This document shows positions 1 through 64,000 of a stretch of DNA of 64,000 bases, piece by piece. Every line of letters starts with the position of its first letter. Position 1 is the stretch's first letter. A model generated the notes under the pieces. It saw only the letters and a list, made by a program, of their open reading frames with translations. It was not told the DNA's origin and did no database searches. The stretch is from Noviherbaspirillum cavernae (lineage in GTDB: Bacteria > Pseudomonadota > Gammaproteobacteria > Burkholderiales > Burkholderiaceae_D). A program made the translations under genes and the position numbers. The stretch spans positions 2,728,001-2,792,000 of the forward strand of contig NZ_QYUN01000002.1 of NCBI RefSeq assembly GCF_003590875.1, in the 5' to 3' direction.

Positions 1-197
1 TGCTTGGTCGTTGCTTCTGCACAATAGGCGTAAAGAAAGTGCTGCCCGAGACGAGCCGCCTCGTCCTGCAATTCAGGGATCCTGAATGCACGAATGGATT
101 GGACCACGTTTGGCGGCACGGTTTTCAGCAAGCTCATGTCTTCCTCGCCTTGTGCAAAAATCATTGCCGGGTCTCTGCGCAGTGGCTCGATTCGCAT
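1..197 (-). CDS. Barstar-like RNase inhibitor, 5' part only
   Basis: The reading frame opens at ATG 197 (alternative ATGs at 164 and 137) and runs off the left edge after about 65 codons. From the third Met it reads MSLLKTVPPNVVQSIRAFRI and later LGQHFLYAYCAEA. I recognise this as the N-terminal part of the barstar family found in Burkholderiales. Barstars bind and block guanyl-specific RNases in the cytoplasm. The frame begins five bases after the stop codon of the RNase gene on the same strand, so the two are almost certainly co-transcribed as enzyme and immunity protein. The inhibitory helix lies outside the window, so family membership rests on the N-terminus and on context. Confidence 0.75.
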   Translation of the reverse strand, partial: MRIEPLRRDPAMIFAQGEEDMSLLKTVPPNVVQSIRAFRIPELQDEAARLGQHFLYAYCAEATTK

Positions 198-201
198 TGG
201 A

Positions 202-576
202 TTACTCTTTGATGCGTTTGAAAGTCGAATAATGGTCGTCGGTGTAATAGTATTCGCCGGAGGTGACGGGGTCGCCGCCAGCGACAATGCGGCGCGCCCC
301 TCGATTGCGCTTTCCCGGCGTCGGGACAGTGTATTCATGATAATAACCCCGCTTTCGCCTGGGCAAAATTCCTTCGTAGTTTCCAAATACCGCGCCGTCC
401 TTGGCATATGGAAAAGGTCCTCCTTGTCGGATGAGTAAAAGCGTTTGCCGCGCCTCCCTGGGCAACTGCGTTACGGCAATCTCATCCGGCGAAACCGGGC
501 CTTTTGCGAAAACCTGAAAACACAGTAACAGCCCCGCAAGAAAAAACAACCAGCTTTTCAGTGACTTAGCTGTCAT
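202..576 (-). CDS. Secreted guanyl-specific ribonuclease (RNase Sa/barnase type)
   Basis: A protein of 124 residues with an N-terminal hydrophobic export signal (about residues 8-24, ending near VFAK). The C-terminal half carries the microbial RNase core: YYHEYTVPTPG, then RGARRIV, then DDHYSTF. By analogy with RNase Sa, Glu81 is the catalytic base, Arg92 and Arg96 bind phosphate, and His115 is the catalytic acid, so all active-site residues are present. The enzyme would cut RNA after guanosine outside the cytoplasm. The downstream barstar-like gene is the expected inhibitor. An export signal plus an inhibitor suggests nutrient scavenging or an antagonistic toxin; the sequence does not decide between them. 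Confidence 0.88.
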   Translation of the reverse strand: MTAKSLKSWLFFLAGLLLCFQVFAKGPVSPDEIAVTQLPREARQTLLLIRQGGPFPYAKDGAVFGNYEGILPRRKRGYYHEYTVPTPGKRNRGARRIVAGGDPVTSGEYYYTDDHYSTFKRIKE

Positions 577-837
577 CTCTATTTTTCTGCCATTATCAAA
601 CGACCAATAATTACCATAATTTACGATACCGTAGCGTAACGTTTTGTTTCATCCGAATCAACTGGTATTGACACTCGAGCACTTTTCATTACGGCACTTT
701 TGTGTTCATTTTAATAATTATCTTTCCGTTATCTGATACACATTGTTTCAATAGTTACCCGTATTTGAAAAATTGCGGGTAGGCATCGGTGCGGCTTGTG
801 AAGTTAAATGGATGCCATGACTTGAAGGACATTCACA

Positions 838-1143
838 ATGAAAAAATCTGCGAAAACCGCCCTGAAATTTGTAGCTGCTACCGCCCTGCTGTCCGGAATT
901 GCGCCGCTTCCGGTGGCATATGCCCAGCCCGACGTCAATTGGTCGGTCAGCATCGGGTCCGGCCAGCCTGCACCGTATATCTACAGTCCGCCGCCCGTTG
1001 TGTATGTGCAACCGCAGCCTGTATATGTCCGGCCTCAACCGGTCTACGTGCACCCCTATTACGGTGAAGAAGTCCGGCACAAAAAATTCAAGCACCACGG
1101 CAAGCATCATGGCAAACATCATCACCACCATGGTGACGACTGA
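838..1143 (+). CDS. Exported His-rich protein with PxPVYV repeats
   Basis: A protein of 101 residues starting MKKSAKTALKF with a clear signal peptide (cleavage near AYA-QP, about residue 29). The mature part has a Pro/Tyr/Val-rich stretch with repeats of the type QPVYVRPQPVYVHP. It ends in a Lys/His-rich tail with spaced HHGKHHGK and a run of five His before GDD. No enzyme family is recognisable. The tail could bind divalent metals such as Ni, Zn or Cu, and the Pro-rich part could lie at the envelope surface; both are inferences from composition. A GGACATTCACA stretch precedes the ATG. The gene stands alone, divergent from the RNase gene. Confidence 0.75.
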   Translation: MKKSAKTALKFVAATALLSGIAPLPVAYAQPDVNWSVSIGSGQPAPYIYSPPPVVYVQPQPVYVRPQPVYVHPYYGEEVRHKKFKHHGKHHGKHHHHHGDD

Positions 1144-1234
1144 ATCCATCAGTCCGCAATGAGTCGCCGGGGAAAACCTGGCAGCGAAGGAAGCCCCTTT
1201 GTCCGAACCGGGTTGCCGGTTCAATCCGTGCCGT

Positions 1235-2437
1235 TCACGATGCCTTCAACTGCAAGGCGGCATGATCGGCCACTCCAAAGAAATCGATCACATCGGCACG
1301 CCGAGCCAGCGCATCCTTTTTCCCCAGACGAATCAACTCGCCGGTGTAGCTCGCTTCAAACAACAAATACGAGGCGAGTGCCGCACCGCGTACTTCGGTC
1401 GCGCCTATGCCTCCCAACAGCATGCGTACCGGGCGCGGCAGGCTGCCCACATGGCGGCTCGCAATATCGTCCAGCCGCTCCGACGGCGCGATGATCAGCA
1501 TTTCGATCGGCCGAAGCGGCGTTCTCACTCGTTGCTCCTTCGTCAACATGGACAAGGTCAGGTTGACCCGCTTCATGCGTTCGATATCGACTGCGAGGCT
1601 GTCAAGGAATATGCTCGACATGGCATGGCCGGCAATCTGCGCCAGCGTCGGATACTGTGCCGACTCGCTGGTGTCGTGCGCCGGTTCGGAAAGCCGGCCC
1701 GCACCGATCACCAGCACCCTGTCCGCCCCCAGATGAATGGCTGGCGCAATCGGCGCCAGCTGGCGCATCGAGCCATCGCCGAAATATTCGCGCCGGCCGT
1801 TGCAGTAGATAGGCGTTGCCGGGAATATCAAGGGAATGGCGGACGAGGCAAGCAGGTGTTCGACCCCGATCTGGCTGCGCAAGGCGATGCGCTGCGACCT
1901 GACCCACGGTTCGATATCGGCTTCGGTTTGAAAAAACGTGATGTGCTGGCCGCCACTGTAGGATGAAGCCGTGACCGCCAGCGCATGCAAGGCACCGGTG
2001 CTCAACGCCGCATCCAGCCGCGGAAAATCAAGCATTCGGTTCAACAGGGTCACCAGCGGCGTGTTGTCCAGCAGCGAGTTCGGCGGATTGGCGTGCCATT
2101 TGCGAAGCAGCCAGCCGAACGACAGCAGCGACAACCATTTGGCGCCGGATCGCAATACGCCAAGCGAGTCAGCGCGATACACCTGTTCCGCGGTGAACTG
2201 CTCCCACACTTGCGCGACCCGCTGCAAGCCGTCGTTGAAACTGTCGGCGTGACAGGCGAGCGCGGTCGCATTGATCGCCCCCGCCGAAGTGCCGCAGATG
2301 ATGTCGTAGGGATTGTGATCCGGCTTCCAGCCGGCTTCGTGCAGGATCGACGAAACACCTTGCAAGACGCCCACCTGGTATGCCGCGCGCGCGCCGCCGC
2401 CTGTCAAAATGAGGCCGGTTTTCATGTGATCGGTCAT
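1235..2437 (-). CDS. Patatin-like phospholipase
   Basis: A cytoplasmic-type protein of 400 residues with the patatin fold signature. The oxyanion motif [11 protein letters not shown] is at residues 13-23, the nucleophile elbow GTSAG has Ser51, and the Asp of the catalytic dyad is in DGSMRQLAP. Members hydrolyse acyl ester bonds of phospholipids or related lipids by a Ser-Asp dyad. There is no signal peptide. The C-terminal 130 residues (after VLVIGAGRL) are a family-typical helical extension. The gene has its own ATG and lies downstream of ggt on the same strand with about 90 bases between, so co-transcription is possible. The lipid substrate cannot be told from sequence. Confidence 0.9.
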
Positions 2438-2527
2438 GGCAAGAGATTAGCAGCCCGCGTGCCATTTGGGGAGATGCGCTCGACGCCCCCTGTGAAAACA
2501 ATGCGGGAAAGCCCGGCATCGCGAAAC

Positions 2528-4321
2528 TCAATCTCCCCTCACGGCCCCTTCACGACGCGGATCGGCACCGCCAAACCACACTTCCTCGCCATGGACGTTC
2601 ATACGCATGATGCCCTGCAAGCCGGAAGTCTGCTCCATCACCCGCACGTTGTGCCCCCGGGCTTTCAGCTGCTCGATCAGGGTGTCGCTTGCACGGCCCT
2701 GTTCCAGTTCGGTCGGGCCATTGCGGCTGCCGAAATTGGGCAGGCTGATCGCCTGCTGCACGTTCAAGTTCCAGTCCAGCGTGCCGACCAGGACCTTGAC
2801 GACATAGTTGATGATCGCCGAGCCTCCGGGCGATCCGGTGGACATGACCAGCCTCTTCGTGCCTTTTGCAAACACGAGCGTCGGTGCCATCGAGCTTCTC
2901 GGCCGTTTGCCCGGCTGCACGCGATTGGCGACCGGGCCATTGGCATCAGCCGGATCGAATGAAAAATCGGTCAGCTGGTTGTTCAGCAGGAAGCCTCGCA
3001 CCATCTGGCGCGAGCCGAAGGCGTCTTCAATCGAGGTCGTCATCGACAGCGCATTGCCGCTGCCGTCCACTACCGAGACATGCGAGGTCGACGGCAGTTC
3101 GGGCGAGTTGTCGAGGCCCCATGCAACGTTCGCTCCGGGAGGCACGCCGAACGTTGCCGTGCCCATCGATTTGTCTGTAATCAGCGCGGCGCGCTCGGCA
3201 AGATATTTTTTGTCGATCAACGGCTTGACGCTGTTGCCGGGCAGCGGGACGAAATCAGTGTCCGCCACGTAGCGCCCGCGATCCGCATAGGCCAATCGCC
3301 CTGCTTCCGAGAACAGATGAACCGCCTCGGCATTCGGTTCGTCGTTTTTCGGTGCGAGTGGACGGATATCCCTGATCTCCAGCATGCCAAGCATCTGCGC
3401 GATGGCGATGCCGCCGGACGATGGCGGCGGCATGCCGCAGATGGTCCATGCCTTGTAATCGGTGCAGAGCGGCTCGCGCACCCTGGCCTGATAGCCGGCA
3501 ATGTCGGCAGCAGTCAGGCCGCCGGGATTGACGGGATGGTTTCTGACCTTGGCTTCGATGTCGCGTGCGATCCGGCCCTTGTAGAACGCATCCGCGCCGT
3601 CTTGCGAGATTTCGCGCAGCACTTGCGCGAGTTCAGGATTCTTCAGGAGGTAACCGGCGGGCCGAGGGTTGCCATCCTTGTCGTAGAAGTATGCCGCTGC
3701 GACCGGATCCTTTTTCAGATACTGCTCGCTCTTGAGCATGCCGGCAAGCCGCGGACTGACCGTGAAACCCTCTTCGGCAAGCGTGATGGCCGGCGCAAAC
3801 AGGGAAGCCCACGAAAGTTTGCCGTATTGTTTGTGCGCCAGTTCCAGCATGCGCAGCACGCCCGGCGCACCGACCGAACGGCCGCCGACCACGCCGTCGT
3901 AGAAGTTCACCGCCTTGCCTTGCGGCGTGCGAAACAGGTTTTCATCGGCGCTGGCCGGTGCTGTCTCGCGGCCATCAAACGCCTTCACGGTGCTGCCATC
4001 GAAATGCAGCAGGAATGCACCGCCGCCGATGCCGGAGGATTGCGGCTCGACCAATGTCAGCACCATTTGCGTGGCGATCGCGGCATCGACTGCTGAGCCA
4101 CCGGCTTTCAGCATCTGGTAACCGGCGTCGGTAGCGAGCGGATTGGCCGCCGCAACCATGAATGTCTTCGCGGTCCAGCCGGATTTTTCGGAGTAGCCGG
4201 TAGCGATTTCCGGCGCTTGCGGTCGAGATGGCGCAACCTGGTTCTGCTGATTCGGAGCGAACGCACAACCGGCAAGCAAGGCGGCAGCACATGCGCACAG
4301 TATCACTTTGATGCTCGTCAT
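2528..4321 (-). CDS. ggt: Gamma-glutamyltransferase, lipoprotein form
   Basis: I place the start at ATG 4321, because the protein then begins with a lipoprotein signal, MTSIKVILCACAAALLAGC, with the lipobox Cys at residue 19. The 597-residue product has the Ntn-type GGT fold: SSGIGGGAFLL and FDGRETAPASA in the large subunit, then the processing site STSHVSVVDGSG. The Thr there becomes the N-terminal nucleophile of the small subunit after self-cleavage. GGT hydrolyses or transfers the gamma-glutamyl group of glutathione, here probably in the periplasm anchored to a membrane. A terminator-like hairpin upstream separates it from the dehydrogenase gene. Confidence 0.93.
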   Translation of the reverse strand: MTSIKVILCACAAALLAGCAFAPNQQNQVAPSRPQAPEIATGYSEKSGWTAKTFMVAAANPLATDAGYQMLKAGGSAVDAAIATQMVLTLVEPQSSGIGGGAFLLHFDGSTVKAFDGRETAPASADENLFRTPQGKAVNFYDGVVGGRSVGAPGVLRMLELAHKQYGKLSWASLFAPAITLAEEGFTVSPRLAGMLKSEQYLKKDPVAAAYFYDKDGNPRPAGYLLKNPELAQVLREISQDGADAFYKGRIARDIEAKVRNHPVNPGGLTAADIAGYQARVREPLCTDYKAWTICGMPPPSSGGIAIAQMLGMLEIRDIRPLAPKNDEPNAEAVHLFSEAGRLAYADRGRYVADTDFVPLPGNSVKPLIDKKYLAERAALITDKSMGTATFGVPPGANVAWGLDNSPELPSTSHVSVVDGSGNALSMTTSIEDAFGSRQMVRGFLLNNQLTDFSFDPADANGPVANRVQPGKRPRSSMAPTLVFAKGTKRLVMSTGSPGGSAIINYVVKVLVGTLDWNLNVQQAISLPNFGSRNGPTELEQGRASDTLIEQLKARGHNVRVMEQTSGLQGIMRMNVHGEEVWFGGADPRREGAVRGD

Positions 4322-4338
4322 GCTTGGCTCCCAAAGAA

Positions 4339-4361
4339 AAGGCAAGCACGAGGCTTGCCTT
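4339..4361 (-). terminator. Rho-independent terminator behind the SDR gene
   Basis: AAGGCAAGC at 4339-4347 pairs perfectly with GCTTGCCTT at 4353-4361 around a five-base loop. Read on the minus strand the stem is followed by TTTTCTTTGG. It lies between the stop of the dehydrogenase (4412) and the start of ggt (4321), so it should end the dehydrogenase transcript. Confidence 0.75.
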
Positions 4362-4411
4362 GATTCAAGTGTGCGACCGAATCCCGTCGTCACCCGGCAT
4401 TACAGCGCACA

Positions 4412-5170
4412 TCACTTCGGCTGCATGCGGATTGCGCCATCGAGGCGAATGGTTTCGCCATTGAGCATCACGTTTTCGATGATGCTCTTGGCGAGGTTTG
4501 CATACTCCGTCGGCTTGCCCAGACGCGGGGGAAACGGCACGCTGCGTCCCAGCGCATCCTGCACATCCTGCGGCATGCCGAGCAGCATCGGCGTTTCGAA
4601 GAGACCCGGGGCGATGGTCATGACACGAATGCCGTTGCGCGACAGGTCACGCGCCATCGGCAGTGTGAGTCCGACCACGGCGGCTTTCGAGGCGCCGTAC
4701 GCGGCCTGTCCGATCTGGCCATCGTAGGCCGCGACCGATGCCGTGTTGATGATCACACCGCGTTCGCCGTGTTCGTTCGCGTCGGTTTTTGCCATGGCAT
4801 CCGCCGCCAGACGCGCCATGTTGAACGTACCGACGAGGTTGATGTTGACCACGCGCTGGAACACATCGAGCGGATGCGGCCCATCCTTGCCGACGGTTTT
4901 CACGGCCGGCGCGACGCCGGCGCAGTTGACCAGTCCGCGCAACGTGCCCATTGCGGTGGCCGCATCCACCACCGCCTTGGCATCCGCCTCGGAGGTCACG
5001 TCGCATTTGACGAAGCGGCCTTTCAGCTGGTTGGCGAGGTTTTCGCCGGCCTCGACCTGAACATCGGCCAGCACAACCTTGCCGCCGTTATCCACGATCA
5101 TTTGCGCAGTCGCAGCACCCAGACCTGAAGCGCCGCCAGTGATGATGAATACATTGCCTGCGATTTGCAT
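4412..5170 (-). CDS. Short-chain dehydrogenase, 3-hydroxyacyl-CoA dehydrogenase type
   Basis: A protein of 252 residues with the classical SDR layout: NAD(H)-binding TGGASGLG near the N-terminus, NCAGVAP, the catalytic Ser in [10 protein letters not shown], and catalytic YGASK. The sequence resembles HSD17B10-type type-2 3-hydroxyacyl-CoA dehydrogenases (ending [10 protein letters not shown]...[12 protein letters not shown]). That group oxidises 3-hydroxyacyl-CoA in fatty-acid or branched-chain amino-acid breakdown. A perfect 16-base palindrome lies 43-58 bases upstream of the start, which fits control by a catabolic regulator. The exact substrate is uncertain; the family assignment is firm. 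Confidence 0.88.
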
Positions 5171-5210
5171 CTGTCCCTCTCTTGTGAATTGGAATGTCGA
5201 TTACGTTTTC

Positions 5211-5230
5211 TTACGTTAACGTTAACGTCA
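5211..5230. promoter_or_regulatory. Palindromic operator upstream of the SDR gene
   Basis: ACGTTAACGTTAACGT at 5213-5228 is a perfect 16-base palindrome, flanked by TT and CA. It sits about 45 bases before the dehydrogenase start, where a repressor or MerR-type activator would bind. ACGT half-sites of this kind resemble published sites of LiuR-type MerR regulators of acyl-CoA catabolism; that link is from memory and is an inference. Confidence 0.55.
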
Positions 5231-5271
5231 GATTTGACGAATCATTGTAGCGAACTTTGGCATGAAAAAGA

Positions 5272-5293
5272 AAAGGCAGACGAGGCTGCCTTT
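5272..5293 (-). terminator. Rho-independent terminator of hppA
   Basis: AAAGGCAG at 5272-5279 pairs with CTGCCTTT at 5286-5293. On the minus strand the stem is followed by TTTTCTTTTTC. It begins 21 bases after the hppA stop codon. Confidence 0.78.
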
Positions 5294-5313
5294 CACTCGA
5301 CAGCCTGGCGCCG

Positions 5314-7452
5314 CTACGGCTTCGGTGCCGTGATTCCCGTCGGCGCTGCGGAATTGTCCGCCGCCGGCGCAGTGACTGCCGCCGGTGTCGTCGCGGCGTG
5401 TCCGGAGGTTGCCTGTGTGCCAGTGGCCGGCAGCAAGGGCACGATCAGCAAGGCCACGATATTGATGATCTTGATCAAGGGATTGACCGCAGGGCCGGCA
5501 GTGTCCTTGTAGGGATCACCCACCGTATCGCCGGTCACGGCCGCCTTGTGTGCATCGGAGCCCTTGCCGCCGTGATGGCCGTCCTCGATGTATTTCTTTG
5601 CGTTGTCCCAGGCGCCGCCGCCGGTGGTCATCGAGATCGCAACGAACAGGCCGGTCACGATTGTGCCCATCAGCAAGCCGCCCAGCGCGGCCGGGCCCAG
5701 GATCAACCCGACCAGAATCGGGACGACCACCGGCAACAGCGAGGGGATGATCATTTCCCTGATCGCGGAGGCGGTCAGCATGTCGACCGCCTTGTCGTAT
5801 TCCGGCTTGCCGCTGCCATCCATGATGCCCTTGATGTCGCGGAACTGACGGCGCACCTCGATCACCACCGCGCCGGCTGCGCGCCCTACCGCTTCCATCG
5901 CCATCGCACCGAACAGATATGGAATCAGACCGCCGATGAAGAGGCCAACGATCACCATCGGATTCGAGAGATCGAACGAGGTGCTTCTGCCGACCGCATC
6001 CAGTGCATGGGTGTAGTCGGCGAACAGCACCAGAGCGGCCAGGCCGGCGGAACCGATCGCATAGCCTTTCGTCACCGCCTTGGTGGTATTGCCGACGGCA
6101 TCGAGCGGATCGGTGATCGCCCGCACGGAATCGGGCATGTTCGACATCTCCGCGATGCCGCCTGCGTTATCCGTGATCGGGCCATAGGCATCGAGGGCGA
6201 CGATGATGCCAGCCATCGACAGCATCGCGGTGGCGGCGATCGCGATGCCATACAAGCCGCCGAGCCAGTAGGAAACCAGTATCGCAACGCATACAGCCAG
6301 CACCGGATAGGCGGTGGATTTCATCGATACACCGAGGCCGGCGATGATATTGGTCCCGTGGCCCGTGGTGGAAGCTTCTGCAATGTGCCGGACCGGCTTG
6401 AAATCGGTGCCGGTGTAATACTCGGTGATGTACACCATCAATCCGGTCAACACGATGCCGACCACGGCGGAACCCATCATCGGCATGCGCATCGCTTCGG
6501 GCAGGACTTTCCACGTGACGACGGCAAACCCGATCAGCGACAAGCCGGCTGCCCACCACAATCCGGTGTAGAGCGCCGACATGATCTTCCTGCCCGGCTT
6601 GGCCTTGACCATCAGGCAGCCGACAATGGAGGCGAGAATCGACACACCGCCCAGCAACAGCGGATAGAGAATTGCCTCCGCCTCCGCGCCCTTCACCATC
6701 AAGGCGCCGAGCAGCATGGTCGCGATCAGCGTGACGACGTAGGTTTCGAACAGGTCCGCCGCCATCCCGGCGCAGTCGCCGACGTTGTCGCCCACGTTGT
6801 CGGCGATCACCGCCGGATTGCGCGGATCGTCTTCCGGAATGCCCGCCTCGACCTTGCCGACCAGATCGGCACCGACGTCGGCCCCCTTGGTGAAAATGCC
6901 GCCGCCCAGACGTGCGAAGATGGAGATCAGCGAGGCGCCGAAACCGAGGCCGATCAGCGGCTTGATCACGTCATGCGCGGACACCGCACTACCGGCGCGG
7001 GAAGTCAGCACCCAGTAGAACAGCGTCACCCCCAGCAAGCCCAGGCCGACCACCAGCATGCCGGTGATCGCGCCGCCCTTGAACGCGACATTGAGCGCAT
7101 CGTTCATGCCGCGGGTTGCGGCCTGCGCCGTGCGCACGTTGGCACGCACCGACACGTTCATGCCGATGAAGCCACAGGCGCCGGACAGCACTGCGCCCAC
7201 CAGGAAACCCAGCGCCGTGTTGAGCCCCAATCCGGGGAGAATCGCGATGATGATGAAAAGCACGACGCCGACGATAGCGATGGTGCGGTATTGCCTTGCC
7301 AGATATGCCGCTGCCCCCTGCTGAATGGCGGCAGCGATTTCCTGCATCCGGCTGTTGCCGGCATCCTGTTTCAGTATCCAGCTGCGGGACACCAGTCCGT
7401 AGAGCACCGCAATAATGCCGCACGCCACGGCAAACCATAGGCCTGTTGCCAT
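5314..7452 (-). CDS. hppA: Membrane proton-pumping pyrophosphatase
   Basis: A 712-residue, multi-spanning membrane protein of normal family length. It carries [11 protein letters not shown], the acidic cluster [19 protein letters not shown] that binds Mg-pyrophosphate, and [16 protein letters not shown] near the C-terminus. It hydrolyses pyrophosphate and uses the energy to move protons across the inner membrane. The motif [16 protein letters not shown] has Lys where K+-dependent enzymes have Ala, which marks the K+-independent H+-pumping class by the established rule. An extra C-terminal tail of about 30 residues is rich in Ala, Thr and Pro. It is monocistronic, with its own terminator. Confidence 0.95.
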
Positions 7453-7675
7453 ATCGACTCCTCCATGTTGTTCACGACAAGGTTAAAAACAATCGAAACG
7501 TGACGGAAGACGGCGACGGCGGGTGCAACGCTAAAGATCGTGTTCTGCTGTCATCGTCTTGCGATTACTGCGTACTGCGAAACTTGTGCGCCTGCTCAGG
7601 TTATTGTTTTTATCGGGTGGATTCTGGTGTTGTGCTGCGAAACGACGGATTTCTTCATTACTGTCGCGGAAAACA

Positions 7676-7702
7676 AAAAAGCGGACATGAAGTCCGCTTT
7701 TT
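7676..7702 (-). terminator. Rho-independent terminator of adk
   Basis: AAAAAGCGGAC at 7676-7686 pairs perfectly with GTCCGCTTTTT at 7692-7702 around ATGAA. It begins immediately after the adk stop codon on the minus strand. The A and T tracts on both sides would let it work in either direction. Confidence 0.85.
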
Positions 7703-7703
7703 C

Positions 7704-8369
<666 letters not shown>

Positions 8370-8503
8370 CTAATTGAGTTTTAAATTCTGATATCGCATC
8401 CGGACGGCCCCACGTCTCCTCCGCGGCGACTTTACCGGAAATAACTTTGCACGAAACTTACCACAGAATCCCATCCAAACGATGGCTTGACCTTGATTTT
8501 CGC

Positions 8504-9259
8504 TCAGTGATGAATGAAATGCCGCCGCGCGCGCGCCAGGTCTTCCGGCGTGTCGACACCTGCGGCCGGAGCATCCTGCGTGACATGAACGGCAATCGGA
8601 AAACCATGCCAAAGCACCCGCAATTGCTCCAATGCCTCGACCTGTTCCAGCGGCGACAATGCAAGCGTGGGATAAGTCTGCAGAAAAGCATTGCTGTAGG
8701 CGTAAAGGCCGATATGCCGCAATGCGGTATAGCCTGCGGGCACCGCCGCCGTCGATCCACCAAAGCCGTCGCGATTCCACGGAATGGTGGCGCGTGAAAA
8801 GTAGAGCGCCCTGCCCGCCTTGTCCAGAATCACCTTCACTACATTCGGATTGAAGATTTCCGCGGCCTCATGAATCGGATGCGCGGCGGTCGCCATCGGT
8901 ACCCCATTCTTGACCAGGCTTGCCGTCGAGGCGATCAGGGCCGGATCGATCAGCGGCTCATCGCCCTGCACATTGACCACCACGCTGTCCGCTGCGAGTC
9001 CCATGGAAGAAGCGACCTCGGCGATGCGGTCGGTACCCGACGGATGATCGCTGCGCGTCATGCGCACTTGCACGCCATGCTGCTCGCATGCGGCAACGAT
9101 ACCCGCGTGATCAGTGGCAACGACGACTTCCGACGCTCCCGACAAGGCCGCCCGTTCCGCAACCCGCACGACCATGGGTTTGCCGCCCAGATCGGCAAGC
9201 GGCTTGTTGGGCAGGCGTGTCGAAGCCAGACGGGCAGGAATGATGACGATAAAGGACAT
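8504..9259 (-). CDS. kdsB: 3-deoxy-manno-octulosonate cytidylyltransferase (CMP-KDO synthetase)
   Basis: I chose ATG 9259 because the conserved N-terminus [20 protein letters not shown] starts there; an in-frame ATG 45 bases upstream adds a non-conserved leader. The 251-residue product has the nucleotidyltransferase signature [14 protein letters not shown], then [13 protein letters not shown] and [12 protein letters not shown]. It activates KDO as CMP-KDO for the lipid A-core junction of lipopolysaccharide in the cytoplasm. It lies downstream of lpxK, another lipid A gene, in the same transcription unit. Confidence 0.96.
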
Positions 9260-9339
9260 CGGAGCGGATGAATCGGGGTTGTTCGGCGAGCCGTGCATGA
9301 ACACGGCCCGGGTCGGGCAGGCAGCGGAGTTGGAGTGTG

Positions 9340-9531
9340 CTAGCGGAGGGGTACTGTCTCGGGCGCTGCATTCAGGTCACGCGCTTCGTCCGCCCACATG
9401 ATCGGAATGCCGTCGCGAATCGGATAGGCAAGCTTGTCCGCATTGCAGATCAACTCCTGCGCAGTCTTATCGAATTTGAGCGGGCCCTTGCAGATCGGGC
9501 AAACCAGGATATCAAGCAGTCGGCTATCCAC
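9340..9531 (-). CDS. Trm112 family small protein
   Basis: A 63-residue protein starting at a GTG (9531) that overlaps the end of lpxK (GTGGATAG, where TAG is the lpxK stop). It reads [18 protein letters not shown] and then [20 protein letters not shown], the standard form of the Trm112/YcaR family. Only one CxxC pair is present, as in many proteobacterial members. The start overlap implies translational coupling to lpxK. The family partners methyltransferases in eukaryotes; the role of the lpxK-kdsB-linked bacterial member is not established. Confidence 0.9.
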
Positions 9532-10594
9532 GACATTTCTCCACAATTTGTTCGGCGAACGCGGCATCGATCCGGGCAGCCACCGGAACCACCCAGAGCC
9601 GCTCATCGTTCTTCAACGCGCCATGATGGATGCATTTTACTGCATCCTTCTCCGTAATCAGGATCATATCGGCCGAACTTTCCGCAAAAGGATTGACGTC
9701 AAAATCGTAATGGTCCGCAAGCGGCATTTCCTCGAATATGACCCCGGCATTGCGCAACATGGCAAAGAAGCGCGCGGGATTGCCGATGCCGGCCGCGGCG
9801 ACAATGCGAGCCGGTCGCCCATCACCGCGCAATGTCGGCAGGGAATGGAGCGCAACCCGCTGCGATCTGTCCACCAGCCGTTCCGCGACGTCGCCGACCA
9901 GACGCATGAAAATGGTGGAATGCGGAATATCGTGCGGACGATGCGCGCCGTTGACAACCGTAAAGTCACGCGGCCGCGATGCCGGTTCGCGCAAGGGCCC
10001 CGCCGGCAACAGCCAGCCGTTGCCATTGCCGCGCGCATCGCACAAGACGATTTCCACATCCCGCGCCAGAGCGTAGTGCTGCAGGCCATCATCGGACACA
10101 ATCAGATTGACTTCCGGATGCGCCGCGAGCAAGGCTGTTGCCGCCGCCACACGATTGCGTCCGACCATCACCGGACATTGGGCGCGCGTCGCGATCAGCA
10201 CCGGCTCGTCCCCGACCTGTTGCGGCAAGGAGCCGGCCGACACCGGCTGCGGCACATCATTGTGCGCGCCGTAACCGCGCGAGATCACGCCCGGGACATA
10301 GCCCGCCCGACGCAAGGCGTCGACCAGCCAGATGGTCAATGGCGTCTTGCCGGTACCGCCGAGGAAGATGTTGCCAACGACAATCACCGGAACAGGAAGT
10401 CGGGTGGATTTCAGCACGCTGACTGCATAGAGTCTGCGCCGCAGCGCAACGACGCCATGGAACAACAGAGATACAGGCCACAGGGTGCACGCGAGCAAGC
10501 CACGCCGCATCCACGCACGGGTCAGGATCGATTCAAGTGATGGGCGTTGGAGGGTCAAGCGAGCGGTTCCGTGGATGAATGGCCGCGTTGCCAC
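9524..10594 (-). CDS. lpxK: Tetraacyldisaccharide 4'-kinase (lipid A 4'-kinase)
   Basis: A protein of up to 356 residues. Conserved parts are [11 protein letters not shown], the Walker-A-like [15 protein letters not shown] near residue 75, and SRGYGAHN. LpxK phosphorylates the 4' position of the lipid A disaccharide at the inner membrane; a hydrophobic N-terminal segment ([15 protein letters not shown]) is the usual anchor. The first start is a GTG and homology begins some 22 codons later, so the true start may be slightly downstream. The gene sits between exbD and the Trm112 gene, the usual neighbourhood in Burkholderiales. Confidence 0.95.
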
Positions 10595-10654
10595 CGATCA
10601 TGGGCGGCTGCGGCGTTTCCGGCAAACGAGCCGAGGCCGCTCACTGCCGGTCTG

Positions 10655-11089
10655 TTATTTTCTGCCGCTCGTCTGCGCCGCGAAGGTGAGTTTTTCGAAA
10701 CCGGCCAGACGCGCCGCCTCCAGCACATTGATCACCGACTGATGTGCAGCCGTCGCGTCGGCATTGATGATCACGACCGGATCCTTTTTGCCTTGGCCGT
10801 TCGCATTGGCCGTATTCTTCAGCTCGTCGGCGAGGCCGCTCGCGTCGCGCGCCGCTACCTGCATGTTATTGATCAAGTAGCGCCCTTGCGGATCGACACC
10901 GACGTTGATTTCGAACGGCTGCTCCATCGCCTTTTCCGCATCGGCGGTCGGCAGCGTGATCTGCAATGCGGTGAACTTGCTGTAGGTCGTGGTGACCATC
11001 AGGAAGATCAGGATGACCAGCAGCACGTCGATGAACGGGATCAGGTTGATCTCGGGGTCTTCGCGACCCTTGCCTTTGCGGAAATTCAT
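10655..11089 (-). CDS. exbD: ExbD/TolR-family biopolymer transport protein
   Basis: A 144-residue protein with a short cytoplasmic N-terminus (MNFRKGKGREDPEINLIPFI), one membrane helix holding the conserved Asp of INLIPFIDVLLVILIF, and a periplasmic domain. With ExbB it forms the proton-driven motor that energises TonB or a similar partner. Its ATG overlaps the stop of exbB (ATGA), so the two are translationally coupled. No tonB lies nearby. An assignment to a Tol-like system cannot be excluded, but position beside lpxK is typical of genes annotated exbBD. Confidence 0.93.
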   Translation of the reverse strand: MNFRKGKGREDPEINLIPFIDVLLVILIFLMVTTTYSKFTALQITLPTADAEKAMEQPFEINVGVDPQGRYLINNMQVAARDASGLADELKNTANANGQGKKDPVVIINADATAAHQSVINVLEAARLAGFEKLTFAAQTSGRK

Positions 11090-11691
11090 TTGCGGTTGCC
11101 GTGGACGGTATCGACGAATCTGATCGCCTGCTGCTCCATGTCGACGATGAAGCTGTCGACCTGCGCACGGAAATGACGATAGAAGACCAATGCCGGCATC
11201 GCGACCGCGAGGCCGAAACCGGTGTTGTACAAGGCGACGGAAATGCCGTGCGCCAGTTGCGCAGGGTTGGTACCGGTCGCGTTTTGCGCACCGAAGATTT
11301 CGATCATGCCGACCACGGTGCCGAACAAGCCCATCAGCGGAGCCAGCGTGGCGATCGTGCCGAGTGTGGTCAGGAAGCGTTCGAGTTCATGTGCGGTACC
11401 GCCGCCGGCTTCCTCGATGGATTCCTTCATCACGTCGCGCGGCGTGTTCACATTGCGCAGCCCGGCAGCGAGCACCCGTCCCAGCGGCGAGTTCTGTTCC
11501 AGGTTATTGATGACCTCGGGAGAAATCTTGCCGTTGTGATAGACGCGGATGACTTCGTCCAGCAGATTCGGGGGAAGAATGCGTTTACGGCGCAGGTACA
11601 ATATCCGTTCGACGATCAGTGCCAAAGCAACAACAGAGGCAATCAGCAGCGGCCAGATCGGCCAGCCTGCAGCTTGAATAATGGCGAGCAA
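11086..11691 (-). CDS. exbB: ExbB/TolQ-family proton channel protein
   Basis: The frame opens at 11754, but I place the start at TTG 11691. An AGGAG lies seven bases before it, and the conserved N-terminus LLAIIQAAGWPIWPLLIASV follows directly. The product of about 201 residues has three membrane helices: one at the N-terminus, and two later around LATLAPLMGLFGTVVGMIE and VALYNTGFGLAVAMPALVFY, which line the proton path. It partners ExbD, whose start overlaps this stop codon. It is the first gene of the block ending with adk. Confidence 0.92.
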   Translation of the reverse strand: MLAIIQAAGWPIWPLLIASVVALALIVERILYLRRKRILPPNLLDEVIRVYHNGKISPEVINNLEQNSPLGRVLAAGLRNVNTPRDVMKESIEEAGGGTAHELERFLTTLGTIATLAPLMGLFGTVVGMIEIFGAQNATGTNPAQLAHGISVALYNTGFGLAVAMPALVFYRHFRAQVDSFIVDMEQQAIRFVDTVHGNRK

Positions 11692-12005
11692 AAGAGGCTC
11701 CTGGGTTTGTTTCGGGTGGATGCAGAATGTATCGCGTTGAGCCGTTCGGATCAAGCCTCACGGCAATGAAATTCAGAGTGAAAAGTTTTGCACAGCCGCT
11801 GTGGATAAGTATGTGAGCAAGTGCAGCGTGGCTAACAAGAAAACATGTCGCAAAAACAATTCTGTTTCAAATAATCAACTCCCCTCCTTCGCATTTTCTT
11901 TTTAAAATCAGCCGGTTAAGAACGAGATATGTTGTTCGCAATCATTTATGACAATCAAATGACAGTTTGGCGCGCCTGTGGACAGGTTTTGCCTTTGGAG
12001 GCCGC

Positions 12006-13367
12006 ATGAATACTGACTCTTCCTCTGAAAACCCAGTCGCCACGCCATCTGTCGTCTCGGTTTCCGCGCTGAATCAGGCAGTTGCGCGGATGCTGGAGCG
12101 CAATTTCCCGCTGGCGTGGGTTTCCGGCGAGATTTCGAATTTCACGCGCGCCGCGTCGGGACATTGGTATTTCACGCTCAAGGATGATGCGGCCCAGGTG
12201 CGAGCCGTCATGTTTCGCGGTCGCGCGCAATATGCGGGCTTCACGCCGCGCGAAGGCGACAAGGTCGAGGTGCGCGCACTGGTCACGCTCTATGCGCCGC
12301 GCGGCGACTATCAGCTCAATGTGGAAGCGATCCGTCGAGCGGGCGTCGGCAATCTGTATGAAGCCTTCCTGCAGTTGAAGGAAAAACTCAATGCCGAAGG
12401 CCTGTTCGATCCGCTGCGCAAACGAGCGCTGCCTGTCTTTGCGCGGACGATAGGCATCGTCACCAGTCCGCAGGCGGCGGCCTTGCGCGACATCCTGAGT
12501 ACGCTGCGCCGGCGTGCGCCGCATGTGCGCGTGATTCTGTATCCGACGCCGGTACAGGGCGAAGGCGCGGCGCAGAAAATCGCGCAGGCCATTGCCACCG
12601 CATCCAACCGTGCGGAATGCGATGTGCTGCTAGTATGCCGCGGCGGCGGCAGCATCGAGGACTTGTGGTCGTTCAACGAGGAAATCGTCGCCCGCGCCAT
12701 TGCTGCCGCCACGATGCCAGTCGTGTCCGGCGTCGGCCATGAAACCGATGTCACGATTGCCGATTTTGCCGCCGATCTGCGTGCGCCGACCCCTACCGCC
12801 GCCGCCGAACTGGCGGCTCCGCCGCGCGCGGATTGGCTGGCAACGCTCGATGCGCACGCGGACGATCTCCGGCGTGCAATGAAACGCCGTTTGTCTGATG
12901 CCGCGCAAACGCTGGACTGGCTATCGCGCCGGCTGGTGAGCCCATCGACGTACATTGCGCATGAGCGGCTCAGATTGCACGGCTTCCAGGCCCGACTTGC
13001 GCATGCGACACGCACGCCTTTGAAGCAGGCTCGTTTCTCGCTGACACATTTGCAGACACGGCTGGCGGCGCAGTTGCCCGACACGGCCTCGCGTCGGACA
13101 CAGCTGACCTACGATGCGCGGCGCATGATCGCGTTGATGAGGGCAAACACCGGGCGCGAGCGACAGGCGCTCGGCGCGCTGGCGGCGCAGCTGGAATTGC
13201 TCAATCCGCGGCGTACGCTGGAGCGCGGCTATGCAATCGTGATGGACAGCAAGGGCAAGCTGGTCCGTGCGCCACGCGACCTGCGTCCGCGTGATGTCGT
13301 CACGATGCGGCTGGCGGAAGGTTCGGCCGAAGTGGGCATTGCCAGTGTGCAGCCAACGCTGGAATGA
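12006..13367 (+). CDS. xseA: Exodeoxyribonuclease VII large subunit
   Basis: The start is ATG 12006; the frame is open 13 codons further but without homology. The 453-residue product begins with an OB-fold DNA-binding domain ([20 protein letters not shown]). The catalytic region follows with [28 protein letters not shown] and [27 protein letters not shown], and then a long coiled-coil region. With XseB it degrades single-stranded DNA from both ends. The small subunit gene is not nearby, as is usual. The gene is divergent from exbB, with about 310 bases between the starts. Confidence 0.96.
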
Positions 13368-13484
13368 TTCTCTTGCGCAGCACCGATTTCGGGGTCTGTT
13401 CTACTGATGCAGGCAAGCCGCATCCGACTTACAATTGAGTTCTTTCAAAAAGAGTATCCCCTTCAAACAATAGAAAGGAACGTC

Positions 13485-14063
13485 ATGGAACATGCACTGC
13501 CAACCCTGCCATACGCGATGGACGCATTGCAGCCGCACATCTCGAAGGAAACACTTGAGTACCACTACGGCAAGCATCATCAAGCGTATGTGACCAACTT
13601 GAACAATCTGATCAAGGGCACCGAATACGAAAACGCTTCGCTGGAAGACATCATCAAGAAATCGTCCGGCGGCCTGTTCAACAACTCCGCGCAAGTGTGG
13701 AATCACACGTTCTTCTGGAACTGCATGAAGCCCAACGGCGGCGGCGCTCCGGCCGGCGCAGTGGTTGATGCCATCAATGCCAAGTGGGGTTCGTTCGACA
13801 AGTTCAAGGAAGAATTCACCAAATCCGCAGTCGGCAATTTCGGCTCCGGCTGGACTTGGCTGGTCAAGAAGGCTGACGGCTCGGTTGACATCGTCAACAC
13901 GTCGAATGCCGCCACACCGCTGACGACTGCAGACAAGCCTCTGCTGACCTGCGACGTGTGGGAACACGCGTACTACATCGACTACCGCAATGCCCGTCCG
14001 AAATTCGTCGAGGCATTCTGGAACCTGGTGAACTGGGATTTCGTTGCGAAGAATTTCGCGTAA
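13485..14063 (+). CDS. sodB: Superoxide dismutase, iron type
   Basis: The start is ATG 13485, with AAAGGA seven bases before it. The 192-residue product has [15 protein letters not shown] and the metal-site region [13 protein letters not shown], with Asp and His ligands, plus the earlier two His ligands. Residues such as [13 protein letters not shown] are typical of Fe-SODs. It converts superoxide to hydrogen peroxide and oxygen in the cytoplasm. It is monocistronic and followed by a very strong terminator. No Fur box was recognised upstream. Confidence 0.96.
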
Positions 14064-14124
14064 CGAAAGTCTCACTGTCGATTCAAAATAAAAAATGACA
14101 CGAAAATAGAATCTGACAAAAAAC

Positions 14125-14193
14125 AATGGCTGACCATTCTGTCAGCCATTCAAAAGAAGTCAGCAATTTCAAAGTTGCTGACTTCTTTTTTTT
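14125..14193 (+). terminator. Double hairpin terminator between sodB and the desaturase
   Basis: There are two consecutive perfect hairpins. AATGGCTGAC at 14125-14134 pairs with GTCAGCCATT at 14141-14150. AAAAGAAGTCAGCAA at 14152-14166 pairs with TTGCTGACTTCTTTT at 14175-14189, followed by more T. The second is a strong intrinsic terminator for sodB. Its A tract on the left gives a T tract on the minus strand, so it can also end the converging desaturase transcript. Both stems contain TCAGC or GCTGA, so alternative pairing between hairpins is possible. Confidence 0.9.
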
Positions 14194-14252
14194 CGCGACG
14201 CGGCTGGCAGCGAGCGGCCTCGCACTCGCCGCCACCGATCAATGAGGCTCAT

Positions 14253-15446
14253 TCAGGAATAGCTGCGCAAGCGCAACGAGAAATCCTGCAAGGCTTTGAT
14301 GCCCGAATTTTCGGCACGAGTACACCAGTCCCGTAACTGCCTCAGCAACTGCTCCTGGCTGGCGTGAGAGGAATTCCAGATGTCGGCCAATTCCATACGC
14401 ATGTCGAGCATCGTCTGCAGCGCCTCGCTATGCGCAAACAACTGACTCAGCTTCTCCGACTCCAACGCATCAAGCTTGCCGGGTGCATGTCGTAACAGCT
14501 TCTTCGCGGATTTCCGGAGCTTCAATTCGGAGGTAGGTTCGGTTTTCAATCGGGCCAATTCATCGCGCCAGGCTTGGCGAAGAGAACGAGCATACCGCGC
14601 AGTGACGTCATAACGATTTGCAATCACGGAAAGCAGAGTCTCGGAATCCACGACCGTCTTGTTACGGTCGAATTTCGGTACGGGCGCGATCTTTTTTACC
14701 TTCGCAAGGCGGAGCGTTTCCAGAATGCGGATGTAAAGCCAGCCAACGTCGAACTCGCACCACTTCGACGACATCTTGGCGGACGTGGCGAAGGTGTGGT
14801 GATTGTTATGGAATTCCTCGCCACCGATGAGAATGCCAATCGGCAAAATGTTGGTCGATGCATCGGGGCAGTCGTAATTCCGATAGCCCCAATAATGTCC
14901 GATCCCGTTGACGACTCCCGCAGCAGTAACCGGAATCCATAACATCTGGAATGCCCACACAGTCAATCCGATCACGCCAAATAGCAGAACATCGATAATC
15001 AAGAGCAGGCCGACTCCTTGCCAGGTATATTTGCCGTAGAGGCGGGATTCAATCCAGTCCTCCGGCGTACTGTGGCCGTATTTTTCCGTTGTTTCCTTGT
15101 TTTTCGCTTCGGCGCGATACAGTTCCGTGCCTTCAAACAAAACTTTCCAGATGCCGCGAGTATTCGGGCTGTGCGGATCATCCTTCGTTTCGCACTTTGC
15201 ATGATGCTTGCGATGAATCGCAACCCACTCCCTGGTCACCATGCCAGTGGTCAGCCACAGCCAGAAGCGGAAGAAATGACTGGCGAGCGGATGCAACTCC
15301 AGCGCCCGGTGCGCCTGGCAACGATGCAGGTAAATCGTCACGGCGGCGATCGTGATATGCGTGGTTGCAAACGCATATGCCACCACTTGCCAGGCGTCCG
15401 CATTCGACAGGCCGTTCGACAAAAATTCGAGCACTGGATTCAGCAT
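14253..15446 (-). CDS. Membrane fatty acid desaturase (acyl-CoA delta-9 type)
   Basis: The chosen start, ATG 15446, gives MLNPVLEFLSNGLS and 397 residues; a GTG six codons earlier is possible. The three His boxes of membrane desaturases are present: HRCQAHRAL, HRKHHAKCE and EEFHNNHHTF. They lie between four hydrophobic helices. The enzyme uses a di-iron centre and oxygen to put a double bond in a saturated acyl chain, which raises membrane fluidity. The C-terminal about 130 residues (after DVTARYARSL) form a helical extension common in proteobacterial homologues. The gene converges on sodB. Confidence 0.92.
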   Translation of the reverse strand: MLNPVLEFLSNGLSNADAWQVVAYAFATTHITIAAVTIYLHRCQAHRALELHPLASHFFRFWLWLTTGMVTREWVAIHRKHHAKCETKDDPHSPNTRGIWKVLFEGTELYRAEAKNKETTEKYGHSTPEDWIESRLYGKYTWQGVGLLLIIDVLLFGVIGLTVWAFQMLWIPVTAAGVVNGIGHYWGYRNYDCPDASTNILPIGILIGGEEFHNNHHTFATSAKMSSKWCEFDVGWLYIRILETLRLAKVKKIAPVPKFDRNKTVVDSETLLSVIANRYDVTARYARSLRQAWRDELARLKTEPTSELKLRKSAKKLLRHAPGKLDALESEKLSQLFAHSEALQTMLDMRMELADIWNSSHASQEQLLRQLRDWCTRAENSGIKALQDFSLRLRSYS

Positions 15447-15837
15447 TGCATTTTGCACCTTGTCACTCCCAGGCAAGCATTGAACATCGCTGCGAATTGC
15501 GCATCCATGAGCGACCTTCAATGAAAACAGAAGTGAAACCATTCGCCATGGTTCACGGGCTTCAGGGCTGCTTTGCGTTGGTGTCTGTCACAGTCACTAT
15601 AGCGGCTACTCGAAAACATGCATATAGCGGACCAGTTGCCAAATCAGTCCAAGACGGTGGCATGTTGATTTGAACAAAGATCGATCGGACATTCAGAACA
15701 CGGGCTGAGCACGGGCAATCTATTTCTTGCTGCCAAGCGAGATTGATACGTTTTGATTCGATTCCGATTTTGCCCCTTGTATTCGTCCATCGATACTCCA
15801 TGTGGATGGTGAATGGATGGCAAAGAGGAGTTGAGAA

Positions 15838-16263
15838 ATGGCAAAAGAACTCACGTTGCAAGACAGTCGACCAAGAGCAGGCGAAACGGAAAAGGTCACC
15901 ATTAATCTCGGCCTGGTCGACCTTGGGCAGATCGATCTGCTAGTGCAGGAAGGCTTTTATTCCAACCGCACTGATCTGATCCGCACCGCCATTCGCAATC
16001 AACTACAACTGCATGGCGACGTCATCAAGCAGACTGTGGCTCGCAAAAGCCTGGTGCTCGGCTTGCAACATTACTCCCGTGCGGATCTGGAGGCCGTGCG
16101 CGACGCAGGACAGAAACTGCAGATACAGGTTCTGGGATTGGCCGGCATCGACGCCGACGTGACGCCGGAATTGGCATTGACCACCATCGACTCCATCACG
16201 GTGCTGGGCGCATTGCACGCCAGCGCAGCCGTCAAGGCCGCTTTGGCTGGACGGATTCATTAA
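15838..16263 (+). CDS. CopG-like ribbon-helix-helix regulator
   Basis: A protein of 141 residues. After a short leader comes EKVTINLGLVDLGQIDLLVQ, a beta strand and helix, then GFYSNRTDLIRTAIRNQLQ, the helix-turn-helix part of a ribbon-helix-helix DNA-binding domain. The rest is a smaller effector or oligomerisation region. A GAGGAG lies just before the ATG. It is followed after 25 bases by the esterase gene, and this pairing is also seen in Burkholderiales. It probably controls that gene. The signal it senses is unknown. Confidence 0.8.
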   Translation: MAKELTLQDSRPRAGETEKVTINLGLVDLGQIDLLVQEGFYSNRTDLIRTAIRNQLQLHGDVIKQTVARKSLVLGLQHYSRADLEAVRDAGQKLQIQVLGLAGIDADVTPELALTTIDSITVLGALHASAAVKAALAGRIH

Positions 16264-16288
16264 CCGTCGTACCTTCGGAAAGATCTTC

Positions 16289-17488
16289 ATGAAAACCAAT
16301 GAAAATTTCCTCGCGCAGATATGCGAAGCTACCCGCTTGCTTCAGACCTCCGGCCCGATGGCCGCTACGGAAGCAATCCAACGCGCGCTGCACGGTGCCG
16401 GCACGCCCGACGTTGCAATGCCGGATGACGATCGCACCAAGGGTCAAACGCGACCGGCGGAGCTGGTCGATATCAACCCTCCATCCGTATCCAAAACCGA
16501 CTTCCTCCACTTCACTCGGGGAAAGTGGCAGGAACCGTCAACTCGTCAGCCGATTGAGGACGTCGAAGTCAATGAAGCAGGGAAAGGAACATTCCTGTCC
16601 GGATCAGTAAGCAACCATGCGGGAACGCGCGCCTACAAATTTTATGTGCCGAGCGGCTATTGCGGTGAGCCGCTGCCATTGGTTGTGATGCTGCATGGAT
16701 GCAAACAAAACCCCGACGATTTTGCCGCTGGCACCGGCATGAATGACGTCGCAGAAGAGAACAACTGTTTCGTTGTCTACCCTGCGCAGTTGCGAAAGGC
16801 GAACGAGTCGCATTGCTGGAACTGGTTCAAGCCGGAGCATCAGCGGCGTGATCAGGGCGAGCCTTCAATCATCGCCGATATCACGCGCAGGATCACTCGC
16901 GACTACAGGATCGACACCAGCCGCATCTACGTCGCCGGCCTGTCGGCGGGCGGCGCAATGGCCGCCGTGATGGCCGCCACTTATCCCGAACTATATGCTG
17001 CCGTCGGCATCCACTCCGGCTTGCCTTATGGCGCTGCGCATGATTTGCCGTCCGCACTCGCGGCGATGAAAGGCAGCAATGGGAAAGAAGGTCCGCTTGT
17101 CGCCCGTGGCAAGGCGCCCGCCTCGTTCGGACATGTCGTACCGGCGATCGTGTTCCACGGCGATCGCGATTCCACTGTTCACCCATCCAATGGCGATCAG
17201 GCGCTGTCGCAATGTCAGTCAGCGTCAGCATGCGGTGCGTCTGACAAAGACAAGCCAGACACGCAAATCCAGGTGGAAAAAGGCTGTGTGCCGAATGGCC
17301 GTGCCTATACGAGAACACTCAGCTACGACATCAGCGGGAAAGTCGTGGCCGAACATTGGGTCGTGCATGGTGCAGGCCACGCGTGGTCAGGGGGAAATCG
17401 CAAGGGATCCTACACTGATCCGAAGGGGCCGCCTGCAGCGCGTCATATGCTGCAGTTCTTTTACAGCCATAGGAGGGATGCAAAATAG
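16289..17488 (+). CDS. PHB-depolymerase-family esterase
   Basis: A 399-residue alpha/beta hydrolase of the LpqC/PHB depolymerase family. PLVVMLHGCKQNPDDFA gives the oxyanion region, YVAGLSAGGAMAAVMA the nucleophile Ser, VFHGDRDSTVHP the acid, and HGAGHAWSGG the catalytic His. I see no clear signal peptide, so an intracellular role is more likely than an extracellular depolymerase. Substrates may be short polyhydroxybutyrate oligomers or unrelated esters; a PHA synthase gene lies 31 kb away in the window. The upstream regulator is probably co-transcribed. Confidence 0.87.
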   Translation: MKTNENFLAQICEATRLLQTSGPMAATEAIQRALHGAGTPDVAMPDDDRTKGQTRPAELVDINPPSVSKTDFLHFTRGKWQEPSTRQPIEDVEVNEAGKGTFLSGSVSNHAGTRAYKFYVPSGYCGEPLPLVVMLHGCKQNPDDFAAGTGMNDVAEENNCFVVYPAQLRKANESHCWNWFKPEHQRRDQGEPSIIADITRRITRDYRIDTSRIYVAGLSAGGAMAAVMAATYPELYAAVGIHSGLPYGAAHDLPSALAAMKGSNGKEGPLVARGKAPASFGHVVPAIVFHGDRDSTVHPSNGDQALSQCQSASACGASDKDKPDTQIQVEKGCVPNGRAYTRTLSYDISGKVVAEHWVVHGAGHAWSGGNRKGSYTDPKGPPAARHMLQFFYSHRRDAK

Positions 17489-17657
17489 CAATGCTGGCCG
17501 CCACGCGTTTCGGGTTGAACGCATTTCCCGAACTGCATGCCGGCCCTGCATGAACACGCGACTATGACGACTTGATCGCGATCAAGCCGGCGCATTCTTT
17601 CGACATGTCGCCCATGGTCGTGCGCCAACATGATCAAGATGGAGAGGAGCGTTCCGG

Positions 17658-18458
17658 ATGACCATACTCGTATCGGTGAAGATCAACGACGGCGTTGTCA
17701 TGGCGGCTGACAGCGCAAGTTCGTTCGCCAGCGGCATGGTTTATCACCATTCGCGCAAGATCAGGAATATCGTCGACGGCATACCGGTGGGAGTGATGGT
17801 TGCAGGAGCGGGAGGCATAGGCAACGAATCGGTGGACACCCTGTTGAAGGATCTGAGCGTGCGACTGCGCGGCGTGGACACCCGGTATCGGGACTGGACG
17901 CTGAATCGGGATGACTATACGGTGGAGCAACTCGCATGGCGGGTGCGACAATTTCTATTCGAGGAAAAGGCACAAGCCTATGCGGGACAGGTCCGGTCGC
18001 AAGTCAGGCTTTGCGGATACTCGGCAGGCAGGCCGCTGGCGGAAGCGTGGGACGTGCTGCTGGACGATACGCACTGTCCGCCGCCGGTATGCGTACAGCG
18101 CGAGGAGGACTTTGGCCCGCGCTGGGCGGGCGAGGCAGAGGCGCTGGATCGTCTGGTGCTGGGCTTGGGCAGTCGCTTTGATGAACTTGCACGGGAACAA
18201 GGCATCACGGCTGCCGACGGTCAAAGTGTCCGAAGCGGATTTGCCCCCGCACTATACGAACTTCTGTTCCTGGAAGCGATGCCCATATCGGACGCCGCCG
18301 AACTGGCGCGGTTCCTTGTCGAGACCACGATCGGCTTCGTGCGATTCTCCGTTTCACGGCCGAAAACCGTAGGTGCCCCTGTCGAAATTGCTGCAATCAC
18401 CAAACACGAGGGCTTTCATTGGCTCCAGGGCGGACCGGCGCCGCTGCCTGCGGAGTGA
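17658..18458 (+). CDS. Proteasome-like Ntn hydrolase
   Basis: A 266-residue protein starting MTILVSVKINDGVVMAADSA, the strand-turn-strand of proteasome beta subunits. If the Met is removed, Thr1, Asp17 (AADSA) and Lys33 (HSRKIRN) fall exactly on the catalytic positions of proteasome numbering. A glycine turn follows in VMVAGAGGIGNES. The start does not match the Anbu N-terminus as I know it, and there is no HslU, ATPase or tagging gene beside it. It may belong to the betaproteobacterial proteasome homologues (BPH). It would be a self-compartmentalised peptidase; this is inferred. A GGAGAGGAG precedes the ATG. Confidence 0.82.
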   Translation: MTILVSVKINDGVVMAADSASSFASGMVYHHSRKIRNIVDGIPVGVMVAGAGGIGNESVDTLLKDLSVRLRGVDTRYRDWTLNRDDYTVEQLAWRVRQFLFEEKAQAYAGQVRSQVRLCGYSAGRPLAEAWDVLLDDTHCPPPVCVQREEDFGPRWAGEAEALDRLVLGLGSRFDELAREQGITAADGQSVRSGFAPALYELLFLEAMPISDAAELARFLVETTIGFVRFSVSRPKTVGAPVEIAAITKHEGFHWLQGGPAPLPAE

Positions 18459-18660
18459 CGTTTAAAGCAATGTCCTGCACCCACCAAGAGGCTTTGGCGA
18501 ACCGCTTGATTGAGACTGCCGCGCGATGAGCGCATCAATACGAGCCACCTGCCAGCTGTCAGGCTCCCGGACTCCCCATTGACCAGCCTGGTTGACGCAT
18601 GAGGACCGGGCCATCCACCCTGGCTACGAGTACACTGGTTGACTCCAGACCGGAGGCATC

Positions 18661-18918
18661 ATGACGCAGGACGAAATTCTTGACATGTTCAGACAGCAGG
18701 CGGACAGCATGCCGCCCGAATCGCCAACGCTCAATGCAGTGATTCTGGAACTGGCTCAGATTCTTGCGCAGTCGCGTGGCCGCCTGCCCGAGGAAACCTT
18801 TGAAACGCTGGTACGTATCGGCGCTGTACTTTACAAGGAAGGCCGCAACCGGTTCGATGCGCGGTCGGATGTTGCGGAGATCATGAAGAAATCGGCCGAG
18901 GACCGGGGGAACGAATGA
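18661..18918 (+). CDS. Small helical protein of unknown function
   Basis: An 85-residue, acidic, mostly helical protein (MTQDEILDMFRQQADSMPPE...). It has no signal peptide, membrane segment or recognised domain. A GGAGGCATC precedes the ATG at good spacing, and codon use is like that of its neighbours, so I believe it is real. It follows the Ntn hydrolase after about 200 bases on the same strand. A functional link is possible but unsupported. Confidence 0.6.
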   Translation: MTQDEILDMFRQQADSMPPESPTLNAVILELAQILAQSRGRLPEETFETLVRIGAVLYKEGRNRFDARSDVAEIMKKSAEDRGNE

Positions 18919-19387
18919 CGCCTGGTTCTCCTGCGCCACTGTGTCATCACCTGGTTGCGGAAGACTGGTGACGACGGACGGGCCGCAGCTCACATCGCGC
19001 TTTAGTCCCGCGAAGAAGAGGCCGGGAGGAAGTCGACATGCACAATGAAGAGTTCCAACTTTCGCTTCGCATGCCCTTGTATTTCCTTTCCTGAGGGTAC
19101 GGATGCAGGCCAATTCCGTGGTGTTTATTTGGAACACATGATCCCAAACGGCATTCGCTTGATCTTGCCTTCTATCCTTCTCTGTCCAACGCAATGCTCC
19201 ACGCCTTGAGCAATATCAAAATGAATCCGGAGGCGGCGTACCTAGTATGAAAGGGACGCTGCTCCGTGTGCGCTTGCCTTGTGTGTGCATTACGCAAGTG
19301 TTGCCGAGTGGCGCTGCGTCGGGGCACCACGGGCAGGATACTGTCGTTGCCCCTCGAAAATCCATGCTCATCCAGTCGAGGTGCATC
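18919..19387. other. Gene-free stretch before the FAD oxidoreductase
   Basis: About 470 bases without a credible gene. Short frames in it lack homology and ribosome sites. TTGAGC at about 19206 and TAGTAT at about 19244 could be weak promoter parts for the next gene, but the spacing is wrong for one promoter. I see no RNA gene or repeat in it. Confidence 0.4.
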
Positions 19388-20785
19388 ATGACAGGCATGA
19401 AGAATGAGGTGATTGACGATTTCAAATCGACTCTGCGCGGGCAAATGTTTCAGCCGAATGACTCCGGCTATGAGGACGCGCGCCAGATCTGGAACGCAAT
19501 GATCGACCGCCGGCCGGCGATGATCGTGCGCTGTGCGGGTGCGGCCGATGTCATGCGCTGCGTCGCCTTTGCGCGCGACCATGACGTGCCGCTGGCGGTA
19601 CGCGGCGGCGGCCATAACATTGCCGGCAATGCCGTGTGCGACGGTGGATTGGTGATCGATGTGTCCGCGATGAAAGCGGTCTGCGTCGATCCCGAGGAAC
19701 GCCGCGCCCACGTTGAAGGCGGCGCGACGCTGGCCGATTTTGACCATGAGGCGCAGGCGTATGGACTCGCCACTCCGCTGGGCATCAACTCGACAACGGG
19801 CGTGGCGGGATTGACGCTGGGCGGCGGATTCGGCTGGTTGAGCCGCAAGTACGGCTTGACGGTCGATAACCTGATATCGGCGGAAATCATTACTGCCGAT
19901 GCAAAACGGCTGTGCGTCAGCGCCACTGCACACCCGGATCTGTTCTGGGCCATACGCGGCGGCGGCGGCAATTTCGGTGTGGTCACGCGCTTCGAATTCC
20001 AGCTGCATCCGGTCGGGCCGGAAATCTTCAGCGGGCTGATCGTCTATCCGTTCGAGCAGGCCAGGCAGGTGCTCACGCAATACCAGGCCTTCGTCAACCA
20101 GATGCCCGACGACTTGAGCGTGTGGGCCGTGCTGCGCCAAGCGCCGCCGCTGCCCTTCCTGCCCGCCGAGGTGCACGGCAGAAACGTGGTCGTGCTGCCG
20201 ATCTTTTCCACCATGGGAATGGAAGATGCCAGGCGCGCAGTGGAGCCGCTGCGCAGCTTCGGCCAGCCGTACGGTGAGCACATGGGCGCGACACCTTATG
20301 CGGCATGGCAACAGGCATTCGATCCGCTGCTGACGGCCGGCGCGCGCAACTACTGGAAATCACACAATTTTGCGTCTTTGAATGAAGGCGCAATCGATAC
20401 GGTGATCGAGTACGCGGGCAAGCTGCCCGATCCGCAATGCGATATTTTCCTCGGCCTGATCGGCGGAGAGGCCAACCGTGCTGCGCCTGACGCGACGGCG
20501 TATCCGCATCGCAATGTGCTGTACGCGATGAACGTGCATGCGAGGTGGACCGAGCCGTCGAAAGACAGCGCGTGCATCGCCTGGGCGCGCGAATTCTTCG
20601 CCGCGGCCGCGCCCCATGCGGCGGGCAGCGTGTACATCAACTTCATGACGCAGGATGAAGGGGAGCGCATCGGGGAGGCTTACGGCAGGAACTTCGAACG
20701 GCTGATGCGGGTGAAGAATGAATACGATCCGCAGAACTTGTTCCGGCAAAACCAGAATATCAAGCCCTCGGTGCGGGCTGCGTGA
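19388..20785 (+). CDS. FAD-dependent oxidoreductase of the berberine-bridge (VAO/BBE) family
   Basis: The start is ATG 19388, preceded by GAGGT; the frame is open further upstream without homology. The 465-residue product has the PCMH-type FAD domain (RGGGHNIAGNAVCDGGLVID, then GVAGLTLGGGFGWLSRKYG) and the C-terminal BBE segment (NEYDPQNLFRQNQNIKP). The His of GGGHN is the likely 8-alpha-histidyl FAD attachment. The Cys that gives a second covalent bond in berberine-bridge enzymes appears absent (GVAGLT). Substrates in the family include sugars and aromatic alcohols; this one is unknown. Confidence 0.87.
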   Translation: MTGMKNEVIDDFKSTLRGQMFQPNDSGYEDARQIWNAMIDRRPAMIVRCAGAADVMRCVAFARDHDVPLAVRGGGHNIAGNAVCDGGLVIDVSAMKAVCVDPEERRAHVEGGATLADFDHEAQAYGLATPLGINSTTGVAGLTLGGGFGWLSRKYGLTVDNLISAEIITADAKRLCVSATAHPDLFWAIRGGGGNFGVVTRFEFQLHPVGPEIFSGLIVYPFEQARQVLTQYQAFVNQMPDDLSVWAVLRQAPPLPFLPAEVHGRNVVVLPIFSTMGMEDARRAVEPLRSFGQPYGEHMGATPYAAWQQAFDPLLTAGARNYWKSHNFASLNEGAIDTVIEYAGKLPDPQCDIFLGLIGGEANRAAPDATAYPHRNVLYAMNVHARWTEPSKDSACIAWAREFFAAAAPHAAGSVYINFMTQDEGERIGEAYGRNFERLMRVKNEYDPQNLFRQNQNIKPSVRAA

Positions 20786-20888
20786 GCCGTGTTCGCTCCG
20801 GGGAGTCGATGGCGAGGAATTTCGGACGCATGCGCTTTATCGACGCTCGGGATTCCTCGTTGCACTGGAATGACCGTGCAGCGTGAAT

Positions 20889-21326
20889 CTAATACGTGTC
20901 CGTGGCGTGCGGTGATTCGTCGGATTGGTGCGCGGAGCAGTCGATGGTGAACGCAACCTCCTGCCCGTGCGCCACTTCGAGCGTATGCCCGTCGGGGTCT
21001 CGAATGAGCGCCCAGTAGCCGACCGGCGGGCCGTAGTCTTGCGGTTCGCGCAGCAGACAGCCCTCTTCCCCGGCCAGCGCACACAAGCGATCCACCTCGT
21101 CGCGAGATGCAACGCCGACGCCCAGATGTGCGCAGGGCTGCAGCGGATGCGGCACGGACGATGCCTTGATCAGCACGATAGCGAAGGCGCGCGTGAGGTC
21201 ACTGAGCCAGACGACATCGTGCCGCTGGTGCACCACTTTCATCGAGGCGTAGCGTGCATAGAACGCGATGCTGGCGTCGAGGCTGACAGCGGGCAAGGCG
21301 ACATGGGTGAGGCCGAGGTCGGACAT
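20889..21326 (-). CDS. VOC (glyoxalase) superfamily protein
   Basis: The start is ATG 21326; the frame is open further upstream with no homology. The 145-residue product begins MSDLGLTHVALPAVSLDASI and has one pair of beta-alpha-beta-beta-beta modules. Candidate metal ligands are His in LTHVAL, His in CAHLGVGV and Glu in HTLEVAHG. Such proteins are lyases, isomerases or dioxygenases, and the chemistry cannot be told here. The segment RDPDGHTLEVAHG is the family's hallmark. It follows an unknown gene on the same strand. Confidence 0.8.
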   Translation of the reverse strand: MSDLGLTHVALPAVSLDASIAFYARYASMKVVHQRHDVVWLSDLTRAFAIVLIKASSVPHPLQPCAHLGVGVASRDEVDRLCALAGEEGCLLREPQDYGPPVGYWALIRDPDGHTLEVAHGQEVAFTIDCSAHQSDESPHATDTY

Positions 21327-21446
21327 GGTGGTTACCGGCGGGTGAACAGGCTTTCCTTTTCGACCAGAATGCGGGTGCGTAATTCCACCATGACGTCCAC
21401 CACGACGATGCCGTCGCGCCACGAATCTTCGCGAGCCTTGCCGGCG

Positions 21447-21869
21447 TCAAAGATATTTCTTCTTCAACCTGAAATCATGACTGAGCACGATTCTGGTCGC
21501 CTCGATCAGGCTGCTCAGTCCCAGCACCAGTTGCGTCATGGCATGGCCGGGCAATGCCCATATCTGCGAGGACGGCGCTTCCACACGTGTCGCTGCGGTG
21601 ATGAGGGGTGCGACCCACTCGGCTTCGGGCGTGACGTCGAGCAGGACATCGCCATCGGGATCGGTGTGCATGAAAATCTCGCCGCCTTCGGCCAGATAGA
21701 AGCAGATGCCGTAGCCGCTGGCATTCGCCTTTTGCACGGCGCGCTGCAGTTCGCGGTTGTAGTTGTCGATCCATGCCTCGACGTCATAGGTCGTGGTCAA
21801 CACGATCCATGGACGCTTGGGCAGGTCTTCGTTGCCGGTGGAATCCGGATCTTGATCCGTGCTGTGCAT
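21447..21869 (-). CDS. Conserved-looking protein of unknown function
   Basis: The start is ATG 21869 (MHSTDQDPDSTGNED), giving 140 residues. The body reads PWIVLTTTYDVEAWIDNYNR, then GYGICFYLAEGGEIFMHTDP, and ends in a basic tail RLKKKYL. It has no signal peptide or membrane helix. The mixed alpha/beta pattern suggests a small sensor-like fold, but I do not recognise a family. It lies immediately downstream of the iclR-type gene on the same strand, with 38 bases between, so the two may be co-transcribed. Confidence 0.6.
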   Translation of the reverse strand: MHSTDQDPDSTGNEDLPKRPWIVLTTTYDVEAWIDNYNRELQRAVQKANASGYGICFYLAEGGEIFMHTDPDGDVLLDVTPEAEWVAPLITAATRVEAPSSQIWALPGHAMTQLVLGLSSLIEATRIVLSHDFRLKKKYL

Positions 21870-21907
21870 TGCTGTGCTTTCCTGTTGAACCAGTGCGTTG
21901 CCAGAAA

Positions 21908-22723
21908 TTATCTTTCCGTCAGGAATCTGGCTATCGCATGTTGAATGACCTTCACGACTTCCGCGTAGCGCTCGGGATGAAGACGAGAGGATATCGCGGC
22001 GACGCTGATTGCTGCATAAGGCGTGCCGTCGGGATTGGGAATCGCCACGCCGATGCCGCTGACGCCTTCGGTCAGGCGGTCGCGGCTGACGCCGTAGCCG
22101 CGCTCGCGCGTGTCGCGCACCATGTCGCGCAACTCCGCGATGGACAAGCCGCGAAATTGCGCGATCGCCGCCCTGTTGCGCGCGCAAACCTGCTCGATCT
22201 CATCGTCGGCGAGGCTGCTCAACAGATGCAGCCCGCCCGCGCCGACACCGAGGGCGCGCCGCCCGCCCACCTCCAGCATCAGCGCCTTGATCGGGAATGA
22301 ACCTTCCTCGCGATGGAGGCAAACCGCTTCGTCGCCGCTGCGCACCACCAGGTACACGGTATCGCCGGTTTCGGCGGCAATCGCTTTCATCGCCGGGATG
22401 GCGCGCTCCAGCAAGGGCGAGCGCTGCATCGCCGCCAGCCCGATCTCGAACGAGAGCAGACCGAGCGCATATGCCTTGTCCGGCATGCGCTGCTCGATCA
22501 GGCCTTCTTCGACCAGGCATTTGAGAATGCGGTAGGTGGTGGAGACGTCGAGTTGCGCCAGATCCGCCAATTGCGTCAGACGCACGCCGTCGCGTTGATG
22601 CGCGGCGACGAGGCGCAGCAATTGTGCGGCGCGTTCGATGCTTTGCGTGCCGGAACGCGCCGTGGCCGCCCTCGGAACTGGCGAAGGCGTTTCTATTACA
22701 TTCTTTTTTTTATTAACTTTCAT
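21908..22723 (-). CDS. IclR family transcriptional regulator
   Basis: The start is ATG 22723 (MKVNKKKNV), giving 271 residues. A winged helix-turn-helix (TQSIERAAQLLRLVAAHQRD, then LAQLDVSTTYRILKCLVEEG) is followed by the IclR effector domain (GDTVYLVVRSGDEAVCLHRE, GVGAGGLHLLSS, GVSGIGVAIPNPDG). Such proteins sense small carboxylates or aromatic intermediates. It is divergent from the enoyl-CoA hydratase operon. A perfect 15-base palindrome covers its own start codon, so it probably represses itself and controls the operon. Confidence 0.93.
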   Translation of the reverse strand: MKVNKKKNVIETPSPVPRAATARSGTQSIERAAQLLRLVAAHQRDGVRLTQLADLAQLDVSTTYRILKCLVEEGLIEQRMPDKAYALGLLSFEIGLAAMQRSPLLERAIPAMKAIAAETGDTVYLVVRSGDEAVCLHREEGSFPIKALMLEVGGRRALGVGAGGLHLLSSLADDEIEQVCARNRAAIAQFRGLSIAELRDMVRDTRERGYGVSRDRLTEGVSGIGVAIPNPDGTPYAAISVAAISSRLHPERYAEVVKVIQHAIARFLTER

Positions 22724-22736
22724 ATTGTGACAATAT
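22722..22736. promoter_or_regulatory. Palindrome over the iclR start codon
   Basis: ATATTGTGACAATAT is a perfect palindrome around a central G. It overlaps the start codon of the IclR-family gene. Such placement fits autorepression. Confidence 0.6.
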
Positions 22737-22840
22737 TCATCGGTAAGCAAATGAAACAAACAGCTCACTATTCATAAAGCGTTGACACAGGATTGGATGC
22801 CGTTGTAATGTCTATCAACGACAAAACTATAGCACAACTA

Positions 22841-22851
22841 TCACATTGTGA
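22841..22851. promoter_or_regulatory. Second palindrome before the hydratase start
   Basis: TCACATTGTGA is a perfect 11-base palindrome that shares the TTGTGA core of the palindrome at 22722. It lies just before the ribosome site AAAGGAGA of the hydratase gene. TTGACA at about 22786 with TGTAAT at about 22808 is a plausible promoter between the two palindromes. Confidence 0.5.
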
Positions 22852-22864
22852 AAAAGGAGACGAA

Positions 22865-23665
22865 GTGAATTTCGAGCATTTACTGTATGAACAACAGGGC
22901 GCGGTTGCGCGCATCTGGCTGAACCGACCCGAACAGCGCAATGCGCAAAGCCAGCAGTTGCTGCAGGAACTCGACGACGCGCTCGGCCATGCGGTGCGTG
23001 ACGATTCCGTGCATGTCGTTGTGCTGGCCGGCAAGGGCGATCATTTTTCCGCCGGACACGATCTCAAGCAGGCGCAACGGGAGCGCGCCAACTTCACGGT
23101 GGAGGAACGCTGGCAGTACGAGGAACGGTATTACTACGACTACTGCCTGCGCATCTTCGATCTGCCCAAGCCCACCATCGCCCAGGTGCAGGGCGCATGC
23201 GTGGCCGGTGGCTTCATGATCGCCAACATGTGCGACCTGATCGTGGCTGCGGACGATGCCTACTTTTCCGATCCGGTCGGTCACACGCTGGCAACCGCCG
23301 CGACCGAAGTGTTGATTCATCCGTGGGTGCTCGGCCTGCGCAAGGCGAAGGAAATGCTGTTCACCGGCGCGCGCCTGTCAGCCGAGGATGCACGTGAAAT
23401 CGGCATGGTCAATCGCGTCGTGCCGCGCGCCGAACTCGACGATGTCACGATGGAACTGGCGCAGCACATCGCGAAGGCCCCGCCCTTCGGCCTGCGCCTG
23501 CTGAAACGCTCGCTCAACCGCTGCCTCGACACGCAGGGCATGCGCAACAGCATGGCCGCGCACTTCGACACGCACCAGCTGTCGCATGTGACCGAGGAAT
23601 TCAAGGCGGTGCGCGACAAGGGTCTCGCGAACGCGATCCAGAAGAACAAGGCGGCGGGTCAATGA
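22865..23665 (+). CDS. Enoyl-CoA hydratase/isomerase family protein
   Basis: I chose the GTG at 22865 because AAGGAGA stands just before it; an ATG 24 codons upstream lacks homology. The 266-residue crotonase-fold protein has NRPEQRNAQ, the oxyanion part AGKGDHFSAGHDLKQ, and QGACVAGGFMIANMCDLIVA. The usual catalytic Glu after the GG loop is not obvious (GGFMIANM), so hydratase activity is not certain. It is the first gene of a five-gene operon for acyl-CoA breakdown and overlaps the next gene by ATGA. Confidence 0.88.
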   Translation: MNFEHLLYEQQGAVARIWLNRPEQRNAQSQQLLQELDDALGHAVRDDSVHVVVLAGKGDHFSAGHDLKQAQRERANFTVEERWQYEERYYYDYCLRIFDLPKPTIAQVQGACVAGGFMIANMCDLIVAADDAYFSDPVGHTLATAATEVLIHPWVLGLRKAKEMLFTGARLSAEDAREIGMVNRVVPRAELDDVTMELAQHIAKAPPFGLRLLKRSLNRCLDTQGMRNSMAAHFDTHQLSHVTEEFKAVRDKGLANAIQKNKAAGQ

Positions 23666-25785
23666 TGCGCGATCTTCGTCCCCTGATCAGTCCCGACTCG
23701 ATCGCCATCATCGGCGCGTCCAGCAATCCCGGCCGCGTCGGCGGCATGCCGCTGGCCCTGCTGCTGCAGCACGGCTATGCCGGACGCATCTATCCGATCA
23801 ATCCGAAATACACCGACATCAGCGGCCTCACCTGCTATCCCGATGTGGAATCGCTGCCCGGCCCAGCCGATCTGGCGGTGCTGGCGATTGCAGCAGAGGA
23901 CGTGGTGGCATCGCTCAAGCGTTGCCACGCCAAGGGCATCCCCGCAGCGATCGTGTTTGCGGCCGGCTTCGCCGAGGCGGGCGATGCAGGCAAGGCGCTG
24001 CAGGATGAGCTGGAGCAGTTCGCCGCCGCATCGGGCATGATCGTCGCCGGCCCGAACTGCATGGGCTTCGCCAATCTCAACACGCACGCCTACACCGCCT
24101 TCGCCTCCGTCTTCAAGAACACGCCGCCACCCGCGCAGCCGGGCAACACGGCACTGGTGACGCAGAGCGGCAATGTCTGCGCCGCCGTGTACAGCGTGGG
24201 CCGCAAGCAGGGCGTCGGCTACAACTACGTGATCAACACCGGCAACGAGGCCTGCCTGGAATTCTCCGAATACCTCGAATGGCTGGTGGAGGACGAATCC
24301 ACGCATTGCGTCGCGGGCTATGTCGAAGGCTTGCGCGACGGGGCACGGTTCGTTCGCACCGTCGCGCGCGCCCGTGAATTGAACAAGCCGCTGATCCTGC
24401 TGAAGGTGGGCGACAGCAGCAAGGGCCAGGAAGCCGCCGCCTCGCACACCGCATCGCTGGCGGGCGACCAGCGCGTCTACAAGGCCGCCTTGCGCCAGCT
24501 CGGCGTGATGCGCGCCGACGATCTGGCGCACATGGCCGACCTCTGCTATCTGGCGCAGTTCCGCCACAAGACCGGCGGCAAGCGCATCGCCATCGTCACC
24601 ATCTCGGGCGCGCTCGGCGCGCTGCTGTCGGACCGCTTCAGCGATCACGGCGTGGAGATCCCGACCCTGCCGGCCGACGTGCAGGCCACCCTGCGCGCGG
24701 GCATTCCCGACTACGGCATGGTGTCCAACCCGATCGACATCACCGGCAACGTCGTCAATCAGCAAGGCTTCTTCGCCGAGGCACTGGGCACTGTGCTCGA
24801 CTGCGCCGAGGTCGACGCCATCGTGATGTACGCGCCGGGTTATCTGCTGGATCGCCTGACGCCGGAACTGGTCGAGGCCGCCGGCAAGACCGACAAGTTG
24901 ATCGCCGCCATCGACACCGGCAATGCAACCGTGCGAGAAACGCTGGAACAGGCGGGCATTCCCGTCTTCACCGAAACCGGACGCGCGGTGGCGGCGCTGT
25001 CGTCCTTCCTGCACTGGCAGGATGGCCGGCGCGCGACGTGGCGGCCCATGCCGCAACGCGCGGCAATGACCGCATCCGCACTCGATATCGTCGAGACGGT
25101 TCGTTCGAAAAAACGTGTCGCGCTGGACGAGGCCGAGGGCAAGAAACTGCTGGCGTCCTTCGGCGTGCCGGTCGCGCATGAAGCCGTCGCCACCAATCCC
25201 GCCGAAGCGGCGTCGATGGCGCAGCGCATCGGCTTTCCCTGCGTGCTCAAGATCCTCAGTCCCGACATCCTGCACAAGACCGAAATCGGCGGCGTGCGTC
25301 TGAATATCGGCAGCGCGCAGGAAGCCGCCAGCGCCTGCGAGGAAATCCTCGCCGCCGCGCGCGCGAAGATGCCGGACGCAAGATTGACCGGTGTGCTGTT
25401 GCAGCGCCAGGAGAAATCCGCCGCCGAACTGCTGGTCGGCGTCACGCGCGATCCCGTGTTCGGCCTCGTCATGACGGTCGGACTCGGCGGCATCCTGACC
25501 GAGCTGTATCAGGACGTGGCGCAGCGCATCCTGCCGGTCGATGCCGCGATGGCGCAAGAGATGTTGCGCGAGCTGCGCGCATGGCCGCTGCTCGACGGCT
25601 ATCGCGGACGCCAGCCTGCGGACGTGACCGCCGCCTGCCAGGCCATCGCGGCAGTGTCGGAAGCCGCCCTCGCGCTCGGGCCGGAATTGAGCGAACTTGA
25701 AGTCAACCCGCTGATGCTGCGTGCAGCGGGTGAAGGTGCCGTCGCGGTCGATGCCTTGGCAATGCTGACGCCGCGCGAGAAATAA
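23662..25785 (+). CDS. NDP-forming acyl-CoA synthetase (acetate-CoA ligase family)
   Basis: A single-chain protein of 707 residues joining the alpha-type and beta-type parts of ADP-forming acyl-CoA synthetases. There is an N-terminal CoA-binding Rossmann domain (IIGASSNPGRVGGMPL), succinyl-CoA-synthetase-like domains with the likely phospho-His in AASHTASLAGDQ, and a C-terminal ATP-grasp domain (FPCVLKILSPDILHKTEIGGV). It makes an acyl-CoA from a free acid, or runs in reverse to conserve energy. The ATG overlaps the previous stop. With the adjacent binding protein it probably activates the imported acid. Confidence 0.92.
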   Translation: MMRDLRPLISPDSIAIIGASSNPGRVGGMPLALLLQHGYAGRIYPINPKYTDISGLTCYPDVESLPGPADLAVLAIAAEDVVASLKRCHAKGIPAAIVFAAGFAEAGDAGKALQDELEQFAAASGMIVAGPNCMGFANLNTHAYTAFASVFKNTPPPAQPGNTALVTQSGNVCAAVYSVGRKQGVGYNYVINTGNEACLEFSEYLEWLVEDESTHCVAGYVEGLRDGARFVRTVARARELNKPLILLKVGDSSKGQEAAASHTASLAGDQRVYKAALRQLGVMRADDLAHMADLCYLAQFRHKTGGKRIAIVTISGALGALLSDRFSDHGVEIPTLPADVQATLRAGIPDYGMVSNPIDITGNVVNQQGFFAEALGTVLDCAEVDAIVMYAPGYLLDRLTPELVEAAGKTDKLIAAIDTGNATVRETLEQAGIPVFTETGRAVAALSSFLHWQDGRRATWRPMPQRAAMTASALDIVETVRSKKRVALDEAEGKKLLASFGVPVAHEAVATNPAEAASMAQRIGFPCVLKILSPDILHKTEIGGVRLNIGSAQEAASACEEILAAARAKMPDARLTGVLLQRQEKSAAELLVGVTRDPVFGLVMTVGLGGILTELYQDVAQRILPVDAAMAQEMLRELRAWPLLDGYRGRQPADVTAACQAIAAVSEAALALGPELSELEVNPLMLRAAGEGAVAVDALAMLTPREK

Positions 25786-25831
25786 GTCGTTGTTCTACAA
25801 GCCCGCAATTACAAACCACAAGGAGACAAGC

Positions 25832-26806
25832 ATGACAATTCGTTCACGCCTTTGCGCCGCCCTGATCGCCGCATTCTCGATCGGTGCGCTGCCCGCACAT
25901 GCAACGACACCCTACCCAACCAAACCGGTCAAGCTGATCGTGCCGTTCTCGCCCGGCGGCGCGTCCGACACGATGGCGCGCATCATCGCCGAAAGGCTCG
26001 CCGTCAATCTCGGCCAGCCGGTGATCGTCGACAACAAGCCCGGCGCGGGTACCATGATCGCGTCCGAAGCCGTCGCCAAATCCGCGCCGGACGGCTACAC
26101 GCTGGGACTGGCCGCATCGTCGCTGACCATCAACCCGGCGCTGTATCCGAAAGTGCCGTTCGATACCGTCAAGGACTTCGCGCCGGTGATCCTGGTGTCT
26201 TCGCTGGTGCACGTGCTGGTGGTGCGTCAGGACATGCCGGTCAAATCGGTCGCCGATCTGATCAAGCTGGCCAAGAGCAAGCCGAACGGCCTGAACTACG
26301 GCTCGGTCGGCAACGGCACCTCGACCCACCTCGAGATGGAACTGTTCAAGAGCATGTCCGGCACCGAGATGACGCACATCCCCTACAAGGGCAGCGCACC
26401 GGCCTTGACCGACATGATGGGCGGCCAGCTGCAAGTCATGTTCGACGCCGCCGCGTCCTCGATGCCGCATGTCAAGTCGGGCAAACTGCGCGCGCTGGCC
26501 GTCACCTCGGCCAAGCGTTCGACCCTGCTGCCCGATCTGCCGACGGTGGCCGAATCCGGTCTGCCGGGATACGAAGCGATGCCCTGGCTCGGCATCCTCG
26601 CGCCTGCCGGCACCTCGCCGGAAATCGTCAATCGCCTCAACGCCGAAGTGACCAAGGTGCTGGCCCAGCCCGAGGTGAAGGAGAAATTCGCCGGACTCGG
26701 TCTTGAAATCATCGGCGGCACGCCGAAGCAGTTCGCCGACTTCATCAAGGCCGACCTCGTCAAGTGGGCCAAGGTGGTCAAGGATTCCGGCGCGAAGGTG
26801 GATTGA
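25832..26806 (+). CDS. Bug/TctC-family periplasmic binding protein
   Basis: The start is ATG 25832, with AAGGAGA before it. The 324-residue protein has a signal peptide (cleaved near PAHA-TTPY) and the Bug signature YPTKPVKLIVPFSPGGASD, then NKPGAGTMIASE and HIPYKGSAPALTDMMGG. Bug proteins trap carboxylates in the periplasm for TctAB-type carriers. No tctAB is in this operon; the only pair in the window is at 30.0-32.3 kb with its own TctC. This protein may share that carrier or use one elsewhere. Confidence 0.94.
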   Translation: MTIRSRLCAALIAAFSIGALPAHATTPYPTKPVKLIVPFSPGGASDTMARIIAERLAVNLGQPVIVDNKPGAGTMIASEAVAKSAPDGYTLGLAASSLTINPALYPKVPFDTVKDFAPVILVSSLVHVLVVRQDMPVKSVADLIKLAKSKPNGLNYGSVGNGTSTHLEMELFKSMSGTEMTHIPYKGSAPALTDMMGGQLQVMFDAAASSMPHVKSGKLRALAVTSAKRSTLLPDLPTVAESGLPGYEAMPWLGILAPAGTSPEIVNRLNAEVTKVLAQPEVKEKFAGLGLEIIGGTPKQFADFIKADLVKWAKVVKDSGAKVD

Positions 26807-26817
26807 GGAGCGACACG

Positions 26818-27999
26818 ATGCATCTTTCATTTTCCGCGGCGGATGAAGCCTTCCGCGCCGAACTGCGCGCATGGCTCGACGTTAACCTGTGCAGCGTCGA
26901 GACCAGCTTCGGCGGCAAGGTCGCACGGCACAGCGACGAGTTCCGCCTGAAGTGGGACAAGCACCTCGGCGCGCATGGCTGGACCGGACTCAATCTGCCG
27001 CAGGAATATGGCGGACGCAATCTGCCGCTGGTGCAGCAGGCGATCTTCCATGAGGAGTACGCGCGCGCGGGTGCCCCGCAGTCGATCAACAGCATCGGCC
27101 AGGGCATCCTCGCGCCGACGCTGGCGCACTTCGGCAGCGAGGCGCAGAAGCGGCGCTTCCTCGCGCCGCTGCTGCGCAACGAGGAAATCTGGTGCCAGGG
27201 CTATTCCGAACCGGGCGCCGGTTCGGACCTTGCCTCGCTCGCGACGCGTGCGGTGCGTGATGGTGACCATTACGTGATCAGCGGGCAGAAGATCTGGACC
27301 AGCTTCGCGCAGTTCGCGCACTGGTGCTTCGTGCTGGTGCGCACCGATGCGACCGTCGCCAAGCACAAGGGCATCTCCTTCCTGCTGGTCGACATGAAGT
27401 CGCCGGGCATCACCGTCAAGCCGATCCACCAGATGAACGGCGAGGAAGAGTTCAATGAAGTCTTCTTCGACAATGTGCGGGTGCCGGTCGAGAACCTCGT
27501 CGGCGCGGAAAACGACGGCTGGCGCATCGCGATGGCGGCCGCAAGCTTCGAGCGCGGGACCTATTTCATTCCGCGCCAGGTGAAGCTGCAGCAGGAACTG
27601 CGGGACATCGTCGTCCTCGCGCAGCGGACCGTGCGCAACGGCAGGCCGGTGATCGAGGATCCGGTGATTGCCGATCGCCTCGCGCGGCTCACCATCTCGG
27701 CGCACGTGATGCGCGTGCATGCGTATCGCGTGTTGACGCAGGCGATGCGCGGCGAACCGCCGGGGCCGGAAGCGTCGTACACCAAGCTGTTCTGGAGCGA
27801 GACGCATCAGGCGCTGTACGAGCTTGCCGCCGACATCCTCGGGCCGGACGCAGCTGCGGGACCGCAGGACAGCCACGCGCCACGGCAAGGGCGCTGGATG
27901 CGCGACTATCTGTGGACGCGCGCCGAGAGCATTCTCGCCGGCACTTCCGAAATCCAGAGAAACATCATCGGCGAACGCGCGCTGGACTTGCCGCGCTGA
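26818..27999 (+). CDS. Acyl-CoA dehydrogenase, large-type subunit
   Basis: The start is ATG 26818. The 393-residue protein begins MHLSFSAADEAFRAELRAWL and has WCQGYSEPGAGSDLASL (FAD/substrate region), the middle domain with ISGQKIWTSFAQFAHWCF, and the C-terminal TSEIQRNIIGERALDLPR. It oxidises an acyl-CoA to the 2-enoyl-CoA using FAD. It is paired with a smaller partner gene 25 bases downstream. This pairing resembles the PimC/PimD dehydrogenases for dicarboxyl-CoA, but the substrate is not proven. It belongs to the IclR-linked operon. Confidence 0.92.
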   Translation: MHLSFSAADEAFRAELRAWLDVNLCSVETSFGGKVARHSDEFRLKWDKHLGAHGWTGLNLPQEYGGRNLPLVQQAIFHEEYARAGAPQSINSIGQGILAPTLAHFGSEAQKRRFLAPLLRNEEIWCQGYSEPGAGSDLASLATRAVRDGDHYVISGQKIWTSFAQFAHWCFVLVRTDATVAKHKGISFLLVDMKSPGITVKPIHQMNGEEEFNEVFFDNVRVPVENLVGAENDGWRIAMAAASFERGTYFIPRQVKLQQELRDIVVLAQRTVRNGRPVIEDPVIADRLARLTISAHVMRVHAYRVLTQAMRGEPPGPEASYTKLFWSETHQALYELAADILGPDAAAGPQDSHAPRQGRWMRDYLWTRAESILAGTSEIQRNIIGERALDLPR

Positions 28000-28024
28000 A
28001 TCCGCCACGCTGACAGGACTCGAA

Positions 28025-29128
28025 ATGAACTTTGCATTCACGGACGAACAACAGATGTTGCGCGACAGCGCGCGCAAGGCGCTCGCGGGCATTCCGCGCG
28101 AACGATTGCGTGCCGGCGAACACGATCCTTGCGTGGCCCGCGAGGCATGGGCGCTCGCAGCCGAGCTGGGATGGCCGGCGCTGGCGGTTGCCGAGAAGGA
28201 TGGCGGACTCGGCATGGGCCCGGTCGAAATCGTCGTGCTCGGCGAAGAAATGGGCCGCGCGCTGTATCCCGCCTCGTTCAGGGATACCGCAGTCTTGCTG
28301 CCCGCATTGCTCGCACGGGCCGAGGCAAATGACATGGCCTATCTGTACGAGGAATTGTGCGGCGGTGCATTGCATGCGTCGTTCGCGCAGCTCGAACAGG
28401 ACGGCGACTGGTTTTCCGACAGCGCCTGCGCGACCAGGGAAGGAACACTGCACGGACGCAAGGTGCTGGTTGAACACGCGCAAGCCGCCACGCATTTGCT
28501 GGTGGCGAATCGCCGCACGCATGGCGCAAAAACAGTGCTGGAGGTGACGCTGGCCGCCATGAATGCACCAGGATTGTCATGCATTCCGCGACAGCCGCTC
28601 GACGTGATCTGCGGCCTTGCCGATGTCGAATTCAATGCGGTGAGTGGTCCGCGCCTGAGCGTGCATCTCGATGCCGAAGGTGAAATGGCATGCTTCGGCA
28701 CGGCGCGGCTGTTCAATTGTGCGGAACTCAATGGCGCGGCCGAAGCGGCCTTGCAGATGACACTCGGCTACGCGCGTGAACGCAGGCAGTTCGGCCAGCC
28801 GATCGGCAGCTTCCAGGCGATCAAGCACAAGCTGGCGGATGCCTTCGTCATGCTGGAAAACGCAAAGTCAGCCACCTACTACGCCGGCATCGCCTTGCAG
28901 GACGGCTTGCCGGATGCGCGCTTCGCGCTCGACGCAGCGCAGGCGGCAAGCTGCGAGATGGCGGTGCGCGTCACCTCGGATTGCATCCAGGCGCACGGCG
29001 GGATCGGCTTCACCTGGGAATACGACCTGCATCTGTACTTCAAGCGCGCGCGCCGCCTTGTCGCCTGGTTCGGCGGCGCGCGCTTCGCGCATCAGCGCAT
29101 TGCGCACGATCTGATGGCGGCGGCATGA
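28025..29128 (+). CDS. Acyl-CoA dehydrogenase, small-type subunit
   Basis: The start is ATG 28025. The 367-residue protein begins MNFAFTDEQQMLRDSARKAL and has EKDGGLGMGPVEIVVLGEEMG, ERRQFGQPIGSFQAIKH, and IQAHGGIGFTWEYDLHLYFKRA. These are family landmarks in the right order, but the central substrate-contact loop is more divergent than in the first dehydrogenase. It is likely the second subunit of a heteromeric enzyme, as in PimD-like proteins. It is the last gene of the operon and faces a binding-protein gene on the other strand 66 bases away. Confidence 0.9.
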   Translation: MNFAFTDEQQMLRDSARKALAGIPRERLRAGEHDPCVAREAWALAAELGWPALAVAEKDGGLGMGPVEIVVLGEEMGRALYPASFRDTAVLLPALLARAEANDMAYLYEELCGGALHASFAQLEQDGDWFSDSACATREGTLHGRKVLVEHAQAATHLLVANRRTHGAKTVLEVTLAAMNAPGLSCIPRQPLDVICGLADVEFNAVSGPRLSVHLDAEGEMACFGTARLFNCAELNGAAEAALQMTLGYARERRQFGQPIGSFQAIKHKLADAFVMLENAKSATYYAGIALQDGLPDARFALDAAQAASCEMAVRVTSDCIQAHGGIGFTWEYDLHLYFKRARRLVAWFGGARFAHQRIAHDLMAAA

Positions 29129-29194
29129 TGCGATGAACGCCTGCTCTCTGCAGGAGAAGCGGCAGGCGAAGCGGCTTGACGACAGCGCAGCTTG

Positions 29195-29935
29195 TCACTC
29201 ATCCGAAAGCGGCGCAACAGCAGCGCCCGCAATGGCGTGCCGCTCAAGGGATTGCGCAACAAAACCGGAGGCCTTCATTTCCTCCACAAATGCGCGAAGG
29301 TACTCGACGACTTCGGCCGGCCGGCACTTTGGCGTGGCCATGGCTTGCCTGATCACCATGAATCGTCCCGCCAGCAGGCGCAAGCCGCCGAAGCGCGCCG
29401 CATCGGACTCGAGCTGCTGCCTGACCCCGGCGGCCACTTCCAGTCCCTGTTCGATGAATGTGTCCACGACCGTGGGTGAGGTCGGGGCCCGGACGATCTG
29501 CGCGTGTTTCAGTTCCCGGCTCAGGAACAGATCGTATGCGCTGCCGGCACCCACCGCGACACGCATGCCCGGTCGGTCGACCTCTTCGTTTTTCACGACA
29601 GGCGATTCATTTCTAACCAGATAGCATCCTTCGATCAGCACATAAGGCGCCGTGAAGCTGATGCCTTCGCCGCGCACCGGGTCGATTGCCAGGAAGCCCG
29701 CGTCGATCTCGTTGCGCGCCAACGCATCAGCCGCTTTCCCCGCTGCGTCGAACACGACGTATTCCGCCTCGACACCCAGTCGTTGTGCCAGCGCGTTCGC
29801 CAGATCGACAGAGATGCCGAAGGGCTGGCGCGTTTGGGGATCGGCATTTGCCAGAATCGGATTGCCCAGATTGATCGATGCGCGCAGCCTGCCGGTGGGA
29901 GCGAGGTGAGCGATGATGGATTTGCTTGCGTTCAT
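29195..29935 (-). CDS. Solute-binding (SBP_bac_3-like) protein without signal peptide
   Basis: The start is ATG 29935 (MNASKSIIAHLAPTGRLRAS), giving 246 residues. The body is a type-II periplasmic-binding-protein fold similar to amino-acid ABC receptors: GISVDLANALAQRLGVEAEYV, IDAGFLAIDPVRGEGISFTAPY, RVAVGAGSAYDLFL. There is no export signal in any in-frame upstream extension that I can credit, so it may stay in the cytoplasm. It is the last gene after tctCBA, 90 bases downstream of tctA. It could be a cytoplasmic ligand binder or a repurposed receptor. Confidence 0.8.
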   Translation of the reverse strand: MNASKSIIAHLAPTGRLRASINLGNPILANADPQTRQPFGISVDLANALAQRLGVEAEYVVFDAAGKAADALARNEIDAGFLAIDPVRGEGISFTAPYVLIEGCYLVRNESPVVKNEEVDRPGMRVAVGAGSAYDLFLSRELKHAQIVRAPTSPTVVDTFIEQGLEVAAGVRQQLESDAARFGGLRLLAGRFMVIRQAMATPKCRPAEVVEYLRAFVEEMKASGFVAQSLERHAIAGAAVAPLSDE

Positions 29936-30024
29936 GGCCGCCCTTGTCAGTGGAGAAAATTTCAGGGAACCGGGGCCGATGCGGCAGGAGCAGTCGATCC
30001 CTGCCGCATCGTACCCGCGCCCTG

Positions 30025-31524
30025 TTACTCGTCGCCGCCCTTGAATCGGCGCAAGCCCTTGAAGACCATCGGCGCTATCAGTGCGATGACCGCGATGGCG
30101 ATCAGCGTGGCCGATACCGGATGCTTGAAGAACACCCAGGAATCGCCGAGACTGACTTGCAAGGCCCTGCGGAACTGGCTTTCCGCCATCGGCCCCAGGA
30201 TGAGGCCCACGATCATCGGTGCCACCGGATAATCCCAGCAGCGCATCAGATACCCGACCGCGCCAAAGACCACCAGCATGGTGAGTTCGACCACCGAGGG
30301 ATTTGCTGCCAGCGTTCCCATCGAGGCGAAGACCAGGATGCCGGCATACAGCCATGCCTGAGGGATGGCGAGCAATTTGACCCACAGGCCGACCAAGGGA
30401 AGATTGAGTACCAGCAGCATCAGATTCCCGACGAGGAAGCTGGCAATCAAACCCCAGACCAACTCGGGATTGGTGGTGAACAAGAGCGGCCCCGGCACCA
30501 GCCCGTATTGCTGAAACCCGGCCAGCAGCATGGCGGCCGTCGCAGAGGTTGGCAGCCCGAGCGCCAGCAGGGGCACCAGGGTACCGGTGGCCGCGGCGTT
30601 GTTCGCCGCCTCCGGGCCGGCCACGCCTTCAATCGCGCCTTTGCCGAATTGCTCGGGATTCTTGGCAAGCCTGCGTTCCAGCGTGTAGGACAGCAGCGTG
30701 GGCACCTCGGCACCGCCCGCCGGCAGCGCACCGATCGGAAATCCGAGCAGCGTGCCGCGCAGCCACGCCTTCCAGGAGGATTGCCAATCCTTCAGTGTCA
30801 TCCACAAGGAGCCGCGTACCGCCTCCACCTTCTCGACAACGCCGGTGAAACGCGAGGCCATGTACAAGGCCTCGCCCATGGCAAACAGGCCGACGGCAAG
30901 TGTGGTGATCGAGATGCCATCCAATAATGAGGGAACGCCGAAAGCCAGCCGCGCCTGACCGGTCAGTTTGTCGATGCCGACCAGTCCGAGGAACAATCCC
31001 AACGACAGGCTGGTGAGGCCGCGCAGGACGGAGTCGCCAAACGTGGCCGAGACCGTAATGAAGGCGACCACCATCAGCGCAAAGTAATCCCATGGCCCGA
31101 ACCGGACCGCGAGTTCGACAATCCATGGCGCCAGCACCGCCAGCCCGATGGTGGCAATCGTGCCTGCGACGAATGAGCCGATCGCGGCAGTCGCAAGCGC
31201 AGGACCGCCGCGACCGGCACGGGCCATTTTGTAGCCTTCGATTGCCGTGGCAATCGAGGCCGCCTCGCCGGGAGTGTTGATCAGGATCGCCGTGGTGGAA
31301 CTGCCGTACATGCCGCCGAAATAAATACCGGCAAACATGATGATCGATCCGGTCGGGTCCAGCTTGAACGTCACCGGAAGGAGCAAGGCCACCGTGAGCG
31401 ACGGACTGATACCCGGCAGGATGCCGACCAGCGTGCCAAGCAGAACGCCGATACCGGCGAACAGCAGATTGCCGGGCTGCAGAGCGACCCAGATGCCCTC
31501 TGCCAGGAGTGCAAAAATATCCAT
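30025..31524 (-). CDS. tctA: Tripartite tricarboxylate transporter, large membrane subunit TctA
   Basis: A 499-residue protein with about twelve membrane helices and the TctA landmarks [47 protein letters not shown] and [19 protein letters not shown]. It is the channel of a proton- or sodium-driven importer for citrate-like acids that needs TctB and a TctC binding protein. AAGGGG lies before the ATG. The usual short gap to tctB is replaced by a 279-base stretch filled by a hairpin array, which may alter tctA expression. Confidence 0.95.
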
Positions 31525-31536
31525 GAATTCCCCTTG

Positions 31537-31803
31537 GAGCGTCTAACAAAATGATTCTGAGGGTGTTGCGCCCCTTGCAGGGCGCACCTTGGCTGGCAAG
31601 CCAAGGCTGCTACGCAGGCGCAAAGCATGCTTTGCGAATTCCCTGCTTCGCCCTTGCCGTACAGGCGTACTGTCTGCGGCGGCGCCCTTGCAGGGCGCGC
31701 ACAGGCTTGCATGCCTGTGCCGTTTCGCAGGCGGGCAGCAGGCTGCCCGAATTCCCTGCTCAACCCTACTCAGAACCGCTTCGCTTCATTGTGCTAGACG
31801 CTC
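31537..31803. repeat. Hairpin-array element with terminal inverted repeats between tctB and tctA
   Basis: The ends form an imperfect 17-base inverted repeat: GAGCGTCTAACAAAATG at 31537 and the complement of 31787-31803, 15 of 17 identical. Inside are six strong hairpins: 31567-31586, 31587-31606, 31619-31636, 31682-31698, 31699-31720 and 31732-31749. The scaffold repeats with a 112-114 base period (GCAGGCG, GAATTCCCTGCT), while the stems differ between copies yet stay perfectly paired. Loops centre on TTGCA, GGCA or CATG. There is no gene inside. It fills the whole tctB-tctA gap and ends one base before the tctB stop codon. It may be a MITE-like insertion or a transcript-processing element. 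Confidence 0.8.
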
Positions 31804-32307
31804 TTAGCCCAGCAGCAGTTTCTCCAGCGGGCCCGCTGGCAGCGACAATGAAAGCGCCTTGGTAAAGAACACGTAGACGGCGATGCTGAGTACCAGGCCA
31901 TACACCGGGCCGAGCGACTTCAGCGAACGGCCGAATCCGCGTGCGGTGGCGACAAAGAGAATGGTCGACGAGACGACGAAACCTGCCCCAAACGCCAATG
32001 CGGCAATCTGCACGATCAGGCCGCCGAGTACCCAGGCCAGCGCGCGCGGATTGCCCTTTTCTCCCTGATGTGGCGCCTGCTGCTGCTCCCCTCGCTTGCG
32101 CCACGCCTGCACGAGGTGCGCCACCCCGAGCACGGTCAGCAGGGCAGCGACCAGCTTCATCGCCACCGAGGGACCGACGCCCGGACCGGTACTCACCGCC
32201 AGCCGGAACGCATCGGCGAAGGTCAGGCCTGCAAGCAGCAGCAGCACGACGCCGACGATCAGCGGCGCCCGCCACACGGGCGCCTTCCTGACGTTGCCGT
32301 CGATCAT
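31804..32307 (-). CDS. tctB: Tripartite tricarboxylate transporter, small membrane subunit TctB
   Basis: A 167-residue protein with four predicted membrane helices, as usual for TctB: APLIVGVVLLLLAGLTFADA, AMKLVAALLTVLGVAHLVQA, LGGLIVQIAALAFGAGFVVS and GPVYGLVLSIAVYVFF. It ends LSLSLPAGPLEKLLLG, the typical TctB C-terminus. It forms the membrane complex with TctA. Its ATG overlaps the tctC stop codon (ATGA), so the two are coupled. The downstream gap to tctA holds the hairpin array. Confidence 0.92.
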   Translation of the reverse strand: MIDGNVRKAPVWRAPLIVGVVLLLLAGLTFADAFRLAVSTGPGVGPSVAMKLVAALLTVLGVAHLVQAWRKRGEQQQAPHQGEKGNPRALAWVLGGLIVQIAALAFGAGFVVSSTILFVATARGFGRSLKSLGPVYGLVLSIAVYVFFTKALSLSLPAGPLEKLLLG

Positions 32308-33284
32308 TTCACCAATCCGATCGAGGTCAGCACCTCCTTGATGCGCGCCTGGTCAGCCTTCATGAACGCGGCGAACTGATCTGACGGCAGATAGGCGTCT
32401 TCCCAGCCACGCGCCTTGAGAACCTTTTCCCATTCAGGCGACTTGATCGTCTTTTCGACCGCCGCTGCCAGCGTCTTGCGCTGCTCAGGCGTGATGCCGG
32501 GAGCGGCGACAATGCCGCGCCAGTTGACCAGTTCCACATCCATGCCCTGCTCCTTCAGCGTGGGCACATCGACGCCCGCGAGCCGCTTGCCGGTAGACAG
32601 GGCCAGGGCGCGCAGCTTGCCCGCCTTGATCATGCTTTCAAACTCGTTATAGCCGGATACGCCCGCAGTGACGCGGCCGCCGAGCATCTCGGCAAGCGCT
32701 TCGCCGCCGCCGGAGAACGGCACATAGTTCAGCTTGCTGGCATCGCCACCGGCAGCCTTTGCCACCAGTCCCGCCAGGATATGGTCGGCGCCACCGGCCG
32801 AGCCGCCCGCCCACACCACCTTCGAGGTGTCGGCCTTGATCGCCGCAGCGAGGTCCTTGATCGTCTTGTGCGGCGAATTGGCCGGAACCACCACCACCAG
32901 CGGATCCGCCGTCAGCCGCGCAATCGGCGTCACGCTATCCAGTCCGACGGGCGATTTATTGGTCAGCACGGCGCCCAGCATCGTGATGCCCATTGTCATG
33001 AGTTGGTTGCCGTCGCCCTTGGCATTGTTGACGAACTGGGCAAGGCCGACTGTGCCGCCGGCACCTGGCACGTTGATGACTTGAACGCTTTTGGCGGCCT
33101 TGGTCGCGACCATGACCTGCTGCAAGGAACGCGACGCACCATCCCATCCGCCGCCCGGCGCGGCCGGCGCAATGATCTTGAGTTCCAGTGCCTCTTGCGC
33201 CATGGCAGGCAAGACAGAGGCGCACGCAGCGCCGAACGCAATCGCATGGCCTGCACGAACCAGCATCGTCTTCAACTTGAACAT
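32304..33284 (-). CDS. tctC: Tripartite tricarboxylate transporter binding protein TctC
   Basis: I chose ATG 33284 (MFKLKTMLVRAGHAIAFGAA) because AGGAG is eight bases before it; ATG 33290 is only two bases from AGGAG. The product of about 326 residues has a signal peptide (cleaved near PAMA-QEAL) and the binding-protein motifs ELKIIAPAAPGGGWDGASR, NVPGAGGTVGLAQF and VWAGGSAGGADH. The GGGWD form is closer to tricarballylate/citrate TctC than to general Bug proteins. It is first in tctC-tctB-tctA and divergent from the aconitase gene, which suggests uptake of citrate or a related acid. Confidence 0.93.
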   Translation of the reverse strand: MFKLKTMLVRAGHAIAFGAACASVLPAMAQEALELKIIAPAAPGGGWDGASRSLQQVMVATKAAKSVQVINVPGAGGTVGLAQFVNNAKGDGNQLMTMGITMLGAVLTNKSPVGLDSVTPIARLTADPLVVVVPANSPHKTIKDLAAAIKADTSKVVWAGGSAGGADHILAGLVAKAAGGDASKLNYVPFSGGGEALAEMLGGRVTAGVSGYNEFESMIKAGKLRALALSTGKRLAGVDVPTLKEQGMDVELVNWRGIVAAPGITPEQRKTLAAAVEKTIKSPEWEKVLKARGWEDAYLPSDQFAAFMKADQARIKEVLTSIGLVK

Positions 33285-33446
33285 ATCCATATCTCCTAGA
33301 AATGAAACTCCACTTGTTTTGATGCGGATTTTTTTGCCGGGGGCTTCCGCTCGCTTGCCCGGTATGCAACAGATGGTACGCCGCAAAAGCCGTTTTTTGC
33401 CAGCCGGTTTCTCATCATTTTTCATTCTACGTTACTTTGCATTTTT

Positions 33447-33462
33447 TTGCGATCATATGCAA
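33447..33462. promoter_or_regulatory. Possible GntR operator between tctC and aconitase
   Basis: TTGCGATCATATGCAA has matching outer TTGC/GCAA arms and lies 11 bases before the aconitase start. A further TTGCAT at 33437-33442 is inverted relative to ATGCAA at 33457-33462. It is the only symmetric element seen in the divergent region. Assignment to the linked GntR regulator is an inference. Confidence 0.35.
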
Positions 33463-33473
33463 TAATACGTTTC

Positions 33474-36116
33474 ATGAAAACCTCCCCCGCCTACCCGCCC
33501 GGTGACCTGGATGTGGCCGGCCGCCGCTACAAGATCGTTGATTTGCCGGCCCTGTTCGGCAGCGAACTCGATCGGCTTCCCCTTGTCTTGCGCATCCTGC
33601 TGGAAAATATCGTGCGCAACATGCGCGGCCAGGAGCGGGACGATGCCGTCGCCGCCATCTTCGGATGGCTCGCTTCCGGCAGCAGCGAGGCGGAGATTCC
33701 GTTTCAGCCTGGCCGCGTGCTCATGCATGACACGACCAGCACCCCGGCACTGGTTGATATCGCGGCAATGCGCAACGTCCTTGCCGAGCACGGCGTCGAC
33801 CCATCCCTCCTGAATCCGGTGATTCCCGTCGACGTCTCGGTTGACCATTCGCTGGCGGTGGAAGAATTCGCCAGACCCGACGCGATCTCTCTCAACCTGC
33901 AACATGAAATGCGGCGCAACGAAGAGCGTTACCGCTTCCTGCGGTGGGCCTCCAAGACCTTGAGCGGCGTGCGCATTCATCCTCCGGGAACGGGGATCAT
34001 GCACACCATCAATCTCGAACAGCTGGCGACGGTCGTTTGCGCCGAAACGCGCCGGGAAGAATCCGGCGAGGAAACGTGGGCAGTCCCCGACACCTTGATC
34101 GGCACGGATAGCCATACCCCGATGATCAACGGCATCGGCGTGCTTGGTTGGGGCGTAGGTGGACTTGAGGCGCAGACCGTGATGTTCGGCATGCCGACCA
34201 TGCTGCGCATTCCGGATGTGGTCGGCGTCCGGCTCACCGGCGCGCTCGGTGCCGCCTGCACGTCGACCGATCTGGCATTGACGGTGACCCAGCGCCTGCG
34301 GCAGGCCGGCGTGACCGGCGACTTCGTCGAATTCTTCGGCCCCAGCGTCGATACCCTCAGCGCAGGCGATCGCGCAGTGGTTGCCAACATGGCGCCCGAA
34401 TATGGCGCCACCACCGGCTACTTCGGCATCGACCGCCATACCATCTCCTATCTGCGCGCGACCGGGCGGACCGAGGACGCACAGGCACTGGTCGAAGCGT
34501 ACGCGCGGCGTACCGGCCTGTGGTTCGAACCGGGCGCCGAGCCGCGCTACAGCCGGGTCATCGAGATCGATCTCGATGACATCGGCATGCACGTGGCCGG
34601 GCCGACCCGGCCGCAGGATCGTTTGCGGTTAGCCGACGTGCCGGCAGCATTGCAGCAGTTCAGCGTGTCGGCCCCCTCCCCGGAACTGCCGCTGCATCCG
34701 ATCGCGATTGCTTCCATCACGAGCTGCACCAACACCTCCGACCCGGCGCTGCTGATTGCCGCCGGACTGGTCGCGCGCAAGGCACGCGCCTTCGGCCTGC
34801 AACCGGCCAGGTGGGTCAAGACCTCGCTCGCACCCGGCTCTCCCGCCTCGGCTTCCTATCTCAAGCGCACAGGCTTGCTTCCTGATCTGGAAGCCATCGG
34901 ATTCGGCATCGTGGGATTCGGATGTGCAACATGCATCGGCAACTCCGGTCCGCTGACCGAGCCGATCCGGAAGATGATCGATGAAGGCAGCGGCAAGCCG
35001 GTGGCCGCGCTGTCCGGCAACAGGAATTTTCCCGGCCGCGTGCATCCCGATCTTGACCTGGGCTTCATCATGTCTCCTGCGCTGGTGATCGCATACGGAT
35101 TGGCCGGCGATGCAGACAAGAATCTGGAGGCCGGTCCGATCCAGACAACGGCGGACGGAAAGCCTGTGTATCTGCGGGACTTGTGGCCGACGCGCGAAGA
35201 AATCGCGCGCTGCCTTGCTGCGGCACAGGATACAGCGGACTACCGCAGGGATTTCGAGCGGGCGGAAAAGAACCCGGCATGGCATGGCCTCGATGCCCCT
35301 GACTCGGCGCTTTTCCCCTGGGACGAGCGGTCGAACTACCTGCAGCGCCCGCCCTTCGCGTCACTTGAGGCAGGCGGTCTGCTCGGTAATTACCGCGCCT
35401 ACCCGCTGATGGTGCTGGGCGATGACATCACGACGGATCACATTTCGCCGGCGAGCGCCATTCCGCCCAAGAGTCTGGTTGCCGACTATCTGGTGCAGCG
35501 CGGCGACAAGCGCAACGACCTGAACGTCTTCGCCTCACGGCGAGGAAACTGGCAGGTGATGCTCAGAGGCACATTCCACAATCGGAACGTGATCAATTTG
35601 TTGAAAGACGGACTCCCCGTCGCCCATACCGTGCATGTTCCGAGCGGCGACGTCATGCCCATCTGGGAAGCGGCACAACGCTATCGCGACGACGGCGAAT
35701 CGATCGTCGTCATTGCAGGAGAACGTTACGGCACCGGCTCGTCCCGCGACTGGGCGGCAAAGGGCTTGCGCCTGCTGAATGTGCGGTCCGTGCTGGCGTG
35801 CAGCTTCGAACGGATCCACCGTTCCAACCTGATCGGCATGGGCATCCTTCCCGTGCAACTCCCGGCTGCCGCGATCAAGGGGATGCCGGCCATCGCCCTC
35901 GGTGACCGGATTGAAATCCACGCCGACGCAGATGCGTTGTCACCGCGCTGCCCGATTGCCGTTCGCGTGCACCGGGCCAATGGCACTGTCGATACCATCG
36001 CGGCCAAAGCCGCGGTCGAAACGCAACTGGAAATCAATCTGCTGAAAGCCGGCGGCGTCATTCCTCTCATCCTCGACCAGACCATTCAATCCAGCCGGCA
36101 AGTCGCAGCATCATGA
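33474..36116 (+). CDS. acnA: Aconitate hydratase, AcnA type
   Basis: The start is ATG 33474 (MKTSPAYPPGDLDVAGRRYK), giving 880 residues, normal for AcnA. The three [4Fe-4S] ligands are Cys418 in SCTNTSDP and Cys484 and Cys487 in GCATCIGN. IGTDSHTPMINGIGVLGWGVGG and the swivel-domain GERYGTGSSRDWAAKG are present. It interconverts citrate and isocitrate via cis-aconitate. The gene is fused in an operon with a GntR regulator (ATGA overlap) and divergent from tctCBA. That context suggests a copy dedicated to imported tricarboxylates, in addition to a housekeeping aconitase elsewhere. Confidence 0.95.
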   Translation: MKTSPAYPPGDLDVAGRRYKIVDLPALFGSELDRLPLVLRILLENIVRNMRGQERDDAVAAIFGWLASGSSEAEIPFQPGRVLMHDTTSTPALVDIAAMRNVLAEHGVDPSLLNPVIPVDVSVDHSLAVEEFARPDAISLNLQHEMRRNEERYRFLRWASKTLSGVRIHPPGTGIMHTINLEQLATVVCAETRREESGEETWAVPDTLIGTDSHTPMINGIGVLGWGVGGLEAQTVMFGMPTMLRIPDVVGVRLTGALGAACTSTDLALTVTQRLRQAGVTGDFVEFFGPSVDTLSAGDRAVVANMAPEYGATTGYFGIDRHTISYLRATGRTEDAQALVEAYARRTGLWFEPGAEPRYSRVIEIDLDDIGMHVAGPTRPQDRLRLADVPAALQQFSVSAPSPELPLHPIAIASITSCTNTSDPALLIAAGLVARKARAFGLQPARWVKTSLAPGSPASASYLKRTGLLPDLEAIGFGIVGFGCATCIGNSGPLTEPIRKMIDEGSGKPVAALSGNRNFPGRVHPDLDLGFIMSPALVIAYGLAGDADKNLEAGPIQTTADGKPVYLRDLWPTREEIARCLAAAQDTADYRRDFERAEKNPAWHGLDAPDSALFPWDERSNYLQRPPFASLEAGGLLGNYRAYPLMVLGDDITTDHISPASAIPPKSLVADYLVQRGDKRNDLNVFASRRGNWQVMLRGTFHNRNVINLLKDGLPVAHTVHVPSGDVMPIWEAAQRYRDDGESIVVIAGERYGTGSSRDWAAKGLRLLNVRSVLACSFERIHRSNLIGMGILPVQLPAAAIKGMPAIALGDRIEIHADADALSPRCPIAVRVHRANGTVDTIAAKAAVETQLEINLLKAGGVIPLILDQTIQSSRQVAAS

Positions 36117-36991
36117 AACCCGTCGCCGCGCGCATTGTTGACATCATCCAGGCCGACAACCTCGAGATCGGGACGCATCTACCGGCGCAAATGCTGGCGG
36201 ATCGCTTGCGGGTATCGCGCCAGCCGGTCAACGACGCGCTCGGCATGCTGTGTGAAAGAGGCATTCTTCGGCGGGAGCCGAACCGCGGCTATTTTCTTGC
36301 GCAAAAACCGTTGCAGCCGGCCAGCGAAATCGGGCTGGCGGAAAATGACATCGTGACCGCCGTGTACTTTCGCATCGCGGAAGACCGGCTGCGGGGACAA
36401 TTGCCTGACGAATTTTCGGAGAGCCTGCTGAGGCAGCGCTACCAGCTGACCGCCACCCAGCTGTCATCGGTTCTGGCCCGTATTGCCCAGGAAGGATGGG
36501 CAGAGAAAAAGCCCGGCTACGGCTGGTCGTTTTCCTCGATGCTGACCACGCCCGACAGCCTGGTGCAGTCGTATCGCCTGCGGCTCGCCCTGGAACCGGC
36601 GGCCCTGCTCGAGCCGGGTTACCGGCTGGATCGTCAGGCAGCCGATCGTTGTCGCGCCGCGGAACTGCACCTGCTCAATGGCGGCATCGAAACCGACAGC
36701 GCAGACCAGTTGCATGATCGCGGCGTGCGCTTTCACGAGACGCTGGTCGAGGCATCCGGCAATCCCTTCTTCATCGACGCCATCCGGCGCGTCAACCGCG
36801 TCAGGCGACTGCTCTCCTACCGCTCGATGCTGGACCGCAGCCGCTACAAGCAACAGTGCAAGCAGCATCTGCATATCCTTGAGCTCCTCGAACACGAGCG
36901 GAACGAAGAAGCATCACAAGCGATGGCAGAACATTTGCAAAGCACCTTGAAAAACATCGGAAAGATTCGCAAGATCCTGGACGCGGCGTAA
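36113..36991 (+). CDS. GntR family regulator with FCD-type effector domain
   Basis: A 292-residue protein starting in the last codon of acnA. The N-terminal winged helix (IVDIIQADNLEIGTHLPAQM, ADRLRVSRQPVNDALGMLCE) is followed by a linker and an all-helical FCD domain (LRLALEPAALLEPGYRLDRQ, RGVRFHETLVEASGNPFFID, HLHILELLEHERNEEASQAM). FCD regulators bind carboxylates such as citrate through a metal held by His and Asp residues; candidate His residues are in RFHETL and KQHLHILE. It likely controls both acnA-gntR and tctCBA. Confidence 0.9.
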   Translation: MKPVAARIVDIIQADNLEIGTHLPAQMLADRLRVSRQPVNDALGMLCERGILRREPNRGYFLAQKPLQPASEIGLAENDIVTAVYFRIAEDRLRGQLPDEFSESLLRQRYQLTATQLSSVLARIAQEGWAEKKPGYGWSFSSMLTTPDSLVQSYRLRLALEPAALLEPGYRLDRQAADRCRAAELHLLNGGIETDSADQLHDRGVRFHETLVEASGNPFFIDAIRRVNRVRRLLSYRSMLDRSRYKQQCKQHLHILELLEHERNEEASQAMAEHLQSTLKNIGKIRKILDAA

Positions 36992-37025
36992 CGAGCCGCA
37001 GGAGAGTGCAGCAAGCCGCGAAGAG

Positions 37026-37060
37026 AAAAAAAAAGCCCGCTGACCTTGCGGTAGCGGGCT
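37026..37060 (-). terminator. Minus-strand intrinsic terminator without an obvious gene
   Basis: AGCCCGCT at 37034-37041 pairs with AGCGGGCT at 37053-37060. The A tract at 37026-37034 becomes nine T on the minus strand. In plus direction the stem is followed by GAATCC, so it cannot end the gntR transcript by the classical mechanism. Confidence 0.65.
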
Positions 37061-37183
37061 GAATCCAATTCAAAGGAGAGTTGGAGGAGACAGATTTCAT
37101 TGTATGGCACCGCATCATATTTTTCCTCTTTATTCTTGTGATAGCAGATATGCGCAATCCTTATATCTGCACGCGACCCACAC

Positions 37184-37208
37184 AAAAAAACGCCCGGCAA
37201 GCCGGGCG
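37184..37208 (-). terminator. Second hairpin with a T tract on the minus strand
   Basis: CGCCCGGC at 37191-37198 and GCCGGGCG at 37201-37208 form an eight-pair stem with a two-base loop. Seven A at 37184-37190 give a T tract on the minus strand; the plus side has only TGTTTGTC. It may act weakly in both directions. Confidence 0.55.
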
Positions 37209-37436
37209 TGTTTGTCTCCTGTCATCCTTGAGCATGGATTTTTTTGATGTCGGCAGATACTACACTACAATCATTCAAACGAAAAACAACAATGATTCAG
37301 GCTTGATGTCGACTTCACTTCCAAGGACCAGGTTTGCCATGCCAGCCTTCCCGGAACTTGAACATTGCCTGAACAGCAATACCTTTTTCACTCCGCATCA
37401 CCCTCGTCGGTACATCCCGACCCGCGCCAGCACCTC

Positions 37437-38015
37437 ATGACCGATCTCCAAAAAGCGGAAGACCGTCCGCGCCCGCAATCCCTGACTGATTTGTTTGTCT
37501 CCTTCACCTTGATTGCCTTGCAAGGTTTCGGCGGCGTGCTGGCCATCATCCAGTACGAACTGGTGGAAAGAAAGCGCTGGCTGAGCAAGGAGGAATTCAT
37601 CGAGGATTGGGCGGTCGCGCAAATCATGCCGGGTCCGAACGTGGTCAACATTTCCCTGATGATCGGCGCGCGCAGTTTCGGACTGCCGGGCGCGATGGCG
37701 GCACTGGCTGGCATGCTGGCGGTGCCGCTGATCGTGCTGTTGCTGCTGGCGCTGGCCTATTCACACTACGCAACGCATCCCGGCGTCACTGGCGCATTGC
37801 GCGGCATGGGCGCGGTCGCCTCGGGGCTGATTATCGCCAGCGGCCTGAAGCTGTTCAATGCCTTGAAGAAGAATCCGCTTGGCATGCCATGGTGCATCGC
37901 GCTCGGATCGCTGTGCTTCATCGCCATCGCGCTGCTGCGCTGGCCGCTGATTTACGTGTTGCTGGGCCTCGGCATCGTCGGCTTCGGGCTGGCTTACCGG
38001 AAATTGAAGCCATGA
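37437..38015 (+). CDS. chrA: Chromate transporter, first half of a split pair
   Basis: The start is ATG 37437 (MTDLQKAEDRPRPQS), giving 192 residues. It holds the CHR family signature FIALQGFGGVLAIIQYE-like region (FTLIALQGFGGVLAIIQYEL), KEEFIEDWAVAQIMPGPNVVN, and about five membrane helices. It is a short-chain CHR protein that needs a partner half to make a full ChrA. The pair is thought to export chromate or a related anion. No ribosome site is visible before the ATG. A 44-codon frame ends in ATGA overlap with it, so coupled translation is possible. Confidence 0.9.
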   Translation: MTDLQKAEDRPRPQSLTDLFVSFTLIALQGFGGVLAIIQYELVERKRWLSKEEFIEDWAVAQIMPGPNVVNISLMIGARSFGLPGAMAALAGMLAVPLIVLLLLALAYSHYATHPGVTGALRGMGAVASGLIIASGLKLFNALKKNPLGMPWCIALGSLCFIAIALLRWPLIYVLLGLGIVGFGLAYRKLKP

Positions 38016-38596
38016 ATTCCGCGCTGCAGATTTCCATGCAATGGAGCGACTGGCTCAACCTGTTCGGCCACTACCTGTTGCTGTCGTTGTTGTCGATCGG
38101 CGGCGCCATCACTACCGCGCCGGAAATGCACCGCTACCTGGTCGACGAGCATCGCTGGCTGACCGACATGCAATTCAATGCGTCGATTTCCATCGCGCAA
38201 GCCGCGCCTGGACCGAACATCCTGTTCGTCGCCTTGATGGGCTGGAACGTCGGCATCAATGCGGGCGGTTTCGGTACCGGCCTGCTGGGCCTGACTCTGA
38301 CGATGGCCGGCATTCTCTTGCCGAGCACCACCCTGACTTACCTGGCGGCGAAATGGGGACACCGCAACCGCGACTTGCGCGCAGTGCGCGCCTTCAAGCT
38401 GGGCCTGAGCCCCATCGTGATCGCACTGGTGATCGCGACCGGCTGGATACTGGCAAGCGCCAACAACAATCCGGCCGAGGATTGGCGGATCTGGCTGCTG
38501 ATCATTGCCACCACGCTCATTGTCTGGCGCACCCGCATTCACTTGCTGTGGTTGCTGGGCGCAGGTGCCTTGCTCGGCTGGTTCGGTCTGATCTGA
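38012..38596 (+). CDS. chrA: Chromate transporter, second half of a split pair
   Basis: The start is ATG 38012, overlapping the stop of the first half (ATGA). The 194-residue protein has SLLSIGGAITTAPEMHRYLV, DMQFNASISIAQAAPGPNILF and five to six membrane helices. The pattern matches the second, inverted-topology half of bidomain ChrA proteins. The two half genes together make one transporter. No chrB regulator is nearby, so the true substrate may not be chromate. Confidence 0.9.
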   Translation: MNSALQISMQWSDWLNLFGHYLLLSLLSIGGAITTAPEMHRYLVDEHRWLTDMQFNASISIAQAAPGPNILFVALMGWNVGINAGGFGTGLLGLTLTMAGILLPSTTLTYLAAKWGHRNRDLRAVRAFKLGLSPIVIALVIATGWILASANNNPAEDWRIWLLIIATTLIVWRTRIHLLWLLGAGALLGWFGLI

Positions 38597-38752
38597 TTTC
38601 GCTTCGGCAATTGTCGAAGGCGCTCGCCCTGCCAATCGCATCACATATCGCCATCAGGCCCGTCCGTTAGTTGACGTTGCATTGCACCACGTCAAAAAGC
38701 CGAACGGACACACGGTCATCATTGCAGATCGGTGACTGCCTTTCGGATTCCG

Positions 38753-40324
38753 ATGCCTCGCTTTCTCTTCAACATCATTTCGTCATGCTGCCGCCAACCG
38801 GCGCTTGCATTGTGTCTGTGCCTGCTGCCGTCGGCGGCGCTGGCCTTCAACTTCGACGACGTCGCGGCAAAAGCGAAACAGCTTGCCGAGAGCCCGTACA
38901 AGAAGCCGGCGAAGAATATTCCGAAGGCGCTCGAAAACATCACCTACGATCAGTACCGCGACATCCGCATGCGGACCGACAAGACGCACTGGCGCAACGC
39001 GAAGCTGCCGTTCGAACTGGCGTTCTTCCACCAGGGATTGTTTTTTGAAAGCCCGGTGAAGATCAATGAGGTGAGCGACAAGAGCGTGCAGGAAATCCGC
39101 TTCGATCCGAAGTCCTACAACTACGGCGCGAATGAAATCAACACGAAGGATTTGACCGGCCTCGGCTTTGCCGGCTTTCGCGTGCACTACAACATCAACA
39201 CGCCGCAATACAAGGATGAAGTGATTGCCTTTCTCGGTGCCAGCTATTTCCGGGCAGTCGGCAAGCGCCAGCTGTACGGTTTGTCGGCGCGCGGGCTGAC
39301 GATCGATACGGCCTTGAATTCCGGCGAGGAGTTTCCGCACTTCACCGAATTCTGGATCGTACGTCCCGACGCGGCGGCGAAGGAATTGACGATCTACGCA
39401 CTGCTCGATTCGCGCCGACTGGCAGGCGCGTACCGCTTCATCGTCAAGCCCGGCGTCGATACCGTGGTCGATGTCAAGACGCAACTTTACTTGCGCGAAA
39501 ACGTCAGCAAGCTTGGCATCGCACCCTTGACCACCATGTTTTTCTTCGGTGAAAACCAGCGTGCGAGCATCGAGGATTATCGGCCCGAAGTGCACGATTC
39601 CGATGGTTTGTCGGTCCAATCCGGAACCGGCGAGTGGTTGTGGCGCCCCTTGGTGAATCCCAAGCGCTTGCTGGTGACTTCGTTTGCCACGATCAATCCT
39701 TCCGGTTTTGGCCTGATGCAACGCGACCGCCACTTCAACAGTTTTGAAGACCTCGAAGCACACTATGAAGCGCGGCCCAGCGCATGGATCGAACCGCTCG
39801 GCGCATGGGGAGCCGGGCGCGTCGAACTCGTGCAGATACCGACGCCGGACGAAACCAATGACAACATCGTGGCGTTCTGGATACCCGATGCCGCGCCGCG
39901 CCCCGGCACGCCGCTCGCTTTCGAATATCGGGTGCTGTGGCAAAAGGACGTCGAGAAGCGCCCGCCACTGTCATGGGTGACACAAACGCGGCGCGGCCAC
40001 GGCTATCGGCGCAAGCCGGATGACAGCATCGCGTTTCTGGTCGATTTCGAAGGCCCGGCGCTGAAGAAACTGCAGAATGAAACGAGCGGAACGAATGGAA
40101 CAAATGGGATGAATGGAGCGAAAGTCGAAGCCATCGTCACCATCGACAGCAACGGCAAGCTGCTCGAAACCAATGCCTACCCGAACGAAACGACCGGAGG
40201 ATGGCGCATGACGATCCGCATGCGCCGCATCGACGACAAGAAGCCGGTGGAAATGCGCGGCTACCTGCACAGCAACAACGAAACCCTGTCCGAAACGTGG
40301 AGTTACATACTGCCTCCGGACTGA
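38753..40324 (+). CDS. opgG: Glucan biosynthesis protein OpgG (periplasmic)
   Basis: I prefer ATG 38753 ([20 protein letters not shown]) over ATG 38732, because the signal peptide is then compact, cleaving near [11 protein letters not shown]. The 523-residue protein has [12 protein letters not shown], then the OpgG core: [35 protein letters not shown] and [11 protein letters not shown]. It acts in the periplasm in making branched osmoregulated glucans. A low-complexity insert, [12 protein letters not shown], sits near residue 450. OpgH follows directly. Confidence 0.92.
40089..40124 (+). repeat. Nine-base tandem repeat inside opgG
   Basis: GAACGAATG, GAACAAATG, GGATGAATG and GAGCGAAAG stand in tandem, each nine bases, encoding the tripeptides GTN, GTN, GMN and GAK. 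It stays in frame, so copy-number change would lengthen a surface loop, not break the gene. Confidence 0.6.
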
Positions 40325-40347
40325 GCCGCGATGCGGCACAGTCGGTC

Positions 40348-42894
40348 TTGCCTTTGCCGCACTCGCAGCTGTGCGCAAGTTATCTTGCGCGGCTGCCGCT
40401 GTCATCCGTCATGCGCCGCAGCATCGCCGCAGGCGTGGACGAGCATGCCGACCATGACGACCTGATACCGCGCGCAGCGATGACGCGGCTGCACCAGGTG
40501 CTCGCCGGCGAACGCGCCAGCGAGGATAATCCGGCATACGCGTCGATCGATGCGCGGCTCGGCTTGTGCTACCGGCCGCTGCCGTCGCTGGCAACGCGTC
40601 GCGATGCGTCGGCGCCGTCACCGCACAGCGCGGACCGGTTCGACGGCCGCTTGCCCCTCGCGCCGCCGCTCAACCGGGCATCAATGGTGCCGTATCCGTG
40701 GGGCGCGCTGAATCCGCTGGTGCGCTGGATCAGGAAGGCGATCCGCCGTCCGCATCACTGGAGTACGCGCCGATCCGACGACGACTCCGGCAACACCGCG
40801 CGCCAGCCGTGGCCCGCCGCGACGCCCGAGATTCCGGAAGACACGGTCGATGCCCCCGATCCGCGCGGTGGCTGGCAGAACAACGGCAACGTCCGGCGCA
40901 TCGTGTTGTTGACCCTGATGCTGATCCAGACCGCACTGGCGACGCACTTCATGCGCCAGGTTCTGCCCTACCAGGGAAGCCAGCCGCTCGAGCTGGCGCT
41001 GCTGGCCCTGTTCGCGATTCTGTTCTGCTGGGTATCGGCCGGATTCTGGACGGCGATGACCGGATTCCTCGTTTTGCTGCGCGGCACCGACCGCTACATC
41101 ATCTCGCGCCACGCCGGCGGCAATGCACCGATCGATGCAGCCGCGCGGACCGCTATCGTCATGCCGATCTGCAACGAGGACGTGGCGCGGGTGATGGCCG
41201 GCCTGCGTGCGACCTACGAATCCGTGGCGCGCACGAACGACGCCGACCGCTTCGATTTCTTCATCCTGAGCGACAGCAATGAAAGCGACATCTGCACCGC
41301 CGAAGTGGCGGGCTGGGCCGATCTGTGCCGCGCCGTGAACGGCTTCGGCCGCATCTTCTATCGCCGGCGTCATCGGCGCGTCAAGCGCAAGAGTGGCAAC
41401 ATCGATGACTTCTGCCGCCGCTGGGGCAAGGACTATCGCTACATGATCGTGCTCGACGCCGACAGCGTGATGAGCGGCGCGTGCCTGACCACGCTGGTGC
41501 GTTTGATGGAAGCCAATCCCGGCGCCGGCATCATCCAGACCGCGCCGCGTGCTGCCGGGCGCGACACCCTGTATGCGCGCATCCAGCAGTTTTCGACCAG
41601 CGTGTACGGTCCGCTGTTCACCGCCGGCCTGCACTACTGGCAACTGGGCGAATCGCATTACTGGGGACACAACGCGATCATTCGCCTCGCGCCGTTCATG
41701 CGTCATTGCGCACTCGCGCCGCTGCCCGGACACGGTTCGCTGGCCGGCGAAATCCTGTCGCACGATTTCGTGGAAGCGGCGCTGATGCGGCGCGCGGGCT
41801 GGGCGGTGTGGATCGCGTACGACCTCGACGGCAGCTACGAGGAAATGCCGCCCAATCTGCTGGACGAATTGAATCGCGACCGGCGCTGGTGTCACGGCAA
41901 CCTGATGAACTTCCGCCTGTTCGCGGCGCGCGGCATGCATCCGGTGCACCGCGCCGTGTTCGTCACCGGCGTGATGGCCTATCTATCTGCACCATTGTGG
42001 TTCATGTTTCTTGCCATATCGACCGCCCTGCTGGCGCTTCACTCGCTGACCGAGCCGCAGTACTTCATCGAGCCGCGCCAGTTGTTCCCGATCTGGCCGC
42101 AATGGCATCCGGAAAAAGCGATCGGCCTGTTTACCGCGACCGCGACGCTGCTGCTGCTGCCGAAATTCCTGAGCGTGCTGCTGATCTGTGCGCGCGGCGC
42201 GCGGCAGTACGGCGGCGCATTGCACCTGATCGCGAGCATGGCGATCGAGATCGTTTTTTCGATGCTGCTCGCGCCGCTGAGGATGCTGTTCCACACGCTG
42301 TTCGTCGCCGCCGCCTACCTCGGCTGGGCGATCCGATGGAAGTCGCCGCCGCGCGCGGATTCGGAGACGACGTGGGGCGAAGCCTTGCGCAAGCACGGCT
42401 GGCATACCGCACTCGGGCTCGCGTGGGGCATCGGCGTGTATTGGCTCAATCCATCGTTCCTGCCCTGGCTGCTGCCGATCGCTGGTGCACTGGCGCTGGC
42501 GATACCGCTGTCGGTCCTGTCAAGCCGCATCTCGCTGGGCCGTCTGTTCCGCCGCGCGCACCTGTTCGTGATACCGGAAGAAAGCACGCCGCCGGTGGAA
42601 TTGCGCGAGACCTTCGCGCATGTCGGCATGGCTGATGCGTCGCCGGATTTCATCGATGCGGTCGTCGATCCGCGCATCAATGCCTTGATGTGCGCAGCCG
42701 CCACCGCGCATCCGGCGCTGCCATCCGGCAGCCGCCAGGCGCGGGCACGACTCGCGCAGACCGCGCTGCAATCGGGCCCCGATGCGCTGACCAATACCCA
42801 GCGAAACATCCTGCTCGCCGACCCTCTCGCATTATCACAATTGCATCTGGATGCATGGACCTCCGAGCGTGCACACCATGCATGGCGACAGTGA
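40348..42894 (+). CDS. opgH: Glucan glucosyltransferase OpgH (membrane)
   Basis: The start is uncertain. There is no in-frame ATG right after the opgG stop; TTG 40348 or 40354 fits the conserved N-terminus ([12 protein letters not shown]), while the first ATG is 40411. About 848 residues. It has a GT2 domain with [14 protein letters not shown] and [17 protein letters not shown] (DxD), then [11 protein letters not shown]. There are several membrane helices before and after. It polymerises the linear beta-1,2 glucan backbone from UDP-glucose across the inner membrane. It should be co-transcribed with opgG. Confidence 0.9.
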
Positions 42895-43201
42895 GCGATC
42901 GCCGTTTTGTTGAAATGGAAACAGTGCCTTGCATGAGGCCGAGGATTCCTTGAACACGCGCCGTCGGTGGTCCTGCCATGAACATGGTAGGACAATTCCT
43001 ACGCCACGCTTGCGGCCCTTCACTCGCCTGCAAAAACTCAATACAATCTGTCGCGCTCGTCGATGCAAATGGCGTTTCCGACTCGCATGGCTGCAGTCTC
43101 TGTACAAAATTTGCGACGCATGCAGCGTTTTTTCCTTTTGAGAATGATGTTCAAAAGAAATACCAGTGCTAGAATGAACGGCACTTTTTTATGGAGGCTC
43201 A
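42895..43201. other. Intergenic region carrying the HU promoter
   Basis: About 300 bases with no credible gene. CTAGAAT at 43170-43176 is a likely -10 box for the HU gene, but I do not see a good -35 at 17 bases. TATGGAGG right before the ATG is the ribosome site. No RNA gene is seen. Confidence 0.4.
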
Positions 43202-43486
43202 ATGAACAAAACAGAACTGGTCGACGCTATTGCAGCTGATTGCGACATTTCCAAGGCATCTGCACAACGTGCTCTCGATTCGCTGATCGAAAACATCGTG
43301 AAGACCGTGACCAAGGGCGGCACGGTGCAACTGGTCGGTTTCGGATCGTTCGGATCCGGCAAGCGTGCAGCACGCACCGGCCGCAACCCGCGCACCGGCG
43401 AAGCGATCAAGATTGCAGCAGCCAAGACAGTCAAGTTCAGCGCAGGCAAGGCATTCAAGGATGCCGTGAACAAAGTCAAGAAGTAA
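43202..43486 (+). CDS. hup: HU-family DNA-binding protein
   Basis: A 94-residue basic protein beginning [20 protein letters not shown]. It has the HU signature [21 protein letters not shown] and the DNA-arm tip [12 protein letters not shown], ending NKVKK. It bends and compacts DNA as a dimer in the nucleoid. A GGAGG lies seven bases before the ATG. It is monocistronic with a terminator about 50 bases after the stop. A Cys (residue 14) is unusual for HU but not in the DNA-binding part. Confidence 0.95.
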
Positions 43487-43532
43487 TTCTCGGTGCATCG
43501 GTGTCACAGCCGATTCGATATTCGAGATCAAG

Positions 43533-43562
43533 AAAGCCTGGCCGAAACGCCAGGCTTTTTTC
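43533..43562 (+). terminator. Rho-independent terminator of the HU gene
   Basis: AAAGCCTGG at 43533-43541 pairs with CCAGGCTTT at 43550-43558, followed by TTTT. It lies about 50 bases after the hup stop codon. Confidence 0.88.
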
Positions 43563-43741
43563 ATGGGCACAAGCAATATCGAGCGAGAGTCCTCACATGC
43601 GTTCGGAATGACAGCACCCGCTCCAACCGGTCTTTACATGGCACGGAGAACCGCACTGGAAGCGCTCGCTTTCTCCACGCAATCTTGCGATGTCCGCACT
43701 TCACGCCGCATCGCCATTCGTTCCGGCAAAGGGTTCCGACC

Positions 43742-44179
43742 TCATCCTGCATGCGCCCTGGCCCACGCCACAATTCGGCCGGCATCCATCGCGCCGGCCT
43801 GACGCGCGACTTCACGCCCGCTCTTGAATAATGCCAGCGTGGGGATGCTGCGAATTGCATAGCGCGCAGCAATGTCCTGCGCTGCTTCGGTATTGAGCTT
43901 GACCACGCGCATGTCAGGCTCCAGCATCTGTGCCGCCTGCGCATAGGCCGGTGCCATCATGCGACAGGGGCCGCACCACGGCGCCCAGAAATCCACCAGT
44001 ACCGGAATGTCATTGCGCTCGATGTGCCTGGCGAATCCCGCGCCATCGAGCTCGGCGGGATGCCCGTTGAACATGCCGCGCCCGCATTTTCCGCAAACGG
44101 GCTGCTCATGCAATTTGACGGCAGGCACGCGGTTCACCGTGGCGCAGTGCGGGCAGACGATATGCAGCGAATCGCTCAT
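43742..44179 (-). CDS. trxC: Thioredoxin 2 (zinc-binding type)
   Basis: The start is ATG 44179, two bases after the maeB stop; a TTG six bases upstream is also open. The 145-residue product has an N-terminal zinc ribbon with CPHC and CGKC, then a thioredoxin domain with the active site FWAPWCGPCRMM and the cis-Pro loop SIPTLALF. TrxC reduces disulfides in the cytoplasm under oxidative stress. It is the last gene of maeB-trxC. Confidence 0.94.
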   Translation of the reverse strand: MSDSLHIVCPHCATVNRVPAVKLHEQPVCGKCGRGMFNGHPAELDGAGFARHIERNDIPVLVDFWAPWCGPCRMMAPAYAQAAQMLEPDMRVVKLNTEAAQDIAARYAIRSIPTLALFKSGREVARQAGAMDAGRIVAWARAHAG

Positions 44180-44181
44180 GC

Positions 44182-46491
44182 TCAACCCGCCTTTTCCGCA
44201 TCGATCACGTCGGCCACCGCGACCGCCGTCATGTTGACGATGCGCCGCGTGGTGGCGGCAGGGTTCAGGATATGCACCGGCTTGGCCGTACCGAGCAAAA
44301 TCGGCCCCACCGTCACGCCCTGCCCGCCGGTGATCTTCAGCAGGTTGAAGGCGATGTTAGCCGCGTCCAGCGTGGGCATCACCAGCAGGTTGGCGCTGCC
44401 GGCCAGCGTGCTGTGCGGCAGGAAGTGACGGCGCACGTCTTCCACCAGCGCGGCATCGCCCTGCAGCTCGCCCTCGACTTCCAGATGCGGCGCGGAACGC
44501 GCGAGGATGTCGCGCGCCATGCGCATCTTGAGCGCGGATGGCCGGGTGGACGAGCCGAACATCGAGTGCGACAGCATCGCCACCTTGGGCTGCAGGCCGA
44601 AGCGCATGACTTCCTTCGCCGCCAGCTTCGTGATAGCGGCGAGTTCTTCGGCACTCGGATCGTCGTTGACGTAGGTGTCGGTGATGAACAGCGTGTACTT
44701 TTCCAGCATCAGCGCATTCATCGCTGCCAGCGCATTGACGCCGGGGGCCATGCCGATCACATCGCGCACGTGTTCCAGATGGGCATCGAAGCGCCCGATC
44801 GTGCCACACAACATGGCGTCGGCATCGCCCATATGCATCAGCATCGCGCCGATCAGCGTATTCGAGCGTCGCAATGCCGCCTTCGCCATGTCAGGCGTGA
44901 TGCCGTCGCGGCCGCGCAGACGCTGATATTCCTCGTGATAGGCGCGGTAGCGCGGATCTTCCTCCGGGTTGACGAGTTCGAAATCCGTGCCCGCTTTCAG
45001 GCGCAGGCCCGCCTTCTGGATGCGCATCTCGATCACGTGCGGTCGTCCGATCAGCGTCGGCTTCGCCAGTCCTTCATCGACCACGGTCTGCACCGCGCGC
45101 AAGACACGCTCTTCCTCGCCCTCGGCATACGCCACGCGCCGGGGATCGTTCTTTGCGGCAGAGAATACCGGCTTCATGATGAGGCCGGTGTGATAGACAT
45201 ATGTACTGAGCTGCTGGCGGTATGCGGCCGGATTCTGGATCGGACGCGCCGCCACGCCGGATTCCTCTGCCGCCTTGGCCACGGCCGGCGCGATCTTTTC
45301 AATCAAGCGCGGATCGAAGGGCTTGGGAATGATGTACTCCGGTCCGAAACTCAGTTCCTGACCGGCGTACGCGGCGGCCACCGTGTCGGTGGTTTCGGCC
45401 TCGGCCAGTTCCGCGATCGCCTTCACGCAGGCCAGCTTCATCTCCTCGGTGATCTTGCTCGCGCCGCAATCGAGCGCGCCGCGGAAGATGTACGGGAAGC
45501 ACAGCACGTTGTTGACCTGGTTCGGATAGTCGGAGCGACCGGTCGCGATGATGCAGTCGGGTCGCGCAGCCTTCGCCACTTCCGGCCTGATCTCCGGTTC
45601 GGGATTGGCGAGCGCGAGGATGATCGGCCTGTCGGCCATGGTCTTGACCATCTCGCCGGACAGCACGCCGGCGGTGGAGCAGCCGAGAAACACGTCCGCG
45701 CCCTTGATGATGTCGGCCAGCGTGCGCGCATCGGTTTGCTGCGCATACCGTTGCTTGTTGACTTCCATGTTGGCCTCGCGGCCGATGTAGATCACGCCTT
45801 TCGAGTCGGTCACGAAAATATTCTCGCGCTTGACGCCGACGCTGACCATCGTGTCGAGACAGGCGATGGCGGCAGCCCCTGCACCGGAAACGGCGAGCTT
45901 GATCGTCCCGATTTCCTTGCCGACCACCTTCAAGCCATTGAGCAATGCCGCCGTCGAAATGATCGCCGTGCCGTGCTGGTCGTCGTGGAAGACCGGTATG
46001 TTCATGCGCTCGCGCAGCTTCCGTTCGATGTAGAAGCATTCGGGCGCCTTGATGTCCTCCAGGTTGATGCCGCCGACGGTCGGCTCCAGCATCGCGATCG
46101 CATCCACCAGCTTGTCGGGATCGTGTTCCGCCAGCTCGATGTCGAACACGTCGATGCCGGCGAACTTCTTGAACAGACAGCCCTTGCCTTCCATCACCGG
46201 CTTGCCGGCGAGCGGGCCGATGTTGCCCAGGCCGAGCACGGCGGTGCCGTTGGTGACGACCGCGACGAGATTGGCGCGCGACGTATATTCAGCCGCGGTG
46301 GCGGGATCCCTGGCAATTTCCTCGCAGGCGTAGGCGACGCCCGGCGAATAGGCGAGAGAAAGATCGCGCTGATTGGACAGGGCCTTGGTGGCGACGACTT
46401 CGATCTTGCCGCGCGTCGGGCTGCGGTGGTATTCCAGCGCGGCTTCGCGCAGCTGGTTTTCCTTGCGTGTGTCGGATTCGTTCTGGTTCAT
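44182..46491 (-). CDS. maeB: NADP-dependent malic enzyme with phosphotransacetylase-like C-terminus
   Basis: The start is ATG 46491 ([20 protein letters not shown]), giving 769 residues. The N-terminal about 430 residues are the malic enzyme ([35 protein letters not shown]). The C-terminal about 330 residues are a Pta-like domain, usually regulatory (acetyl-CoA sensing). It oxidatively decarboxylates malate to pyruvate, making NADPH for lipid or PHA synthesis. A thioredoxin gene follows immediately. Confidence 0.95.
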
Positions 46492-46705
46492 GGCAGTCAC
46501 CGGATTGAAGGGGCGGCAGTATTCATTGAAACAGGGGACAATGTGATGCTGATTTGCATCTTGTTGTCGGCGCTGACGAGAATGACGTTCTGGGTAACAT
46601 GTGTTTTCCACCCTAACTCTTTGCCTCATCGGTAGTTTGATTCTCGTCTAAAACGAGAACGCAAACGCCAGCTGATACATCTGTTTCATCATGGAGGAAA
46701 AACAA

Positions 46706-47461
46706 ATGACATCGAACAAAATCGCTCTCGTTACCGGCGCGGGTTCCGGCATCGGCAAGCATGTCGCGCTTGCCTTGTTGCGCGAGGGCTATTCCGTGGT
46801 GCTGGCCGGACGCCGGCGCGAGCAGCTCGAACAGACCGCGCAACTGGGCGCGGTGGCCGGCGCGCGTTCGCTGGTGGTGCCGACGGACGTCAGCGACCCC
46901 GCCTCGGTAAAAGCGTTGTTCGCACAGACAAAGGAAGCCTTCGGCCGGCTCGACCTGTTGTTCAACAATGCGGGCGTGTTCGCCGTCTCCGTCTCGCTGG
47001 AAGACTTGCCGTATGAGCAATGGAAGGCGGCTGTCGATGTCAACCTGTCCGGCGCATTCCTGTGCACGCAGGAGGCGTTCAAATTAATGAAGGAGCAGCA
47101 GCCGCGCGGCGGCCGCATCATCAACAACGGCTCGATCTCGGCGCATGCGCCGCGTCCCAACTCGGTGGCCTACACCTCCACCAAGCACGCCATCACCGGC
47201 CTGACGAAATCGACCTCGCTGGACGGCAGGAAATATGACATCGCCTGCGGCCAGATCGATATCGGCAATGCCTCGACCGACATGACGGAAACCATGAGCA
47301 AGGGCATCCTGCAGCCGAACGGCGCGCTCGCGATCGAGGCGACGATGGATGTCGAACATGTCGCGCGTGCGGTGCTGTACATGGCGAGCCTGCCGCTGGA
47401 TGCCAATGTGCAATTCATGACAGTGATGGCAACCAAGATGCCGTTCATCGGCAGGGGATGA
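46706..47461 (+). CDS. Short-chain dehydrogenase/reductase
   Basis: The start is ATG 46706, because GGAGGAAAAACAA stands just before it. The 251-residue protein has [36 protein letters not shown], the catalytic Ser in NNGSISAHA, and [14 protein letters not shown]. It is a classical SDR with NAD(P) preference not decidable by eye. It is followed after 43 bases by a thiolase-like gene on the same strand, so a shared role in acyl or steroid-like substrates is possible. I cannot name the substrate. Confidence 0.88.
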
Positions 47462-47504
47462 ATGGGGTTATGCAATAGCTCGATACAACAACATGGAGGA
47501 TGAC

Positions 47505-48689
47505 ATGAGTCGCAAGGTAATCGTCGCAGGTGTTGGCATGATCCCGTTCGCAAAACCCGGCGCGAGCGCGTCGTATGACGAGATGGGCGCGCAGGCCGGG
47601 CGGCTGGCGCTGGAAGATGCGGGAGTCGGTTACGACGACATTCAGCAAGCCTATGCCGGATACGTGTACGGCGATTCGACCAGCGGGCAGAAGGCGCTGT
47701 ACCGGATCGGCATGAGCGGTATCCCTATCGTCAATGTGAACAACAACTGCTCGACCGGCTCGACCGCGCTGTTCCTTGCCCGCCAGGCGATCGCGAGCGG
47801 CGCGGCGGATTGCGTGCTGGCACTGGGTTTCGAACAGATGAGCCCCGGCGCACTGGGTTCCGTGTTCCAGGACCGGCCGAGTCCGTTCGATCAATTCGAC
47901 GCAGTCACCGACAGGCTACTCGGTATGCCGGAAATTCCGTTGGCGCTGCGCTACTTCGGTGGCGCGGGATTGAGCCACATGAAGAAGTACGGCACGAAGC
48001 TGGAAACCTTCGCGAAGATACGCGCCAAGGCGAGCCGCCATGCCGCGAACAATCCGCTCGCGCTGTTCCGCAAGCTGGTGTCGGAAGAGGATGTGATGAG
48101 CGCGCCGATGCTCTGGCCCGGCGTGATGACGCGCCTGATGGCATGTCCGCCGACCTGCGGCGGCGCGGCGGCGGTGCTTGTCTCGGAAGACTTCGCGAAG
48201 GCGAAGGGGCTGGATACCCGCGTATCCATCGCGGCGCAGGCGATGACTACCGATCGCGCCGGCACCTTCGAGTCGGACGACATGATGCGCGTGGTCGGCT
48301 ACGACATGACGAAGGAAGCGGCGGCAAAGGTGTACGAGGCAGCGGGCATCGGTCCCGACGAGGTGGATGTGATCGAGCTGCACGACTGCTTCGCGCAGAA
48401 CGAGTTGATCAGCTACGAGGCGCTGGGCCTGTGCCCCGAAGGCGGCGCGGAAAAGTTCGTCGAGGATGGCGACAATACCTACGGTGGCAGGTTCGTCACC
48501 AATCCATCCGGCGGCCTGCTGTCAAAGGGACATCCGCTCGGCGCGACCGGCCTCGCGCAATGCTTCGAATTGACGCACCAATTGCGCGGCACCGCTGGCG
48601 AACGCGGCGTGCCGGATGCGCGCATCGCTCTGCAGCACAACCTCGGCCTTGGCGGCGCATGCGTGGTGACGATGTATTGCAGGCAGTAG
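47505..48689 (+). CDS. Thiolase-like lipid-transfer protein (SCP-x type)
   Basis: The start is ATG 47505, with GGAGG before it; an ATG 12 bases upstream is less well placed. The 394-residue protein has the thiolase fold: VNNNCSTGSTALFLARQAI with the nucleophile Cys, ELHDCFAQNELISYEALGL, and GGLLSKGHPLGATGLAQC with the catalytic His. Members related to sterol carrier protein X act on 3-ketoacyl-CoA with large side chains. It ends convergently with the PHA synthase gene, 16 bases between the stops. Substrate unknown. Confidence 0.88.
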   Translation: MSRKVIVAGVGMIPFAKPGASASYDEMGAQAGRLALEDAGVGYDDIQQAYAGYVYGDSTSGQKALYRIGMSGIPIVNVNNNCSTGSTALFLARQAIASGAADCVLALGFEQMSPGALGSVFQDRPSPFDQFDAVTDRLLGMPEIPLALRYFGGAGLSHMKKYGTKLETFAKIRAKASRHAANNPLALFRKLVSEEDVMSAPMLWPGVMTRLMACPPTCGGAAAVLVSEDFAKAKGLDTRVSIAAQAMTTDRAGTFESDDMMRVVGYDMTKEAAAKVYEAAGIGPDEVDVIELHDCFAQNELISYEALGLCPEGGAEKFVEDGDNTYGGRFVTNPSGGLLSKGHPLGATGLAQCFELTHQLRGTAGERGVPDARIALQHNLGLGGACVVTMYCRQ

Positions 48690-48705
48690 CGCCGATCAAG
48701 TCTCG

Positions 48706-50535
48706 TCAGCGTTCCAGCACATAGCTACCGGGCGCCGGCCCAAGCGGCGGATAGCCCTTGTCTGCCGCCCCCATTGCGGGCGGCGCGACCCACCCCTCTG
48801 AATTGCTCGCCAGCCAGTCCGCCCACACCGGCCACCACGAGCCTTCGACGGCGGGCGTGCCGAGGAACCATCGGTCCGGATCGACGTACTTGTCACCATG
48901 CAGCCAGCGCGATACTCGGAAATGGCGGCCTTCGTGTCCCGGTTCGCTCACGATGCCCGCATTATGGCCGCCATTGGTCAACAGGAAAGTCAGATCGGCA
49001 TCGACGATCACATTGATCTTGTAGACCGAGCGCCACGGCGCGACATGGTCGGACTCCGTCGCCACCACGAAGATCGGCAGATCGATATCGCTCAATGCCA
49101 CCGGCCTGCCCCGCACCTTGTAGCGCCCCGCGTACAGATCGTTGTTGAGGAACAGCGAGCGCAGATACTCGCTTTGCATGCGGTAAGGCATGCGCGTGGC
49201 ATCGGCATTCCACGCCATCAGATCGTTCATCGGCGCGGGCCGTCCCATCAGGTATTGATTGATGATGCGCGACCAGATCAGGTCATGCGAGCGCAGCAAC
49301 TGGAACGCACCGGCCATCTGGCGGTTGTCGAGATAGCCCTGATCCCACATGATGTCGTCGAGAAAATTGAGCTGGCTGTCGTCGATGAAGAGGCGCAGCT
49401 CGCCCGCTTCGGTGAAGTCGGTCTGCGCCGCGAACAGCGTCATCGAATTCAGGCGCGAATCCTCGCGCTGCGCAAAGTACGCCGCCATGATCGATACCAG
49501 GGTGCCGCCAAGGCAGTAGCCGACCGCATTGACCGGCCGTTCCGGCACGATGGTCTGCACGGCATTCAGGGCTTCGAGCACGCCGCTGTGCAGATAATCA
49601 TCCATGCCCATGTCGCGATCCTTCGCCGTCGGGTTGTGCCACGAAATCATGAACACTGTGTGGCCGCGCTCGACGAGATACTTCACCAGCGAATTGGCGG
49701 GAGAGAGATCGAGGACGTAGTACTTCATGATCCACGCCGGCACGATCAGGATCGGCTCCGCAAGGACCTCGGGTGTTGCCGGTGTGTACTGGATCAATTC
49801 CATCAGGCGGTTGCGGTACACCACTTGTCCGCGGGTCACGGCAAGCTGTTTCCCTGGTTGAAACGCTTCGGTACCCGCCGGCGGCTTGCCGCCGACTGCG
49901 CGTTCCCAGTCTTCCAGCAAGGTGGCGGCACCGCGTACAAAATTCTGCCCGCCTTCCTCGATCGTCGTCTCCAGCACTTCCGGATTGGTCGCAATGAAAT
50001 TGACGGGCGACATCATGTCGAGCAATTGCCGGCTCACGAATGACACCATGTTCTGATGATGCGGCGATACGCCGCCGATGCCGGTGGTCGCGTTATGCCA
50101 CCATTGCTGATGCAGGAGGAAGGATTGATGGATAACGTTGTACGGCCAGCGCTGCCACGCAGGATCGTTGAAGCGGCGATCGTGCGGCAGCGGTTCGATG
50201 CAGCGTTCCGTCGCCTTGCCGACCGACGCGCGCGCCGCATACAGTTGCAGGCGGCCCGTCTTGCGCATCGCCTTTTCGGCAAGCTGCCCCCACTTGCCGG
50301 GGGCCTGCGCGAGGTGCGACGCCCAGTCGATATAGGCGAGCGCAAGGCTGGATGGGGAAATCGACGACGTCAGCCGCCCCATGAAAGCATGCATCAGCCG
50401 ATCGATGCTGGCCGGTGAAACGGCATCGCCGTCGGATTCGTGCAGAGGCAGGGCTGATGACAGATGCGCGTCGGCCGCGTGCTGCTCGCCGGCAATATGC
50501 GCATCGCTTGGCGGCCGGGACAGAAGCATATCCAC
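48706..50535 (-). CDS. phaC: Polyhydroxyalkanoate synthase, class I
   Basis: I chose GTG 50535 because GGAGG is six bases before it. The product of about 609 residues has the lipase-box variant GYCLGG with the nucleophile Cys at about 341, the catalytic Asp in ATESDHVAPW and the His in NGGHNAGI. The N-terminal PhaC domain (FNDPAWQRWPYNVIHQSFLL) is present. It polymerises 3-hydroxyacyl-CoA into carbon-storage granules. No phaA, phaB or phaR is adjacent, so this may be a second synthase. It is monocistronic. Confidence 0.95.
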   Translation of the reverse strand: MDMLLSRPPSDAHIAGEQHAADAHLSSALPLHESDGDAVSPASIDRLMHAFMGRLTSSISPSSLALAYIDWASHLAQAPGKWGQLAEKAMRKTGRLQLYAARASVGKATERCIEPLPHDRRFNDPAWQRWPYNVIHQSFLLHQQWWHNATTGIGGVSPHHQNMVSFVSRQLLDMMSPVNFIATNPEVLETTIEEGGQNFVRGAATLLEDWERAVGGKPPAGTEAFQPGKQLAVTRGQVVYRNRLMELIQYTPATPEVLAEPILIVPAWIMKYYVLDLSPANSLVKYLVERGHTVFMISWHNPTAKDRDMGMDDYLHSGVLEALNAVQTIVPERPVNAVGYCLGGTLVSIMAAYFAQREDSRLNSMTLFAAQTDFTEAGELRLFIDDSQLNFLDDIMWDQGYLDNRQMAGAFQLLRSHDLIWSRIINQYLMGRPAPMNDLMAWNADATRMPYRMQSEYLRSLFLNNDLYAGRYKVRGRPVALSDIDLPIFVVATESDHVAPWRSVYKINVIVDADLTFLLTNGGHNAGIVSEPGHEGRHFRVSRWLHGDKYVDPDRWFLGTPAVEGSWWPVWADWLASNSEGWVAPPAMGAADKGYPPLGPAPGSYVLER

Positions 50536-50720
50536 GTTGCACCTCCAGTATCGATGTTGACTCACTGTCTAAAGCATAGGCCGTGCCTCGCCAAATTTCC
50601 ATTCCGGCATGTCCCGCTTGAGAGGACGGATTGTCTTTTCGCAATGGATGAACATCGATGCAGGCGCACAGGGGCTGACAGCATTGTGCATACACCTCGG
50701 GCGGCGCTGCTGCAACCACG

Positions 50721-51218
50721 CTAACCGGCATAAGCGCGCTTGAGCGCAGCGATGTCGAACTTCTTCATCTGCAACATCGCCGTCATGGCCCGTTGCGACT
50801 TCACCGTATCGGCATCACCGAGCATCTCGATCAAGACGCTCGGCACAATCTGCCAGGAAACGCCGTACTTGTCCTTGAGCCAGCCGCACTGCTGCGCCTG
50901 CTCATCGCCGCCGGCAGAGAGCCTGCTCCAGTAGTGATCCACCTCTTCCTGCGTCGCGCAATCGATCTGGAACGAAATCGCCTCGTTGAACTTGAACATC
51001 GGACCGCCGTTAAGCGCAGAGAATGGCTGCCCGTTCAGCTCGAAAGAAATCGCCATCACCGTTCCCGGTTCTTTCCCGTGAAACTCCTTCCCTGCCTCGC
51101 CATAGCGGGAGATTTTCGTGATTTTCGAATTTTGAAAAATTCCCGTGTAAAACGTGACGGCCTCTTCGGCATGGTCGTCAAACCACAGACAGGGGGAGAT
51201 TCTGTTAACGCTTTGCAT
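50721..51218 (-). CDS. PhnB-like VOC protein
   Basis: The start is ATG 51218 (MQSVNRISPCLWFDDHAEEA), with CTGGAGGAAC before it. The 165-residue product has the PhnB/3-demethylubiquinone-methyltransferase-like pattern: FYTGIFQNSKI, VMAISFELNGQPFSALNGGP and GWLKDKYGVSWQIVPSVL. These proteins are small dimeric VOC-fold proteins of mostly unknown chemistry, often annotated wrongly as methyltransferases. It is monocistronic. Confidence 0.87.
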   Translation of the reverse strand: MQSVNRISPCLWFDDHAEEAVTFYTGIFQNSKITKISRYGEAGKEFHGKEPGTVMAISFELNGQPFSALNGGPMFKFNEAISFQIDCATQEEVDHYWSRLSAGGDEQAQQCGWLKDKYGVSWQIVPSVLIEMLGDADTVKSQRAMTAMLQMKKFDIAALKRAYAG

Positions 51219-51659
51219 GATGTTCCTCCAGGTGACGTGGAACCGGTGAACGAAACAAAGGTGCGCAAGCTGCGCAAGGGAGTGGAGCTGAAGGCGATGA
51301 CATCGCAGATGGGTGATGCAAGCGCCTCGCAACAATTCTATGCAATGTGATGCGACCTCGCCAATGTCATGCGCGCGATGCCCCAGGGAGCGCGACATGG
51401 ATCGGTCACGGCAAAAAATTTCTCGCGTGGGGGGAAGAATGGAACCAACGCGGAAATATTCTCCATCCAAGAGTGCGCATCAGCCACTACGCAAAGATAA
51501 TCATCATGGCATTTTTTCGATTCGGGAACCCGGCATGCCCGCACCACACAGCAGCGTCAGATACAGGCTCGCCACAATGACGACTATATTCAAGGAGATG
51601 CCGAGTGGAATTCGACGATAGCGAAGGCAGACAGGCCGTGTACTTGCCGCAGGGACGGT
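51219..51659. other. Gene-free stretch between PhnB-like and cyclase genes
   Basis: About 440 bases with only short frames that have no homology I know and no ribosome site. I see no strong hairpin, repeat or RNA gene. It lies between the stop of the cyclase and the start of the PhnB gene, so it should hold the promoter of the latter. Confidence 0.4.
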
Positions 51660-53957
51660 TTACTTCGTCTCGAAGGTCGTAACGCCATCCCAATCAGTCC
51701 CGGGCGGATGCTCGCGATAATGCGCGATGCGCTCGAGATAAAGCAGGTACAAGCCGTCATCCGGAGCGCTGTCATGCAGCGCACGCACGCGGCTCTCCGC
51801 CTCATCCCATCGCTGCGCGCGGATCAGCGCCAGCGCCTCATGCCACTTTTCGAGATTGTCCCTGACACCAGCATCCAGCTGTGTCTTCAGCGCAATCGGT
51901 TCGAAGATCGGCACCGGTTCGTTCTTCCCCTTCACCTTCACGCGATCCAGTTCACGATAGGCGAAATCCGGCGCGGCGCGCATCGTGCCTTCGCCGACGG
52001 TGATGCCGACACCATAGACCTTGGTGATGCCTTCCAGTCGTGACGACAGATTCACCGCATCGCCCATGACCGTGTAGGCACGGCGGATTTTTGAGCCCAT
52101 GTCGCCGACGCGCATTTCGCCGGTGTTCAGGCCGATGCCGATCCTGAGTGCCGGCCAGCCGCGCGCGAGGAAATCCCTGTTCAGCGATGCGGCGGTAGCC
52201 TGCATCTGGAGCGCGGTGGCGACCGCGCGGGCGGCGTGATCAGGCAGCGTGACCGGCGCCCCCCAGAAGGCCATCACCGCATCTCCGATGTACTTGTCGA
52301 GCGTGCCGCGATTGCCGCGGATGTTTTCCGACATCGCGGTGAGATAGATGTTGATGTATTCGCGCAGCGTATTCGGGTCGAGCCCTTCGGAAATCGTGGT
52401 GAAACCGCGCACATCGGCGAACAACACGGTCAGTTCGCGGCTCTCGCCTTCCATGCTGTAGCTGTTGGGATTGGCGGCCATTTCCGCGACCAGTTCCGGC
52501 GCGACGTATTCGCCGAACAGGTTGACCATCGCGCGACCCTTGCGGTGCTCGAACAGGTAGCCCCATGCGATATTCACGACGAACAGGCCGGCGATCAGCA
52601 GCAGTGCGTTGGCGACCGGCAGCACCATGTCGTGCGCTTGATACATCCAGAAATTGAACGCGCCGATGGCAGCCGCCATCGTCAGCGAGAACAGGATGGA
52701 CCAGACCGGCGTCAGCAGCGACAGTGCCACCGTGAGCGTGACGCCGAGCGCGATCACCTGCAGCAGATCAATGGCCGCGGCAAAGTCCGGACGCTGCTTG
52801 AAGTCGCCGTCGAGGATCGACGCGACCATGTTGGCGTGGGCTTCCACTCCCGGATATTCGCTGTTGACCGGTGTCGCGCGCAAATCCTTCAGACCGGCGG
52901 CGGTTGTGCCGACGAGCACGATTTTATTTTCGAGATCCTGCAAAGGTACCCTGCCCTTGAGCACGTCCGCTGCGGCAATGTAGCGGAACGTCCCGCCGTC
53001 CGGGCCGCCACGGCCGCGGTACTGGATCAGCGCCTTGATCTCGCGTTCGACCGGAATCACGGTCTGTCGAGGCAAGGTGTTGAGGCGGAGCGATTCCAGC
53101 ACGCCGTATTCGCGCTGCGCCTGGTCCGATCTGACGTCGTCGGAAAGAAAGACGGGCCGGATCGCGGTCGCGCCAAGGGCAACGCGCGCGGTGGCCAGTG
53201 CAAGCGATTCGTAATAGCTGTTGTCGATCTGCGCGACGAGCGGTATCGAGCGCAGCAGGCCGTCGGGATCAATCTCGGTGTTCATGTATCCGCCGGCCTT
53301 TGCCGTCCGCTGCAAGGCGGGCAAGGCACCCTCGTATCCCTTCCACGGCAACACGTCGAGCGCATTGCCGTTCAGCTCTGACGCGGTGAACGCGGGCGCG
53401 GGGAGAAGTCCTTTATGCGCACGGTTGGAAAGAAAATACGACAGCACGACGGGACGCTCGTGCAATGCCGCGGCAAGTCGTCCGTCATAGTCGAGCGAGG
53501 CTTTCAGCGTCTTGAGTCGTTCGCCGAAGGCCGCAAACTCCTTCAACTCTCCCTTGGCAAGCCCTTCCAGCACGCCATAACCCGAACTGGTATCCGCTTC
53601 GCTGAACAGCACGTCGAAGGCAATCGTCCTTGCGTGATAGTGGTCCGCCAGTTTCGTCACGAAATCGGCGATCACATTGCGGCTCCACGGCCAGCGTCCC
53701 ACTTCGGCGATGCTCTTGTCGTCGATATCGACGATGACGATGCGCGGGTCCGGCGCGGCGGGCTGCACCCGTATGCGCATGTCGTAGAAAAACAGGTCGA
53801 TGCGGTCCGTCAGCGTTGCGGGAAACATGCCCAGCGTCTGCGCACAGGCCAGTACAGTGAGGACGAGGCCAAGGGTCCAGCGGGTACCGTGTTTGGAAAA
53901 TAGCCTGCGCAAGATGACTCCAGAAAAATTGAACGCCGTGTCAGGCGCTTGTATCAA
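51660..53957 (-). CDS. CHASE2-domain class III nucleotide cyclase
   Basis: The first possible start is TTG 53957 (TTGA overlap with the previous stop); TTG 53912, with GGAG six bases before it, is equally good. The 750-765 residue product has an N-terminal membrane helix, a periplasmic CHASE2 sensor (DPRIVIVDIDDKSIAEVGRW), three C-terminal-side membrane helices, then a class III cyclase: VLFADVRGFTTISE with metal Asp, DKYIGDAVMAFWGAP, and DAVNLSSRLEG with Asn and Arg. The Lys/Asp pair points to ATP, so it should make cAMP in response to an extracellular signal. Confidence 0.92.
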   Translation of the reverse strand: MIQAPDTAFNFSGVILRRLFSKHGTRWTLGLVLTVLACAQTLGMFPATLTDRIDLFFYDMRIRVQPAAPDPRIVIVDIDDKSIAEVGRWPWSRNVIADFVTKLADHYHARTIAFDVLFSEADTSSGYGVLEGLAKGELKEFAAFGERLKTLKASLDYDGRLAAALHERPVVLSYFLSNRAHKGLLPAPAFTASELNGNALDVLPWKGYEGALPALQRTAKAGGYMNTEIDPDGLLRSIPLVAQIDNSYYESLALATARVALGATAIRPVFLSDDVRSDQAQREYGVLESLRLNTLPRQTVIPVEREIKALIQYRGRGGPDGGTFRYIAAADVLKGRVPLQDLENKIVLVGTTAAGLKDLRATPVNSEYPGVEAHANMVASILDGDFKQRPDFAAAIDLLQVIALGVTLTVALSLLTPVWSILFSLTMAAAIGAFNFWMYQAHDMVLPVANALLLIAGLFVVNIAWGYLFEHRKGRAMVNLFGEYVAPELVAEMAANPNSYSMEGESRELTVLFADVRGFTTISEGLDPNTLREYINIYLTAMSENIRGNRGTLDKYIGDAVMAFWGAPVTLPDHAARAVATALQMQATAASLNRDFLARGWPALRIGIGLNTGEMRVGDMGSKIRRAYTVMGDAVNLSSRLEGITKVYGVGITVGEGTMRAAPDFAYRELDRVKVKGKNEPVPIFEPIALKTQLDAGVRDNLEKWHEALALIRAQRWDEAESRVRALHDSAPDDGLYLLYLERIAHYREHPPGTDWDGVTTFETK

Positions 53958-55582
53958 GACTTGTAACCGGGAATGCGGCTTTCATCGACCTCGTCGATCT
54001 GCGCGGGATCCATGAAGCGGCGCGCATAGTCGAGATACACCTTCTCGCGGATGAATACGTCGAACAGGTCTGGATCGATGTGGTTGCGCAGAACGAAGCC
54101 GCCGAGAATTTCCAGCGACTCGCTCAGATTCTTTCCCTTCTTGTACGGACGGTCTTTCGCGGTCAAGGCCTCGAAGATGTCCGCGATCGCCATCATGCGC
54201 GCCTGCACCGGCATCTGGTCGCCGCGCAGTCCGCGCGGATAACCCTTGCCGTCCATCCTCTCGTGATGGCCGCCGGCGTACGCCGGCACATCGCGCAGAT
54301 GCTTCGGCCACGGCAATGACTCCAGCATCCTGATGGTGACGGCGATGTGGTTGTTGATGATGTCGCGCTCCTGCGGATTGAGCGTGCCGGCGCGTATCGT
54401 CAGGTTGGCGATTTCCTCGTCGTCGAGCAGATTGCGCTCCCTGCCATCCGGCCCGGTCCAGCGATGCAACGCAATGTCGCGCACCCGCTGCTGATCTTCC
54501 GGCGACATGCCTTCGTTGCCGAAGTTGGCGCGGCGCAGGAAGGCGCGATCGTCGTCCAGCCGCGCCAGTTCGCTTTCCAGTTCGCGCTCGATCTCCACGT
54601 CGCGCAAGGGATCGCCCGGCACCGCAAGACGCTTGTTCAGCGCCCTCAGCTGCGCGTCTCTCTTGAGCACTTCGAAGCGCGTATCGACCAGATGGATGCG
54701 GTCGCAGATCGTTTCCAGCTTGGTCGCCTTCTCCACCACGTGCACCGGCGTCGTGATCTTGCCGCAATCGTGCAGGAGGCCCGCAAGCCACAATTGCCGG
54801 CGGTCATTCTCGGTCATCGCGAATGCCGCCAGCGGTCCGCTGTCGGTGCGATGCGCGGCTTCGGCCAGCATCATGGTCAACACGGGGACCTGCTCGCAAT
54901 GACGGCCGGTGTGCGGCGATTTTTCGTCGAGGCCGATGTTGATCATCTTCACGAAGGACTCGAACAAATCCTCCAGCCGCGCAATCAGGTTGCGATTGTT
55001 GATCGCGATGGCCGCCTGCGACGCAAGCGCCTCGACGAAACGCAGGTCGGTTGCGGTGAATGGCCGCGTCCTGCCGGTGGCCGGGTCTTTTGCATTGATG
55101 AACTGCATCACGCCGAGCAGCTCGCCCTCGTGATCCTGCATCGGCACGGTCAGGAAGGATTCGGAGTGATAGCGGTACTGCGCGTCGAACTTGCGCATGC
55201 CGGAGAAGTTGAAGCCGTCGGCTTTGTAGACATCGTCGATGCTGACCGAGGTTCTGGTGTTGGCCGCGAATGCCGCGACTGCGCTCAGGTTTTTGCCGCC
55301 GCTTTCGGTGACGAGCGGAATGGGCGGAAGGTCGATCGCCTTGCCGTTCTCGCCGCCCTGGTACATGCCGAGCGAATCATTGATGGAAATCGTGAAGCAC
55401 AGCTGCTGTCCGTCGGCGCTGACGCGATACAGCGTGCCGCCGTCGGCGTGCGTCATGCTCTTGGCGGCGAGCAGGATCCGCTCCAGCAGCACCGTGATGT
55501 CGTGGCCGGCGCCGAGCTCCACACTGAGCTCGGTCAGCTTCTCCAGCCTGTCGGCGACTTCGGCATGCGCAAGGTCTGTCAT
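53954..55582 (-). CDS. GAF-HD-GYP domain protein
   Basis: A 542-residue cytoplasmic protein. An N-terminal GAF sensor (LLERILLAAKSMTHADGGTL through VEALASQAAIAINNRNLIAR) is followed by an HD-GYP phosphodiesterase: HTGRHCEQV, WLAGLLHDCGKITTP, HHERMDGKGYPRGLRG, IADIFEALTAKDRPYK. The HD and GYP motifs are intact, so it can hydrolyse a cyclic nucleotide, usually c-di-GMP. Between the HD and GYP motifs it carries an inserted stretch of about 130 residues. Its stop overlaps the start of the cyclase gene. Confidence 0.92.
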   Translation of the reverse strand: MTDLAHAEVADRLEKLTELSVELGAGHDITVLLERILLAAKSMTHADGGTLYRVSADGQQLCFTISINDSLGMYQGGENGKAIDLPPIPLVTESGGKNLSAVAAFAANTRTSVSIDDVYKADGFNFSGMRKFDAQYRYHSESFLTVPMQDHEGELLGVMQFINAKDPATGRTRPFTATDLRFVEALASQAAIAINNRNLIARLEDLFESFVKMINIGLDEKSPHTGRHCEQVPVLTMMLAEAAHRTDSGPLAAFAMTENDRRQLWLAGLLHDCGKITTPVHVVEKATKLETICDRIHLVDTRFEVLKRDAQLRALNKRLAVPGDPLRDVEIERELESELARLDDDRAFLRRANFGNEGMSPEDQQRVRDIALHRWTGPDGRERNLLDDEEIANLTIRAGTLNPQERDIINNHIAVTIRMLESLPWPKHLRDVPAYAGGHHERMDGKGYPRGLRGDQMPVQARMMAIADIFEALTAKDRPYKKGKNLSESLEILGGFVLRNHIDPDLFDVFIREKVYLDYARRFMDPAQIDEVDESRIPGYKS

Positions 55583-55648
55583 GTGTCGCGGCCCGTGACG
55601 CGGGGCGCTCCCGCTGCGCTGTTGCGGTTTGCGGGGCTCATGGCATCG

Positions 55649-56416
55649 TCAGAAATCGAACATGTCGCCGCACTGGAGCGCCGTCAGTGCGCGACCGCCT
55701 GCTGCGGCAGCGAGCTCTTCCATGATCTGCCGTTCCTGCCCCGGTTTGAGATGGTAGATCAGGAACTCGATCGAACGCGGCATCGCCTCGATATCGGCGA
55801 GCAGCGATTGCGGACAGAAATGCCTGGACCTGGCGGCGAGTCCGGCTTCGCTGTTCGTGAACGAGCAATCCACGATCACCTTGCGCAACTTCTCTTCATG
55901 CGCGAACGCGGCCCACAGAGAGGGCGTGGACGACATGTCGCCGGAGAACAGGAAGCCGGCATCGCCGTCATGCACCCAATATGCAACCGAGCCGCTCATG
56001 TGATCGACCGGATGCGCGGTGATCATGCGGCCGCCGATGTCGATCGTCTCGCCCGGCACGAAGGGTACCCAGCGCAGCACCGGATTGACGGCATCGGGAA
56101 TCGTCGCGAAGTCGGGCCACAGGACCCAGTTGAACAGATGCGTCTTGAGGGCGTCGATGACTTCCCGCGTGCCGTGCACGGTCACCGGACCGGCGCGCTT
56201 GCCGACCACGGTATCGACCAGAAAGGCCAGCCCCGCGACGTGATCGAGGTGGCTGTGCGTCAGGAAGACGTGATCGATGCCGACCAGCTGATCGACATCG
56301 AGACTGGAGACGCCCGTGCCGGCATCGAGCAGAATATCGCGATCCAGCCGCAGGCAGGTGGTCAGCCGCTGCTGTCCGCCGATCCCGCCGGCACACCCCA
56401 GCACCTGCAATCTCAT
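55649..56416 (-). CDS. Metallo-beta-lactamase-fold hydrolase, possible class II cAMP phosphodiesterase
   Basis: A 255-residue protein with the metal site FLTHSHLDHVAGL, a further His in HPVDHMSGS, and Asp in FSGDMSSTPSLW. N-terminal MRLQVLGCAGGIGGQQRLTT and DILLDAGTGVSSL are family landmarks. It resembles class II 3',5'-cyclic-nucleotide phosphodiesterases. With a cyclase two genes downstream, a role in cAMP removal is a strong inference, though other MBL functions are possible. It lies between the HD-GYP and FecR-domain genes. Confidence 0.8.
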   Translation of the reverse strand: MRLQVLGCAGGIGGQQRLTTCLRLDRDILLDAGTGVSSLDVDQLVGIDHVFLTHSHLDHVAGLAFLVDTVVGKRAGPVTVHGTREVIDALKTHLFNWVLWPDFATIPDAVNPVLRWVPFVPGETIDIGGRMITAHPVDHMSGSVAYWVHDGDAGFLFSGDMSSTPSLWAAFAHEEKLRKVIVDCSFTNSEAGLAARSRHFCPQSLLADIEAMPRSIEFLIYHLKPGQERQIMEELAAAAGGRALTALQCGDMFDF

Positions 56417-56526
56417 CGTATGGAACCTCGTCGCGCGGGATGCGCCATCGCGACGTCCGTGCGCAGCTTGCCGGCCGCTGATGAAAGCACCACCATTTCG
56501 TCTCCTATGGATTTCATGATGACCGG

Positions 56527-57417
56527 CTACCGTACTTCACAGTCCACTGCGGACGATGCCGCGCCGGCATCTTGCCGGCCTTGCGCTCCGACGGAGGCCG
56601 AGAATGCAGGCGGAGGCGTGAACTGTATGCCCGGATTGACAGGCAATAGTATCGGCGGTTGCTGGAAGCTCGGCACAAAACCAAACTGACCGGCAGAAAA
56701 GCTTTGCGTGCCGCCTTTGTTGCTGAGATTGATCATCCCGTCCACAACCTGGACGTAGAGACCGGGGGCTCTCACGGGCGGTGCCGATGGCATCAACTGA
56801 GCAAGCACCACCGGTGTCTCTTCTCTGCGCGGCAGGATGGCAAGCGGCGCTTCGCTGAACGGCATGTCGGTCAGTCTTGCGCGATCCGATGTCCAGCTCG
56901 ACGCACCGGCGGCCGCGACGCTGGCAAAGCCGTAAGCAGCGACCGCCGATTGCGACGGCGGCACGTATTCGACGAGGAAGGTCGTGCCGCGGATGCCGAT
57001 CGTCGCCGCGGGCGTATTCACGCCGACGCGCTCCTTGTTGCGCTTGCCCAGCAGGCCGGTGATGGCGCGCAGTCCGCCCTTGACCAGGCTGAAGGTGGCG
57101 CTGTCCTTGTCCGGCGCGCCCTCTTCGAAGACGAAGCTGTCGATCTTCAATTGCGAATTCGGCTTCAGGGTGATTTCGCTGTTGTCGGCGAACTTGATGC
57201 GCGCATACGTGTCCTTCTCGGTGAACAGGACATCGCCCTGCTCCACCGTCGATTGCTGCGACAGGATTTTCACCGAACCGTCCGCCTTCTTCGCCAGCAG
57301 CGGGCCGCTCAGATGCGTGATCGTTCCGGCGACCTGCGCGGCATGTGCCAGCGCCCCCGTGAAAAGGAGCGCCAGCAACAGCAACGCATTAGTTGCAATA
57401 CATCTTGGCAGCTTCAT
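56527..57417 (-). CDS. FecR-domain exported protein
   Basis: A 296-residue protein with a signal peptide (MKLPRCIATNALLLLALLFT, cleaved near AHA-AQV). It has a FecR domain: ADGSVKILSQQSTVEQGDVL, YARIKFADNSEITLKPNSQL, and TIGIRGTTFLVEYVPPS. The rest is Pro-rich and of unknown fold. FecR domains here are periplasmic, without an ECF sigma partner in view. The start lies inside the end of the TpsA gene (29 bases overlap), which implies translational coupling with the exoprotein. Confidence 0.87.
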   Translation of the reverse strand: MKLPRCIATNALLLLALLFTGALAHAAQVAGTITHLSGPLLAKKADGSVKILSQQSTVEQGDVLFTEKDTYARIKFADNSEITLKPNSQLKIDSFVFEEGAPDKDSATFSLVKGGLRAITGLLGKRNKERVGVNTPAATIGIRGTTFLVEYVPPSQSAVAAYGFASVAAAGASSWTSDRARLTDMPFSEAPLAILPRREETPVVLAQLMPSAPPVRAPGLYVQVVDGMINLSNKGGTQSFSAGQFGFVPSFQQPPILLPVNPGIQFTPPPAFSASVGAQGRQDAGAASSAVDCEVR

Positions 57418-60400
57418 TCCGCTTTGCTCCGTTGTTGTTGATGGCTACTTTCTGGTTCCCGCCGCCACTGCCGGGATCGGGCACGCCGTCGTCATCGCCT
57501 GACACGCCGCCGATGATGACGTCCTGCGTGACGCGCTCGGTCATCGATGTGATCTGGCTGTTCACGTTGTTGATGGTGGCGGCAATGGATGCGGATGGCA
57601 CGAGGCTGGGTGGCACGACGCTGGGTGGAACGACCGGCGGTGGAAACAGGACGCTGTTCTGGTTGGCGGTTTGCGTTACCGAACTACCCACGGGCATCTG
57701 GTTGATGACGATACCGGCCCCTGCGGTCAAGGCGATGGTGCCGCCTGCGCTGACCGGACCGTTGATGGTCAGGATATCGTTGACGCTGTTGCTCGCACCC
57801 GCTTCCAGTGCAATGTTCCCGGCAGTGCTGACTGCGCCGTTGATGGTCAGCGGGCTGTGCGTGACCAGGCTGATGTTGCCCGTGTTCGCGAAAACACCGG
57901 CTTGCGGCACCGGACTTCCAGCCATCAGGTAGGTGGTGGTCGCAGCGACCGTCATCGCGCCGATGTTGTCGATGGAGATGTTGCCGCTTCCGGCTTGCCA
58001 GACGTACTCCACTGAAAGCGGGCCGGTATTCTTGATACTGATATCGGAAGTGCTGGCCGAGCCGGCATTGCTGGCGACAAGGGCACTCACGCTGGTGTTG
58101 AGTGCGATGCCGCTGTAGGCCTCGGCAACCAGCCGGTTTCCGATCACGGTTCCTCCACCATCGATGATGGCATCAGCCGCGCGCAACATGACTGTGCCGG
58201 TACCCGCATTGACGCCAGACGCCACGGTGATATTTCCGGGGGCGTAAGACGGGGACGGCGAGTCCGGAGAGTTGGGATCTCCCTCCAGGAATTCGCCTTG
58301 GCTGCTGATGGTGATATCGCCGCCATTACCGGCCTGCCGGACCTCATTGACTGTCAGCGCGCCTTTGTTGTCAATGACGATCGCGGAACTGCCGAACGTA
58401 TCCGTATTGATCGCGCTGAACGAACTGACACGGCTGATGATGCCGATCCCGCGCTTCGCCTCGGCCGACAGATGATTTGCCATGATGCCGTCGCCATAAT
58501 CCTCGTACTGGTCCATGGATATCGCGCCATCGGACGTTAACGTGACGTTGCCGGTTCCTGCATCGAGGCTCTTGTTCACCGCGATATCCCCGCCGCTCGC
58601 GCGCAGCGAAATGTTGCCGCCTCCCGTACGAATGCCATATGCAGCTGCGGGTTGCACGGCGACATTGGCAACATTGATGCCCTGCGAATTCGTGAAGTTG
58701 AAGGCACCGCCCATGGTCGAGCCGGCAAGGTACCCTACCGTATTGCCCGGATGGTCGAGAAACACACCACCAGGATTCACCACGACAGACGATTCGCTGT
58801 CCCATCTACCGGAATTCACACCCAATGCATTGGCGATGATTGGCGCAGACTGGCTGACGGTGCCGCCGGTTTCCAGAAACACCGTCTTGCCCGGCAGTTC
58901 GATGGCTCTGTCCACAATGATATTGCCCTGCATGGCACCGTTGAAACCGGCATTGCTCATGAGGAGCACCGGCGCATTGAATAGGGCATTCATCAGCGCG
59001 CTGGTTCGGATGTCTCTACCTTCCGTGTAAGTGCGGTATTCAATCGTCTGCCCTGCATTGATCGTGAGGCCCGTGAAGTCGGTGTTATCCGCTGTCAGTT
59101 CGACGTCGGTAAAGGCGCTGATCGTCGATGGCGCTCCCGCTGTCGAGATGGTACCGCCAGCGCTGTTGGCGCTCAGTTGGACAAGCCGTCCTTCTATGGA
59201 ACTGCCGGCACCCGTCCCCAGCTGGATGTTGTCGGCACTCAGGTACACCATTCCCGCCGTCTCGCCGCTGCCTGCCGATACCGCGCCGCCCACCGCGATG
59301 GATTTGCCGTTCAGGGAGATCTCGCCGCCGTTCGATGTCAGCGCATTGTTGATCCGCACGGCGCCGGTCGTATTGCCCGGATCGGACGGGAGATAGTTTG
59401 CGTTCAGCGATATGGCGCCACCGTACGTCTCGATGCTTTGGTTCACCACGATATCGTTACCGGCGCTCGCGTACAGGCCGACGCCGGGAGCCGTGATATC
59501 GACCGCCGCATTGAAGGTGATGTCGTGCTGCGCTTGCAATATCACATCGGCGGTCGCGCCCGAAATTGTGTTGGCACTGATGGTCGAGACGCCCGTGTTC
59601 GGCGGCTTGGTATAGTTGTCGAAGTCAGTCAGGACATCGCTTCCGCTGGCGGCAACTTCAATGTCGTAAGGGTCCAGCAACCAGGTTCCTGTCTTGCCTT
59701 TGGAGGCCCCGGCATTCACCCGAATGCCGGCCACGTCCAGATAGTGTCCCGACGTTTCGATCAGCCCGCCGTTGCCGCCCGCCGCGCCGCCGCGCGCCGA
59801 CAGGCTGCCGTAGACGCGCGTCACTTCGTCCGACCAGATGATCAGTTTGCCGCCGTCGCCGTCGCCGATGGCATCGGCCTTGATCTGCGCGTCCTTGCCG
59901 ATGTAAGTGCTCTTCGCGTTTGGCATGGCGGCGTTCTTGCCCTGATAATCGCCGCCGACCAAGACCGTGCCGCCGCCGGTCTGGCCGCTGGCGTCGATCT
60001 TCGCGTCGCCCAGCACGCCGATGCGCTCGCCGAGCACGTGGATTTCACCGCCCCTGCCTGCGCCGGTGGCGCTGGTCTTGCTGCCGGCGTCGAGGATGGT
60101 TTCCTTGCTGGCCTTGAACACGATCTTGCCGCTTTCGCCGACCACCGCGCTGTCGGCGCTGATGATGCCGCGCTGCTTGATCAGTGCGCCGTAGATGCCG
60201 GCCTTGCCGCCTGCCGCGATGATCTCGCCGAGGTTGAGCGACTGGTTGTCGGGGGCGCTGATGACGACGTGCAGATCGGGATCGGCGGAATCGACCAGCT
60301 GCACCGTGTGGCCGGCTGCCAGCACGACCTCGCCTCTCGGCGAGGTGATGATGCCGGTGTTCTCGACGTTCGGCGCGATCAGGTAGACCTGTCCGCCGTT

Positions 60401-60895
60401 CGGCGTGGTGATCTTGCCTTCGTTCTTGAGGTTGCCGGCGGTACTACCCGCCTGGAATTTCATCTTCCCTGCCCAGAAGTCTTCGTTTGTAATGTCCAGC
60501 GTCGATGCGACCAGACCGTTGACATTGATCTGCGCGCCCTGACCGAACAGGATGCCGTTGGGGTTGATCAGGAACACGCGGCCTTCCGATTGCAAGGTAC
60601 CGAGAATTTCCGACGAGTATTTGCCGACGACGCGGTTCAGTACGCTGCTATTGGCGCTTTGCTGGAATTTCGTGACTTCGCCGGCATTGATCGAGAAGCT
60701 GTCCCATTTGATGATGGAGCCGTGCGAGTTGGTGATCGTCAGGGTGTTGCCCTTGGTGTCGAAGCTCACCTGACCGCTCACCACCTGCGCGCCGCTCGGA
60801 TTGGCCCATGCCGCACTTGGCGCGAAGCAGCCGGCGATCAGCAGCGGCATTAATTTGCGACGAAGGCTGGTACGCGTTTCGGCATTCTTTTTCAT
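57389..60895 (-). CDS. Two-partner secretion exoprotein (TpsA, filamentous haemagglutinin type)
   Basis: The start is ATG 60895 (MKKNAETRTSLRRKLMPLLI), giving 1168 residues. It has a signal peptide ending near AAWA-NPSG, then the TPS domain with SGQVSFDTKGNTLTITNSHG, FLINPNGILFGQGAQINVNG and ITNEDFWAGKM. A long region of beta-helix type follows. There is no obvious large repeat block; the last residues are KMYCN. It would be exported through the TpsB pore as an adhesin or similar surface protein. It is short for the family. Confidence 0.92.
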   Translation of the reverse strand: MKKNAETRTSLRRKLMPLLIAGCFAPSAAWANPSGAQVVSGQVSFDTKGNTLTITNSHGSIIKWDSFSINAGEVTKFQQSANSSVLNRVVGKYSSEILGTLQSEGRVFLINPNGILFGQGAQINVNGLVASTLDITNEDFWAGKMKFQAGSTAGNLKNEGKITTPNGGQVYLIAPNVENTGIITSPRGEVVLAAGHTVQLVDSADPDLHVVISAPDNQSLNLGEIIAAGGKAGIYGALIKQRGIISADSAVVGESGKIVFKASKETILDAGSKTSATGAGRGGEIHVLGERIGVLGDAKIDASGQTGGGTVLVGGDYQGKNAAMPNAKSTYIGKDAQIKADAIGDGDGGKLIIWSDEVTRVYGSLSARGGAAGGNGGLIETSGHYLDVAGIRVNAGASKGKTGTWLLDPYDIEVAASGSDVLTDFDNYTKPPNTGVSTISANTISGATADVILQAQHDITFNAAVDITAPGVGLYASAGNDIVVNQSIETYGGAISLNANYLPSDPGNTTGAVRINNALTSNGGEISLNGKSIAVGGAVSAGSGETAGMVYLSADNIQLGTGAGSSIEGRLVQLSANSAGGTISTAGAPSTISAFTDVELTADNTDFTGLTINAGQTIEYRTYTEGRDIRTSALMNALFNAPVLLMSNAGFNGAMQGNIIVDRAIELPGKTVFLETGGTVSQSAPIIANALGVNSGRWDSESSVVVNPGGVFLDHPGNTVGYLAGSTMGGAFNFTNSQGINVANVAVQPAAAYGIRTGGGNISLRASGGDIAVNKSLDAGTGNVTLTSDGAISMDQYEDYGDGIMANHLSAEAKRGIGIISRVSSFSAINTDTFGSSAIVIDNKGALTVNEVRQAGNGGDITISSQGEFLEGDPNSPDSPSPSYAPGNITVASGVNAGTGTVMLRAADAIIDGGGTVIGNRLVAEAYSGIALNTSVSALVASNAGSASTSDISIKNTGPLSVEYVWQAGSGNISIDNIGAMTVAATTTYLMAGSPVPQAGVFANTGNISLVTHSPLTINGAVSTAGNIALEAGASNSVNDILTINGPVSAGGTIALTAGAGIVINQMPVGSSVTQTANQNSVLFPPPVVPPSVVPPSLVPSASIAATINNVNSQITSMTERVTQDVIIGGVSGDDDGVPDPGSGGGNQKVAINNNGAKRNEAAKMYCN

Positions 60896-60911
60896 GTTGT
60901 TCCCCTGATTC

Positions 60912-62480
60912 TCAATACGACAGGCCGAGACGGAAATGCACGCGGTCGTCGCCTTTCCCGGTGGTGATCCCGGCATCCACCACATGACCGTAATCCACTT
61001 GCAAGCTCATGGTCTTGCCGATGTTCATGCGCAGGCCGACGCCGATGCTGCCGATCGAGGCCTTGTCGATTTCACCGGGTAATGGGTTGTTGCGGCTCAC
61101 GCGGCCCATGTCGTAGAACGCCAGCGCGCGGCATTGCGCGGCAACGGCCTGGATGCCGCCGCACAGATTGGGCGTGTAGACCTCGGCGTTGATCACGTAG
61201 CCGGAATCGTTGGAGACTTCGCGCTCCTGGAAGCCGCGCACCGAGCTTGCGCCGCCGATGCCGAATTGTTCGCCCGGCACCAGTTCATCGTTCGTATACT
61301 GGCCGGTCATGCTCACGCGGGCGAGCCAGTCGTTCGGCAGCGCACGGCTGTAGCTGGCGCCGTAGCGCACGATGTTGTAGACCGACGGCGCGCCGAAGCG
61401 AACGCGGTTGAAGTCCGCCGTGCCGCCCTTGTCGCCGCCCGGGATATTGTGGAACGCGGTGGCGCTGAAGTTGACTTCGGATTTGGCCGGCGTCCATGTC
61501 CCCAGATAGCCGATGCTCAGGGGATGCACGGTCACGTCGTCGGTGATGCTGTTCTTGTACGCCTTGTAGTCGAGGCCGTAGATCAGCTTCGATTCGTAAT
61601 CGCCGCGACGGCGGAGGTTCTGGTTGTAGCGCACGCCAAACACCGAACCCTCACCGGTGACTGGGAGATCGAAAATGCCGGCCAGCACCACGCTCGAATT
61701 AACCTCGGAATAACTGGCAAACAGGTCGATCGATTCGCCCAGCGCATACAGCGGGATGTGGTAGCCCGCGCCATAGACGCTGACCTTGCTCGGATGCTCG
61801 ACCGAAGTCGTGTATTGCAGGCTGACGACGTGGTCGAGATTAGCGACGTTGGCATGCTGAAAGATCGCGTTGATCTGCGTCTCGCCGGTGCTGGGGTTGC
61901 CGGTGTTGTCGATGACCGCGCCGACGCGCCATGGCTTGTCGTCGATGACCTTGACCGTGGCGTCGATGTCGTTCTCGCTGCTGCCGCCATGCAATTGCAG
62001 ATTGGTCTTCTTCACCGGATTTTCGTTGGCGAGCTTGAGGCTGGACGAGATTTTTCCGATGTTGGGCGTCTCGCCCTCGCGCAGGCCGGGCAGGCTGCGA
62101 CGGATGTTGGCCTCGTCGAAGAACTGCTGCCCTTCCACGCGCACCCTGGCCAGTCTGGGCTGGATTACCCGAACCCGCACCACACCCTGGTTCAATTCCT
62201 GCTCCGGCAGCACGACCTGGACCACGTTGTAGCCGAGCTTCTGATACGCGCCTTCCAGCGCCTCGACGGCCTGCTGCACATCGCCGAAGCTGCGCTGCTT
62301 GCCGGTAAACGGAGCCAGCAGCTGGTCGGTTTGCTGCGGCGTGAGCAAGGTGTTCCCCTGTATGTCGTACCGCACGATCTCGAAGCGGCCAATCGGGTCC
62401 TGCTGGGCGTGTGCAAGCTGCGGCAATGCCAATACTGTCAACACAGTACTGGCGATCAAGCGCGATAAATGGGGTTTCAT
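60912..62480 (-). CDS. Two-partner secretion outer-membrane transporter (TpsB, FhaC/ShlB type)
   Basis: A 522-residue protein with a signal peptide ending near AHA-QQDP. POTRA domains follow (YDIQGNTLLTPQQTDQLLAP, GYNVVQVVLPEQELNQGVVR), then a C-terminal beta barrel with GASSVRGFQEREVSNDSGYV, the L6-loop VRGF motif. It secretes the TpsA protein encoded 17 bases downstream. It is the first gene of the minus-strand unit. A perfect inverted repeat stands 48 bases upstream of the start. Confidence 0.94.
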   Translation of the reverse strand: MKPHLSRLIASTVLTVLALPQLAHAQQDPIGRFEIVRYDIQGNTLLTPQQTDQLLAPFTGKQRSFGDVQQAVEALEGAYQKLGYNVVQVVLPEQELNQGVVRVRVIQPRLARVRVEGQQFFDEANIRRSLPGLREGETPNIGKISSSLKLANENPVKKTNLQLHGGSSENDIDATVKVIDDKPWRVGAVIDNTGNPSTGETQINAIFQHANVANLDHVVSLQYTTSVEHPSKVSVYGAGYHIPLYALGESIDLFASYSEVNSSVVLAGIFDLPVTGEGSVFGVRYNQNLRRRGDYESKLIYGLDYKAYKNSITDDVTVHPLSIGYLGTWTPAKSEVNFSATAFHNIPGGDKGGTADFNRVRFGAPSVYNIVRYGASYSRALPNDWLARVSMTGQYTNDELVPGEQFGIGGASSVRGFQEREVSNDSGYVINAEVYTPNLCGGIQAVAAQCRALAFYDMGRVSRNNPLPGEIDKASIGSIGVGLRMNIGKTMSLQVDYGHVVDAGITTGKGDDRVHFRLGLSY

Positions 62481-62528
62481 TTCTTCGTCGTTATTGTTGC
62501 GGGCGAGGGTTGTTTCGGAACGTTAATT

Positions 62529-62548
62529 GTATTGACTTTTGTCAATAC
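62529..62548. promoter_or_regulatory. Inverted repeat between tpsB and the MASE1 gene
   Basis: GTATTGAC and GTCAATAC are a perfect 8-base inverted repeat with four T between them. It lies in the 383-base region between two divergent genes, closer to tpsB, where an operator for the TPS unit would be. The TTGACA on the minus strand could be a -35 box covered by it. The rest of the region, 62549-62863, shows no gene. Confidence 0.55.
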
Positions 62549-62863
62549 TTTCCGTAGCGCAACTATACCCCACCAGGTTGACGAAACCCTCATAAGTTGC
62601 ATTAAAGAAATATTAATTTGGCATTCGCAGGGCTTTTTGTTGCAAATCAAACCCTGCCCCGGAAATCCGGTCAAACGAGTCGATTCCGGATCGCGCTGGC
62701 CGGCGGGAAACCCCTCCCAAGGCCGTCTCGATGCCAGGGCGCGTACTTCCGCGCGTACCTCGTTCCCTTGAGAATGTTCAAACGGCACGACGGAGGAACT
62801 GGCATATTGATCCATCGAGACAACCACCGACGGTCGCTGGATGTGCATGGAATAAACGGGAAT

Positions 62864-64000
62864 ATGGGCCGCAGCAAGTACCGAACCTCAGCGACAGAAG
62901 ACCTCGCCCCGAGTCCCGGCATGGATCATCTGCCGGAACTCGGCAAGGCGCTGCTGCTTGTCGCCGCGTATTACCTGACGGCGGCACTTTCCCTCAAGTT
63001 CTTCGCCGCCGGGCCCGCCAGTCCGTTGTGGGCACCGGCGGCGATCGCCTTGTGCGCCTGCCTTGCCTGGGGGCTGCGCATGGTGCCGGCGGCATGGCTG
63101 GGCGCGGCATTGATCATGTGGAGCGCCGGCCCGCCGTTCTGGGTCGGAGCACTGACGGCGCTGGGCGTGACGCTGGAGACGGTCGTCGCCGTCTTCCTGA
63201 TCCGGCGCATGATCGGCATGCCGGTCAACTTCAGCGATACGCGCAACATCTTCCGGCTGGTCGGCATCGCCGCCGTCAGCAGCGTGCTGTCGGCCACCAT
63301 CGGCGTATCCGTCCTTGCACTGACCGGCCACCTGGACAGCGCCGGCATGGGGCAGTCCTGGCTGACGTGGTGGCTGGGAGACACCACCGGCATCATCATC
63401 GTCGCGCCGCTGATCCTGACGTGGAGCGGCCGCTTCGGCAGCATGCTGAACCGGCAGCAGTTCGCGAGAGCCTTGCTGAATGTGCTGATACTGGCGCTGA
63501 TGACGCATCTCGTCTTCGGCAACGTGTTCGGCCCCCTGCCGCTGGCCTTTTTGCCGATCACCTTCGTGATGTGGGCCGCGTTTCGCTTCAGTCTGCCGGC
63601 CGTGACCTGGATCAACGGCCTGATCTGCGCCATCGCGATCTGGCACACCCTGCACGGCACCGGCCCGTTTGCGATGCCGGACCTCAACATGTCCCTGCTC
63701 ATCCTCGGCGTCTACAGCAGCGTGCTGGGCACCGTGGGATTGTCGCTGGCCAGCCTCGTCAGCCGGGCGCGCATCACCCAGGAAAAGCTGCGACAGGAGC
63801 GCGACTTTCTCGAGCAGCGCGTGCAGGAAAGAACCGCCGCGCTGGTGCGGGACATCGAGGAACGCAAGCGCATCGAACGCGAACTGGCCGCGCGCGAACG
63901 GCAACTGGCGGACGCGCAAAGTCTTGCGCAGGTCGGCAGCTGGAATCTGGATATCGAGGCGAATACCATTTCCTGGTCGGACGAGCTGTATCGCATATTC
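62864..64000 (+). CDS. MASE1-domain sensor protein with PAS start, truncated by the window
   Basis: The frame opens at ATG 62864 (a second ATG at 62921) and is still open after 379 codons at the edge. Residues 20-300 form about eight membrane helices of the MASE1 sensor type (ALLLVAAYYLTAALSLKFFA, WWLGDTTGIIIVAPLILTW). A coiled coil follows (KLRQERDFLEQRVQERTAAL), then the start of a PAS domain (AQVGSWNLDIEANTISWSDE). The missing C-terminus would be a histidine kinase or GGDEF/EAL domain. It is divergent from the TPS unit and could sense the signal that controls it. Confidence 0.85.
   Translation, partial: MGRSKYRTSATEDLAPSPGMDHLPELGKALLLVAAYYLTAALSLKFFAAGPASPLWAPAAIALCACLAWGLRMVPAAWLGAALIMWSAGPPFWVGALTALGVTLETVVAVFLIRRMIGMPVNFSDTRNIFRLVGIAAVSSVLSATIGVSVLALTGHLDSAGMGQSWLTWWLGDTTGIIIVAPLILTWSGRFGSMLNRQQFARALLNVLILALMTHLVFGNVFGPLPLAFLPITFVMWAAFRFSLPAVTWINGLICAIAIWHTLHGTGPFAMPDLNMSLLILGVYSSVLGTVGLSLASLVSRARITQEKLRQERDFLEQRVQERTAALVRDIEERKRIERELAARERQLADAQSLAQVGSWNLDIEANTISWSDELYRIF

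Follow-up and report, generated by a model that had tools for sequence, protein, structure and literature searches.

Hairpins between tctB and tctA

Between tctB and tctA of Noviherbaspirillum cavernae lies strongly self-complementary DNA, at positions 31537–31803 of the 64,000-nt stretch that we analysed (the window), which raises the question of whether its stems belong to an RNA of the operon or to the DNA itself. The initial annotation had described six hairpins in a repeated 113-base scaffold with inverted-repeat ends, and the copies, the ends and the folds were all verified. The segments 31572–31654 and 31685–31767 are direct copies that start 113 bases apart and are 73% identical, with three hairpins in each and six in total, and an 18-nt inverted repeat (89% complementary) at 31537–31554 and 31786–31803 bounds the region. 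Folded as DNA the region gives z = −5.97 and, as RNA of the minus strand, z = −4.99, with 0 of 200 shuffles as good in either case. The stems quoted in that annotation are exact, and they differ between the copies yet are perfectly paired. Its proposal that the structure is either selected or specially made was right; its overall reading holds for the repeated cassette, the covariation and the inverted-repeat ends, but it missed two nested mobile elements.

The gene downstream of the insertion is tctA (30025–31524, minus strand), whose start codon lies at 31524 and which retains the AAGGGG before its ATG. The gene on the other side, tctB (31804–32307, minus strand), ends in the TAA stop codon that served as the target of the outer element. 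The identities of TctA, TctB and TctC are backed by Pfam. The gap between the genes runs from 31525 to 31803, and the claim that the element fills all of it holds for 31537–31803. That the region might be a local oddity, found nowhere else and identical in all relatives, was ruled out by many copies in this and other genomes: BLAST of 31537–31803 against the N. cavernae genome itself gave 110 matches at E ≤ 10, and the sole close tct orthologue (genome G005, tctA 89% identical) lacks the element, its tctB stop being followed after 9 nt by the tctA start. Relatives of tctA with 57–61% identity occur in six further genomes of the genus. Judging from its position, the element would be co-transcribed with the tct operon, and its role there is most likely just that of a hairpin-rich spacer. 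Elsewhere in the window, 37027–37092 (minus strand) matches the Rfam family Betaproteobacteria_toxic_sRNA (RF02278) with 64 bits and E 1.4e-10.

We consider it probable that the region is a nested pair of non-autonomous elements, in which a MITE has received IS200/IS605-like 78-nt elements that carry guides and whose arms are copied at the DNA level, the whole acting as a spacer in tct. As with the paired ends of an IS200/IS605 element, the 78-nt element would be mobilised as single-stranded DNA in its folded form, the cuts being made by an HUH/Y1-type enzyme that acts in trans. Close to the left hairpin, a guide of 3 nt would pair with a C-N-C triple in the flank, and another of 2 nt, ahead of the right hairpin, with the right end. 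The arms of each stem, and the C-N-C triple and its guide, would be kept complementary by DNA copying (template switching or hairpin repair), which may weigh more than selection on RNA.

The outer element is an IS5-family MITE

The outer element (31537–31803, plus strand) measures 267 bp with its two nested 78-nt elements and 111 nt without them. Its left terminal inverted repeat (31537–31554, plus strand) reads GAGCGTCTAACAAAATGA and its right one (31786–31803, minus strand) GAGCGTCTAGCACAATGA, with two substitutions. The TAA at 31804–31806 (minus strand), which is the tctB stop codon, is one copy of the target duplication, and the CAA at 31534–31536 (minus strand), one base off TAA, is probably the other. 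We found 24 distinct copies of this repeat in N. cavernae, with lengths of 111–112, 189–190 or 267–268 bp; ten contain no 78-nt unit, 11 contain one and three contain two. Identical TTA or TAA flank both sides of 14 of the 24 copies, and the remaining ten, including the window copy (TAA/CAA), differ at one or both sides.

The end pattern of the repeat was found in 24 of 392 family genomes. At least six of these 24, all related genomes, carry insertion sequence copies of 880–905 bp whose ends are those of the repeat bar one or a few mismatches. Open reading frame pieces scanned from three of six such copies gave one match to DDE_Tnp_1 (PF01609) and two to DUF4096 (PF13340), annotated as 'transposase of IS4/5 family'. 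Since insertion sequences with the same ends, TTA/TAA duplications and IS5-type transposase matches are all found, the outer unit belongs to the MITEs of IS5-family insertion sequences, and it entered tctB at its TAA stop. The autonomous partner is present in relatives; in N. cavernae, none was seen by eye among 63 matches to the terminal repeat (≤3 mismatches), and the single pair of terminal repeats more than 1 kb apart is, by eye, a MITE broken by another insertion. The repeat resembles IS5-family MITEs in sharing its terminal repeats with a full-length insertion sequence, in its 3-bp TTA/TAA duplication (in the 14 copies above) and in being short and gene-less, but differs from them in that its palindromic interior is the landing site of a second mobile element.

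Several single copies deserve description. A two-cassette MITE (L016/L004, G000:C2:1114959-1116487) is split by about 1.2 kb resembling another insertion sequence. At another locus (L183, G000:C2:2475894 onwards), a Y1 (RAYT-like) gene lies behind the start of a MITE; inverted repeats (GTAGGGCGGGTCCCACCCGCCAT) surround the gene, and the unit looks as though it had interrupted the MITE. By an uncontrolled count, the junction in ten of the 24 copies provides an in-frame stop for a reading frame open over 80 codons or more. The ends of four MITEs (L009, L015, L013 and L186) have substitutions mirrored at both terminal repeats, such as GAGGGCCTGAC at both in L009, as if the two ends had perhaps also been copied from each other; one-sided changes in the terminal repeats are also common.

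Nested 78-nt elements and the pairing of their arms

Element 1 (31575–31652, plus strand; TTGCAGGG...TTCGCC) is preceded on its left flank by the triple CCC (31572–31574, plus strand), which complements the guide GGG at 31580–31582; in ten unoccupied MITEs the same site reads CGC in nine and CGT in one. Its left-end hairpin (31587–31606, plus strand) has the stem CCTTGGCT/AGCCAAGG, and its right-end hairpin (31614–31646, plus strand) has an outer stem GCAGG/CCTGC, an inner stem CGCAAAG/CTTTGCG and a 5-nt bulge, AATTC. Element 2 (31688–31765, plus strand; TTGCAGGG...TCAACC) is likewise preceded by CCC (31685–31687, plus strand), complementary to GGG at 31693–31695, at a site that reads CGC in seven and CGT in three of the ten unoccupied MITEs. 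Its left-end hairpin (31700–31719, plus strand) is CACAGGC/GCCTGTG, and its right-end hairpin (31727–31759, plus strand) combines the outer GCAGG/CCTGC with an inner CGGGCAG/CTGCCCG. The 113-base spacing is just the distance separating the two insertion sites within the MITE.

Removing exactly 78 nt (TTGCA...CACC) per insertion restored a length of 111–112 nt in every one of the 14 occupied MITEs that the end pattern had detected. Of these, 11 held one insertion and three held two (17 insertions), and after the cut they showed 2–12 differences from the consensus of unoccupied copies. By eye, this cut also fits a host repeat of G528, a genome from a family other than that of N. cavernae (TCCCTCAC joined to CCCCAACCCC), and another N. 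cavernae host (CCATCCCCAC joined to CCTAACCC). A boundary starting at the 'CCC' was dropped, as the 78-nt cut fits. Insertion of IS200/IS605 elements makes no target duplication, and none was seen here, the 17 insertions at three MITE sites being exactly 78 nt. Occupied and unoccupied copies together thus show that 78-nt hairpin elements entered the MITE at C-N-C triples and left no duplication. The insertions would predate the spread of MITE copies.

The 78-nt family (the cassette of our searches) is widespread. In N. cavernae there are at least 50 matches to the cassette model at E ≤ 1, 32 of them with at least 83 bits (75 aligned positions), among 150 of 2642 candidates that were scored, so these numbers are lower bounds. 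The family was found in at least 28 of 60 genomes at E ≤ 0.01 and in at least 13 of 160 genomes of the order, from seven families, at E ≤ 1e-6 (N. cavernae included in both), with stricter filters over 40 genomes, so that copy numbers are again lower bounds. G528 alone has 81 matches, 70 of which were used in the counts below, and a contig search gave at least two pattern matches in Keguizhuia sedimenti. The cassettes sit in the IS5 MITE (two left sites and one right), in other palindromic repeats and in a tandem array. Genome G011 has five tandem copies of a shorter form, 67–69 nt apart (L135, G011:C25:118585-118925).

This distribution bears on whether the cassettes move at all. They could be immobile themselves and spread only by being carried within MITEs and other repeats, while homologous recombination exchanges their stems; many do sit within other repeats, and variants among the G528 copies recur in combinations, which suggests recombination between copies. 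However, two left sites only 3 nt apart and one right site in the MITE, together with the unrelated hosts, would need several independent insertions, and we regard the cargo explanation as improbable.

We then come to what maintains the pairing. In nine diverse cassettes, 98.6% of 207 stem cells were paired and 11 of 23 pairs had two-sided changes; 0 of 500 shuffles reached either the pairing or the two-sided value, 30 of 500 reached the number of further pair types, and versions with the partners slid were 33–43% paired. We extended the count to 55 distinct cassettes (31 own and 24 relatives), after a filter by length and scaffold that reduced 44 own rows to 34 and 79 relative rows to 28. Their 770 stem cells comprised 742 Watson–Crick, 12 G-T, 14 A-C and two other pairs; the search model rewards stems and so inflates the paired fraction, a bias that touches the comparison of G-T with A-C less. 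Most loop positions are dyad-symmetric as well, with Watson–Crick matches at 132 of 165 loop positions on the left and 97 of 110 on the right. Selection on RNA would favour G-U over A-C, yet G-T is no commoner than A-C; therefore, the pairing looks like a DNA-level property, and with the symmetric loops the data do not point to an RNA element of the tct operon.

Selection for RNA pairing, in a structured RNA or in a regulator internal to the operon, is accordingly very improbable in our judgement. The strong predicted fold of the minus strand and the location within the operon speak for it, but the wobble pairs and the loops just described do not, and neither do the presence of the cassette in unrelated hosts and locations and its absence from the close orthologous operon in G005. 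Rfam gave no match in the region at gathering level, and at a lax threshold two weak ones (E 1.3 and 8.7). Covariation in a bacterial intergenic region thus need not imply a structured RNA.

The 70 similar G528 copies allow single-event and selected paired changes in DNA hairpins to be tested against each other. Both arms were changed in 60 cells (54 Watson–Crick), compared with 1–5 when the partners were slid by 1–4 columns and with 59 cells changed in one arm. Pair 2-10 accounts for 32 of the 60 and probably reflects one inherited event; the left hairpin stem (columns 15–22) had no double change in the 70 copies. In copies that differ from a main haplotype by no more than four changes there were seven types of two-arm change, five of which keep a standard pair, and 32 one-arm types; one-arm changes are frequent, suggesting that one-arm mutants are tolerated for a while. 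Double changes were many times more frequent at true than at slid partners, an excess that we interpret as copying of one arm from the other, helped by recombination among the copies; the left stem, with no double change, speaks against this. Hairpin-maintaining template switching, as described in PMC8794818, likewise yields double changes that preserve pairing, whereas here the hairpins are mobile DNA at high copy in one genome and the mechanism is one that we infer.

Guides, flanking triples and the mobilising enzyme

In IS608, guides lie 5′ of each hairpin and pair with the cleavage sites, and guide-directed targeting has been altered by engineering (PMC5934647). Here, guides that differ between natural copies go with correspondingly different flanks, and the copies are numerous enough for statistics. 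Full complementarity between the flank and the left guide, a triple five bases inside the element, was seen in 31 of 33 copies from N. cavernae and 23 of 24 from relatives when repeated loci were counted once (32 of 34 and 27 of 28 when all were counted) and in 68 of 70 from G528; the flank/guide types were CCC/GGG, CAC/GTG, CGC/GCG and TCC/GGA. On the right, position 39 is matched by the fourth base past the hairpin, a pair (39-79) outside the search model that was T-A or C-G in 54 of 57 copies from N. cavernae and its relatives and in 65 of 70 from G528. This pair covaries with p = 3.4e-12 (own and relatives, two rows dropped) and 3.5e-5 (G528), and the left guide in G528 follows its host repeat (33 CAC to 8 CCC in H-A, 1 to 19 in H-B and H-C together; p = 1.2e-8 for 61 of the 70 rows, after omission of seven in unclassified hosts and two whose triples were of other kinds), p values that overstate independence because the copies are related.

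Comparison with empty sites added a further feature. At the MITE sites, all 30 unoccupied cases (ten copies) have CGC or CGT and all 17 occupied ones have CCC; the latter span three sites and are not 17 independent events. By eye, neither left site had CCC in any of four more diverged unoccupied MITEs outside this count. In G528, the H-B site is CTC in 27 and TTC in one of 28 unoccupied cases and CCC in nine and CAC in one of ten occupied cases, and the unoccupied H-A site is CAC in six and CAT in two of eight. The triple at an occupied site therefore matches the guide even where unoccupied sites differ, and is not simply retained as in IS608. A tentative and rather unlikely extension is that these gene-less single-strand elements retarget naturally, guide and triple being matched after insertion by hairpin-templated copying, with the same copying diversifying the paired end hairpins; if so, each landing could write a new guide or rewrite the site.

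The 78-nt element shares with IS200/IS605 elements such as IS608 its subterminal hairpins, insertion 3′ of a short sequence, guides and lack of duplication, but it is only 78 nt long, has no gene and uses CNC, not TTAC. Also unlike IS608, its guide is only 5 nt from the triple, and the triple is altered to match the guide. A literature search by sequence words and topic, in a scope with few subscription journals, returned no description of this 78-nt family, of its natural guide/site covariation or of its nesting in an IS5 MITE.

An unlikely alternative to the IS200/IS605-like reading would class the 78-nt unit with REP/REPIN elements, moved by a stand-alone RAYT-like Y1 protein (L052 in N. 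cavernae and L293 in G528, alike by eye). Hairpin repeats with alternative complementary stems and a stem bulge also characterise the REP/REPIN systems of RAYT/TnpAREP, as described in PMC3733652, PMC3116915 and PMC8266576. The same sources had already reported alternative complementary REP stems and REPs that sit inside longer palindromes, as here (PMC3733652), compensatory changes in REPIN hairpins (PMC3116915) and a stem bulge required by Escherichia coli REPs (PMC8266576), and template switching at hairpins is likewise published (PMC8794818). In contrast, we saw no GTAG/CGTC tag at a fixed place, the right end being mostly TNCACC by eye with N variable; there are two different hairpins plus guides, and no cassette was found beside a RAYT at the loci checked. 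Frequent G-T pairs are reported for GTAG-family REPs in PMC3733652, whereas here there is no G-T excess.

Y1 proteins were found in all eight cassette genomes searched, and in that search G528, with its 70 copies examined, and G011 show one each, in keeping with the REP/REPIN alternative. A relative of L052 occurs in 44 of 60 genomes, namely in 25 of the 28 with cassettes and 19 of the 32 that lack them (p = 0.018), but this link follows phylogeny because 34 of 36 genomes of the N. cavernae family have the protein. Y1 genes flanked by cassettes were ruled out at the loci checked, as none of 44 Y1/RAYT loci (40 distinct places) had a cassette nearby (best match 16.4 bits); no transposase gene bounded by the cassette ends was thus found, which speaks against the IS200/IS605-like reading too. 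Of the four Y1 genes in N. cavernae, three appear different by eye; beside two of these three lie inverted repeats beginning GTAG or ATGGCGGG..GTAGGG. The L052/L293 protein is thus a candidate mobiliser only. A lagging-strand bias gave no signal in a hand count of 13 cassettes outside MITEs on contig C2, eight being leading-like and five lagging-like.

Beyond chromosomes, a search of phage records gave no match, two Cupriavidus metallidurans plasmid records have eight cassette places, and among viral contigs one had the cassette pattern and one a MITE end. A 5.5-kb contig filed as viral (L156, IMGVR_UViG_3300035109_000003) carries two cassette relatives, at 670–745 and 1916–1991.
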